Made by a program: the position numbers and the translations under genes. The notes beneath the pieces are model-generated. The model saw nothing but the letters and a program-made list of their open reading frames with translations, had not been told where the DNA came from and did not search any database. Positions 1 to 35,245 of a stretch of DNA of 35,245 nt are shown here, piece by piece (the stretch's first letter is position 1; each line of letters opens with the position of its first letter). Source of the DNA: an uncultured Clostridia bacterium (GTDB taxonomy: Bacteria > Bacillota > Clostridia > Lachnospirales > Lachnospiraceae); the NCBI GenBank assembly GCA_946403295.1, contig CAMIZL010000022.1, positions 1 to 35,245 of the forward strand. Reading direction: 5' to 3'.

Positions 1-29
1 TTTTCGGCGATTGTGTCAAGTATCGTCAT
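1..29 (-). CDS. trpC: indole-3-glycerol phosphate synthase, first codons only (partial)
   Basis: Only the first nine codons lie in the window, reading MTILDTIAE from an ATG at 27-29. The start shares an ATGA overlap with the trpD stop codon (26-28), which implies translational coupling. An N-terminus of the form M-ILD-I is typical of TrpC, the enzyme that forms indole-3-glycerol phosphate in tryptophan synthesis, and TrpC usually follows TrpD in this type of operon. The assignment rests on this short sequence and on position. The rest of the gene is outside the left edge. Confidence 0.75.
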
Positions 30-1042
30 CTGTTGCTTACCTCGATCAGCTTGTTAAGTGTTTCAAGCGCCTTGCCCGAATCGATGAGCTCAGCGGCAAG
101 CTTGACGCCGTCTTTAAATGTCTCTGCCTTGCCTGCGATGTAGAGTGATGCGCCGGCATTAAGAAGAACAGCATGTCTTCTGTGACCATCCACGCCCTTG
201 AGGATCGTAAGCGTAATGGCTGCGTTCTCTGCGGGTGTTCCGCCCTTTAAGTCTTCCTTATGACAACGGTTGAAACCGAAATCCTCGGGCTTTATCGTGT
301 AAGGCTTGAGCCATCCGTCCTTGATCTCGCAGATATGTGTGGGTGACGAGAGTGATATCTCGTCAAGTTTATCCGTTCCGTATACAACCATTCCTCTCTT
401 TACGCCGAGGCTCATAAGAACCTGTGCGAGAGGATTTACAAGATAATCGTCATAAACGCCGAGCAACTGCATCGAAGGACTTCCGGGGTTGGTGAGCGGT
501 CCAAGGATGTTGAACACGGTCCTGAAACCGAGCTCTTTTCTTATGGCTCCGACATATTTCATGGAAGAATGATATTTCTGCGCAAAGAAGAAGCACATGC
601 CGACCTCATTAAGGAGTTCGATACACTTCTCGGGACTCTGGTCGATGTTCACGCCGAGTGCCTCAAGACAGTCAGCCGTACCGCACTTGCTCGATGCCGC
701 GCGGTTACCGTGCTTTGCGACCTTGACTCCGCCTGCTGCGGCAACGATCGCTGATGTCGTGGAGATATTGAAACTCTGAGCGTTGTCTCCGCCGGTTCCG
801 ACAATCTCAAAAATATCCATGCCCGTCTCTACCTTAGTGGCATGATCTCTCATTGCTGCCGCACAACCGGCGATCTCGTCGGTAGTTTCCGCCTTTGCAC
901 TCTTCGTCGAAAGAGCCGAAAGGAATGCCGCATTCTGAGTGGGCGATGTCTCTCCGCTCATGATCTCGTTCATAACGTCATAAGCTTCCTGATAGGTAAG
1001 GTCCTCTTTGTTAACAATTTTTACGATTGCTTCTTTGATCAT
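26..1042 (-). CDS. trpD: anthranilate phosphoribosyltransferase
   Basis: TrpD transfers the phosphoribosyl group of PRPP to anthranilate, the second committed step of tryptophan synthesis, in the cytoplasm. The 338-residue length is normal for the unfused enzyme. The glycine-rich PRPP loop GTGGD lies at residues 82-86, and the KHGNR anthranilate/PRPP motif lies at about 108-112. The C-terminal part has the usual NAAITL and LLNAGA features. The ATG at 1040-1042 follows AAGGAG at good spacing. The gene is third in trpE-trpG-trpD-trpC and overlaps trpC by ATGA. A 115-bp gap separates it from trpG and contains no obvious gene. Expression should be set by the Trp T-box upstream of trpE. Confidence 0.97.
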
Positions 1043-1157
1043 GGTGTTACTCCTTTCGTGTCTATATCAAACTGTTTTATTTGTGAACTACTCGGCAATT
1101 GAATTACCGATGATTCCCGCTTGTTATCCTAAAGCTGCTAACGCTTATATGCACCGA

Positions 1158-1727
1158 TCATATCTCTTTTATGAAATTCTCGAGCATCTTCTTTCCGTCC
1201 GGCGTGAGGATCGATTCGGGATGGAACTGTACACCGTAGATGGGATAATCTCTGTGTCTTACACCCATTATCTCACCCTCCGAGGTGAGTGCGGTAACAA
1301 GAAGTTCTTCCGGGATCGTGTCGGGATCGGCCGCCAGCGAATGGTATCTTGCAACCGGTGCCTCTGCGGGACAATCAGCGAAGAGCTTGCATCCGTTCGC
1401 GAATCTTACTACCGACTGTTTTCCGTGCATGAGCCTTTTGGCGTATGTTACGGTCGCACCGTATGCCGCGCATATGGCCTGGTGTCCGAGGCATACCCCG
1501 AGTGTCGGGATCCTGCGCGACAGCGTCCTCGCCACTTCTATCGTAACGCCCGCATCTTCGGGTCTTCCGGGGCCCGGAGAAAGGATTATCCTGTCAGGTG
1601 CAAGCTTCTCTATCTCTTCGACAGTCATCTCGTCGTTTCGGATAACACGGATATCCGGATCGATCTCTCCTACCAACTGATAGAGATTGTACGAGAAGCT
1701 GTCATAATTGTCTATAAGCAGAATCAT
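1158..1727 (-). CDS. trpG: anthranilate synthase glutamine amidotransferase component
   Basis: This class I glutamine amidotransferase releases ammonia from glutamine for TrpE. The catalytic triad is visible: Cys79 in GVCLGHQ, and His169 and Glu171 in FHPES. The N-terminal MILLIDNYDSFSYNL is characteristic of TrpG/PabA. At 189 residues it is a normal stand-alone subunit. The start is 18 bp downstream of the trpE stop, with a GGAGG-like ribosome site between them. Clostridia sometimes share one TrpG/PabA between tryptophan and folate synthesis; its place in the trp operon makes the tryptophan role primary here. Confidence 0.96.
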   Translation of the reverse strand: MILLIDNYDSFSYNLYQLVGEIDPDIRVIRNDEMTVEEIEKLAPDRIILSPGPGRPEDAGVTIEVARTLSRRIPTLGVCLGHQAICAAYGATVTYAKRLMHGKQSVVRFANGCKLFADCPAEAPVARYHSLAADPDTIPEELLVTALTSEGEIMGVRHRDYPIYGVQFHPESILTPDGKKMLENFIKEI

Positions 1728-1745
1728 TTGTTTTCCTCCTCAAAT

Positions 1746-3224
1746 TCAATCATCGATATCGTTGGCTATCTCAAGCGCCTTAAGAGATGCCCTTGCCTTG
1801 TTCAGGCATTCCTGATATTCCTTCTCGGGATCGGAATCCGCAACGATCCCCGCTCCGCTTCTGACGAACACCTTGCCGTTCTTTTTATATGCGATCCTGA
1901 TCGCGATACAAGTGTCCATGTTTCCGGTGAAATCAATATATCCGATCGCTCCGCCGTATATTCCGCGCTTGTTGTTCTCAAGCTCTCCGATTATCTGGCA
2001 GGCTCTGATCTTGGGAGCTCCCGAAAGTGTTCCTGCGGGAAGTACCGCTTCCACAGCATCAAGCGCGTCCTTATCTTCCCTGATCTCGCCCCTTACAGTC
2101 GATCCTATGTGCATTACATGTGAAAATCTGAGTACTTCGCGAAGCTTTTCAACATGTACCGTACCGAAACGGCTAATCCTTCCGAGATCGTTTCTTCCGA
2201 GGTCAACGAGCATGTTGTGCTCCGCAAGTTCTTTCTCATCTGCAAGGAGCTCTTTTTCAAGCTGAGCGTCCTCTTCAGGGCTCTTGCCCCTCGGTCTTGT
2301 TCCTGCGAGCGGGAAGGTGTGGAGCACTCCGTCTTCGAGTTTAACGAGCGTTTCCGGTGATGCACCGGCGATCTCCACATCCGTTCCCGAAAAATAAAAC
2401 ATATAAGGAGAAGGGTTTATGGTGCGCAGGACTCTATAGGTATTAAGTAAGCTTCCTTCGAAGGGTGCACTGAGGCGATTTGAAAGAACAACCTGGAATA
2501 TATCGCCCTCATGTATATAATTCTTGGCCTTTTCGACCATATCACAGTACTCTTCTTTGCTGAACATCGCGGTCACTTCGCCCTGGAGCTTTCCGGCGGG
2601 CTCCTGCTTCTTCTCGCCGTTCCTTAAGAGTCCGGCGAGCTCTTTGAGCTCCCATACCGCTTTGTTGTAATTGACATCCGGCTCGTCGAGATGGATGTTG
2701 GCGATCAACACGATCTTCTGCTTTATGTTATCGAATGCGATGACCTTTTCAAAAAGCATAAGATCGACATCCCTGAAGCCTTCCGTATCTTTGGCCTGAG
2801 TCTTTGCCTCAGGCTCGCTGTAGCCGAGGTAGTCGTAGGAGAAATATCCCACAAGGCCGCCCGTAAAAGGAGGCAGCTCGGGGAGTCGCGGGCTTCTGTA
2901 CTTACCCAGCACTTCCCTTAAGTAGCCTGCGGGATTACCCGTCACGTACTTCATCCTTCCGGCATCGAGGACTCCGTTCATCTCTCCGCCGATACAGGTT
3001 ATCTCCATCTTCGGATCGAATCCGAGGAAGGTATAACGTCCCCACATCTCATCAGCCTGTGCCGACTCGAGCATAAAAACATGATTTGAAACATTCTTTA
3101 ATACCCTGATGGCTTCGATCGGAGTGATAAAATCCGACATTATCTCACAGCTGACGGGCATCACATCGTACTTGCCGCTTGCTGCGAATGATTCAACTTC
3201 ACCGAGTTCCGGATAAAACTTCAT
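1746..3224 (-). CDS. trpE: anthranilate synthase component I
   Basis: TrpE converts chorismate and ammonia to anthranilate. The 492-residue protein has an N-terminal region containing the MLESA motif near residue 53, which corresponds to the LLES tryptophan feedback-binding motif. The C-terminal chorismate-binding domain contains FPLAGTRPRG, HNMLVDLGRND, HVMHIGSTVRG, PAGTLSGAPK and IRSGAGIVADS-like blocks. TrpE is favoured over PabB by these motifs and by the operon. The ATG at 3222-3224 follows GAGGAGG. Transcription is governed by the T-box leader upstream. Several hairpins, the last a copy of a repeat also seen at 4.6 kb, lie between the T-box terminator and this start. Confidence 0.97.
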   Translation of the reverse strand: MKFYPELGEVESFAASGKYDVMPVSCEIMSDFITPIEAIRVLKNVSNHVFMLESAQADEMWGRYTFLGFDPKMEITCIGGEMNGVLDAGRMKYVTGNPAGYLREVLGKYRSPRLPELPPFTGGLVGYFSYDYLGYSEPEAKTQAKDTEGFRDVDLMLFEKVIAFDNIKQKIVLIANIHLDEPDVNYNKAVWELKELAGLLRNGEKKQEPAGKLQGEVTAMFSKEEYCDMVEKAKNYIHEGDIFQVVLSNRLSAPFEGSLLNTYRVLRTINPSPYMFYFSGTDVEIAGASPETLVKLEDGVLHTFPLAGTRPRGKSPEEDAQLEKELLADEKELAEHNMLVDLGRNDLGRISRFGTVHVEKLREVLRFSHVMHIGSTVRGEIREDKDALDAVEAVLPAGTLSGAPKIRACQIIGELENNKRGIYGGAIGYIDFTGNMDTCIAIRIAYKKNGKVFVRSGAGIVADSDPEKEYQECLNKARASLKALEIANDIDD

Positions 3225-3233
3225 AAAAACCTC

Positions 3234-3270
3234 CTCTTTGCAGTTGATCTGTCAACTGCGTTTCCTTGCC
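3234..3270 (-). repeat. palindromic hairpin repeat, copy 3, at the trpE ribosome site
   Basis: An 8-bp perfect stem (GCAGTTGA / TCAACTGC) with a 4-nt loop spans 3240-3259. On the minus strand it is flanked by GGAAAC on the 5' side and AAAGAG on the 3' side. The 3' flank runs directly into the GAGG ribosome site of trpE. The flanks match the copies at 4561-4612 and 4625-4675, whereas the stem differs at three paired positions with the pairing kept. This points to selection on RNA or DNA structure. Confidence 0.75.
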
Positions 3271-3274
3271 CCTT

Positions 3275-3330
3275 CAATTCCCGAAGGGAATGATCAGGGC
3301 CGTTAGGCCCAACACTTCAACGAAGCAGTA
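3275..3330 (-). other. hairpin-rich segment of the trpE 5' leader
   Basis: Between the T-box terminator and the repeat at the trpE ribosome site there are further short perfect hairpins on the minus strand: CTTC-gtt-GAAG, GGGCC-taac-GGCCC and ATTCCC-ttc-GGGAAT. None is followed by a U-tract, so they do not look like terminators. They may stabilise the read-through mRNA or be remnants of extragenic repeats. Function is unknown. Confidence 0.5.
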
Positions 3331-3350
3331 GGTTGTAAGTGTATCTGCCG

Positions 3351-3387
3351 AAAAAGAAAAATCCCCGACAGAAAAACTCTGTCAAGG
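3351..3387 (-). terminator. T-box-controlled intrinsic terminator of the trp leader
   Basis: On the minus strand CCTTGACAG pairs fully with CTGTCGGGG (including two G-T pairs) around a 7-nt loop, and is followed by ATTTTTCTTTTT. It lies directly downstream of the conserved T-box sequence, as expected for the terminator that forms when tRNA-Trp is charged. Confidence 0.9.
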
Positions 3388-3645
3388 ACGAATGATCAAT
3401 ATAATCCGCGGTACCACCTTGATTCACGAAAATCGTGCGCTCAGCAGGATACTAACATATCCCCGACAAGTAACGTCTGTCCAAACGTCGCAGAATACTC
3501 GGAAGGTCCTTCCTTTGACTGCGCCCTCAGCGGTCCATTTGACAATGTGTTTCTTGCCTGACTCTCAGCAATGCAGGCTCTCTGTAAAGGCATCAATGCC
3601 GTTATCTCCGCGTCAACGGTTTGTTGGTTTGTTAAATTATTTGTA
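3351..3645 (-). promoter_or_regulatory. tryptophan T-box leader (tRNA-Trp-sensing riboswitch)
   Basis: The conserved T-box sequence is present as AAGGTGGTACCGCGG (3406-3420, minus strand); its bulge pairs with the tRNA acceptor end. About 115 nt upstream, in the Stem I context AAATGGACCGCTGAG, a UGG specifier codon sits at 3535-3537, matching tRNA-Trp. Stem I hairpins such as GCCTGC...GTCAGGC occupy about 3540-3600. The intrinsic terminator follows the T-box. Uncharged tRNA-Trp is expected to stabilise the antiterminator and allow trpEGDC transcription. The specifier and T-box are read directly; the mechanism is established for the family. Confidence 0.93.
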
Positions 3646-3673
3646 CTTTATCACTTTAAAACCTCAATGTCAA
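3645..3673 (-). promoter_or_regulatory. trpE: sigma-70 type promoter of the trp operon
   Basis: A perfect -35 TTGACA (3668-3673) and a -10 TAAAGT (3645-3650) are separated by 17 bp, placing the transcription start a few bases before the T-box Stem I. Confidence 0.85.
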
Positions 3674-3677
3674 CAGA

Positions 3678-3738
3678 AAATTTTACTCCCCATTGACGGA
3701 AGATTTCGGCTTTCCGTTAAGAGAAATCTTACTCCCCG
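3678..3738 (-). repeat. short direct repeat and hairpin upstream of the trp promoter
   Basis: GGGGAGTAA(G/A)ATTT occurs twice on the minus strand, about 46 bp apart (3678-3692 and 3724-3738). Between the copies is a weak stem, ACGGAA...TTCCGT. It lies between the end of the ABC-2 permease gene and the trp promoter. It may be a weak terminator or a degenerate duplication; there is no clear U-tract. Confidence 0.35.
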
Positions 3739-3750
3739 TCGACAAAGGAT

Positions 3751-4551
3751 TTAACTGCCTGTCGATCTGTAAAACTTTATGCCTTTGTTAAAAAGGATCG
3801 TCATGATAAAGAAGACAACAACCCCCGAAAGAGGTGTAACAAACACTGTCCAAAGGGGCCAACCGTAAAGCGGCTTTCCGAGTATATAAGCAGCAGGCAC
3901 ATGCATGGTCATGGCGAAAGGTGCCACAACCGAGAAGAGTATCCTTAAAGGACGCGGGAATACGTCAATAGGATACTGGCAGGCGCTTCTGCCCCCGTAT
4001 GTGATGGCATTTACAAGCTCCACGGATTTAACGCTGTGAATGCACAAAATGCCTTCTATCATAAACAATCCGAGTATCAGCAGACAGCTCATGACGATCG
4101 ATTCGCAAAGAGCGAGAGCCTTCAAAAACGACCACTCTACTCCGCTTTTAATGCTGCCCATAACAAGAGCTGCCACTCCTACACCGATGCAGGTGATACG
4201 TCTCGGATCCATTCCGCTGCAGAATACCTGAGTCAGGATCCCTCTCGGTCTCAAAAGCAGCGTATCAAGCTTTCCGGTTCTTACCATGCTCGGAAAATCA
4301 CCGGTGATGCCTCTTCCGAAAAGTTCGGTCAGATAAAACGAAACCGACATAAGACCGAAGAAGAAATAAAGATTTCCTCCGGCCCATCTCCCAAGATTTT
4401 CAAACCTGTCAACGACAAGTATAACGACCATAAGCTCTCCGCCCTCCATAACGAGCTGGGCAAGAGTCTGCATAAAAAACGAAGTCGGGTATTGCAGATG
4501 GCTTTTCAGAAGCATCGCCATCGAACGCAGGTAAAGATGAATGGTGTTCAT
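3751..4551 (-). CDS. ABC-2 type exporter permease (COG3694-like)
   Basis: This is a six-helix ABC-2 family membrane protein of about 266 residues. Hydrophobic segments include LYFFFGLMSVSFYL, a stretch near VLMGSIKSG, IVMSCLLILGLFM and a C-terminal VVVFFIMTILF. The FFFGLMS and GVVVFF regions and the partner genes place it with COG3694, the second permease of a heterodimeric exporter. The ATG at 4549-4551 follows AGAGGG at 6 nt; a TTG six bases upstream would be in frame but fits the ribosome site less well. It is last in the operon after the ATPase and the COG4587-like permease, with a duplicated hairpin repeat in the 129-bp gap. The substrate is unknown. Confidence 0.82.
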   Translation of the reverse strand: MNTIHLYLRSMAMLLKSHLQYPTSFFMQTLAQLVMEGGELMVVILVVDRFENLGRWAGGNLYFFFGLMSVSFYLTELFGRGITGDFPSMVRTGKLDTLLLRPRGILTQVFCSGMDPRRITCIGVGVAALVMGSIKSGVEWSFLKALALCESIVMSCLLILGLFMIEGILCIHSVKSVELVNAITYGGRSACQYPIDVFPRPLRILFSVVAPFAMTMHVPAAYILGKPLYGWPLWTVFVTPLSGVVVFFIMTILFNKGIKFYRSTGS

Positions 4552-4560
4552 GATCAACCC

Positions 4561-4612
4561 TCTCTTTGCATTCGATTTATCGAATGCGTTTCCTCGCGGT
4601 ATTTTTTGACTG
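4561..4612 (-). repeat. palindromic hairpin repeat, copy 1
   Basis: The perfect 8-bp stem GCATTCGA / TCGAATGC with a TAAA loop (4568-4587) lies in conserved flanks: CCGCGAGGAAAC on the 5' side and AAAGAGA on the 3' side (minus strand). The copy ends at the ribosome site of the downstream permease gene. Copy 2 begins 64 bp away, and the similarity extends beyond the hairpin through TCAAAAA(A)T. Confidence 0.8.
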
Positions 4613-4624
4613 AGTCATAATCAT

Positions 4625-4675
4625 TCTCTTTGCATTCGATTTGTCGAATGCGTTTCCTCGCGGCATTTTTGACCG
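4625..4675 (-). repeat. palindromic hairpin repeat, copy 2
   Basis: This is a near-identical partner of the copy at 4561-4612, with a CAAA rather than TAAA loop and the same 8-bp stem (4632-4651). It starts almost immediately after the stop codon of the upstream permease gene. The tandem pair fills the gap between two exporter genes, a typical place for REP-like elements that affect mRNA stability. Confidence 0.8.
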
Positions 4676-4680
4676 AAGCC

Positions 4681-5472
4681 TTATCCGCCCTGAACAATGA
4701 TGCGCTTCCTGTTTGCATTCCACATGGCGTAGCCCGTGATTATCAAAGCCACGGCCCAAATGCCTTGCACGAGCAGGATGCGCGGTGCATCGGCCGGTAC
4801 ATATTCACCCGTGTAGAGTCTGATCGGACCGTCAAGAAGCTGGGCATACGGAAGCATCGTGATGACCTTCTGCCAGCTGTCCGGGAAAAGTGTCAAAGGA
4901 AGCAGATTTCCGGACATGGTCACCATCAAAAGATTCATGAGAGACTGCATCCCTCGCGGGTCGAGCGTCCTCATGGTAAATGCCATGGTTATGTTCTCTA
5001 GCGCGCACATGCAGACAAGCCCAAGGAAAAGTCCGACAAGCCCCGTGATCAGCCCACAGAACGTTGTCGGAGTCGTCACCCCCCAGCCCTTCGGCAGGAT
5101 TGCCGCAAATACGAGCATAGGGATCCCTCGCATCAAACTTCCCATCAATTTCTGTGCCATAATGCGTGCGTAATAGAACCAGTACATATCGACAGGTCTG
5201 CACAGATCATAGGATATATTTCCGCTTCGGATCTTATCGAGAAGATCGGGATCCGTCGCAACGAGCATCCTGAAGAAAGCCTGCTGCATCCAGACATAGC
5301 AGGAAACATGTTCGATCGGGATCGCCTGGGGATTCCCCGCATAGAGCGCTCTGTAAAGCGCGATCAGGATAAGGCCGAAAAACATCTGGCATATGATCCC
5401 GCCGATCACCGCGCCGCGATACTGCAGCTCCATCCTGTTTCTCATTCGAAAAACCGTCAAATATGCTTTCAT
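4681..5472 (-). CDS. ABC-2 type exporter permease (COG4587-like)
   Basis: This 263-residue integral membrane protein starts MKAYLTVFRMRNRMELQYR and has about six hydrophobic segments, among them IGGIICQMFFGLILIALY, LITGLVGLFLGLVCMC and ILLVQGIWAVALIITG. The motif around NISYDLCRPVDMYWFYYAR is typical of the COG4587 permease that pairs with COG3694. The ATG overlaps the ATPase stop as ATGA (5469-5472) and follows AAGGAG, so translation is coupled. With the two neighbours it should form an ATP-driven exporter in the cytoplasmic membrane. The substrate is unknown. Confidence 0.84.
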   Translation of the reverse strand: MKAYLTVFRMRNRMELQYRGAVIGGIICQMFFGLILIALYRALYAGNPQAIPIEHVSCYVWMQQAFFRMLVATDPDLLDKIRSGNISYDLCRPVDMYWFYYARIMAQKLMGSLMRGIPMLVFAAILPKGWGVTTPTTFCGLITGLVGLFLGLVCMCALENITMAFTMRTLDPRGMQSLMNLLMVTMSGNLLPLTLFPDSWQKVITMLPYAQLLDGPIRLYTGEYVPADAPRILLVQGIWAVALIITGYAMWNANRKRIIVQGG

Positions 5473-6290
5473 AGATCAAGCTCCTTGTACATGGAGGCTA
5501 TCAGGTGGTCGATATTTCCCGAATCCTCGTCTTCGTACCGTGCGCTGACTTTGTGGTCATAATCGTATTGCTCGAGGAGGGTTTGAAGTCTCCCGTCATA
5601 GAGCTTTCTGCCGTGTCCGAGCACAAGTACCCTCGAGCAGAGCGCGGCAATGTCTTCCATATCATGCGTCGTGAGCATGACAGTCGTTCCGTGTTCCGCA
5701 TTTTCCCTCTTTAAAAAGTCACGGAGAGCGAGCTTGCTCACCGCGTCGAGACCGATCGTCGGCTCATCGAGGAAAAGGAGTTCCGGCCTGTGGAGAAGCG
5801 ACCCGCACAGCTCCGCCTTCATACGTTGTCCGAGACTTAAGAGCCGCAGCGGTGTCCTCAGGAGTTCTTCGATCTGAAGCGCATCGGTGAGTTCTTCAAG
5901 TCTGTCCTTATAATCGTCTGTCTGTATCCTGTATATATCCTTGAGCAGCGAGTAACTGTCAAGGATCGGCACATCCCACCAAAGCTGGCTTCTTTGCCCG
6001 AAAACAACGCCTATGTGTTTCACATATTCTTTCCTGTCTTTCCACGGAACTCTTCCCCCGACCGAAACCTCTCCCCCGTCAGGTGTGAGGATTCCGGAAA
6101 GGATCTTTACGGTCGTCGATTTGCCCGCTCCGTTCGGACCTATATACCCGAGAAGTTCTCCTTTTTCCACGGAAAAAGAGACGTCTTTCAACGCCTCTAC
6201 GGTTTCCTTTTTACGAAACAGTTTTCCTTTTTCCCTTTTCTTCTTTACAACGAAAGTCTTTCGAAGCCCATTGATCTCAATGTAATGCAT
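5469..6290 (-). CDS. ABC exporter ATP-binding protein (COG4586-like)
   Basis: Motifs of a complete nucleotide-binding domain are present: Walker A GPNGAGKST, the VFGQRSQLWWDVP Q-loop region characteristic of COG4586, signature LSLGQRMKAEL, Walker B LLFLDEPTIGLD, and the switch histidine in TTHD. The ATG at 6288-6290 follows GGGGGAG; an in-frame TTG 15 bp upstream is less likely. At about 273 residues it is shorter than family members I know at over 300, the loss falling in the C-terminal domain after LLEQYDYD. It is first in a three-gene operon and energises the two ABC-2 permeases. A 26-bp tandem repeat lies just upstream. Confidence 0.87.
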   Translation of the reverse strand: MHYIEINGLRKTFVVKKKREKGKLFRKKETVEALKDVSFSVEKGELLGYIGPNGAGKSTTVKILSGILTPDGGEVSVGGRVPWKDRKEYVKHIGVVFGQRSQLWWDVPILDSYSLLKDIYRIQTDDYKDRLEELTDALQIEELLRTPLRLLSLGQRMKAELCGSLLHRPELLFLDEPTIGLDAVSKLALRDFLKRENAEHGTTVMLTTHDMEDIAALCSRVLVLGHGRKLYDGRLQTLLEQYDYDHKVSARYEDEDSGNIDHLIASMYKELDL

Positions 6291-6353
6291 TTCTTTCTCC
6301 CCCAAACGGTTCCAAAATACAGTGTCTGCGCTTCTTTCCGATCCCCACCTGCC

Positions 6354-6457
6354 ATACGTATCGCATTCAGTCCCTTTTCATACATATCCTGTTCAGCCCT
6401 TTTTTATATGTATCCTGTTCAGTCCCTTTTCATACGTATCACGTTTAGTCCCGTTTC
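6354..6457. repeat. four tandem 26-bp units upstream of the ABC-2 exporter operon
   Basis: Units start exactly every 26 bp at 6354, 6380, 6406 and 6432. Each begins with the palindrome ATACGTAT or a variant (ATACATAT, ATATGTAT), continues with a TCCTGTTCAGTCCC-like core and ends in a T-run. They occupy the gap between the DUF6171 gene stop (6469) and the exporter ATPase start. Regularly spaced palindromes suggest tandem protein-binding sites, but unselected repeat expansion would look the same. Confidence 0.85.
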
Positions 6458-6468
6458 CCGCACGGGTG

Positions 6469-6753
6469 TTATCTTTCCCATTTCCCATAGGGACATTTTC
6501 CGGTCTTTTTTGCCGCTCTCAGTTCAACCATACAACCGCAAGCCCCGCAAAAAGCGTCCTTCAGGTAATCGCACTCCGTACATTTGTTAAGCCGTGATCC
6601 ATAGACATCGGCCGCAGCCTTCTCCCCGGGCGGCAGCAGATCGATAAGGCGCCTTACCTCCGCCTCGTACCGTGCGGGATCGATATCCCGTAACAGGCAG
6701 CGCTTGCAAGGCTTTTTCATGTGTTTTTCATCGTCTTGCATTTTTTTGATCAT
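6469..6753 (-). CDS. small cysteine-rich protein, DUF6171-like
   Basis: The 94-residue soluble protein has eight cysteines (16, 19, 58, 61, 69, 72, 74, 87) in CxxC and CxxCxC arrangements, which suggests one or two zinc or iron-sulfur sites. The pattern CKRCLLRD, then CTECD, CGACGC-VELRAA and CP, fits my memory of DUF6171, a family of unknown function. Its ATG overlaps the arabinofuranosidase stop as ATGA (6750-6753), so it is translationally coupled as the last gene of the larB-larC-mazG-abf run. An alternative start at residue 12 would remove only the tail before the first cysteine pair. Confidence 0.72.
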
Positions 6754-8252
6754 TTTATTCTGAGTAAAGTCACACTTGCGGCAGGAAGGACCACCCTGAT
6801 ACCTTCCCCTGTGATCGTTACGTCGTCAAGTTTCTCGGTTGTCACAACCTCAGGCTTGTCAAATGTGTTGTGAGCGTTCATGTCTCCGGTAACGACCGTC
6901 GCTTCAACCGATGAAACCTTAAGATCATCAAACCTGATCATTACTTCCTTCCCCGATTCGAGTGAAAGATTGTTGAGTGTAACGTTTATGATCCCGTCCG
7001 GGCTTTCCGAAACAGATTCCGTCACTTCCGGTACCTGATAATCTTTGATGCCCGTCTCGCCGACTTCCGAAAGGAAACTTGTGAGAAGCTGTGCTCCCTG
7101 ATGATGCTTATACATCCTGAATACGTGATATGTGGGAGTAAGTACCATCTTCGGTCCCTCTGTCAGGATAACGGATTGAAGAACATTGACGGTCTGGGCG
7201 ATGTTTGCCATGCGTACTCTGTCGCTGTGCTTATTAAAGATATTGAGATTTATACCCGCAACAAGCGCATCCCTGATCGTATTCTGCTGATAGAGGAATC
7301 CGGGATTTGTTCCCTCTTCGACATCATACCAGCAACCCCACTCGTCAACTATAAGCGCTATGATCTTCTTCGGATCGTACTTATCCATGATGTTAGAGTG
7401 CTTTGTGATGATCTCGTCCATCTTGAGCGTCTTGGCAAGTGTGATATACCATTCGTCGGACGTGAAATCGGTCGCACTCCCCTTATGATCCCAATCATGA
7501 GGAAGAGTATAATAGTGTAGCGACAATCCGTCAAGATTTCCGTGAAGATGATCATAGCAACGCGTGAAGAGTCGGCCGAGGATCCTCTCTGTCCAATCGT
7601 AATCGAAATCCGAGGGTCCGCAGGCTATACGCGCTATGGGCTTTTCCTTGTCGTACATCTTCACGAACGATTGATATCTTCTGTAGACATCGGCATAATA
7701 TTCGGGATGCATGTTTCCTCCGCAACCCCAGTTCTCGTTGCCGACACCGAAATAATCCACCTTCCATGCTTTGTCCCGGCCGTTTTTACGTCTCTCGTTG
7801 GCAAGGGGAGATTCTCCGTCGAACGTCATATATTCGATCCACTCCGACATCTCCTGTACGGTGCCCGAGCCCACATTGCCGTTGATATATGTCTTACATC
7901 CGAGCTGATCGCAGAGTTCGAAGTATTCGTGCGTACCGAAACTGTTGTCCTCGACCACGCCGCCCCAGTTCGTGTTTATCATGCGTTTTCTCTTGTCTTT
8001 CGGTCCGATGCCGTCCTTCCAGTGGTATTCATCGGCAAAGCAGCCGCCCGGCCAGCGAAGAACGGGTATGCCCATGTCTTTAAGCGCTTCCACAACATCG
8101 GTTCTCATACCGTTTTTGTTCGGGACGGGTGAATCCTCACTGACAAAGATCCCTTCATAGATACATCTTCCGAGATGCTCCGAAAAATGACCGTATATCT
8201 CGGGGCTTATCTTACCCTTCTTTTCGTTCTCGTGTATTGTAAGCTTTATCAT
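6750..8252 (-). CDS. abfA: alpha-L-arabinofuranosidase, GH51
   Basis: A retaining glycosidase that removes L-arabinofuranosyl groups from arabinan and arabinoxylan oligosaccharides. The 500-residue length is normal for intracellular GH51 enzymes. The acid/base glutamate is Glu173 in GNENWG and the nucleophile is Glu304 in [28 protein letters not shown] and [13 protein letters not shown] are family hallmarks, and a beta-sandwich domain forms the C-terminus. No signal peptide is visible, so it probably acts in the cytoplasm on imported oligosaccharides. It overlaps mazG by ATGA at its start and the DUF6171 gene by ATGA at its end. No transporter or other glycan gene is adjacent. Confidence 0.95.
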
Positions 8253-8731
8253 TTCTTACTCCTTTCCGCCTTTCTCTGCCTGGCTCTCTCTATCAGAGCC
8301 GCCGATTCCGTGAACGCATCGTCTATATAGGGACCGTCGTCGATCTTGCCCTTCTTTTCGAGTTTCTTGATCTCTTCCCAGTTGCGCAGCACCTCGCCCG
8401 AATCCGAAACAGTGACCTCACCGAACACGTGGGGGTGTCTGCGTATCATCTTCTCGGTGATCACGCGGTTGACATCATCTATCGAAAACAGCCCTTCTTC
8501 CTCCGCTATTTGAGCCTGCATAACGACCTGAAGCAAAAGATCGCCGAGCTCTTCGAGAAGATTCGACGGATTGCCCGTCTTCTCCAAAATGTTTATGCCG
8601 CACACGACCTCGGCTGCCTCCTCGATGCATGTCGTCTTAAGCGTAGCATGCGTCTGCTCCCTGTCCCAGGGACATCCTCCCTCGCCTCTTAAGCGGGCCA
8701 CCACATTAACCAGTTCATCAAAGCTCTTCAT
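8249..8731 (-). CDS. mazG: MazG nucleoside triphosphate pyrophosphohydrolase
   Basis: MazG hydrolyses NTPs and dNTPs to monophosphates, removing damaged nucleotides or lowering (p)ppGpp. The metal-binding EExxE and ExxD motifs appear as Glu37, Glu38 and Glu41 in CIEEAAEV and as Glu61 and Asp64 in [23 protein letters not shown] is a signature of the N-terminal MazG domain. At 160 residues it is a single-domain form, shorter than the two-domain E. coli protein. The ATG at 8731 follows GGAAGGA. It lies 62 bp after larC and overlaps abfA by 4 bp. Confidence 0.93.
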
Positions 8732-8793
8732 ATATGTCCTTCCGTATTGATCGTGTTTATCCGGGCTCTTTACAAATGTCTTTACGTTTATGC

Positions 8794-10149
8794 TTATTCT
8801 CCGAGGTATGCCCTCACCGCCGTATCATAAACGTTTTTGATCGAAACGCCCTCTCTGCGCGCGATCTGCGCGGCGCTCTCGTATTCGGGATATACCTTTT
8901 CTTCACCGTTATGCATGCAGACCTTGACTTCCACATCTCCGTACCCCGTCGACACGGTAACGCTCTGCCTGGGCAGGACCGTTCTTTCCATCTTTTGCCT
9001 GCGGATACCGATCGTGGTTGTGTTGTCAAATATGATATCCTCCATCACGGGGATCAGTTCCCTCTCCGTGATGACGGTAAGCAGCCACGCCGGTCTGTTT
9101 TTCTTCATGTATACGGGTGTATAGAACGCATCTTTTGCACCTTTGCTGAGTAGGCGTTCAAGCACAAATCCGAGTTCCTCTCCCGTGCTGTCGTCAATGT
9201 TGGTCTCAAGCTTCCAGATCGTATCTCCTTCGGGGCTTCTTCTGTCAACATCGTCAATTATCACGGCGCGAAGAACGCTCGGATATTCATATGCACGTTT
9301 TCCCGCACCGAGTCCGACCTTTATGGGCACAAACGTTTCGGGAAGCTTCCTGTCTGTCATAACGGCAGCCGCAAATGCAGCTCCCGTGGGCGTGATAAGC
9401 TCGACGGGTCTTTCCGTTTGTTTGATCGCAAGTCCGTACATGGATGCGACATTCATTACCGCGGGAACCGGGATCGGAAGTATTCCGTGAGCACATCTTA
9501 CCGTTCCCGTGCCTTCACAAAGTTTGGGGATTATGACCCTGTCGATACCGAGATTGTCGAAACAAACCGCCGCCGCCACTATGTCAGCGATCGAATCAAG
9601 TGCCCCGACTTCATGGAAACAGACTTCTCTCACATCCTTGCCGTGAGCCTTTGCCTCGGCCTGCGCAAGTATCTCAAATACCTTGCCGGCAAGCATTCTG
9701 GCTTTCGGCGTCATCTCGAGTCCGTCCATGATCTTCTCAACATCCGAAAGATTTCTGTGTTCATGGTGATGATGGTCATGATCGTGATGACCGTGGTCGT
9801 GGTCATGATCGTGATGATCGTTATGATCGTGGTCGTGCCGGTGCTCATGGTCGTGGTCATCGTGGTCATGATGGTGATCGTCGTGACCGTGCTCATGTCC
9901 GCTTAAATGACCGTATAGATATTCCATGTCGTGGTCATGATTGTCATGCTGCTCATCAAGTACCACATCGAAGTTACAACAGTCGAGAGCATTTTTCATT
10001 ACCCTTTCCGTAACGATCTTAACGCCCTCTGAGCCGAGTCCCTCAAGGGCTTTTCTCATTACCTTTTCGTCCGCTCCGAGGTCAAGAAGAGCGCCGACGA
10101 TCATATCACCGCTGATGCCGCTTTCGCAATCAAGATAAAGAGTCTTCAT
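8794..10149 (-). CDS. larC: nickel pincer cofactor cyclometallase LarC
   Basis: LarC inserts nickel into the organic pincer ligand used by lactate racemase and related LarA-family enzymes. The 451-residue protein starts MKTLYLDCESGISGDM, the typical LarC N-terminus. Residues 68-131 are extremely rich in His and Asp, fitting nickel storage or delivery. The rest contains the DUF111 core with HEVGALDSIADIV and the C-terminal NIDDSTGEELG. In Lactobacillus LarC is made from two frames by programmed frameshifting; here it is one continuous frame. Its start overlaps the larB 3' end by about 20 bp. No larA or larE is in the window. Confidence 0.95.
   Translation of the reverse strand: MKTLYLDCESGISGDMIVGALLDLGADEKVMRKALEGLGSEGVKIVTERVMKNALDCCNFDVVLDEQHDNHDHDMEYLYGHLSGHEHGHDDHHHDHDDHDHEHRHDHDHNDHHDHDHDHGHHDHDHHHHEHRNLSDVEKIMDGLEMTPKARMLAGKVFEILAQAEAKAHGKDVREVCFHEVGALDSIADIVAAAVCFDNLGIDRVIIPKLCEGTGTVRCAHGILPIPVPAVMNVASMYGLAIKQTERPVELITPTGAAFAAAVMTDRKLPETFVPIKVGLGAGKRAYEYPSVLRAVIIDDVDRRSPEGDTIWKLETNIDDSTGEELGFVLERLLSKGAKDAFYTPVYMKKNRPAWLLTVITERELIPVMEDIIFDNTTTIGIRRQKMERTVLPRQSVTVSTGYGDVEVKVCMHNGEEKVYPEYESAAQIARREGVSIKNVYDTAVRAYLGE
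9757..9947 (-). repeat. His/Asp codon-repeat tract inside larC
   Basis: Runs of CAT/CAC and GAT/GAC codons encode the His-Asp-rich segment of LarC (residues 68-131). The low-complexity DNA is prone to length variation, and any change in multiples of 3 keeps the frame. It probably binds nickel. Confidence 0.8.
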
Positions 10150-10906
10150 GATCCTTTCCTTTCCCTACCGCCAGTCTGTTGATCTGTGTTGCAAGATATC
10201 CGGCTCCGTAGCCGTTATCGATATTTACGACTGCCACTCCGTTCGCACATGAATTGATCATGGAGAGCAACGCCGACAGTCCCTCAAAATTTGCCCCGTA
10301 ACCGACCGAAGTAGGAACGGCGATCACGGGTACTCTCGCAAGCCCGCCAACAACACTGGCGAGTGCTCCTTCCATGCCTGCTATCGCAATGACACAATTA
10401 GCTTTTCGTATCACGTCGGTTTTTGAGAGAAGCCTGTGAAGCCCGCTCACACCGACGTCATATATCCTTTCCACCCTGCATCCGAAGAATTCTGCGGTCT
10501 GTGCGGCTTCTTCGGCAACGGGCACATCGGACGTTCCTCCGGAGCAGACCGCTATCATCCCCTTTTTATCCGTGACAGGTTCTCCTGCCGTTATGATACG
10601 GCTTACAGGGTCATATTTTGCGCAGGTTACGACTTCCCTGACGATCTCATATTGATGTTCGCTCGCACGCGTACCGAGAACACGTCCTTCATTCTCATAA
10701 AGACGCTGAAAAATGGTCTTGAGATGCTCATCCATTTTTCCTGCGCAATAAACCACTTCCGGAAATCCGCTTCTCTCGCTTCTTCCCGTATCAAGCTTGG
10801 CAAACCCAAGCTCCGCATACGATCCGCTCCTTAAAGCTTTTTCCGCTTCGGCAACGCTCATCCGGCCGCTTGCAACTTTTTCAAGGATTTCTTCCGTTCC
10901 TGTCAT
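10130..10906 (-). CDS. larB: pyridinium-3,5-biscarboxylic acid mononucleotide synthase LarB
   Basis: LarB carboxylates and hydrolyses nicotinic acid adenine dinucleotide to make the precursor of the nickel pincer cofactor. The 258-residue length is typical. A helical N-terminal domain (VASGRMSVAEAEKALR) is followed by a PurE-like C-terminal domain containing CSGGTSDVPVAEEA and PTSVGYGANFEG. The ATG at 10906 follows a purine-rich AGAGAGAA stretch that is the end of the minisatellite leader. It is the first gene of larB-larC-mazG-abf-DUF6171. LarE, needed to complete the cofactor, must be encoded elsewhere. Confidence 0.95.
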   Translation of the reverse strand: MTGTEEILEKVASGRMSVAEAEKALRSGSYAELGFAKLDTGRSERSGFPEVVYCAGKMDEHLKTIFQRLYENEGRVLGTRASEHQYEIVREVVTCAKYDPVSRIITAGEPVTDKKGMIAVCSGGTSDVPVAEEAAQTAEFFGCRVERIYDVGVSGLHRLLSKTDVIRKANCVIAIAGMEGALASVVGGLARVPVIAVPTSVGYGANFEGLSALLSMINSCANGVAVVNIDNGYGAGYLATQINRLAVGKGKDHEDSLS

Positions 10907-10921
10907 ATTCTCTCTCTTTTT

Positions 10922-11026
10922 GATCTCTCTTTTGATCTCTTTTTTGATCTCTTTTTGATCTCTCTTTTGATCTCTTTTTTGATCTCTTTTCGATCTCTCT
11001 TTTGTTCTCTTTTTTGATCTCTTTTC
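10922..11026. repeat. minisatellite with 35-bp higher-order period in the larB leader
   Basis: Three consecutive 35-bp units start at 10922, 10957 and 10992. Each is built from subunits of 12, 12 and 11 bp of the form GATCTCT followed by a T/C run. Units 1 and 2 differ only at the final base, and unit 3 has a GA to GT change as well. On the transcribed minus strand this gives a purine leader of GAGATCAAAA repeats that ends at the larB ribosome site. Copy-number change would alter the 5' leader length. Confidence 0.9.
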
Positions 11027-11167
11027 GGGTCTTACGGTCTGCTGATATCAGACACTGTTTTTAAATCGTTTACAGTAGTTTCAATACGAAAATTTTACCA
11101 TATCGACAATACTTATGCACTCGATTTTATTATCCGTGCCGGTATTTTCCGATAATGATCCGACGTC
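11027..11167. other. intergenic stretch upstream of larB
   Basis: This AT-rich stretch lies between the minisatellite and the terminator that follows the deacetylase-like gene. It should contain the larB promoter. A TAAAAT hexamer on the minus strand near 11090 is a possible -10, but it has no convincing -35. I see no gene or RNA motif here. Confidence 0.4.
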
Positions 11168-11205
11168 AATAATAAGGGGAGAGACCTAACGATCGGTCTC
11201 TCCCC
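11168..11205 (-). terminator. intrinsic terminator after the deacetylase-like gene
   Basis: A perfect 11-bp stem, GGGGAGAGACC / GGTCTCTCCCC (11176-11186 and 11195-11205), with an 8-nt loop is followed on the minus strand by TTATTATT. It lies about 50 bp past the stop of the secreted protein gene. Confidence 0.9.
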
Positions 11206-11254
11206 GCAATCTGTCATTTTTTGTTGTCCTTATACGGAGCCTAAAGAGGTTCTT

Positions 11255-13465
11255 TTACTCCACTCTCTCAAATTTCACAGACTTACCTACGCCCGAAGCC
11301 TTAAGAAGTTCAACAACACGTTCAAATTCTGCCTGTGACGAAGCTTTGATCTTGAAGACCGCATTTTTGGCAATGCCCTTAAATGCATTCTTGTAGATCT
11401 TTGTTACGGAATCCGTAAGCTCGATTTTCTTCAGGTTCTTGTCGTTCTTAAACGCTCCCGCTCCGATCGATGTGATGTTCTCTCCGATCTTAACGCCCGT
11501 CATGGTCGTATTGTTCTTAAGAGCATTTTTGGAGATCTCGTTTACTTCACGTTTTTTGCCGTCAACCTCTATGGATTTGGGAATCTTAACCTTCTTCTCT
11601 TCCGTTTCGAAAACGGTCACTTTCACCGTTCCCTTCTTTGAAACGGAATATTTCTTCTCTGTCTTCGAACCGTCTTTGTTTTCAGTAACCGATTCAACCG
11701 TCTTCGATCCGTTTTTCCCGGCCGTTACATTTGTCGTGGTGACCGAACCGTCCTTATTCTTAACTACCTTAGGTTCCTGTTCGCCCTTCTGTTCAGCCTT
11801 GTCCCGGTCGTCTTTCTTCTCGTCGGCAGTCTTTGTATCTTTGTTTTCTTCGGCAGGTTTGTTTTCTTTTGCGGAAGAATCACCGCCACCTGCGGTTGTA
11901 CCACCGGGTGCTGCGCCGCCCGTCGAGCCGCCGCCGATTGAGCTGCCGCCTCCCGTCGATCCGCCACCTGTCGAGCCGCCTCCCGTTGAGCCGCCTCCGA
12001 TCGAGCCGCCTCCCGTCGATCCGCCGCCTGTTGAACCGCCTCCTGTTGAGCCGCCTCCCATTGAGCCGCCTCCGATCGATCCGCCACCTGTCGAGCCGCC
12101 TCCTGTTGAGCCGCCTCCTGTTGAGCCGCCTCCCGTCGATCCGCCTCCGGTTGCAGGTACGCTTTCAATAGTCACAGACTCGGATCCGGTTTTTGCTACA
12201 TAACCGTCTGCCGTAACGATATAGAAAACCTTCAGGGGGCTTTCGTAAGCATAGGTGATCGTAGGGCTTGCATCAAGATCATATACGCCCTCGGTTTTTC
12301 CGTATCTGATAGCCGCACCGCTCACGGGATCGATAACAGAGACTGTTATTCCGTGTGCCTGTCCGTCATAAGTACCTTTATAACCGCTTGCCTGCACCGT
12401 AACCTGCTTGGAGACTACGATGTTGCCGGCGTTAGGGATCGCATCAAAAAATACGTATCCATTCTCCGTATACGACTTCAATACCGTATTGCCCTGCTGT
12501 ACATATACTTGCGAATAATCATCCGGAAGCTTGATCTTTATCGAAAGAGGATAATCGTAATCACAAATATCATCAGCTATATCGTGTTTAAGAGTATATG
12601 TCATGGAAGAAGCATCACTTGACACTTTTTGAAGAGTGGAAGCATTTCTCTCCTTGACATACATGATGACATGCCCCATCGGTGCGACCCAGAGATCCCT
12701 GCCGTTTTGCATTGCCCAATCAAGCGCTTCGTCAATATCTTCAAGAGCAGTCGGTGAATAGGTATTGAATAGGTTCATCTTTCCTGCTATAGCCATTGTA
12801 GTAAATACCACCCACTTATCGTTATCGATCACATATTGGAACATATCGATAAAATCGTCTGCGGTTTTAATATTTCCGTCATTTCCGGTAAGTAAAGAAG
12901 GTATTTCGGCCCAGTCATCCGGACCCTCTTTGTTTATACATGCTCTGGTGGCGTAAATGGGATCCCACGTTATTGATCTTCCACCTATGTAATGAGCGTT
13001 TACCTCTTCTTTTTCACCGACATATCCCTTAGGGTATGCCCACGTAATACATCCGCGGTTTTGATCTATTTTTTCGTTTATGTTTCTTTTTGAACTTCCT
13101 CTTTCCCCTGCTCCGGAATTGTTAGGATTGGAATTACTGTTACTTCCGATCTCATGCCCTTTAGCGGCCAGGCCACGGAAGCCGTTCCAGTCTTCATCAC
13201 TCGTCCAGTTTACAACAATATTAAATGTTGCTCTGCAGCCGTGGGCCTCGAACACGGGAGCCGCATCGTTATAGTGACTCGGAACTCCTGTGTCAAATGT
13301 AAACGACGCCGCACCTTTCCTGAATCCGAGCCATGTCGCGATCTCTTCGTCGGGCAGCACGACGGTCGCAGATGCCGTAACGCCCGAAAGCATGATCACG
13401 GAAATGATCATCGCCAGTAGCGAAACCGCTACTGCCAGAAAATGTTTCTTCTTTTTCCTACTCAT
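11255..13465 (-). CDS. secreted CE4/NodB-fold protein with degenerate metal site, GGGSx linker and LRR_5 tail
   Basis: This 736-residue exported protein begins with a signal peptide (KKKKHFLAVAVSLLAMIIS, cut near ASA). Residues 45-275 resemble polysaccharide deacetylases: FTFDTG (56-60), GHEIGSNSNSN (103-113) and WAYPKGY (142-148). In active CE4 enzymes the second Asp of TFDD and two His of HSxxH bind the metal. Here they are Thr59, Asn109 and Asn113, so deacetylase activity is doubtful. Residues 350-435 look like an MBG/Ig-type domain. Fifteen GGGS(T/I/M/S) repeats follow (440-516), then a charged KE-rich stretch and a BspA-type LRR_5 domain (about 640-720). There is no LPXTG anchor. It is probably a cell-surface or secreted binding protein, monocistronic, with its own terminator. 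Confidence 0.85.
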   Translation of the reverse strand: MSRKKKKHFLAVAVSLLAMIISVIMLSGVTASATVVLPDEEIATWLGFRKGAASFTFDTGVPSHYNDAAPVFEAHGCRATFNIVVNWTSDEDWNGFRGLAAKGHEIGSNSNSNPNNSGAGERGSSKRNINEKIDQNRGCITWAYPKGYVGEKEEVNAHYIGGRSITWDPIYATRACINKEGPDDWAEIPSLLTGNDGNIKTADDFIDMFQYVIDNDKWVVFTTMAIAGKMNLFNTYSPTALEDIDEALDWAMQNGRDLWVAPMGHVIMYVKERNASTLQKVSSDASSMTYTLKHDIADDICDYDYPLSIKIKLPDDYSQVYVQQGNTVLKSYTENGYVFFDAIPNAGNIVVSKQVTVQASGYKGTYDGQAHGITVSVIDPVSGAAIRYGKTEGVYDLDASPTITYAYESPLKVFYIVTADGYVAKTGSESVTIESVPATGGGSTGGGSTGGGSTGGGSTGGGSIGGGSMGGGSTGGGSTGGGSTGGGSIGGGSTGGGSTGGGSTGGGSSIGGGSTGGAAPGGTTAGGGDSSAKENKPAEENKDTKTADEKKDDRDKAEQKGEQEPKVVKNKDGSVTTTNVTAGKNGSKTVESVTENKDGSKTEKKYSVSKKGTVKVTVFETEEKKVKIPKSIEVDGKKREVNEISKNALKNNTTMTGVKIGENITSIGAGAFKNDKNLKKIELTDSVTKIYKNAFKGIAKNAVFKIKASSQAEFERVVELLKASGVGKSVKFERVE
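11918..12148 (-). repeat. 15-bp tandem repeat encoding the GGGSx linker
   Basis: About 15 units of a 15-bp sequence encode GGGST, with GGGSI and GGGSM variants. One extra Ile codon interrupts the array near the 3' end. Synonymous differences among units show it is not wholly recent. It should give a flexible spacer between the N-terminal domain and the LRR tail, and its length probably varies between strains. Confidence 0.92.
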
Positions 13466-13518
13466 TTTTGTGCCCTCTTTTCCCTTTTTGTTTTAGCTAT
13501 AACATTATTTATGTTACG

Positions 13519-13541
13519 CCTGACATGTTAATTATGACAGG
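13519..13541. promoter_or_regulatory. inverted repeat, candidate operator upstream of the secreted protein gene
   Basis: CCTGACAT and ATGACAGG are separated by 7 bp (GTTAATT) and form a near-perfect dyad about 55-75 bp before the start codon. A weak promoter-like TTGAAA...ATAATT pair on the minus strand overlaps it. The dyad could bind a dimeric regulator. This is inferred from symmetry alone. Confidence 0.4.
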
Positions 13542-13574
13542 TTTTTCATTATTTTCAATACCAAATATAGATTT

Positions 13575-13611
13575 AATAAAACCCCTTTCTCCGTTTGTCC
13601 GGAAAAAGGGG
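13575..13611 (-). terminator. intrinsic terminator after the small membrane gene pair
   Basis: On the minus strand CCCCTTTTTCCG pairs with CGGAGAAAGGGG (12 bp, one G-T) around a 6-nt loop, followed by TTTTATT. It lies about 50 bp past the stop of the 113-aa protein gene. Confidence 0.9.
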
Positions 13612-13658
13612 CAGATATCATAAACCAAACTCTAAATATTTTTTACGATCGGTTGCGA

Positions 13659-14000
13659 TCATTCTTTTTCGATCTCCGCATCGGCAGCATTTTTACTGCC
13701 GGTAAACATTTTCTTAACGACGCCCTTGGGATCTGCGACAAGAAGTCTTATTACCCAGATAACAAGTCCGAGCGCTACAACCGAAAGACCGAGGAACGAA
13801 TCATTAAGCATATCGGCTGCTCCGGGTGTAAAGAATTCCGCCTCAAGCTCAATATACTCGGCGATCGCATCAACAAACCACATAAGCGAAGCGCCCCAAT
13901 ACATAAGAGCAAGACTTCCGAGTCTCATATCATCGTTTTTACGGTTATACCATTTTACTGTAACAGCAACAGCTGCAAATATTGTTATAAGTAATGTCAT
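13659..14000 (-). CDS. small membrane protein of unknown function (113 aa)
   Basis: I do not recognise this family. Three hydrophobic segments are visible: residues 1-14 (TLLITIFAAVAVTV), about 28-46 (LALMYWGASLMWFVDAI) and about 70-88 (LGLSVVALGLVIWVIRLLV). An acidic stretch, EYIELEAEFFTPGAAD, lies between the last two, and the C-terminal tail is charged. It lies 23 bp after the 130-aa membrane protein gene; the two share one promoter upstream and one terminator downstream, suggesting they act together in the membrane. No catalytic motif is visible. Confidence 0.7.
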   Translation of the reverse strand: MTLLITIFAAVAVTVKWYNRKNDDMRLGSLALMYWGASLMWFVDAIAEYIELEAEFFTPGAADMLNDSFLGLSVVALGLVIWVIRLLVADPKGVVKKMFTGSKNAADAEIEKE

Positions 14001-14023
14001 TTTTTCTCCCCTTTACATACCAA

Positions 14024-14416
14024 TTATAGTTTTGATCCTCTTAATCCGGGACGTCCCACTATATGAAGAGCAGTCTTGCTCATAGCGAACCAGATAGCCG
14101 TAACAAGTGCGGCCATTCCGACTCCGACCGTTCCTATCTCGGTCAGCATCTCCATGGCATCCGCAGGATCATTCATAGCGGTGAGGAAAGGAAACCACGG
14201 AACAACTTCTCCGTGCCATACATGTTCGAATGCAAGAAGCGCACTTCCTCCGAACAAAAGTTTCGAAAGCCATCCGAGTCTTGTAGACAAGGGGATAATG
14301 GGCTTCTCTGCCGATGATCTGTGATCGGATTCAGCGAGTTTCTCCTTCTTTGCAATTTTCTTTTCTACTACTTTTACAACGATCGCCTCAGCGAGTGAAA
14401 CAGTAAAGCAAGCCAT
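14024..14416 (-). CDS. small membrane protein of unknown function (130 aa)
   Basis: The start was placed at the ATG at 14414-14416 because AGGAGG lies 7 nt upstream; an in-frame ATG 39 bp further out has no ribosome site. The protein has an amphipathic, lysine-rich N-terminus (AIVVKVVEKKIAKKEK) and a hydrophobic segment around LSKLLFGGSALLAFEHVWHG. A second, GTVGVGMAALVTAIWFAM, is near the C-terminus. The family is not recognised. It is first in a two-gene operon with its own promoter. The HVWHGEVVPWFPF loop is rich in aromatic residues and His, but no cofactor motif is certain. Confidence 0.7.
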   Translation of the reverse strand: MACFTVSLAEAIVVKVVEKKIAKKEKLAESDHRSSAEKPIIPLSTRLGWLSKLLFGGSALLAFEHVWHGEVVPWFPFLTAMNDPADAMEMLTEIGTVGVGMAALVTAIWFAMSKTALHIVGRPGLRGSKL

Positions 14417-14476
14417 TTGAGTTCCTCCTATTGATTCCGATTTAATAATCGACACCTGTTTTCTGTCATCAATTTC

Positions 14477-14505
14477 AGTATAAATAAAAATATATCACTT
14501 GTCCA
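14477..14505 (-). promoter_or_regulatory. promoter of the two-gene small membrane protein operon
   Basis: -35 TGGACA (14500-14505) and -10 TATACT (14477-14482) on the minus strand are separated by 17 bp; each matches consensus at 5 of 6 positions. The intervening DNA is very AT-rich. Confidence 0.7.
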
Positions 14506-14552
14506 CAAGAATACTTTTCATAATCCGCTGTCAGTCTTTTCAATAATTGTTA

Positions 14553-14629
14553 TACCGCAGACTGTCGATGATCGTTACCCGGCGGACTGTCAGTCAATCT
14601 CTGTACCGCAGACTGTCGATGATCGTTAC
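14553..14629. repeat. 26-bp direct repeat (51-bp period) at the mnmA 3' end
   Basis: An identical 26-bp sequence, starting TACCGCAGACTGTCG and ending GATCGTTAC, occurs at 14553-14578 and 14604-14629. The right copy overlaps the mnmA stop codon. Short inverted elements (GACTG-T-CAGTC, and GCAGACTGTC against GACAGTCCGC) lie within and between the copies. It may serve as the mnmA 3' end or be a duplicated extragenic element. There is no U-tract. Confidence 0.85.
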
Positions 14630-15756
14630 TTTGCGGACTCGATTATGCCTCCTCCGGCCACACAACCCCCGGCGTCGTAGAATACCGCCGATTGTCCGGG
14701 TGCCGGTGCACGTACGGCATCTTCAAAAGTCACCCTGACCTTTCCGTCCCCGAGTGTCTCCACAAACGCGGGTTTTGCTTCGTGGTGGTATCTGATCTTA
14801 ACGAAAAGGGACGAAACGGCTCCCGTTTCGGGGCAGGGCAGTCCCATATAATTTACGTCTCTGCATATGATGCTCTTATGCATTATCGAATCTTCTCTAC
14901 CTACGACGATCTCATTTGTATCCGGTCTTATCTCGCTAACATACGCATAATATCCGAGCGGCAGACCGAGTCCTCTTCTCTGCCCGACCGTATAGTGGAT
15001 GATGCCTTTATGTTTTCCGATGACGTTTCCTTCCGTGTCTATAAAACTGCCTTCTCCCGGGATCCTTACGGCGGAAGCATTTTCGCAACCCGCGTCGGAT
15101 CCGGTTTTTTCAGGATAAAACAAGGGATTCGATGCATTCTTTTCAATAAATCCCGCATAATCGTCATCGGGCACAAAACAGATTTCCTGGGAATCGGGTT
15201 TCTCGGCAACCGTAAGTCCTATCTTACGCGCTATCTCGCGAACCTCATCTTTCGTATATCCCCCGAGCGGCATGAGCGTTTTGGCGAGCTGCTCCTGTGT
15301 GAGCTTATAAAGCATGTAGGTCTGATCTTTCTGCGCATGCCTGGCGCGTTTAACCGAAAATCTCCCGTTCGGAAGCTTGACCACATAAGCGTAATGACCC
15401 GTCGCCACGTAATCAGCTTCGAGAACATCGGCCGCATAGAGAAGCTTCTCCCACTTGACGAAGCGGTTACATTCAATGCAGGGGTTCGGCGTCAGTCCGC
15501 GGATATAATCATCGATAAAGGGCATGGTAACCTTTTCCCTGAATTCACGCAGGCAATTAAACGACCGGAACCCGATACCGAGTTTCCATGCCGCTGCCTG
15601 TGCGTCATTTATCTCGCAGCAGCGACTGAGCGACCCGTCATCCGCTTCCCAGGTACGCAAAGTCACACCGATCACCTCGTGACCGGCTTCTTTCAGAAGA
15701 TATGCGGCAACCGCGCTGTCCACACCGCCGGACATGCCGACTACAACTCTTGACAT
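14626..15756 (-). CDS. mnmA: tRNA-specific 2-thiouridylase MnmA
   Basis: MnmA activates U34 of tRNA-Lys, -Glu and -Gln with ATP and inserts sulfur to make 2-thiouridine. The ATP PP-loop SGGVDS is at residues 9-14. The two catalytic cysteines are Cys93 in NPCIECN and Cys193 in EICFVPDDDY. The 376-residue length and VGQRRGLGLPLG agree with the family. The ATG at 15756 follows GGAGAG, 42 bp after the HAD gene stop. Cys96 near the first catalytic cysteine is a normal family feature. The 3' end is embedded in the direct repeat. Confidence 0.97.
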   Translation of the reverse strand: MSRVVVGMSGGVDSAVAAYLLKEAGHEVIGVTLRTWEADDGSLSRCCEINDAQAAAWKLGIGFRSFNCLREFREKVTMPFIDDYIRGLTPNPCIECNRFVKWEKLLYAADVLEADYVATGHYAYVVKLPNGRFSVKRARHAQKDQTYMLYKLTQEQLAKTLMPLGGYTKDEVREIARKIGLTVAEKPDSQEICFVPDDDYAGFIEKNASNPLFYPEKTGSDAGCENASAVRIPGEGSFIDTEGNVIGKHKGIIHYTVGQRRGLGLPLGYYAYVSEIRPDTNEIVVGREDSIMHKSIICRDVNYMGLPCPETGAVSSLFVKIRYHHEAKPAFVETLGDGKVRVTFEDAVRAPAPGQSAVFYDAGGCVAGGGIIESAK

Positions 15757-15798
15757 ATGGGCTCTCCTAATATTTTGGGTTCATCATCTTTTCGGGCT

Positions 15799-16455
15799 TC
15801 AAAGTATTAAAGCCGTGATATCGGAAGCCCGCTCCGCGATAAGAGTCGCTCCCGCGTTTTTTAGCTCCTCTTCGGAGCCGTATCCGTACACCACGCCGAT
15901 CGAATCGATCCCGACCTCGACAGCGGCCTCGATGTCATAGAAACGGTCTCCCACCATAACGATATCGCTGCGGTCACTGTCGCCGAGTCCGAGTATTTCC
16001 ATCGCCTCAAGGATAAGTCTCGTTTTGCTCGGATTCCTGTCTTCCTTCGAAGGCCCCACGACCGCATCAAAATACTCTTTTATGCCGTTATTGCCGGCTA
16101 CGATCTCGGCGAGCACCTTGGGTTTTGATGTCACCATCATAAGTTTGCAACCGCCGTTTTTGAGGCTTTCGAGCATTTCTTTGACCCCGTCGTAAAGCGG
16201 AGCCTTAAATATCCCCTCCGCCTCGTAGTGGGCTCTGTAATATTTGATCGCTTCCGCACACTGTTCATCGTTCATTCCGTAGCGCTCGCTGAATGATACG
16301 TAAAGAGGGGGACCGATGAATTTCTTAAGATTTTCATAGTCCTCATTAACTATTCCGAATTCTTCGAGTGCCTTCCGGGCCGATTCGATGATCCCGAATT
16401 CGGACTGTGTGAGCGTCCCGTCAAGGTCAAAAAACACATATTTATATTTTTTCAT
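15799..16455 (-). CDS. HAD-family hydrolase, phosphoglycolate-phosphatase-like
   Basis: The start was set at the ATG at 16453-16455, which overlaps the DUF362 gene stop as ATGA and follows GGAAGGA; a longer in-frame extension is spurious. The 218-residue protein has motif I FFDLDGTLT (nucleophile Asp10, Asp12), motif II MVTSKPK, and motif IV MVGDRFYDIEAA. The helical cap inserted after motif I places it in the Gph/beta-phosphoglucomutase-like subgroup (COG0546). The exact phosphate ester cannot be deduced. Translation is coupled to the DUF362/ferredoxin protein, with mnmA following. Confidence 0.88.
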   Translation of the reverse strand: MKKYKYVFFDLDGTLTQSEFGIIESARKALEEFGIVNEDYENLKKFIGPPLYVSFSERYGMNDEQCAEAIKYYRAHYEAEGIFKAPLYDGVKEMLESLKNGGCKLMMVTSKPKVLAEIVAGNNGIKEYFDAVVGPSKEDRNPSKTRLILEAMEILGLGDSDRSDIVMVGDRFYDIEAAVEVGIDSIGVVYGYGSEEELKNAGATLIAERASDITALIL

Positions 16456-17642
16456 CGTTTGTCCTTCCTTTTCCTTCCGATCAAAAGGCCGTGTTTTGCC
16501 GAGATCGCGTGTTTCGGACACATTTCCTGGCAGCAGTAGCATCTGATGCACTTTTTATAATCATAAACGGGCGGATTATCCTTTCCGTTCTTAAACTCGA
16601 CGGCTTTTCCCGGCACGGGACAATGATTAACGCATATGCCGCATTTGACGCACTTACTCGTGTCGATCACGGGCCGGCGCGCAAGCCTCGTCATCAGGCC
16701 CGAATATCTCATCAGGAATGTTCCTCTCGGTTTTCCCCTCGGCACATCAAAATCGGGATTTCCGTACTTTTCAAAGAGCTCGCTTTTTGTGATCACTCGT
16801 GAACCGTCTTTGCCGCAAAGGATCATCTCGATCTCTTCCTCTTTGTCGGTTCCTATCCCCATGCGGATTCCCTGCGAATTGGTGGGGATTATCTCGGGAT
16901 CGAGATTTACAAGGTAACAAAAGACCGCATCTATCGCTACCGGATCCCTTGACACGATAAGGACATTCATGGGTACGGGATCGCCCGAACCCGGGCCGTT
17001 TCCCTCCATGGCCACGATGCCGTCCATAATATGAAGTCTCGGTTTCGTGCATCTGTGGATATCCGCAAGCATTCTCGCAAAGACGGTAGCATTGGGGAAT
17101 TTCACGTGACCGGCCGCTTTTCGGTATCCGCACACAAATCCGTATACATTTTTTACCGCGCCCGTGATCCTCTCAAGCGCGTGGGTCTTCATTTTACAAA
17201 CGTTTATGATGGCATCGCTTTCGACTATTTCCTTACAGAAATCAAATTCGCGACATGTCATTCCTTCCGGGAAATCGACATGTACAGCCTCAGACATCGA
17301 AGTGCTCTTTGCACCGAAACATTCTTCTTCGACACCAAGCATCTTGATAACGCTTTCGCAGGTGCCGTATCCGGGTGAATCTCCGTATCTGACAAAGGAA
17401 CAATCTGCTTCACTCAGGATCCTCAGTACCGCTTTCAGGACCGAGGGATGTGTTGTGACCGCTCTTTCGGGCTGGGCGGCGCTGAGGAGATTGAGCTTTA
17501 CAAGTATCTTTTCCCCGGGGCTGACAAATTCTTCTATTCCTCCTAACTCCCGAAGACCTTTTTTCAGGCATTCGTATACGGTGTCCTCATCGTAGGTGTC
17601 GCAGGGGATTATTGCTACCCGTGATTTTTTGATATCCGACAT
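16452..17642 (-). CDS. DUF362 protein with C-terminal 2x[4Fe-4S] ferredoxin domain
   Basis: The N-terminal 300 residues match DUF362 (COG2006): ILVKLNLL, a DSPGYG motif, INVCKMKTHALERITGAVKNVYG, and IMDGIVAMEGNGPGSGDP. The C-terminus carries two ferredoxin clusters, CVKCGICVNHCP and CIRCYCCQEMCP, each with spacing for a [4Fe-4S] centre. A redox role in the cytoplasm is likely, but no specific reaction is established for this form. Length is 396 residues. The ATG at 17642 follows AGGAAG. It overlaps the HAD hydrolase by 4 bp. The FLMRYSGLMTRLARRP linker is usual for these proteins. Confidence 0.9.
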   Translation of the reverse strand: MSDIKKSRVAIIPCDTYDEDTVYECLKKGLRELGGIEEFVSPGEKILVKLNLLSAAQPERAVTTHPSVLKAVLRILSEADCSFVRYGDSPGYGTCESVIKMLGVEEECFGAKSTSMSEAVHVDFPEGMTCREFDFCKEIVESDAIINVCKMKTHALERITGAVKNVYGFVCGYRKAAGHVKFPNATVFARMLADIHRCTKPRLHIMDGIVAMEGNGPGSGDPVPMNVLIVSRDPVAIDAVFCYLVNLDPEIIPTNSQGIRMGIGTDKEEEIEMILCGKDGSRVITKSELFEKYGNPDFDVPRGKPRGTFLMRYSGLMTRLARRPVIDTSKCVKCGICVNHCPVPGKAVEFKNGKDNPPVYDYKKCIRCYCCQEMCPKHAISAKHGLLIGRKRKDKR

Positions 17643-17668
17643 ATCGGTTTTCTTCCTTTTCGATCGAT

Positions 17669-18574
17669 CTATTTAAGCAGAAATTCTATCGTAATGACAA
17701 GTATCTCGTCAACAAGCTCTGCCTTGCATGTACCGTTCATCTTTTCCGTCAGCTTTTTGGCGATCGCGAGTCCGAGACCGGTATTGCTGCTGCTTCTGAC
17801 ATGATCCTTTGTAAAATACCTGTCAAACAATCTGCCGGCATCCTCTTTCGAGATATTTGTCGCGCGGTTACTGAATTCAAAACGGCATTTCGGGTCCGGC
17901 GTTTCCTTTCGCAGTGACAGCTTAAAGCTGCCTTCCCCATGCTTGAGTCCGTTCGAAATTATATTTGAGAATATGCGCTTAAAAGCGTCGCTGTCTCCCT
18001 CGACGATAAGAGGCGCTTCATCTATATCAACCTGCATCTCGAAGCCTCTCTTTTCGAAATCGCTGTAGAAAACAGCCAGCATATCCGTAAGTATCCTGCG
18101 GATATCGGTTTCTTCCCTTTGCAACTCCAGCGCGCCCGATTCCATACGTGTATAGTAAAACAGCTGATCGACAAGATTTCTTGATGTTTCGAACCGCTCC
18201 TCGATGGCTTCGATATAGCGTTTCTTTTCGTCCTCCGTCAGTTCCATGTTTTTGAGCATTCCGGTATATCCGCTCGCTGCGGTAAGCGGTGTCCTCAGAT
18301 CATGCGAAATCTCGGTAAGGCTTTCCCTGATCTCCCGGTTCATCCTTTCCGCATCTCTCGCTTTGTTTCTTAATTCTTCGATCCGCCCGTTTACCGAATC
18401 GATCATCGGTACAAAAAGTTTTATCCCTTCCGTATTGCGGAGCAGCTGATTTGTACTCTCCCCGATCATATCGTCGGCCTGCCGTGCCAGATCACGCGCC
18501 GCCGTTTTGATCCTTTTGAGGATAACGATCAGTAAAATGCATATGATCAAAAGTATAATGGCAACTATTCTCAT
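17669..18574 (-). CDS. sensor histidine kinase with a single membrane segment
   Basis: The 301-residue kinase has one N-terminal membrane helix (residues 4-20) and no extracellular sensing loop. A coiled linker follows, then the HisKA domain with EISHDLRTPL (phosphorylated His91), the N-box NIISNGLKHG and a G-box with NTGLGLAIAKKLTEKM. The start overlaps the response regulator stop by one base (TAATG). The adjacent ABC-2 transporter operon and the lack of a sensor domain fit kinases that sense peptide antibiotics or transporter flux within the membrane, though the ligand is unknown. Confidence 0.92.
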   Translation of the reverse strand: MRIVAIILLIICILLIVILKRIKTAARDLARQADDMIGESTNQLLRNTEGIKLFVPMIDSVNGRIEELRNKARDAERMNREIRESLTEISHDLRTPLTAASGYTGMLKNMELTEDEKKRYIEAIEERFETSRNLVDQLFYYTRMESGALELQREETDIRRILTDMLAVFYSDFEKRGFEMQVDIDEAPLIVEGDSDAFKRIFSNIISNGLKHGEGSFKLSLRKETPDPKCRFEFSNRATNISKEDAGRLFDRYFTKDHVRSSSNTGLGLAIAKKLTEKMNGTCKAELVDEILVITIEFLLK

Positions 18575-19305
18575 TATGACTCCTCTGACATCTTAAAACC
18601 TATACCCCACACCGTTTTGATATAATCATCCCTGCCGCCTGCCGCCGCAAGTTTCTTACGGAGATTTCCGATATGAACGTTAACCGAATTGTCCTCCGGC
18701 AGAGATTCTTCTCCCCAGACCGTCTCGAAGATATTCTCACGTGTAAAGACTTTCCCGGGATATCTCATCATGAGTTCAAGTATCTCATATTCCTTTCGGG
18801 TCAGATCTGCCGGTTTTCCTCCCGCTCTTACTTCACGGCTTAAAGGGTTTATCTCGACGTCACGAAAAACGATCATGTCCGTTTTCTCCCCGCCGTCACG
18901 CGCGCCCAAAGATCCGCTTGCGCTTTCCGTCACTTTACCCGTCTTCCCCACGCGCCGTAAAAGTGCTTCTATCCTGACAACAAATTCCTCATAATTGAAC
19001 GGTTTTACAAGATAATCGTCCGCGCCGAGTTTCAACAGCTTTATTTTCGATTCGACCGAATCAACGGCTGTGACACAAAGAACCGCCGCATCGTAACTTA
19101 TTCTGACCTTTTCGAGCACTTCATCTCCCGCCATTCCCGGAAGCATCAGATCAAGCACTATAAGATCGATCTGTTCTTTCTCAAGAACAAAAAGAGCTTC
19201 CGTACCCGAAAAAGCGGATACAACGCTGTATCCGCTCTTTGTAAGGAGCTCCTTTTCCATATCATGGATCTCAGTATTATCTTCAACGATCAGTATTCTT
19301 GCCAT
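18574..19305 (-). CDS. OmpR-family response regulator
   Basis: The start was placed at the ATG giving MARILIVEDN (19303-19305), because the receiver domain begins there; an upstream in-frame ATG only adds a non-conserved tail. The receiver has phosphoacceptor Asp52 in VLDLMLPG, with Thr and Lys in CVTAVD and LVKPFNYEE. The C-terminal winged-helix DNA-binding domain has LTRKEYEILELMMRYPGKVF and NVHIGNLRKKL. It partners the following histidine kinase and probably controls the ABC transporter genes immediately upstream. The ribosome site GAGTGG is weak. Confidence 0.94.
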   Translation of the reverse strand: MARILIVEDNTEIHDMEKELLTKSGYSVVSAFSGTEALFVLEKEQIDLIVLDLMLPGMAGDEVLEKVRISYDAAVLCVTAVDSVESKIKLLKLGADDYLVKPFNYEEFVVRIEALLRRVGKTGKVTESASGSLGARDGGEKTDMIVFRDVEINPLSREVRAGGKPADLTRKEYEILELMMRYPGKVFTRENIFETVWGEESLPEDNSVNVHIGNLRKKLAAAGGRDDYIKTVWGIGFKMSEES

Positions 19306-19351
19306 TATAAGTATCCACTCTTTCGTATCGGACCGCAAAAGAGCGGCACGA

Positions 19352-20086
19352 TCATAAATCTTTCCTGTCGGATACTATTATACTCGCACAAGTAAGTAAA
19401 ATACCAGCACAAAAATACGGGATCACGGCAAACAGGTAATCAGCCGGCGCCGTTGACGTCGATGTGGCCAGATCCATGAGCGTTATGGGGTCAAAGAGCA
19501 TTTTTTTCTCTGTCAATGCAGTCAAAGTGAACGCGCACAATTGTAATATCGAAGCTGTGAAGATGGCTATGATCAACGTCCAGCTCGTTTTTCTCGTGAT
19601 ATTGGCCACCAATTGCGTAAACGACACATACATAAAGCCAAACACAAGGACTGCACACACAAATCTCAGGATCATAAGTCCGTCAAAAGGTCCGGTCCCG
19701 TTTCCAACGAAGGTACCCCTCAGGAATGCCGCCACGTAAGCTACCGCTGCGATCACGAGCGAAAGTACAAAAACGGTAAATATCGAACCGAACGTATATG
19801 ATGCACGTTTTGTTCCCTTTCCGATGATCTGACGGATGCTCTGCGACGAATAATCCGATGTGAAAACAAGGGATGCGAATATACCGATAAAGAGGAAATA
19901 CAAACCTCCGCTGAGTGCTTCGTACATAGAATCAAAACCTTCGATAATCATCTCGGGCCTTACCCTGAGATTGACCGAAACCGTGATCAGATCAAACAAA
20001 GTACTGATAAAAGATATTGCAACCAAAACATAAAAGCTTTTTGTCCTCAGACATTTGTATAATTGAGCCGAGATAACGTTATGCAT
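19352..20086 (-). CDS. ABC-2 type transporter permease
   Basis: The ATG at 20084-20086 (MHNVISAQLYKCLRTKSFYV) follows AGGAGG at 7 nt and lies inside the ATPase 3' end (8-bp overlap); a longer in-frame start is less likely. The 244-residue protein has six hydrophobic segments, including ALSGGLYFLFIGIFASLVF, IFTVFVLSLVIAAVAYVAAF, ILRFVCAVLVFGFMYV and LFAVIPYFCAGILLTCAS. Spacing and topology match the permease of BcrAB- or lantibiotic-immunity-type exporters. The substrate is unknown. Confidence 0.85.
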   Translation of the reverse strand: MHNVISAQLYKCLRTKSFYVLVAISFISTLFDLITVSVNLRVRPEMIIEGFDSMYEALSGGLYFLFIGIFASLVFTSDYSSQSIRQIIGKGTKRASYTFGSIFTVFVLSLVIAAVAYVAAFLRGTFVGNGTGPFDGLMILRFVCAVLVFGFMYVSFTQLVANITRKTSWTLIIAIFTASILQLCAFTLTALTEKKMLFDPITLMDLATSTSTAPADYLFAVIPYFCAGILLTCASIIVSDRKDL

Positions 20087-20990
20087 TTTTTGTACCTCCT
20101 CCCATTTTTTCAACGAAATAGGTTTCAAGATCCTGTCCTTCAATGCTTATACTTTCGGCATACATGCCCTTTTCTCCGAGTGCGCGGTTTATCTTTCCGC
20201 TGAGCCCGGTATCGCAATAAACCAGGACTTTTCCTCCGTCGAGCACCTTGTAATCCCTAAGGTTCATTTCCTCGAGCGTTACCACAACTTTCCTCGGATC
20301 GAGTCCTTGAATGCCTACCGCGCGGCGGTTCTTCTCTAGGAGTTCCTCGTTCGTCAGTTCATCGACGAGCACTCCGCGGTCGATAACTCCGAATTTTGTC
20401 GCCAGTCTCTCGAGTTCTCCGAGGATATGGGACGATATAAGGAGGGTGATTCCCCTTTCTCTGTTAAGCTTTAAAAGCAGATTCCTGATATCTACGATGC
20501 CGGTCGGATCGAGGCCGTTGATGGGCTCGTCAAGGATCAGCATGTCGGGATATCCGACGAGCGCGATCCCTATTCCGAGACGCTGCTTCATTCCGAGCGA
20601 AAGCTTCCTTGTCTTCTTCTTTTTTGCTTCGCCAAGGCCGATGTAGTCGATTATCTCGTCGATGTTCCTCGGATCGGTTATCCCGAGAAGTTTGTTATAA
20701 AACATCATATTCTCATATACGGTAAGTTCGGAATAAAGCGAAGGGCTTTCTATAAGACATCCTATCCTCGGTAATGTCTTTGAGTTGTCCTTCTCTCCGA
20801 AAAATTCATATGTACCGGAAGTAGGCGCGGCGATGGCGCCGATCATCTTCATAAACGTTGTTTTACCGGCGCCGTTTCTTCCGATCAGTCCGTATATATC
20901 GCCCTGATCAATGCGCATCGATACATGATCTACCACAGTGGTCCTGCCGTAAACTTTAGTCAGCGAATCGGTTTTCAGTACAGATACCAT
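20079..20990 (-). CDS. ABC transporter ATPase, bacitracin/lantibiotic-export type
   Basis: The 303-residue ATPase has Walker A GRNGAGKTT (37-45), signature KLSLGMKQRLGIG, Walker B LILDEPINGLDP and switch His in ISSHILGEL. The C-terminal extension after residue 220 (LLEKNRRAVGIQGLDPRK onward) is typical of the BcrA/COG1131 group. It starts at 20990 after AGAGAGGAAAG and is followed by its permease with an 8-bp overlap, then the two-component system. It may protect against cell-envelope peptides. No structural gene for such a peptide is nearby. Confidence 0.9.
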   Translation of the reverse strand: MVSVLKTDSLTKVYGRTTVVDHVSMRIDQGDIYGLIGRNGAGKTTFMKMIGAIAAPTSGTYEFFGEKDNSKTLPRIGCLIESPSLYSELTVYENMMFYNKLLGITDPRNIDEIIDYIGLGEAKKKKTRKLSLGMKQRLGIGIALVGYPDMLILDEPINGLDPTGIVDIRNLLLKLNRERGITLLISSHILGELERLATKFGVIDRGVLVDELTNEELLEKNRRAVGIQGLDPRKVVVTLEEMNLRDYKVLDGGKVLVYCDTGLSGKINRALGEKGMYAESISIEGQDLETYFVEKMGGGTKNA

Positions 20991-21110
20991 TTGTTCTTTC
21001 CTCTCTTTCGTTTTTCTGTAAACGATTCTATAACCGGATCTTAAAACAATCCTTTGGAAAGTTTAAAGAATTTATAAAGTTTTTCTCCCGGGCGATCCCG
21101 CCCCTGCCGA

Positions 21111-21143
21111 ATAAAAGGACCCGCATATCGCCTATGCGGGTCC
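21111..21143 (-). terminator. intrinsic terminator after the amino-acid importer operon
   Basis: GGACCCGCATA / TATGCGGGTCC (21117-21127 and 21133-21143) form an 11-bp perfect stem with a 5-nt loop, followed on the minus strand by TTTTAT. Confidence 0.9.
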
Positions 21144-21168
21144 GCAAAATATTGTTATAAAGTTACGA

Positions 21169-21927
21169 TCATTCCGCGTTGCAATACTTATCGCCGAGTC
21201 CGGCAATAGTTCCGTTTGCAAGCATCTTCTCGATCGAAGCATTGATCTTTTCAAGCAACTCACTGTTTCCCTTGGCAACTGCGATCGCGTATTCTTCGTT
21301 ATCGAATGCCCGGTTATCTTCCACTATAACGAGTCCCTTGTTATCGGCGATATATTTTGAAGCCGTAGCCGAATCGATAACGACTGCGTCACACTTGCCG
21401 TTTACAAGCTCCATAACGCACTCTGTTCCTTTTTTGAAGGACTCGTATCTGTATCCGAGCTTACCTATACATGTCTCACCGGTATATCCCTGAACTACCG
21501 CCGTGAATTTGTCCGCAAGGTCTGCAGCCGACTTTATGGGAGAGCCTTCTTTTGTAATGATGACCTGAGTAGCCGAATAATAAGGGATCGAGAAATCAAC
21601 CGATTCCGCACGATCCTCTGTAACCGTCAATCCTGCGATAACGGCATCAAGCTGATTGTTCTGTAATGCAACAAGAAGCGAATCAAATTCCATGTTCTCG
21701 ATCAAGGTTTCCTTATCCATGTCCTGACCGATCTGCTTTGCGATCGCTATATCGATACCGTCGAACTCACCGATCAATCCTTTTGCAGCCACAAATTCAA
21801 AAGGCGGGAATTCCGCATTTGTTCCGAATTTGATCGTTTCCGACGAAGATTTTCCGCAGGCCGTTAAAGAAGCGACCGCGAGAACCGCGATAAGTACGAT
21901 AGCAATGATCCTAAATGATTTTTTCAT
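21169..21927 (-). CDS. amino-acid ABC transporter substrate-binding lipoprotein
   Basis: Family 3 extracellular solute-binding protein for polar amino acids. The ATG at 21925-21927 (MKKSFRIIAIVLIAV) follows GGAGGG; an in-frame upstream ATG is not supported by a ribosome site. The lipobox LTAC puts the mature N-terminal lipidated Cys at about residue 24. Typical features follow: IKFGTNAEFPPFEF, FDGIDIAIAKQIG, DAVIAGLTVTEDRAESVDFSIPYY and GYTGETC. The specific amino acid cannot be read. It is the last and probably most expressed gene of its operon; a hairpin lies just upstream of its ribosome site. Confidence 0.93.
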   Translation of the reverse strand: MKKSFRIIAIVLIAVLAVASLTACGKSSSETIKFGTNAEFPPFEFVAAKGLIGEFDGIDIAIAKQIGQDMDKETLIENMEFDSLLVALQNNQLDAVIAGLTVTEDRAESVDFSIPYYSATQVIITKEGSPIKSAADLADKFTAVVQGYTGETCIGKLGYRYESFKKGTECVMELVNGKCDAVVIDSATASKYIADNKGLVIVEDNRAFDNEEYAIAVAKGNSELLEKINASIEKMLANGTIAGLGDKYCNAE

Positions 21928-21944
21928 ATCTGTCCCTCCTATTA

Positions 21945-21965
21945 AACGGCGATCTTTCCGCCGTT
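21945..21965 (-). promoter_or_regulatory. intercistronic hairpin before the binding-protein gene
   Basis: AACGGCG pairs with CGCCGTT around a 7-nt loop, ending 6-8 nt before the GGAGGG ribosome site of the binding-protein gene. Such hairpins often protect the downstream mRNA after processing, giving more binding protein than permease. No U-tract follows, so it is not a terminator. This is inferred from position. Confidence 0.5.
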
Positions 21966-22054
21966 GATTATCATATAATGAATCCTTTGCTCCCAATCCC
22001 CCGGGTTCACGCGCGTGTCAAAACCCAGCCGGCGAAAAGCTTCGTGTATCCCTG

Positions 22055-22777
22055 TCAAAGTACCTTGCTGAGAAAGAGCTTCGTGCGCTCGTTTTGAGGA
22101 TTGTCAAATATCTCTTCCGGTGTACCGCTCTCCATTATTATTCCCTGATCCATAAAGAGCACCCTTGAAGAAACTTCTTTCGCAAATCCCATCTCATGCG
22201 TGACTACGACCATCGTCATGCCTGATCTGGCAAGGCTTTTGATAACATCGAGAACCTCTCCTACCATCTCGGGATCAAGTGCCGATGTGGGTTCATCGAA
22301 CAACATGATCTCAGGGTTCATGGCAAGAGCTCTTGCTATCGCAACACGCTGTTTCTGACCGCCCGAAAGCGACGCCGGATATGAATCGGCTTTTTCCGAA
22401 AGCCCTACTCTCGCGAGCAATTCAAGCGCCTTTTCCTTCGCCTCTTCTTTCGTCATTTTTTTGAGGAGTACGGGCGCAAGCGTGACATTGTCCATGATCT
22501 TCAAATGCGGGAACAGATTAAACTGCTGGAATACCATTCCCATCTTTTGTCTGATCAGATTTATATCAACGCCCGGCGCGGTGATAAGCTCGTCATCAAC
22601 GTAAATCTCACCCTCCGTAACATCTTCAAGAAGATTTATGCATCGCAGGAATGTCGATTTGCCCGAACCCGAAGGTCCGATCACCGAAACGACCTCACCG
22701 GGACGGATATGTTCGTTCACGCCCTTCAATACTTCGAGATCGTTAAAATTCTTCTTTAAATTCTTTATCTTTATCAT
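22055..22777 (-). CDS. amino-acid ABC transporter ATP-binding protein (GlnQ type)
   Basis: The 240-residue ATPase begins [20 protein letters not shown]. It has Walker [10 protein letters not shown], signature [15 protein letters not shown], Walker [14 protein letters not shown] and switch His in [16 protein letters not shown] and [19 protein letters not shown] mark the polar amino-acid uptake subgroup (COG1126). It lies between its permease (23-bp gap) and the binding-protein gene. Confidence 0.95.
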
Positions 22778-22799
22778 GCCTGATTCCCCGTGAATGTTA

Positions 22800-23486
22800 T
22801 CATCTGACTTCGGACTGCCGTAATTTCTTTTCTATACGCTTAAGACCTATATTGAGGATCTTGATGATCACGTAATAGATGAACGCTGTCGCAAACAAGG
22901 GCATAAATGCCTTGAACGTCGTACTCTTGATGAGGTCTCCGGCCTTCTGAATATCGACTAGCCCGACATATCCGACGATTGCGGTTTCCTTGATAAGCAC
23001 GATAAATTCGTTCACCAATGCAGGGAAGATGTTCTTGATCGCCTGCGGAAGAATGATATGTATCATCGTCTGCCTGCCGTTGAGGCCGAGCGATCTTCCG
23101 GCTTCGGTCTGACCTTTGTCTATCGAAAGGATTCCCGCTCTGATGACCTCGGCTACATAACCGCCGGAGTTAATACCGAATGCTATGGCGCATATGATCC
23201 ACTTATCCCACAGCACGGTCGCAAACACCACGAAATAAATAAGCATGAGCTGTGTTACGGACGGAGTACCGCGGATAATATCGGTATAAACAAGCCCCAG
23301 GCCGCGAAGCACCTTCTTCTTGGACAAATTGCATATCGCTATAAAAAAACCGATGATAATGCCAAGAACTATCGCAACAAGCGATACCTTGAGCGTTACA
23401 CCGATTCCTCCCAGAAGCAGCTTGTACCTGTCTTCCTTAATAAAACAACTATAAAATTGTTCCGAGATCGTAGTAAAAAAATCCAT
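22800..23486 (-). CDS. amino-acid ABC transporter permease (HisM/GlnP type)
   Basis: The ATG at 23484-23486 ([14 protein letters not shown]) follows GGGAGG; an in-frame ATG 48 bp upstream lies close to the -10 and is unlikely. The 228-residue protein has five membrane segments and the EAA loop [24 protein letters not shown] is clearly present in outline. [17 protein letters not shown] is the family hallmark. It probably works as a homodimer in the membrane with the ATPase. First gene of a permease-ATPase-binding protein operon. Confidence 0.95.
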
Positions 23487-23546
23487 TCTTCCTCCCGACT
23501 CTCCAAAAAATGATCGCAATGCCGTCATAAACATAACGACACTGCG

Positions 23547-23575
23547 ATTTTATTACATTTGCAAAGATTTTTCAA
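23547..23575 (-). promoter_or_regulatory. promoter of the amino-acid importer operon
   Basis: -35 TTGAAA (23570-23575) and -10 TAAAAT (23547-23552) are separated by 17 bp on the minus strand, about 60 bp before the permease start. Confidence 0.85.
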
Positions 23576-23589
23576 GGTTCCGGCGGAAT

Positions 23590-24294
23590 CTACACGGTAA
23601 ATTCAACGACCGCATAGGGATTTGACTCTTTATCGTTTAAAGAAACAACATATACGGAGCCGTTTTTGTAATAAACGGGATATATCCCGTCTCCGAGTCT
23701 TGCCTGAGCCTTATACTCCACTCTGAGCCGGCGAACTTCTATGTCTTCCTCGAGCATCTCCATGGCCATCCTGACGTATTGTCCGTTATTGACGTGATGA
23801 TTTGCGTCAAGATGATGCTTTGCCACATTTATGGGTTCGAGCATCGTTCCTTCACCGGGCAGCATTATTTTTCTCGGCAGATATTCCATCTCAAGCTTCG
23901 GCTCCACCTTATACGCGTCGACGACCTCCGCGGGTGCGGACACGGGTGTTCCTTTTTCCATGTTCAGGAGCGTCCATACCGTTTGCGCGACAGAGATACG
24001 TTTTCCTCTTTTGTCCTCCATAAAATAATTTCTGTAACCGAGCGGACCTCTTATCATATAAGGGATCGTTCCGATCGTCACATGTTCGCCCTCCGCGGGA
24101 TATCTCTCAATATCGATCTGCCATGAATTTAAGACCCATGCGAGATTCATGGGTTTTAAATATGCCATGCCTATCCCGAGGTCATCCGACTGAAACGTCG
24201 AACAATCCTGATAATAGTCTAAGAGCGCCGTGAGCGTCAATCTCTCGTTTTCATCGGATTCGCTGTAACGGATCCTGCTTTCAAATGTATACAT
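23590..24294 (-). CDS. acyl-ACP thioesterase (FatA/FatB family)
   Basis: A double hot-dog enzyme that releases fatty acids from acyl carrier protein. The 234-residue length fits bacterial family members. The first half begins MYTFESRIRYSESDENERLT and has the LLDYYQDCSTFQSDDLG helix. The catalytic region HHLDANHHVNNGQY (residues 160-173) matches the HxDxNxHxNN pattern. The ATG at 24294 follows AAAGGGG. Only 24 bp separate it from the displaced 3' end of rlmD at 24319, so it was probably co-transcribed with rlmD before the island inserted. What drives it now is unclear. Confidence 0.92.
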   Translation of the reverse strand: MYTFESRIRYSESDENERLTLTALLDYYQDCSTFQSDDLGIGMAYLKPMNLAWVLNSWQIDIERYPAEGEHVTIGTIPYMIRGPLGYRNYFMEDKRGKRISVAQTVWTLLNMEKGTPVSAPAEVVDAYKVEPKLEMEYLPRKIMLPGEGTMLEPINVAKHHLDANHHVNNGQYVRMAMEMLEEDIEVRRLRVEYKAQARLGDGIYPVYYKNGSVYVVSLNDKESNPYAVVEFTV

Positions 24295-24318
24295 GATTCA
24301 CCCCTTTATGTGCTTTTA

Positions 24319-24384
24319 TCAGGTGAGGTCACTGTTTGCGCCTTCACCTGTTTTCTGTAAAAGTACCACAGTCTCCACGTGGGT
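24319..24384 (-). pseudogene. rlmD: displaced native 3' end of rlmD/rumA
   Basis: In one minus-strand frame the DNA encodes THVETVVLLQKTGEG and a further five residues to a TGA at 24319-24321. HVETVVLL is the conserved extreme C-terminus of 23S rRNA uracil-C5 methyltransferases of the RlmD/RlmCD type. There is no upstream coding body in this frame. A gene that still has its body and ends with the same HVETV segment enters at the right edge of the window, in the same orientation. This fragment is therefore best read as the original tail, split off by integration. Confidence 0.75.
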
Positions 24385-24547
24385 TAGCATTTATTAGTCC
24401 CCCAACATCTAGCGGACTCAGAGAAGCCTTTTCATTTACAAATTCGGAAAGTGCTTTTCTGCTGACTCCAAGCATCTGTGCCGCATCAGTTACAGTCAGT
24501 CCCAAGGGTTTCATTACATCTTCAAGGAAAACACGGCCTGACACCAT
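24344..24547 (-). pseudogene. truncated HigA-type antitoxin remnant
   Basis: The reading frame MVSGRVFLEDVMKPLGLTV, then DAAQMLGVSRKALSEFVNEK, matches the XRE-fold start of HigA antitoxins (usual form HPG..L.E....LGLS...A..LGVSR). After ASLSP the family sequence stops and the frame runs through about 30 bp of unrelated DNA into the attachment repeat and the rlmD tail read out of frame. Helices beyond the HTH are missing. No HigB toxin gene is adjacent. Probably non-functional and left by a deletion at the left end of the island. Confidence 0.65.
24371..24381. repeat. attachment-site-like direct repeat, left end of island
   Basis: GTCTCCACGTG occurs here and at 35194-35204. It encodes the His-Val-Glu-Thr codons of the RlmD C-terminus on the minus strand in both places and in the same frame. 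Beyond the 11-bp identity the flanks diverge apart from AC two bases outside. Confidence 0.7.
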
Positions 24548-24574
24548 AACCCCGTCACCAAAGACCCATTTTTA

Positions 24575-24604
24575 TTGTTTTTTTACACTGGGATGTGGTA
24601 AAAT
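24575..24604 (+). promoter_or_regulatory. candidate promoter of the 476-aa membrane protein gene
   Basis: TTGTTT (24575-24580) and TAAAAT (24599-24604) are separated by 18 bp, 51 bp before the chosen start codon. It is the best promoter candidate in the divergent gap with the HigA remnant. Confidence 0.5.
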
Positions 24605-24655
24605 CTGAAACGGCGGTTTTTTTTGAATATTTCATATAAAAGAGGGGAAAGTTCT

Positions 24656-26074
24656 ATGTCTATTGAAAAACATAATATCAATGAAAAGGAATATCCGCAA
24701 CTCTTTTTCGCAGGCGCGAAGGGAATGCTGGTCTGGGTGGTGCTGAGTCTTGTACTTACGGTTGTTGGCTACTTACTTGAGACCCTGCTTTCGGATGGAG
24801 GCATCACAATGCTGGCCTCAGATATACTTGCAGTGATAGCATTGATGCCGGTCCTGGCTATTTTGGACCGGGGTGACAGCCTGGCTGCCCTGGTTAAAAG
24901 AGAGGCTGCGGAAGACAAGAACGTAAAGACATCTTCATTTTGGTTCGAAAAGGGAGGAAAGCTTCTTAAGGCTTTGGCGATCGTCCGGGTTTTGGGATTC
25001 TTTGTAAAAGTCTACAGGGAAATATCTTTAACTAATTATTTGGTTTTTGGTGGCCTCACAGACGTTGCGGATATAGTCCTGTCGATCCTCATATTGGTAT
25101 TTATCTGCAACGGCTTTGCAGAAAACTGTAAAGATAAGGGTAGCTATATAACAAAAGGGTTTAAGGTCTTAAGGATCATTTTCCCTGTGATCCTTGTACC
25201 GGTGGGAGTTCTCACAGCATTTGAAAGAATTGCTGACAGCTCCTATAGATTTTTGAGCGAATGCATCAGCCTGATCCCGGTGATCATATCATTCGTCGTT
25301 TTCTTTATCTTTGTGCTATACTTCATGAGACAATACACTGAAGAAGGAAATAACGGTGAGGGCGCATTTAAGGGTATTATCAGATACTTCCTTATCACCT
25401 TCTGCCTTCTGGTGGGGTTTGCCGCAGTTATGACAGGCGTTAAGATAATAGCAAATAATTCCGTGATGAAGACAGCTATAGAGGTGTTTGAAAGTACTGA
25501 CAACAGGATGCCGGGTTTTTATGAATTAAAAAGCAGTGAAGATTTCTGGAATCATAAAGATCATAATATGACTGTGGATGTAGGGCAGGTAAAAGTGATG
25601 GATACGGATATCAGCTCCCCCGTAACGCGGCTTGTTCCACTTGGAATGATGACAGCGGAGCATATTGTTACGGGTGATATCATCAATGAGAGATTTGGCT
25701 ACAACTCCCATTACTATCTGCTGGTTTTTGATGACGGAACAAAGGTCCTTTCTGTGATCCCCACTTGCGTATATGAGAGCGCCCTGGCGGGAGGATCAAA
25801 TGGCAGGATCGGTTTTCACACGGAAATAATGACCGAACGTGATTATGAGTTTAATTTGACCGACGGAGAATCGGTGATCGATGGCTATATATTATATTAT
25901 GACAATTACGTATCACCTAAGGTCGATATCGATAAAGCCAATACACTGTTCACAGTGATAGCTAAGATACTTATTGTAGCGGTCAGCATTGCGGCTTACG
26001 TGACAGTTATGGCTTCCGGTTACTGCGACGGACATACTCCGATCTACCGCAGAAAAGATCCTGAACGTAAGTAA
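24656..26074 (+). CDS. unknown multi-pass membrane protein (about 472 aa)
   Basis: I do not recognise this family. It is the only convincing plus-strand gene. The ATG at 24656 follows AGAGGGGAAAG; an in-frame ATG 33 bp upstream lacks a ribosome site. About seven hydrophobic segments are visible: two near residues 25-70, others at VLGFFVKV, VADIVLSILILVFIC, IIFPVILVPVGVL, LIPVIISFVVFFIFVLYF and FLITFCLLVGFAAVM. A soluble region of roughly 150 residues (about 290-435) follows, with FWNHKDHNMTVDVGQVKV, HYYLLVFDDGTKVLSV and a C-terminal helix AKILIVAVSIAAYVTVM. The soluble part is rich in beta-strand-like sequence and may face outside. It has its own promoter and terminator, as expected of island cargo. 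Confidence 0.75.
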   Translation: MSIEKHNINEKEYPQLFFAGAKGMLVWVVLSLVLTVVGYLLETLLSDGGITMLASDILAVIALMPVLAILDRGDSLAALVKREAAEDKNVKTSSFWFEKGGKLLKALAIVRVLGFFVKVYREISLTNYLVFGGLTDVADIVLSILILVFICNGFAENCKDKGSYITKGFKVLRIIFPVILVPVGVLTAFERIADSSYRFLSECISLIPVIISFVVFFIFVLYFMRQYTEEGNNGEGAFKGIIRYFLITFCLLVGFAAVMTGVKIIANNSVMKTAIEVFESTDNRMPGFYELKSSEDFWNHKDHNMTVDVGQVKVMDTDISSPVTRLVPLGMMTAEHIVTGDIINERFGYNSHYYLLVFDDGTKVLSVIPTCVYESALAGGSNGRIGFHTEIMTERDYEFNLTDGESVIDGYILYYDNYVSPKVDIDKANTLFTVIAKILIVAVSIAAYVTVMASGYCDGHTPIYRRKDPERK

Positions 26075-26114
26075 GACCGGTGCAGGGCAGTTACAAGCTC
26101 CGACCTATAAAAAT

Positions 26115-26150
26115 TGGGCAAAGAATATCATTCCTTGCCCATTTATTTAT
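26115..26150. terminator. bidirectional terminator between convergent genes
   Basis: TGGGCAAAGAAT and ATTCCTTGCCCA (26115-26126 and 26130-26141) form a 12-bp stem with one mismatch. It is followed by TTTATTTAT on the plus strand and by ATTTTTAT on the minus strand, so it serves both the membrane protein gene and the LysR gene. Confidence 0.88.
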
Positions 26151-26153
26151 CAC

Positions 26154-27071
26154 TTATTCTTCTGATGGAGCTGCCTTATAGAGCTCCTCTACAAATCTTT
26201 TGCCAATCTGGCTAAGTCCATCTTTATGTATATAACCAATTTCCATAGAGCTATACGGAAGGTGTGCGCTTTCTCTAAGCGGGATAATCTTATAATCACT
26301 CCATCCTACGGCGCCTCTGACAGCTCCCGAACAAAAAGTAAATCCGTTCAGTTTATTCATAATCTGAAGCATGGATGCTCTGTCCGAAACCTTTATTGAA
26401 TACGGATAATCCTGCTCTCCAAAAATCTCCTCCGCCATATATAAAGGACTATCCTTTCCCTGTTCATAGGTTAAAATAGGATATTTTGTGATATCTTCAT
26501 AGTCTATTATGTCTCTGTCTGCAAGCGGATGATTTTTTCCCAGATATACATAAAATCTGCAACTTACAATCTTCTTATATGTCAGAGAATTATCTACAAA
26601 AAGTTTCTTTAAGGCCTCCTTGTTGAAATCACTAAGGAACAAAACCCCAACCTCGCTTGCTGATGTGCTTACATCTTCTATTATCTTGGAAGTAGTCGTT
26701 TCAAGAATTGAAAAATGATATGTTGAAGCATCATAGTCTTTAACAGTATCTGAAAATGCCTCACACACAAAGGAATAATGTTGTGTCGAAACGCTGAATA
26801 CTTTTCTGGCATTACCTTTGCCATCATATCGCCATATGAGCTGATCATACTGATCACAAACTTTCTTTGCATAAAATAGAAAGTCAGATCCTTCAGCTGT
26901 GAGGTTAACCCCTTTATTGGTTCTATTGAAGATAGTTATTCCTGACTCTTCTTCAAGACCTCTTATTTTATTGGTAAGTGTAGGCTGTGACATAAACAGG
27001 CTCTCTGCTGCCTTGTTCATAGAGCCTGTTTGCGCCACAACCATTGCATAGCGTAGCTGTTGCAGTGTCAT
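26154..27071 (-). CDS. LysR-family transcriptional regulator
   Basis: The 305-residue protein has an N-terminal winged helix-turn-helix, MTLQQLRYAMVVAQTGSMN followed by KAAESLFMSQPTLTNKIRGLEE, and a C-terminal periplasmic-binding-like effector domain (residues 90-295). It lies at the downstream end of the sulfur-related cluster and in the same orientation, not divergent as LysR genes often are. By context it may sense a sulfur compound such as O-acetylserine or a sulfonate, as CysB and Cbl do, but the effector is not readable. A TTGTCA element about 60-90 bp upstream may give it its own promoter. The ATG at 27071 follows GAGGG. Confidence 0.92.
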   Translation of the reverse strand: MTLQQLRYAMVVAQTGSMNKAAESLFMSQPTLTNKIRGLEEESGITIFNRTNKGVNLTAEGSDFLFYAKKVCDQYDQLIWRYDGKGNARKVFSVSTQHYSFVCEAFSDTVKDYDASTYHFSILETTTSKIIEDVSTSASEVGVLFLSDFNKEALKKLFVDNSLTYKKIVSCRFYVYLGKNHPLADRDIIDYEDITKYPILTYEQGKDSPLYMAEEIFGEQDYPYSIKVSDRASMLQIMNKLNGFTFCSGAVRGAVGWSDYKIIPLRESAHLPYSSMEIGYIHKDGLSQIGKRFVEELYKAAPSEE

Positions 27072-27194
27072 TCAAAATCCCTCGTATCACTTTTTTGTTT
27101 GAATAATATGCTAACACATCTATTGACAAATGTCTTATTTCAAAAAGATATCTCCGGTAATAAGCAGTGATTATAGGCTTCATTATCTCTTGAT

Positions 27195-27869
27195 TCATTT
27201 TTGAATATCTCTTAACGCAAGCACTCCGCCATCCATTCGATATACTATATCTGCATAATTGTATGCTGACTCATCGTGCGTTACGATTACAACAGCCGCA
27301 CCATCTTTTGCTTTTTGTCGAAGAAGTTCGAATACAATTTGTGTATTATAATCATCAAGATCACCTGTCGGCTCATCTGCAAATACTACAGAAGGCTGAT
27401 TAATTAGTGCTCTTGCAATTGCACATCTTCTGAGTTCTCCTCCAGACAACTGACTTGACAGATACTCCTCTCGATTGGAAAGTCCTAGGAGCTCAATCAG
27501 CTCATCTGCTCTATCTGAATCATTGCCATTATTGTTTGCTAAAAGTATATTCTCCTTAATAGTTAAATTACTAAGTAGACTTTGGCCTTGCGGAATAAAC
27601 CCGATATTTTTGCTTCTAAAGTCAGAAATAAAATCATCGTTCTGCTGATATAAATCGATATCATCATACAAAACGCTTCCTTCTTGCGGTTTCAACAAAC
27701 CGGCCAACACGCTGATAAGCGTTGTTTTCCCACTCCCGGATCTTCCGAAGATAACCGCAACCTTACCGGGAACAATGGTTATATCAACAGAATTTATGAT
27801 AGAGATAGTCTTATCCTTTTTGCCATTTTTAGTATAAGAAACTAATATATTCTTTGCATCGATCATCAT
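27195..27869 (-). CDS. ABC transporter ATPase, MacB/LolD type
   Basis: The 224-residue ATPase has Walker A GRSGSGKTT, signature QLSGGELRRCAIARAL, Walker B VVFADEPTGDLDDYN and switch His in VIVTHDESA. ADEPTGDLD is the hallmark of the MacB/LolD/FtsE group that works with FtsX-type permeases. It starts 38 bp after the FtsX-type permease stop, with a GAAGGG ribosome site. With that permease and the DUF4418 protein it probably forms a mechanotransmission or export system, not an importer. The substrate is unknown. Confidence 0.92.
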   Translation of the reverse strand: MMIDAKNILVSYTKNGKKDKTISIINSVDITIVPGKVAVIFGRSGSGKTTLISVLAGLLKPQEGSVLYDDIDLYQQNDDFISDFRSKNIGFIPQGQSLLSNLTIKENILLANNNGNDSDRADELIELLGLSNREEYLSSQLSGGELRRCAIARALINQPSVVFADEPTGDLDDYNTQIVFELLRQKAKDGAAVVIVTHDESAYNYADIVYRMDGGVLALRDIQK

Positions 27870-27907
27870 GATATTCGCTATTTCCCTTCGAATATGTTGT
27901 TGCTTTC

Positions 27908-29104
27908 CTACTCTCTCAATATCCTTGCTGTATCCACTGACACAGCCTTGTAGGCTGATATCAAACCCGATATTGTTCCAAGAAGCACAACGCTTATAAA
28001 GGTTACAAGGATATAGTATGTGGTTGCAATCACACCGGGAAGCAAATACGGAAGATCAAGTCTGGAACCAATAAGAACACTAAATGAATACATAAATGCT
28101 CCCGTGATGATGATGCCAAACACACTTCCGATAATTCCAATTATAATTGCCTCTGACATAACCAAAACACCCAGCTTCTTTCGTGAAACTCCGATTACTC
28201 TAAGCGCTGCAAACTCTTTCTTTCTCTCACCTGTGATGATGTAGAAAGCTGCTATCAAAATAATTGCTGCAAACACCCATATGATTTTGACAAAAAACGA
28301 AATTGCAGAAGAGATGACACCTAGCCGATCCGAGGTCGAAGTCATCATTGTCCTTGCTCTAACAGCTTTGACTTCGCTGTTGTTGAGATTAATATCAGAT
28401 ACGATCGTATCAATGTCATATCCGTCTTTTACATCAATATAAACAGAAGATATAACATCATCCGGGCTTTGCTTTGATAATATGCTAATCCCTTTATCCT
28501 CCGCTGCCTCTATTAAAGTTTTTACTGTATCACCTGTTGTATATACCGCAGTGTCAAGTCCTGTTCCGGTCTTTTCAAGCTTGCCGACTACAAGAAATTC
28601 CTTTCCATACAATCTCAAGGTATGGCCCACTTTAGTAGAGAGCATTGAACCAACAATGATCTCATTATCCTTAAGCACGCCCTGATAACTTTCATGCAAC
28701 CAAGGTTTGATTGTGAAATCAGTCTCTTCATCAAATCCGATTATCTGAACCTTAACACTACAGCAGTCTGCATTGGCCGACACCAGAAAATATTGCGTCG
28801 ATATCCTATCTACTCCCTCAATACTTTCAAGGTCATTTAAAATATTTTTATCCATATAAAAATATCCGGGTGTTCCCTGAAGCAGGAGATTTTGAAGATC
28901 TACCTCTGATTCTGCATCCTTTGGAAGCACAATGATATCTGCGCCCAATCTTTCATTCAAACTATCAAGTCCGTTATTAAGACTTTTGATAAAGATGCTT
29001 CCCCCAAATAATGACATTGTCAAAATTACGAGTATTAGAGTTAATCCTATCGTTCTTTTTTTATAACTGAATATATTTTTTAACGGCAGTTTCGCTATGT
29101 TCAC
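27908..29104 (-). CDS. FtsX/MacB-type ABC transporter permease
   Basis: The 398-residue protein has a first membrane helix (TIGLTLILVILTMSLFGGS), then an extracellular MacB-like domain of about 200 residues (roughly 40-260). Three C-terminal helices follow: IIWVFAAIILIAAFYIIT, SEAIIIGIIGSVFGIIITGAFMY and ILVTFISVVLLGTISGLIS. GERKKEFAALRVIGVSRKKLG between helices is typical of the family. The start is a GTG that overlaps the DUF4418 stop as GTGA (29101-29104). It pairs with the downstream ATPase. Confidence 0.92.
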   Translation of the reverse strand: MNIAKLPLKNIFSYKKRTIGLTLILVILTMSLFGGSIFIKSLNNGLDSLNERLGADIIVLPKDAESEVDLQNLLLQGTPGYFYMDKNILNDLESIEGVDRISTQYFLVSANADCCSVKVQIIGFDEETDFTIKPWLHESYQGVLKDNEIIVGSMLSTKVGHTLRLYGKEFLVVGKLEKTGTGLDTAVYTTGDTVKTLIEAAEDKGISILSKQSPDDVISSVYIDVKDGYDIDTIVSDINLNNSEVKAVRARTMMTSTSDRLGVISSAISFFVKIIWVFAAIILIAAFYIITGERKKEFAALRVIGVSRKKLGVLVMSEAIIIGIIGSVFGIIITGAFMYSFSVLIGSRLDLPYLLPGVIATTYYILVTFISVVLLGTISGLISAYKAVSVDTARILRE

Positions 29105-29523
29105 TTATTAACTCCCTGCTTATTCTTTTTGATAACACTAATAACTACATCTGCAACCGATACAACAAACACAATCGCGCTAATGACTCTTACTGCAGGC
29201 TGAAAGATACTGATACATCTCATACTGCTCATCATGCAAAGTGAAAAAACAGTTCCAGTAACTAAAAATACGGCTACCGCAATTGGGATCTGTGCAAGTG
29301 TTATACCAAGCTTCACCTTTTCATTACTTATAATAACTGATGCCAATGACTGAACAAAAAGAATAAAGCCAAGTGTCGTAACTGCCAGTTGTGCATAATG
29401 GCAAGCCATTACATGTTCTTCCGACAACGGACAAGCTGCGAATACTGTAAACGATCCGATTGCAAGTATTAATGAAAGTACAAGTTCAATGAACTTTACA
29501 AAATTTCTTTTAAAATAATTCAT
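29101..29523 (-). CDS. DUF4418-like membrane protein
   Basis: The 140-residue protein has four hydrophobic segments: LVLSLILAIGSFTVFAAC, LAVTTLGFILFVQSLAS, LAQIPIAVAVFLVTGTVFSLC and VISAIVFVVSVADVVI. Conserved-looking cysteines lie in FAACPLSE, VMACHYAQ and CMMSSMRC on loops. The CMxxxMRC motif and size fit my memory of DUF4418, which is often next to FtsX-type transporters. Cys and Met in that loop could bind a soft metal or take part in thiol chemistry, but this is inference. It precedes the FtsX permease with a 4-bp overlap and follows the sulfonate-type ATPase. Confidence 0.78.
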   Translation of the reverse strand: MNYFKRNFVKFIELVLSLILAIGSFTVFAACPLSEEHVMACHYAQLAVTTLGFILFVQSLASVIISNEKVKLGITLAQIPIAVAVFLVTGTVFSLCMMSSMRCISIFQPAVRVISAIVFVVSVADVVISVIKKNKQGVNK

Positions 29524-29574
29524 ATTTCATCCTTCCCATTTATCTGATTTAAAACTCATTTATAAACATTCTCT

Positions 29575-30354
29575 TTAGATATTGTATTCCGGTTGCGGAA
29601 TCGCCTGTGCCAATTCGAAAAATTCAAGGATTTGTCGCCTCATTTCAAGAAACGATACACTTCCTCTCTGTCTTGGTCTGGACAAATTCACATCTATAAT
29701 CTTACTAATCTTACCTGGTCTTGGCGTCATGATGACAATTCTATCGCTTAAATATATCGCTTCATCAATATCATGCGTCACCAAAACAATAGTAGTTCCA
29801 TCCTTTTTCCACAATTCCAAGAGTTTATCCTGAAGAGCCGCCCTGGTAAAAGAATCAAGAGCACCCATAGGTTCATCCAAAAGAAGAGCCTTAGGTTCAT
29901 TTATAAGCGCTCTTGCTATGGCGACTCTTTGCGCCATACCACCCGAAATCTGATGTGGATACGACTTCTCAAATCCTTTCAGTCCGACAAGTTCAATATA
30001 GTTTTCTATATTTTCTTTTTTGCTTCTATAAACATTTCTTGCCCTTAAACCATAAGCAATATTATTCCTAACACTCAACCACGGAAAAAGGCTTCCCTGC
30101 TGAAATACGTATCCTCTGGACGGATCAGCTCCTGTGATTGGTGCCCCATCTATGAATAACTGCCCTGTCTGAGGTTTGTCCAGCCCTGCTATAAGACGAA
30201 GAAGTGTTGTCTTGCCACACCCAGATGGTCCTATAATTGATATAAACTCTCCGGATTTTATTTCGAGATCCACATCTTTCAAAGCTTCAACTCTGTTACC
30301 ATCTGAATCTTTATAAATACGATTTACATTACTTATGCTGATAGAACTTTTCAT
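29575..30354 (-). CDS. ssuB: sulfonate/taurine/nitrate-type ABC importer ATPase
   Basis: The 259-residue ATPase has Walker A GPSGCGKTT, signature [15 protein letters not shown], Walker B ALLLDEPMGALD and switch His in VLVTHDIDEAIYLSDR. VFQQGSLFPWLSVRNNI and MTPRPGKISKIIDV mark the SsuB/TauB/NrtD subgroup (COG1116). The ATG at 30354 follows GAGGAAA, 19 bp after the permease stop. The substrate class (sulfonate, taurine, nitrate, thiamine precursor) is not settled by the ATPase; the neighbouring metY favours sulfur. The ssuB symbol is by family, not proven. Confidence 0.87.
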   Translation of the reverse strand: MKSSISISNVNRIYKDSDGNRVEALKDVDLEIKSGEFISIIGPSGCGKTTLLRLIAGLDKPQTGQLFIDGAPITGADPSRGYVFQQGSLFPWLSVRNNIAYGLRARNVYRSKKENIENYIELVGLKGFEKSYPHQISGGMAQRVAIARALINEPKALLLDEPMGALDSFTRAALQDKLLELWKKDGTTIVLVTHDIDEAIYLSDRIVIMTPRPGKISKIIDVNLSRPRQRGSVSFLEMRRQILEFFELAQAIPQPEYNI

Positions 30355-30373
30355 AGCTGTACTTTTCCTCGTT

Positions 30374-31414
30374 TCATACTTTTATAACACCCTGTTGCCA
30401 TCTGAGTACTCTTTTCCTGATAAGACCAATCAGAAAATTGATAAACGAAAAAAGGACAGCCATGATAACAATAGCGGCAAGAACCTTATAATATGCGCTC
30501 CATACCTTGGACTGGTTGATATAATATCCAAGACCTCCCGGCTGACCCAACATCTCGCTCATTACAAGCGTAGTAAATGCCATAGCATTTGCCGAACCGA
30601 TGCCGGTAAATATATCCGGCATCGCATGCGGTATGGCAACATGCAGTATCTGATTAATCTGCCCTCCCCCAAGGACTGTTGCTGCTTCGTAGCTCTGCTT
30701 AGGCGTACTTTGTATACCTTGAGCTGTCAGGAATGCTATCTGAAACCAAGCACAAATTACAATTAAGAATACTGCTGCACTAAATGATGTTGGAAAAAGT
30801 GTAAGCGCAAAAGGCATCCATGCAACTGCCGGCACGACTCCTGTTATCTTAAGAACAGGAAATACCCAATAATATACTTTCGGAAACCATCCAATCAATA
30901 TACCAGTTCCAACTCCAAGCAGTACCCCGCAACTAAAGCCGGCTAAATAAAGCCTAATAGAATATAGCGTATTCTGTACTATGTAGCTTCCTTCTGCAAT
31001 ATATGCTTCTATAATTTGAGCCGGTCCGGGAAAAAACGGTTGTGCAAAGATTTGAATCTTAGTTCCTCCTATATCCCATATGGCAAGAGCTATTCCAAGT
31101 GCAAATCTAAATGCTGCATTTTTTGCATAAAGTTTTCTTTTATCTTTTTGAAAAATCGACCGTATTCCGGATATTGCATATATCAGAATCAATGCTACCA
31201 AAACCACAATGTAAGCACTATTAATATCAAAAGCAATCCTCAGATTCAAAATATTTAACGTATATATTTTGAATGTTACATCTGCCTTTTGAGGGAACAG
31301 GACATTTACCAATATTGCCACGATAAAACCGGATATTGTAAATAGTATCTTTAGAAGCATGAATTTGATGTTCAAGTCATTTTTCTTTTGCTTAACTGTT
31401 TTTAACGTTATCAA
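30374..31414 (-). CDS. ssuC: sulfonate/taurine-type ABC importer permease with extended N-terminus
   Basis: The C-terminal 250 residues match SsuC/TauC permeases (COG0600), with the EAA loop SYEAATVLGGGQINQILHVA and IPHAMPDIFTGIG. At 346 residues it is about 80-90 longer than usual. The N-terminal extension holds two extra hydrophobic segments, LLKILFTISGFIVAILVNVL and AYIVVLVALILIYAISG, separated by an outside loop. The start is probably a TTG at 31414 overlapping the binding-protein stop (TTGA); the ribosome site there is weak, but ATG alternatives within are worse. It lies between the binding protein and ATPase. Confidence 0.85.
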   Translation of the reverse strand: MITLKTVKQKKNDLNIKFMLLKILFTISGFIVAILVNVLFPQKADVTFKIYTLNILNLRIAFDINSAYIVVLVALILIYAISGIRSIFQKDKRKLYAKNAAFRFALGIALAIWDIGGTKIQIFAQPFFPGPAQIIEAYIAEGSYIVQNTLYSIRLYLAGFSCGVLLGVGTGILIGWFPKVYYWVFPVLKITGVVPAVAWMPFALTLFPTSFSAAVFLIVICAWFQIAFLTAQGIQSTPKQSYEAATVLGGGQINQILHVAIPHAMPDIFTGIGSANAMAFTTLVMSEMLGQPGGLGYYINQSKVWSAYYKVLAAIVIMAVLFSFINFLIGLIRKRVLRWQQGVIKV

Positions 31415-32487
31415 TTTCCCACATCTACTTTCTGATATATATTATTTGTGAACTCTTTCGGATCCGTTTCAAGATATCCAATGTCATAGAGACCATTCGC
31501 AAAATATCTCACATTTTCTTCTACAAGCTCATCCCAGTTTTCTGCATGCTGTGTTGCAGACGGATATCCATAACTCTTTACAAGTTCTACTGCCAATTCT
31601 CTGTCTTCAATCGCAGCATAATTTTTCTCTACGATGATATCGACCGCTTTTTCAGGATTTTCATATATCCATTCCTGCGCTTTTCTGTAAGCACGAAGCA
31701 ATGCGGCAACTTCCTCCGGATTCTCTTTAAGTACTTTGGTAGAAGCATATAAGAAGCAGCAGAATTTATCTTTAAAATACTCATCCGTTCCAAGATCGAA
31801 GATTATCTTGACATCTCCTGCCTTTTCATGAATTGATCCAAGTGGATCCCAAAGCGCTGCAACATCAATATCTCCGCTTTTTAAAGCTTCAAACTCAAGA
31901 TTTCCATCAGAATATGGAAGGAATGTCACCTCTCCATCGGCAGGATCTGCAGATATTCCAGCATTTTCAAGCCATAAACTCGCCACCTGATGAGGAGTTC
32001 CACCGATTTCATCCACACCAATCTTCTTGCCTTTCAAATCCTCCACAGTCTCGATATCAGAATCAGTTCTTACCGCAAATTTAATACATCCCTCGTGAAG
32101 ACCATCTACAACCTTTACATCGATTCCATTCTCAATAGACGGGAAGAACTGGAAATCTCCATTTACAATCGGGATTGTGCCGTTGTTCAACCCAATCTTT
32201 CTGGTCTCAAAATCTGCAGAAATCAAAGTTACGTCAAATCCCTCTTCCGCAAAGTAACCCTTTTCATAAGCGATATAAATAGGCGCTCCACAAAGAGCTC
32301 CATCCTTTCCGGGGATATCAATCTTGCCATACTTATAATCCCCATCTGTCGCAGTTGCTCCTCCTTCAATAGTAGAATCGGATGAAGATACCTTTTCGCT
32401 ATCATTAGATGATACTGCACAGCCCGTTAATAGTGAAAAAACAAGCCCAACTGCAACCATCTTTTTTACCCAATTTTTCTTTTTCAT
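31411..32487 (-). CDS. ssuA: sulfonate/nitrate/taurine-type ABC substrate-binding lipoprotein
   Basis: The ATG at 32485-32487 (MKKKNWVKKMVAVGLVFSLL) follows AAAGGAG; an in-frame start 21 bp upstream is less likely. The lipobox LTGC sets the lipidated Cys at residue 23. The 358-residue protein has the NMT1/SsuA-like fold: GAPIYIAYEKGYFAEEGFDV, then DLKGKKIGVDEIGGTPHQV and DIDVAALWDPLG. The Ser/Asp-rich linker after the Cys (SSNDSEKVSSSDS) is usual in Gram-positive lipoproteins. It should deliver substrate to the permease that follows. The ligand is unknown; sulfonates or other organosulfur are suggested by metY. Confidence 0.87.
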   Translation of the reverse strand: MKKKNWVKKMVAVGLVFSLLTGCAVSSNDSEKVSSSDSTIEGGATATDGDYKYGKIDIPGKDGALCGAPIYIAYEKGYFAEEGFDVTLISADFETRKIGLNNGTIPIVNGDFQFFPSIENGIDVKVVDGLHEGCIKFAVRTDSDIETVEDLKGKKIGVDEIGGTPHQVASLWLENAGISADPADGEVTFLPYSDGNLEFEALKSGDIDVAALWDPLGSIHEKAGDVKIIFDLGTDEYFKDKFCCFLYASTKVLKENPEEVAALLRAYRKAQEWIYENPEKAVDIIVEKNYAAIEDRELAVELVKSYGYPSATQHAENWDELVEENVRYFANGLYDIGYLETDPKEFTNNIYQKVDVGN

Positions 32488-32568
32488 ATCATGCTCCTTT
32501 GTAAACACTATTTAATTTCTCTTTTTCATACTCTACAAAATGTTTTACATACGTCTTTTATGCGCCTA

Positions 32569-33891
32569 TTAAGCAACAGAGCTATCAGCATCCAAAAGTC
32601 CAGCCAACTTGAACGCCTGATCTAAATCTGCGATTAGGTCATTCACATCTTCTAGCCCAACTGAAATTCTGATAAGATTTGCAGGGATATCTGCAAGCTC
32701 TTTCTCTTCATCTGTAAGCTCACTGTGAGTTGTATCCGGCGAATTTACGATAAGTGAACGCACATCGCCAAGATTTACAAGATAATGGAATAGCTTAAGA
32801 TTATTAAGGAATAGTGCTTCCTTCTCCTTGCCTCCCTTGATTCCAAAAGAAAGAAGTCCTCCACCACCATTTGTCAGATGTTTATCCGCAACTTCTTTAT
32901 ATTTATATGAGCCAAGCTTAGGATAACGAACCCATTCTACTGCCGGTGAGTTTTCAAGATACTCAGCAATCTTTAAAGCATTTGCACTCTGCTTCGCAAT
33001 TCTTTCCGAAAGAGTCTCAAGGCCCAGAATTCCAAGATACGCATCATTAGGTGAAAGTGCAGCTCCCAAAAGGTTAAGGTATACAAGCGTTGCACGGAAT
33101 ATGAAAAAGTTGTCCGGGAACACTTCTTTAGGACTCTTACCTTTAAGCATCACAATTGGCTCATAAAACTGTGGATATCTGTCCTGGGTATAATAGTCAA
33201 GCTTACCATTGTCAAGAATAAGACCTGCGATGATATTACCATGTCCTGTAAGTCCCTTGGTCGCAGAATAAACAACGATGTCAGCACCATGTTCAAGCGG
33301 TCTGTAGATATAAGGAGTTGCAACTGTATTATCAACAACAACCGGTACACCATGCTTATGGGCCACTTCGGATATCGCATCAATATCCGGAAGATATGCA
33401 TTTGGATTGGATATCGACTCAAGATACACTCCCTTAATGTCATCTCCCTCAGATAGTTCCTTATCAAGTTCTTCCGGATCAAGAACACTTCTTGTAAGTT
33501 TTATTTTCACTCCAACTTCCGGAAAAAGTCTATCGAAACTATCAATCGTACCTCCATAAAGGTAAGGTGAAGCGAGAATTGTTCCGCCTTTTGCTGCAAG
33601 ATTTAGAAGTGTGTATGCAATTGCTGCCATTCCTGATCCTACTGCCACAGCATTCTTAGCACCTTCGAGGGCCTTAACTCTTTCAGAAAAATAAGTTACC
33701 GTAGGATTGCCGACTCTTGTATAAAGAAATCCTGCTTCCTTATAAGTAAATAAATTCTCAGCATGCTCAGTATCTCTGAAATCAAATGCTGCTGTGTGAT
33801 AGATTGGAGGTGAAACCGAATACTTATTATCAGCAGAATCATATCCTGCCTGAATCTTCAACGTGTCAAAACCATATTCTTTGTCTGCCAT
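32569..33891 (-). CDS. metY: O-acetylhomoserine sulfhydrylase (MetY type)
   Basis: A cytoplasmic PLP enzyme that replaces the acetyl group of O-acetylhomoserine with sulfide or methanethiol, giving homocysteine or methionine. The PLP lysine is Lys212 in YSATKGLTGHG. Other Cys/Met-metabolism motifs include YTRVGNPT, VGSGMAAI, ESISNPNAYLPD and VVDNTVATPYIYRPLEHGAD. At about 440 residues it is MetY sized, longer than the about 390 of MetB or MetC. The second ATG (33889-33891) suits the AGAAAGGAAG ribosome site better than that at 33897. It is first in a run with the importer (81-bp gap to the binding-protein gene). Confidence 0.93.
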   Translation of the reverse strand: MADKEYGFDTLKIQAGYDSADNKYSVSPPIYHTAAFDFRDTEHAENLFTYKEAGFLYTRVGNPTVTYFSERVKALEGAKNAVAVGSGMAAIAYTLLNLAAKGGTILASPYLYGGTIDSFDRLFPEVGVKIKLTRSVLDPEELDKELSEGDDIKGVYLESISNPNAYLPDIDAISEVAHKHGVPVVVDNTVATPYIYRPLEHGADIVVYSATKGLTGHGNIIAGLILDNGKLDYYTQDRYPQFYEPIVMLKGKSPKEVFPDNFFIFRATLVYLNLLGAALSPNDAYLGILGLETLSERIAKQSANALKIAEYLENSPAVEWVRYPKLGSYKYKEVADKHLTNGGGGLLSFGIKGGKEKEALFLNNLKLFHYLVNLGDVRSLIVNSPDTTHSELTDEEKELADIPANLIRISVGLEDVNDLIADLDQAFKLAGLLDADSSVA

Positions 33892-33897
33892 AATCAT

Positions 33898-34094
33898 TAC
33901 TTCCTTTCTAATATTTTTGATTGTTTAACATAAGCATTCTTAATGTTTTTGCATTGTTTTCATTAGGTGGTTGTTAACTGTTGGAACTTATATTGCCACT
34001 TGAACAAATAGGTGTCCATAATCAAATCCTGATAGTTGTTATAAGCTTATTTAAGAGGTATAGCCCAACTTTGTAACGGTTATAAAAATTTGCG
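33898..34094. other. upstream region of metY
   Basis: About 200 bp of AT-rich DNA that should hold the promoter of the metY-importer operon. A weak TTACAA-17-TAAATA pair lies on the minus strand (34048-34076), with a 10-bp palindrome ATAAGCTTAT (34041-34050) overlapping the -10. I see no SAM, T-box or other riboswitch. A LysR site could be here, but no clear T-N11-A dyad stands out. Confidence 0.35.
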
Positions 34095-34131
34095 AAAAAA
34101 AAGGAATCGAGCTGCCTCGATTCCTTTTTTA
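34095..34131. terminator. bidirectional intrinsic terminator
   Basis: GGAATCGAG and CTCGATTCC (34103-34111 and 34116-34124) form a 9-bp stem extended by flanking A and T runs, with a 4-nt loop. T-runs lie on both strands. It closes the XRE transcription unit before metY. Confidence 0.9.
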
Positions 34132-34150
34132 TCTTATTTCATTATGTTAT

Positions 34151-34389
34151 CTATTTTCCATCCGGAAAACTTGTAAATGCATTTCTTTCAAATTCCGGAT
34201 AGCCGTATTTCTCTTTTGCATCACATCCATAATGGATTATCACAGTTTCCAAACACTTTTACTTATTTCATATACTCCATCGTGATATTCTCCTTCTCCT
34301 TCAAAGAAGGTTTCGTTGAGCAACACCTTGCCACCAAGTTCGGCGTCATAATCAATGCGGAATTTAATCTCGGAGTGCAGACAAGTTGT
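34151..34389 (-). pseudogene. frameshifted coding remnant downstream of the XRE gene
   Basis: No open gene spans this stretch, but protein-like sequence without a start is visible in two frames. In the XRE frame, just past its stop, the minus strand reads LHSEIKFRIDYDAELGGKVL and continues through ETFFEGEGEYHDGVYEISK to a TGA at 34240. Another frame then continues HYGCDAKEKYGYPEFERNAF and ends TSFPDGK at 34151. The compositional quality (acidic, aromatic, no stop clusters) suggests a decayed 3' part of a gene with one frameshift. I do not recognise the family. Confidence 0.45.
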
Positions 34390-35061
34390 TTACCTCATGA
34401 TACCGCCATGGAAATAACATTCGTATACTTTCACATTATTGCAATAGATTTCTTCGTATCCCTGAAACCAGGAAAACTCCCCGGTAACGCTGCATTTATA
34501 TGTATATTCACCTGACTGATAATACTCCGGTCCTCGATACGGCGTTTTTCTATCCGCTTTACGAAGAGCTTCTTTCAAAAAATCACCACTGAATCGCTGA
34601 TCTAATACCCTTCCAAGATAATTCATCGCATACTGTATTTTGCCATCGACCCAGATTGCTTCTTCACCGGCAAACTTTTCACCACCGACATACGTGTCAT
34701 GATATGTATATGGTCCGCTGCTGTATGAAAAGTCGTGAGAATCCAGCCTTGTTGAATCTGCCTCATTCATATAGGCGGCATAAGTATTCACATTGGCTTC
34801 AAGTCGGAACTCGATCAGTTTGCTGATATCTTTATCCTCGGTATTCTCATAGTTAACCATACATTCCTGATCTCGAACCAGATAATCTACAGTGACGTTG
34901 AACAGATTGCTTATCTGAATAAGATTACTAATGTCAGGATACACCTGTCCTGATTCCCATTTTGCAATCGCCTGTCTTGATACATCAAGCTTTTCCGCAA
35001 GTTCTTCCTGTGTCATTCCCTTACTCTTGCGAATCAGTTTTAGTTTCTCTGAAAAAATCAT
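34390..35061 (-). CDS. XRE-family regulator with C-terminal DUF5680-like domain
   Basis: The ATG at 35059-35061 (MIFSEKLKLIRKSKGMTQEE) follows GGAGGTGATGAG, a near-perfect ribosome site; an in-frame ATG 39 bp upstream is not supported. Residues 1-65 form a Cro/CI helix-turn-helix: MTQEELAEKLDVSRQAIAKW followed by ESGQVYPDISNL. The C-terminal 115 residues (GEKFAGEEAIWVDGKIQYAM, SGDFLKEALRKA, WFQGYEEIYCNNVKVYE and FHGGIMR) resemble DUF5680, a domain fused to such regulators and of unknown function. It lies at the right end of the island near the attachment repeat, a common place for a regulator. Confidence 0.85.
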   Translation of the reverse strand: MIFSEKLKLIRKSKGMTQEELAEKLDVSRQAIAKWESGQVYPDISNLIQISNLFNVTVDYLVRDQECMVNYENTEDKDISKLIEFRLEANVNTYAAYMNEADSTRLDSHDFSYSSGPYTYHDTYVGGEKFAGEEAIWVDGKIQYAMNYLGRVLDQRFSGDFLKEALRKADRKTPYRGPEYYQSGEYTYKCSVTGEFSWFQGYEEIYCNNVKVYECYFHGGIMR

Positions 35062-35165
35062 TCTCATCACCTCCAGGACCAATATATCGTTTCTCAACAC
35101 AAAGATACATTAGCCATTGGTTGCTATTTCGCTACTTTTGTTATACATTGATATGATGCTATGCC

Positions 35166-35245
35166 TCATGAAGTATGGGACAATAAACATACCGTCTCCA
35201 CGTGCACCGTATGCGGGAACATATCGCAACACCTTACCTTAACGA
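35166..35245 (-). CDS. rlmD: 23S rRNA (uracil-C5)-methyltransferase, C-terminal end (partial)
   Basis: The last 25 codons before a TGA at 35166-35168 read VKVRCCDMFPHTVHVETVCLL then SHTS. DMFPHT-HVE is the conserved C-terminal signature of RlmD/RlmCD-type (RumA) methyltransferases, which make 5-methyluridine in 23S rRNA using SAM. The catalytic body lies beyond the right edge. The last residues after HVETV differ from the tail at 24319-24384, as expected if an integrated island has substituted the 3' end while keeping the gene functional. The exact paralogue (RlmD or RlmC) is not certain. Confidence 0.75.
   Translation of the reverse strand, partial: VKVRCCDMFPHTVHVETVCLLSHTS
35194..35204. 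repeat. attachment-site-like direct repeat, right end of island
   Basis: The second copy of GTCTCCACGTG lies inside the C-terminal coding sequence of the rlmD partial gene, in the same frame and orientation as the left copy at 24371-24381. It is preceded by AC one base further out, also shared with the left copy. Confidence 0.7.

Follow-up and report, generated by a model that had tools for sequence, protein, structure and literature searches.

A decayed, CIME-like island bearing a sulfur-type cassette at the 3' end of rlmD in a Lachnospiraceae genome, probably of serine-integrase origin

The window analysed here (the whole stretch of DNA, 35,245 bp) is an entire contig, C22, of the host assembly (G000). 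It contains two in-frame RlmD C-termini in the same orientation, both read on the minus strand, one at the right edge (CDMFPHTVHVETVCLLSHTS, followed by a stop) and the other at 24381-24319 (HVETVVLLQKTGEGANSDLT, followed by a stop). The sequence GTCTCCACGTG is present twice, at 24371-24381 and at 35194-35204, while in 100 shuffles it appeared 0.01 times on average, once at most and never as a pair, so that the first-pass annotation, which had claimed 11-bp direct repeats and two such C-termini, was right on both counts. On the minus strand, the two core sites share 11 identical bp followed by one mismatch and then GT, outside which merely scattered identities are found across the 71 columns compared; CACGTGGAGACNGT occurs three times in the host assembly, namely at the two sites of the window and where an intact rlmD ends on contig C12. 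The island (24382-35193) has a GC content of 0.393, compared with 0.482 in the left part (1-24370). The 24-bp gap reported between the left tail and the thioesterase gene was also recovered, the thioesterase ATG being at 24294. The features, from right to left, are the following:

35205-35245, minus: final 41 bp of the rlmD body ahead of the core, part of a 55-bp identity with C12
35194-35204, no strand: predicted attL core, CACGTGGAGAC in minus-strand letters (repeat count, alignment)
35166-35193, minus: putatively element-supplied RlmD tail, ...VCLLSHTS and stop, plus attL arm
34390-35100, minus: HTH_3-DUF5680 regulator (Pfam and nucleotide comparison)
34311-34367, minus: 3' stub (57 bp) of a large serine integrase of rlmD type (KFRIDYDAELGGKVLLNE), ending just before the att crossover region
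34217-34314, minus: GNAT-like gene (name read from the L100 ORF), 3' fragment only, 99% identical to L100 and L101
34131-34224, minus: 3' fragment of an FMN-reductase-like gene (putative name), intact in SIG321
26105-34224, minus: mobile sulfur cassette (nucleotide matches in SIG321 and G314)
32569-33897, minus: PLP-dependent O-acetylhomoserine sulfhydrylase-like enzyme (Cys_Met_Meta_PP), best NCBIfam match under its cut-off
31411-32508, minus: NMT1/SsuA-like substrate-binding protein (profile matches)
30374-31414, minus: ABC importer permease (profile matches)
29575-30354, minus: ABC importer ATPase, nearest to SaoA and nitrate/taurine types, below cut-off
29101-29523, minus: DUF4418 protein (Pfam)
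27908-29104, minus: FtsX/MacB-like permease (profile matches)
27195-27869, minus: LolD-like ATPase, below cut-off
26154-27071, minus: LysR-type regulator (profile matches)
24623-26074, plus: putative membrane protein, DUF2207_C similarity only, sub-threshold
24414-24547, minus: HigA-like HTH gene, 5' part only, homologous to its L100 counterpart as far as 24414
24382-24413, minus: candidate attP arm beside attR, 32 bp
24371-24381, no strand: predicted attR core, CACGTGGAGAC in minus-strand letters (repeat count, alignment)
24319-24370, minus: putatively displaced native RlmD tail, VVLLQKTGEGANSDLT and stop
23590-24294, minus: acyl-ACP thioesterase, chromosomal flank
21169-23534, minus: ABC transporter genes of amino-acid type, encoding permease, ATPase and SBP, whose orthologues come after an uninterrupted rlmD in G001 and G008

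The ten main ORFs of the island were scanned with Pfam, and neither relaxase or conjugation genes nor functional recombination or mobilisation genes were found among them. Possible traces of deletion are the integrase stub and the gene fragments with microhomology joints, the stub overlapping the GNAT-like fragment by 4 bp and the latter overlapping the FMN-reductase-like fragment by 8 bp; no transfer-gene remnant was seen. The HTH_3-DUF5680 regulator has copies with 87% (G352) and 89% (G258) nucleotide identity, as well as an interrupted copy in G135, and in G352 and G135 it lies about 9 and 13 kb, respectively, downstream of an rlmD-family gene.

Although it had been annotated at first that no integrase is present, this holds for an intact integrase gene only, since the 57-bp 3' stub survives in the island. 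A full-length homologue sharing the C-terminus of the stub, of 580 codons and with Resolvase, Recombinase and Zn_ribbon domains, is found in another genome (L102:3339-5078, in G314:C73), where a second integrase of 670 codons adjoins it. In related genomes, RlmD and serine integrases can be shown from sequence to have traded 3' ends: a serine-integrase gene of G135 terminates in VEVVSLLQRVSNTRPKAITLDVDMEDYYRIKGDRTND, and this end is matched by the RlmD tail of G003 (74% over 31 aa), by that of G020 (59%, with gaps) and by a downstream frame at the rlmD end of G314 (88% over 26 aa). No Recombinase-domain gene was detected in the host assembly, and 27 loci with Recombinase genes from the genus, spanning 2.0-3.4 kb each, were all free of the rlmD core. 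A tyrosine integrase near the island was discarded, both Phage_integrase matches of the host assembly being on contig C1. At attR, an integrase 3' end is absent, the neighbour being the HigA-like fragment, and a search of 397 family genomes, allowing up to 3 mismatches, recovered the candidate attR arm from the window only; the arm had no exact match in viral contigs.

When the flanks were joined in silico at the 11 bp, an open frame was obtained (CDMFPHTVHVETVVLLQKTGEGANSDLT, then stop), and uninterrupted rlmD genes of two relatives end in tails like it (HVETVALLTKVS in G001 and HVETVVCLSRVAY in G008, each with its stop). Since in both genomes the uninterrupted rlmD is followed by orthologues, 82-95% identical, of the left-flank transporter products, the left tail can be regarded as the native RlmD tail. 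In relatives lacking the island, an uninterrupted rlmD leading to the thioesterase gene had been expected; the former and the conserved transporter genes were found in these two relatives, but the thioesterase neighbourhood is not conserved. Kinase genes follow rlmD in two relatives, the thioesterase gene is present in two others on stretches without detected rlmD, and a native rlmD-thioesterase neighbourhood was rejected as a general rule among the relatives examined. Thus, of the two halves of an observation named beforehand as speaking against integration, unrelated sequence before the thioesterase gene was in part encountered in relatives, while no rlmD ending natively in SHTS turned up. 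No empty site of the same species was found.

The cassette is 95.2% identical in nucleotides to SIG321 (over 26105-34224), a named Lachnospiraceae MAG to which the cargo is closest among named relatives, and 95.4% identical to G314 (over 26143-34133), the sole genome with a match of about 95% over 8 kb among the 396 other family genomes listed, where the two best first-look candidates were scored per genome. In G314, which belongs to another genus, the cassette lies 3.0 kb downstream of, and in the same orientation as, an RlmD 52% identical to that of the host. In SIG321, the cassette has upstream of it a degenerate serine-integrase N-terminus with 65% identity to the integrase of G314, which weakens SIG321 as a plain chromosomal donor. 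Since no second core was found in the G314 stretch 8000-36000 under the pattern used and the cassette ends differ between the two copies, independent captures are possible.

We consider it probable, at roughly 85%, that an element with a large serine integrase targeting rumA/rlmD entered the end of rlmD, the island being now a decayed, CIME-like composite. The site-specific integration of a decayed element at this 3' end, as proposed in the first-pass annotation, finds independent support in the uninterrupted rlmD and conserved transporter genes of two relatives, the integrase stub, the cassette beside rlmD or an integrase pseudogene and the rumA precedent, as given in the excerpt of PMC4701971. 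The insertion point would be the codons HVET of rlmD. Because the integrase is proposed to have recombined attP with the 3' end of rlmD, the RlmD tail would have been swapped, its own (VVLLQKTGEGANSDLT) being left at the far side and a short element-supplied CLLSHTS being gained in frame. The integrase and any transfer genes would have been lost later, with the 57-bp stub, the GNAT-like and FMN-reductase-like 3' fragments and the HigA-like 5' fragment as presumed remnants, while the 8-kb cassette, comprising the sulfhydrylase-like enzyme, an SsuABC-like importer, a LolCD-like ABC pair and the LysR regulator, would have been retained as cargo. For the island to move, an integrase sharing that specificity would have to act on its two att sites. 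The sequences themselves establish the repeats, the frames, the stub of the integrase, the native flank, the occurrence of the cassette in other genera and the exchange of tails in relatives; how the events were ordered, which integrase acted and whether the island is mobile today are what we infer.

ICEs, dICEs and IMEs integrated in rumA with a single serine integrase have been described in streptococci, as well as CTn5 in C. difficile 630 delta-erm (excerpts of PMC4701971 and PMC5357655), a published precedent (PMC4701971) for the rumA 3' end as an integration site of streptococcal ICEs, which the first-pass annotation had named. According to the excerpt of PMC4701971, their direct repeats measure 2-21 bp and they swap 3' ends with their integrase. 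The island resembles them, as far as these excerpts go, in lying within the 3' part of rumA/rlmD, in its short direct repeat (11 bp here), in the replaced methylase C-terminus with the original 3' end at the far junction, and in its serine-integrase type. Unlike the elements there described, it contains no intact integrase, none being placed at attR with the repeat in its 3' part; unlike the ICEs and IMEs, it shows no relaxase or conjugation genes in the ORFs scanned and carries a sulfur-type cassette; and, unlike the streptococcal elements, its nearest named cargo relative is a Lachnospiraceae MAG. The integrase stub, by itself, suggests that the island may descend from an ICE or an IME. Like CIMEs, it holds its cargo between predicted att sites on both sides, with no recombination or transfer genes seen in the scanned ORFs, and its 10.8 kb fit the 1.2-13 kb given for classical CIMEs in the excerpt of PMC7563491, where the composites sit at rpmG, rpsI, fda and rplL, whereas the site here is rlmD. 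Among the literature titles listed, none described rlmD insertions in Lachnospiraceae, from which no claim of being unpublished is made.

The right end of the window deserves separate attention, since its last 55 bp (41 bp of body, the core and 3 bases) are identical to G000:C12:44079-44133, inside contig C12 and not at its end. As 69 of 130 contig ends in the host assembly have an overlap of exactly 55 bp with the end of another contig, this right end is read as an assembly-graph fork and, the window being the whole of C22, the rlmD body falls outside it. The body annotated at the right does exist, on C12, but the window itself holds no more of it than the final 55 bp up to where the branches diverge. 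That C22 terminates exactly in a 55-mer also found within C12 might suggest a misjoin; nevertheless, this is highly improbable, given that such overlaps make the end an ordinary one, that the branches part 3 bases past the core, and that the 11-bp core recurs unchanged 10.8 kb away, at the opposite end of the island. On C12, the same rlmD body continues into a defence-gene island, a second continuation in one assembly, where the RlmD tail is similar to the C-terminal domain of a serine integrase. Both islands could be, or have once been, in tandem at the same rlmD by accretion, with the body-window junction coming from cells that had lost the C12 element by excision. They attach to one body through a single 55-bp node and share the VET core as well as a tail of VCLLS type, tandem CIME composites are known (excerpt of PMC7563491), and the junctions of such a tandem could be masked by the path resolution of the assembler. 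Nevertheless, a tandem order predicts the end of the C12 element before the window island and a break of C22 at the core, but C22 extends 41 bp into the rlmD body; moreover, the core pattern has no further copy in the bin and the C12 end has no match elsewhere in the assembly analysed, which leaves accretion unlikely.

As regards the cassette, it might have reached the rlmD region alone, by homologous or illegitimate recombination, the 11-bp repeat belonging to an older, unrelated insertion. The internal joints are indeed microhomologies of 4 and 8 bp and not att sites, and the copies differ in their ends, but the cassette neighbours rlmD in two genera and, in a third genome, an integrase pseudogene of rlmD type, and the integrase stub is 87 bp off the cassette edge, so that a separate arrival seems quite improbable. 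It is somewhat easier to conceive, though still doubtful, that the element family was phage- or satellite-like and not conjugative, in view of its KilA-N, RstR-like and HTH repressors and serine integrase: G314, G135 and G352 have KilA-N and HTH genes close to rlmD or to the DUF5680 gene, and the DUF5680 regulator is like RstR-type repressors, below cut-off. Against this, the ten main island ORFs showed no virion genes, two attachment-arm patterns have no exact match in viral contigs, and a relative of the cassette enzyme was not found there.

It is conceivable, though less likely than not, that the rlmD end is a swap slot in this bacterial group, at which serine-integrase elements leave att and integrase-stub relics, sulfur or phage-defence cargo passes between genera, and both alternatives are found in one natural population. 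With the present island, the serine-integrase mechanism at rumA/rlmD, known from streptococci and C. difficile (excerpts of PMC4701971 and PMC5357655), would be extended to other anaerobic Firmicutes, with sequence evidence in these for the 3'-end exchange between RlmD and serine integrases, with a metabolic cassette common to different genera at one gene end, and with a single assembly in which two different islands are attached to the same rlmD.

The 11-bp sequence GTCTCCACGTG is present twice in the window, at 24371-24381 (attR core) and 35194-35204 (attL core); in 100 shuffles the mean was 0.01 copies, and two copies were never obtained (0/100). Both lie on the minus strand within in-frame RlmD C-termini, which confirms the direct repeat and the paired C-termini reported in the first-pass annotation. 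Around the core the two sites have 11 bp in common, followed by one mismatch and then by GT. In the entire host assembly (65 contigs, the window, C22, being one of them complete), CACGTGGAGACNGT occurs three times, each at an rlmD end, and the shorter CACGTGGAG seven times. The GC content of the island between the repeats (24382-35193) is 0.393 versus 0.482 for window 1-24370, with values per kb of 0.367-0.415 (25001-35000) versus 0.437-0.527 (1-24000).

The intact rlmD is found on another host contig, C12 (family match 42728-44128), where the end of the body carries the same 55 bp as the window's right end, and beyond these C12 runs on into a different RlmD tail and a different island. Overlaps of exactly 55 bp with another contig's 300-bp end region were found at 69 of the 130 contig ends, a pattern which points to an assembly graph with a probable k of 55. 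The window's right-end overlap maps to the interior of C12, so two different sequences continue from the one rlmD body. That unrelated sequences were misjoined at this end is unlikely, because the branches separate 3 bases past the att core. In another assembly (G016), contig C111 (L056) breaks off within the 3' end of rlmD, immediately short of where the core would be, perhaps at a fork of this kind.

The second branch (C12:44128-60385, L018) is a defence-gene island downstream of rlmD and contains a SymE-like gene, two DNA methyltransferases, weak LmuA/LmuB (Lamassu) homologues and a LeoA/LeoBC-like GTPase pair (Leo-type, dynamin-like), the RlmD tail being 103 aa long counted from the HVET motif. 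Its far end was not found, the contig ending at 60385 with no match to the other assembly stretches examined. The two islands could alternate between cells at the same rlmD, as the direct passage of C22 from the island into the rlmD body favours, although assembler path resolution could hide other junctions; they could also stand in tandem in some cells.

The native side of the gene is seen in two relatives, G001 and G008, whose rlmD is 80% identical to that of the host (732 bp searched) and ends uninterrupted as HVETVALLTKVS and HVETVVCLSRVAY, respectively, each followed by a stop. Downstream of it come kinase genes and then a permease (91-93%), an ATPase (95%) and a binding-protein gene (82-84%), the percentages being identities to the products of window 23534-21169. 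Uninterrupted rlmD and orthologous transporter genes together indicate that the window's left RlmD tail and left flank are the native downstream side of rlmD. A relative in which an uninterrupted rlmD is followed by the thioesterase gene had been expected; the former was found in both genomes, while the thioesterase is absent from the corresponding place in each. It was matched in 3 of the 24 genus genomes searched, including the host, and in the other two rlmD was undetected in the stretches around it. The 24-bp rlmD-thioesterase neighbourhood is likely to predate the insertion in the host species.

PMC4701971 describes streptococcal elements in rumA as relying on one serine integrase, with repeats of 2-21 bp and a swap of 3' ends between rumA and the integrase gene. 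In the related genome G314 (C73; L102:1369-5081), two full-length large serine integrases are encoded side by side, one in an open frame of 670 codons and one in an open frame of 580. The 580-codon protein ends in KFRVDYDAEAGGKVLLNENDVESCVLLTRVSN, and window 34365-34300, reading KFRIDYDAELGGKVLLNETFFE, matches this end with an E value of 7e-8 (against the window alone). Three gene remnants follow one another there:

34367-34311, minus strand, integrase 3' stub (nucleotide comparison)
34314-34217, minus strand, GNAT-like 3' fragment, directly after the integrase stub (4-bp overlap)
34224-34131, minus strand, FMN-reductase-like 3' fragment, after the GNAT-like fragment (8-bp overlap)

The C-terminal domain of the first, 670-codon integrase shares 41% identity with the C12 RlmD tail across 70 aa. 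A serine-integrase gene of G135, whose resolvase part occupies an ORF of its own, retains a tail with counterparts in the RlmD tail of G003 (a 74% match across 31 aa), less closely in the RlmD tail of G020 (59% with gaps) and, read in another frame, in what follows the rlmD core of G314 (88% across 26 aa). By these tail matches, exchange of 3' ends between RlmD and serine integrases is visible in the host's relatives. In G314's genus, 18 of the 30 fetched rlmD loci contain the searched motif, and 6 of these 18 have RlmD tails of 42-116 aa counted from it, a count which leaves out the 12 loci without the motif. In the host's own genus, the rlmD core was found in 0 of 27 Recombinase loci.

The island's cargo is an 8-kb sulfur cassette. 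Among the matches listed for 397 family genomes including the host, with two first-look candidates scored per genome, only G314 has an 8-kb match to the island interior at 95% identity; the others are shorter or weaker. Its cassette lies ~3.0 kb downstream of rlmD in the same orientation; the RlmD proteins of G314 and the host are only 52% identical, and a second core was not seen in the G314 stretch searched. In GTDB 220 genome contigs, relatives of the sulfhydrylase-like enzyme are encoded at no fewer than 18 loci, the closest among the matches listed (99%) being in the MAG SIG321, titled Lachnospiraceae bacterium. In SIG321 the cassette matches window 26105-34224 with 95.2% identity; an FMN-reductase-like gene lies intact on its upstream side and metB/cysK-like genes on its downstream side (names read from translations), and at the contig end, upstream of the FMN-reductase-like gene, a degenerate serine-integrase N-terminus is 65% identical to the 580-codon integrase. 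The three copies (window, G314, SIG321) are mutually 95.2-96.5% identical. As for function, the enzyme matches O-acetylhomoserine sulfhydrylase and the importer sulfonate/nitrate/taurine-type ABC families, both below the curated NCBIfam cut-offs, and the cassette may serve the uptake of an organosulfur compound.

An intact rumA element carries its integrase at attR, whereas the window's island is without one there, and no transfer genes were seen among its ten main ORFs; it is therefore not classed as an integrative conjugative or mobilizable element. Of the four features considered for a cis-mobilizable element (CIME), two are present, namely att cores on both sides and a lack of functional recombination or mobilisation genes among the ORFs scanned; the other two, descent by deletion from a conjugative or mobilizable element and mobilisation in cis, may also apply. 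The most fitting label is that of a CIME-like island, decayed and composite, in the rlmD target used by serine-integrase elements. The first-pass reading of site-specific integration at the rlmD end by an element now decayed was right in substance, in view of the integrase stub, the tail exchange in relatives and the native flank.

A putative membrane protein of ~480 aa is encoded at 24623-26074 (plus strand), with no family above cut-off. HigA-like (24414-24547) and GNAT-like (34217-34314) fragments flank the cassette, and their counterparts lie within 1.4 kb in L100, from G329, which hints at the backbone that received the cassette. For the DUF5680 gene beside attL, copies of 87-89% identity are present in G352 and G258, while the copy in G135 is interrupted. 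Both G352 and G135 have an integrase stub directly after this gene, and an rlmD-family gene lies ~9 and ~13 kb upstream, its protein 33 and 31% identical to the host RlmD body, respectively; rlmD was undetected in the G258 stretches examined. In G352 (C8:1-6500, L094), an integrase-end/tail junction occurs three times in 6.5 kb (near 608, 3038 and 4823), which suggests repeated element accretion downstream of the rlmD-family gene.
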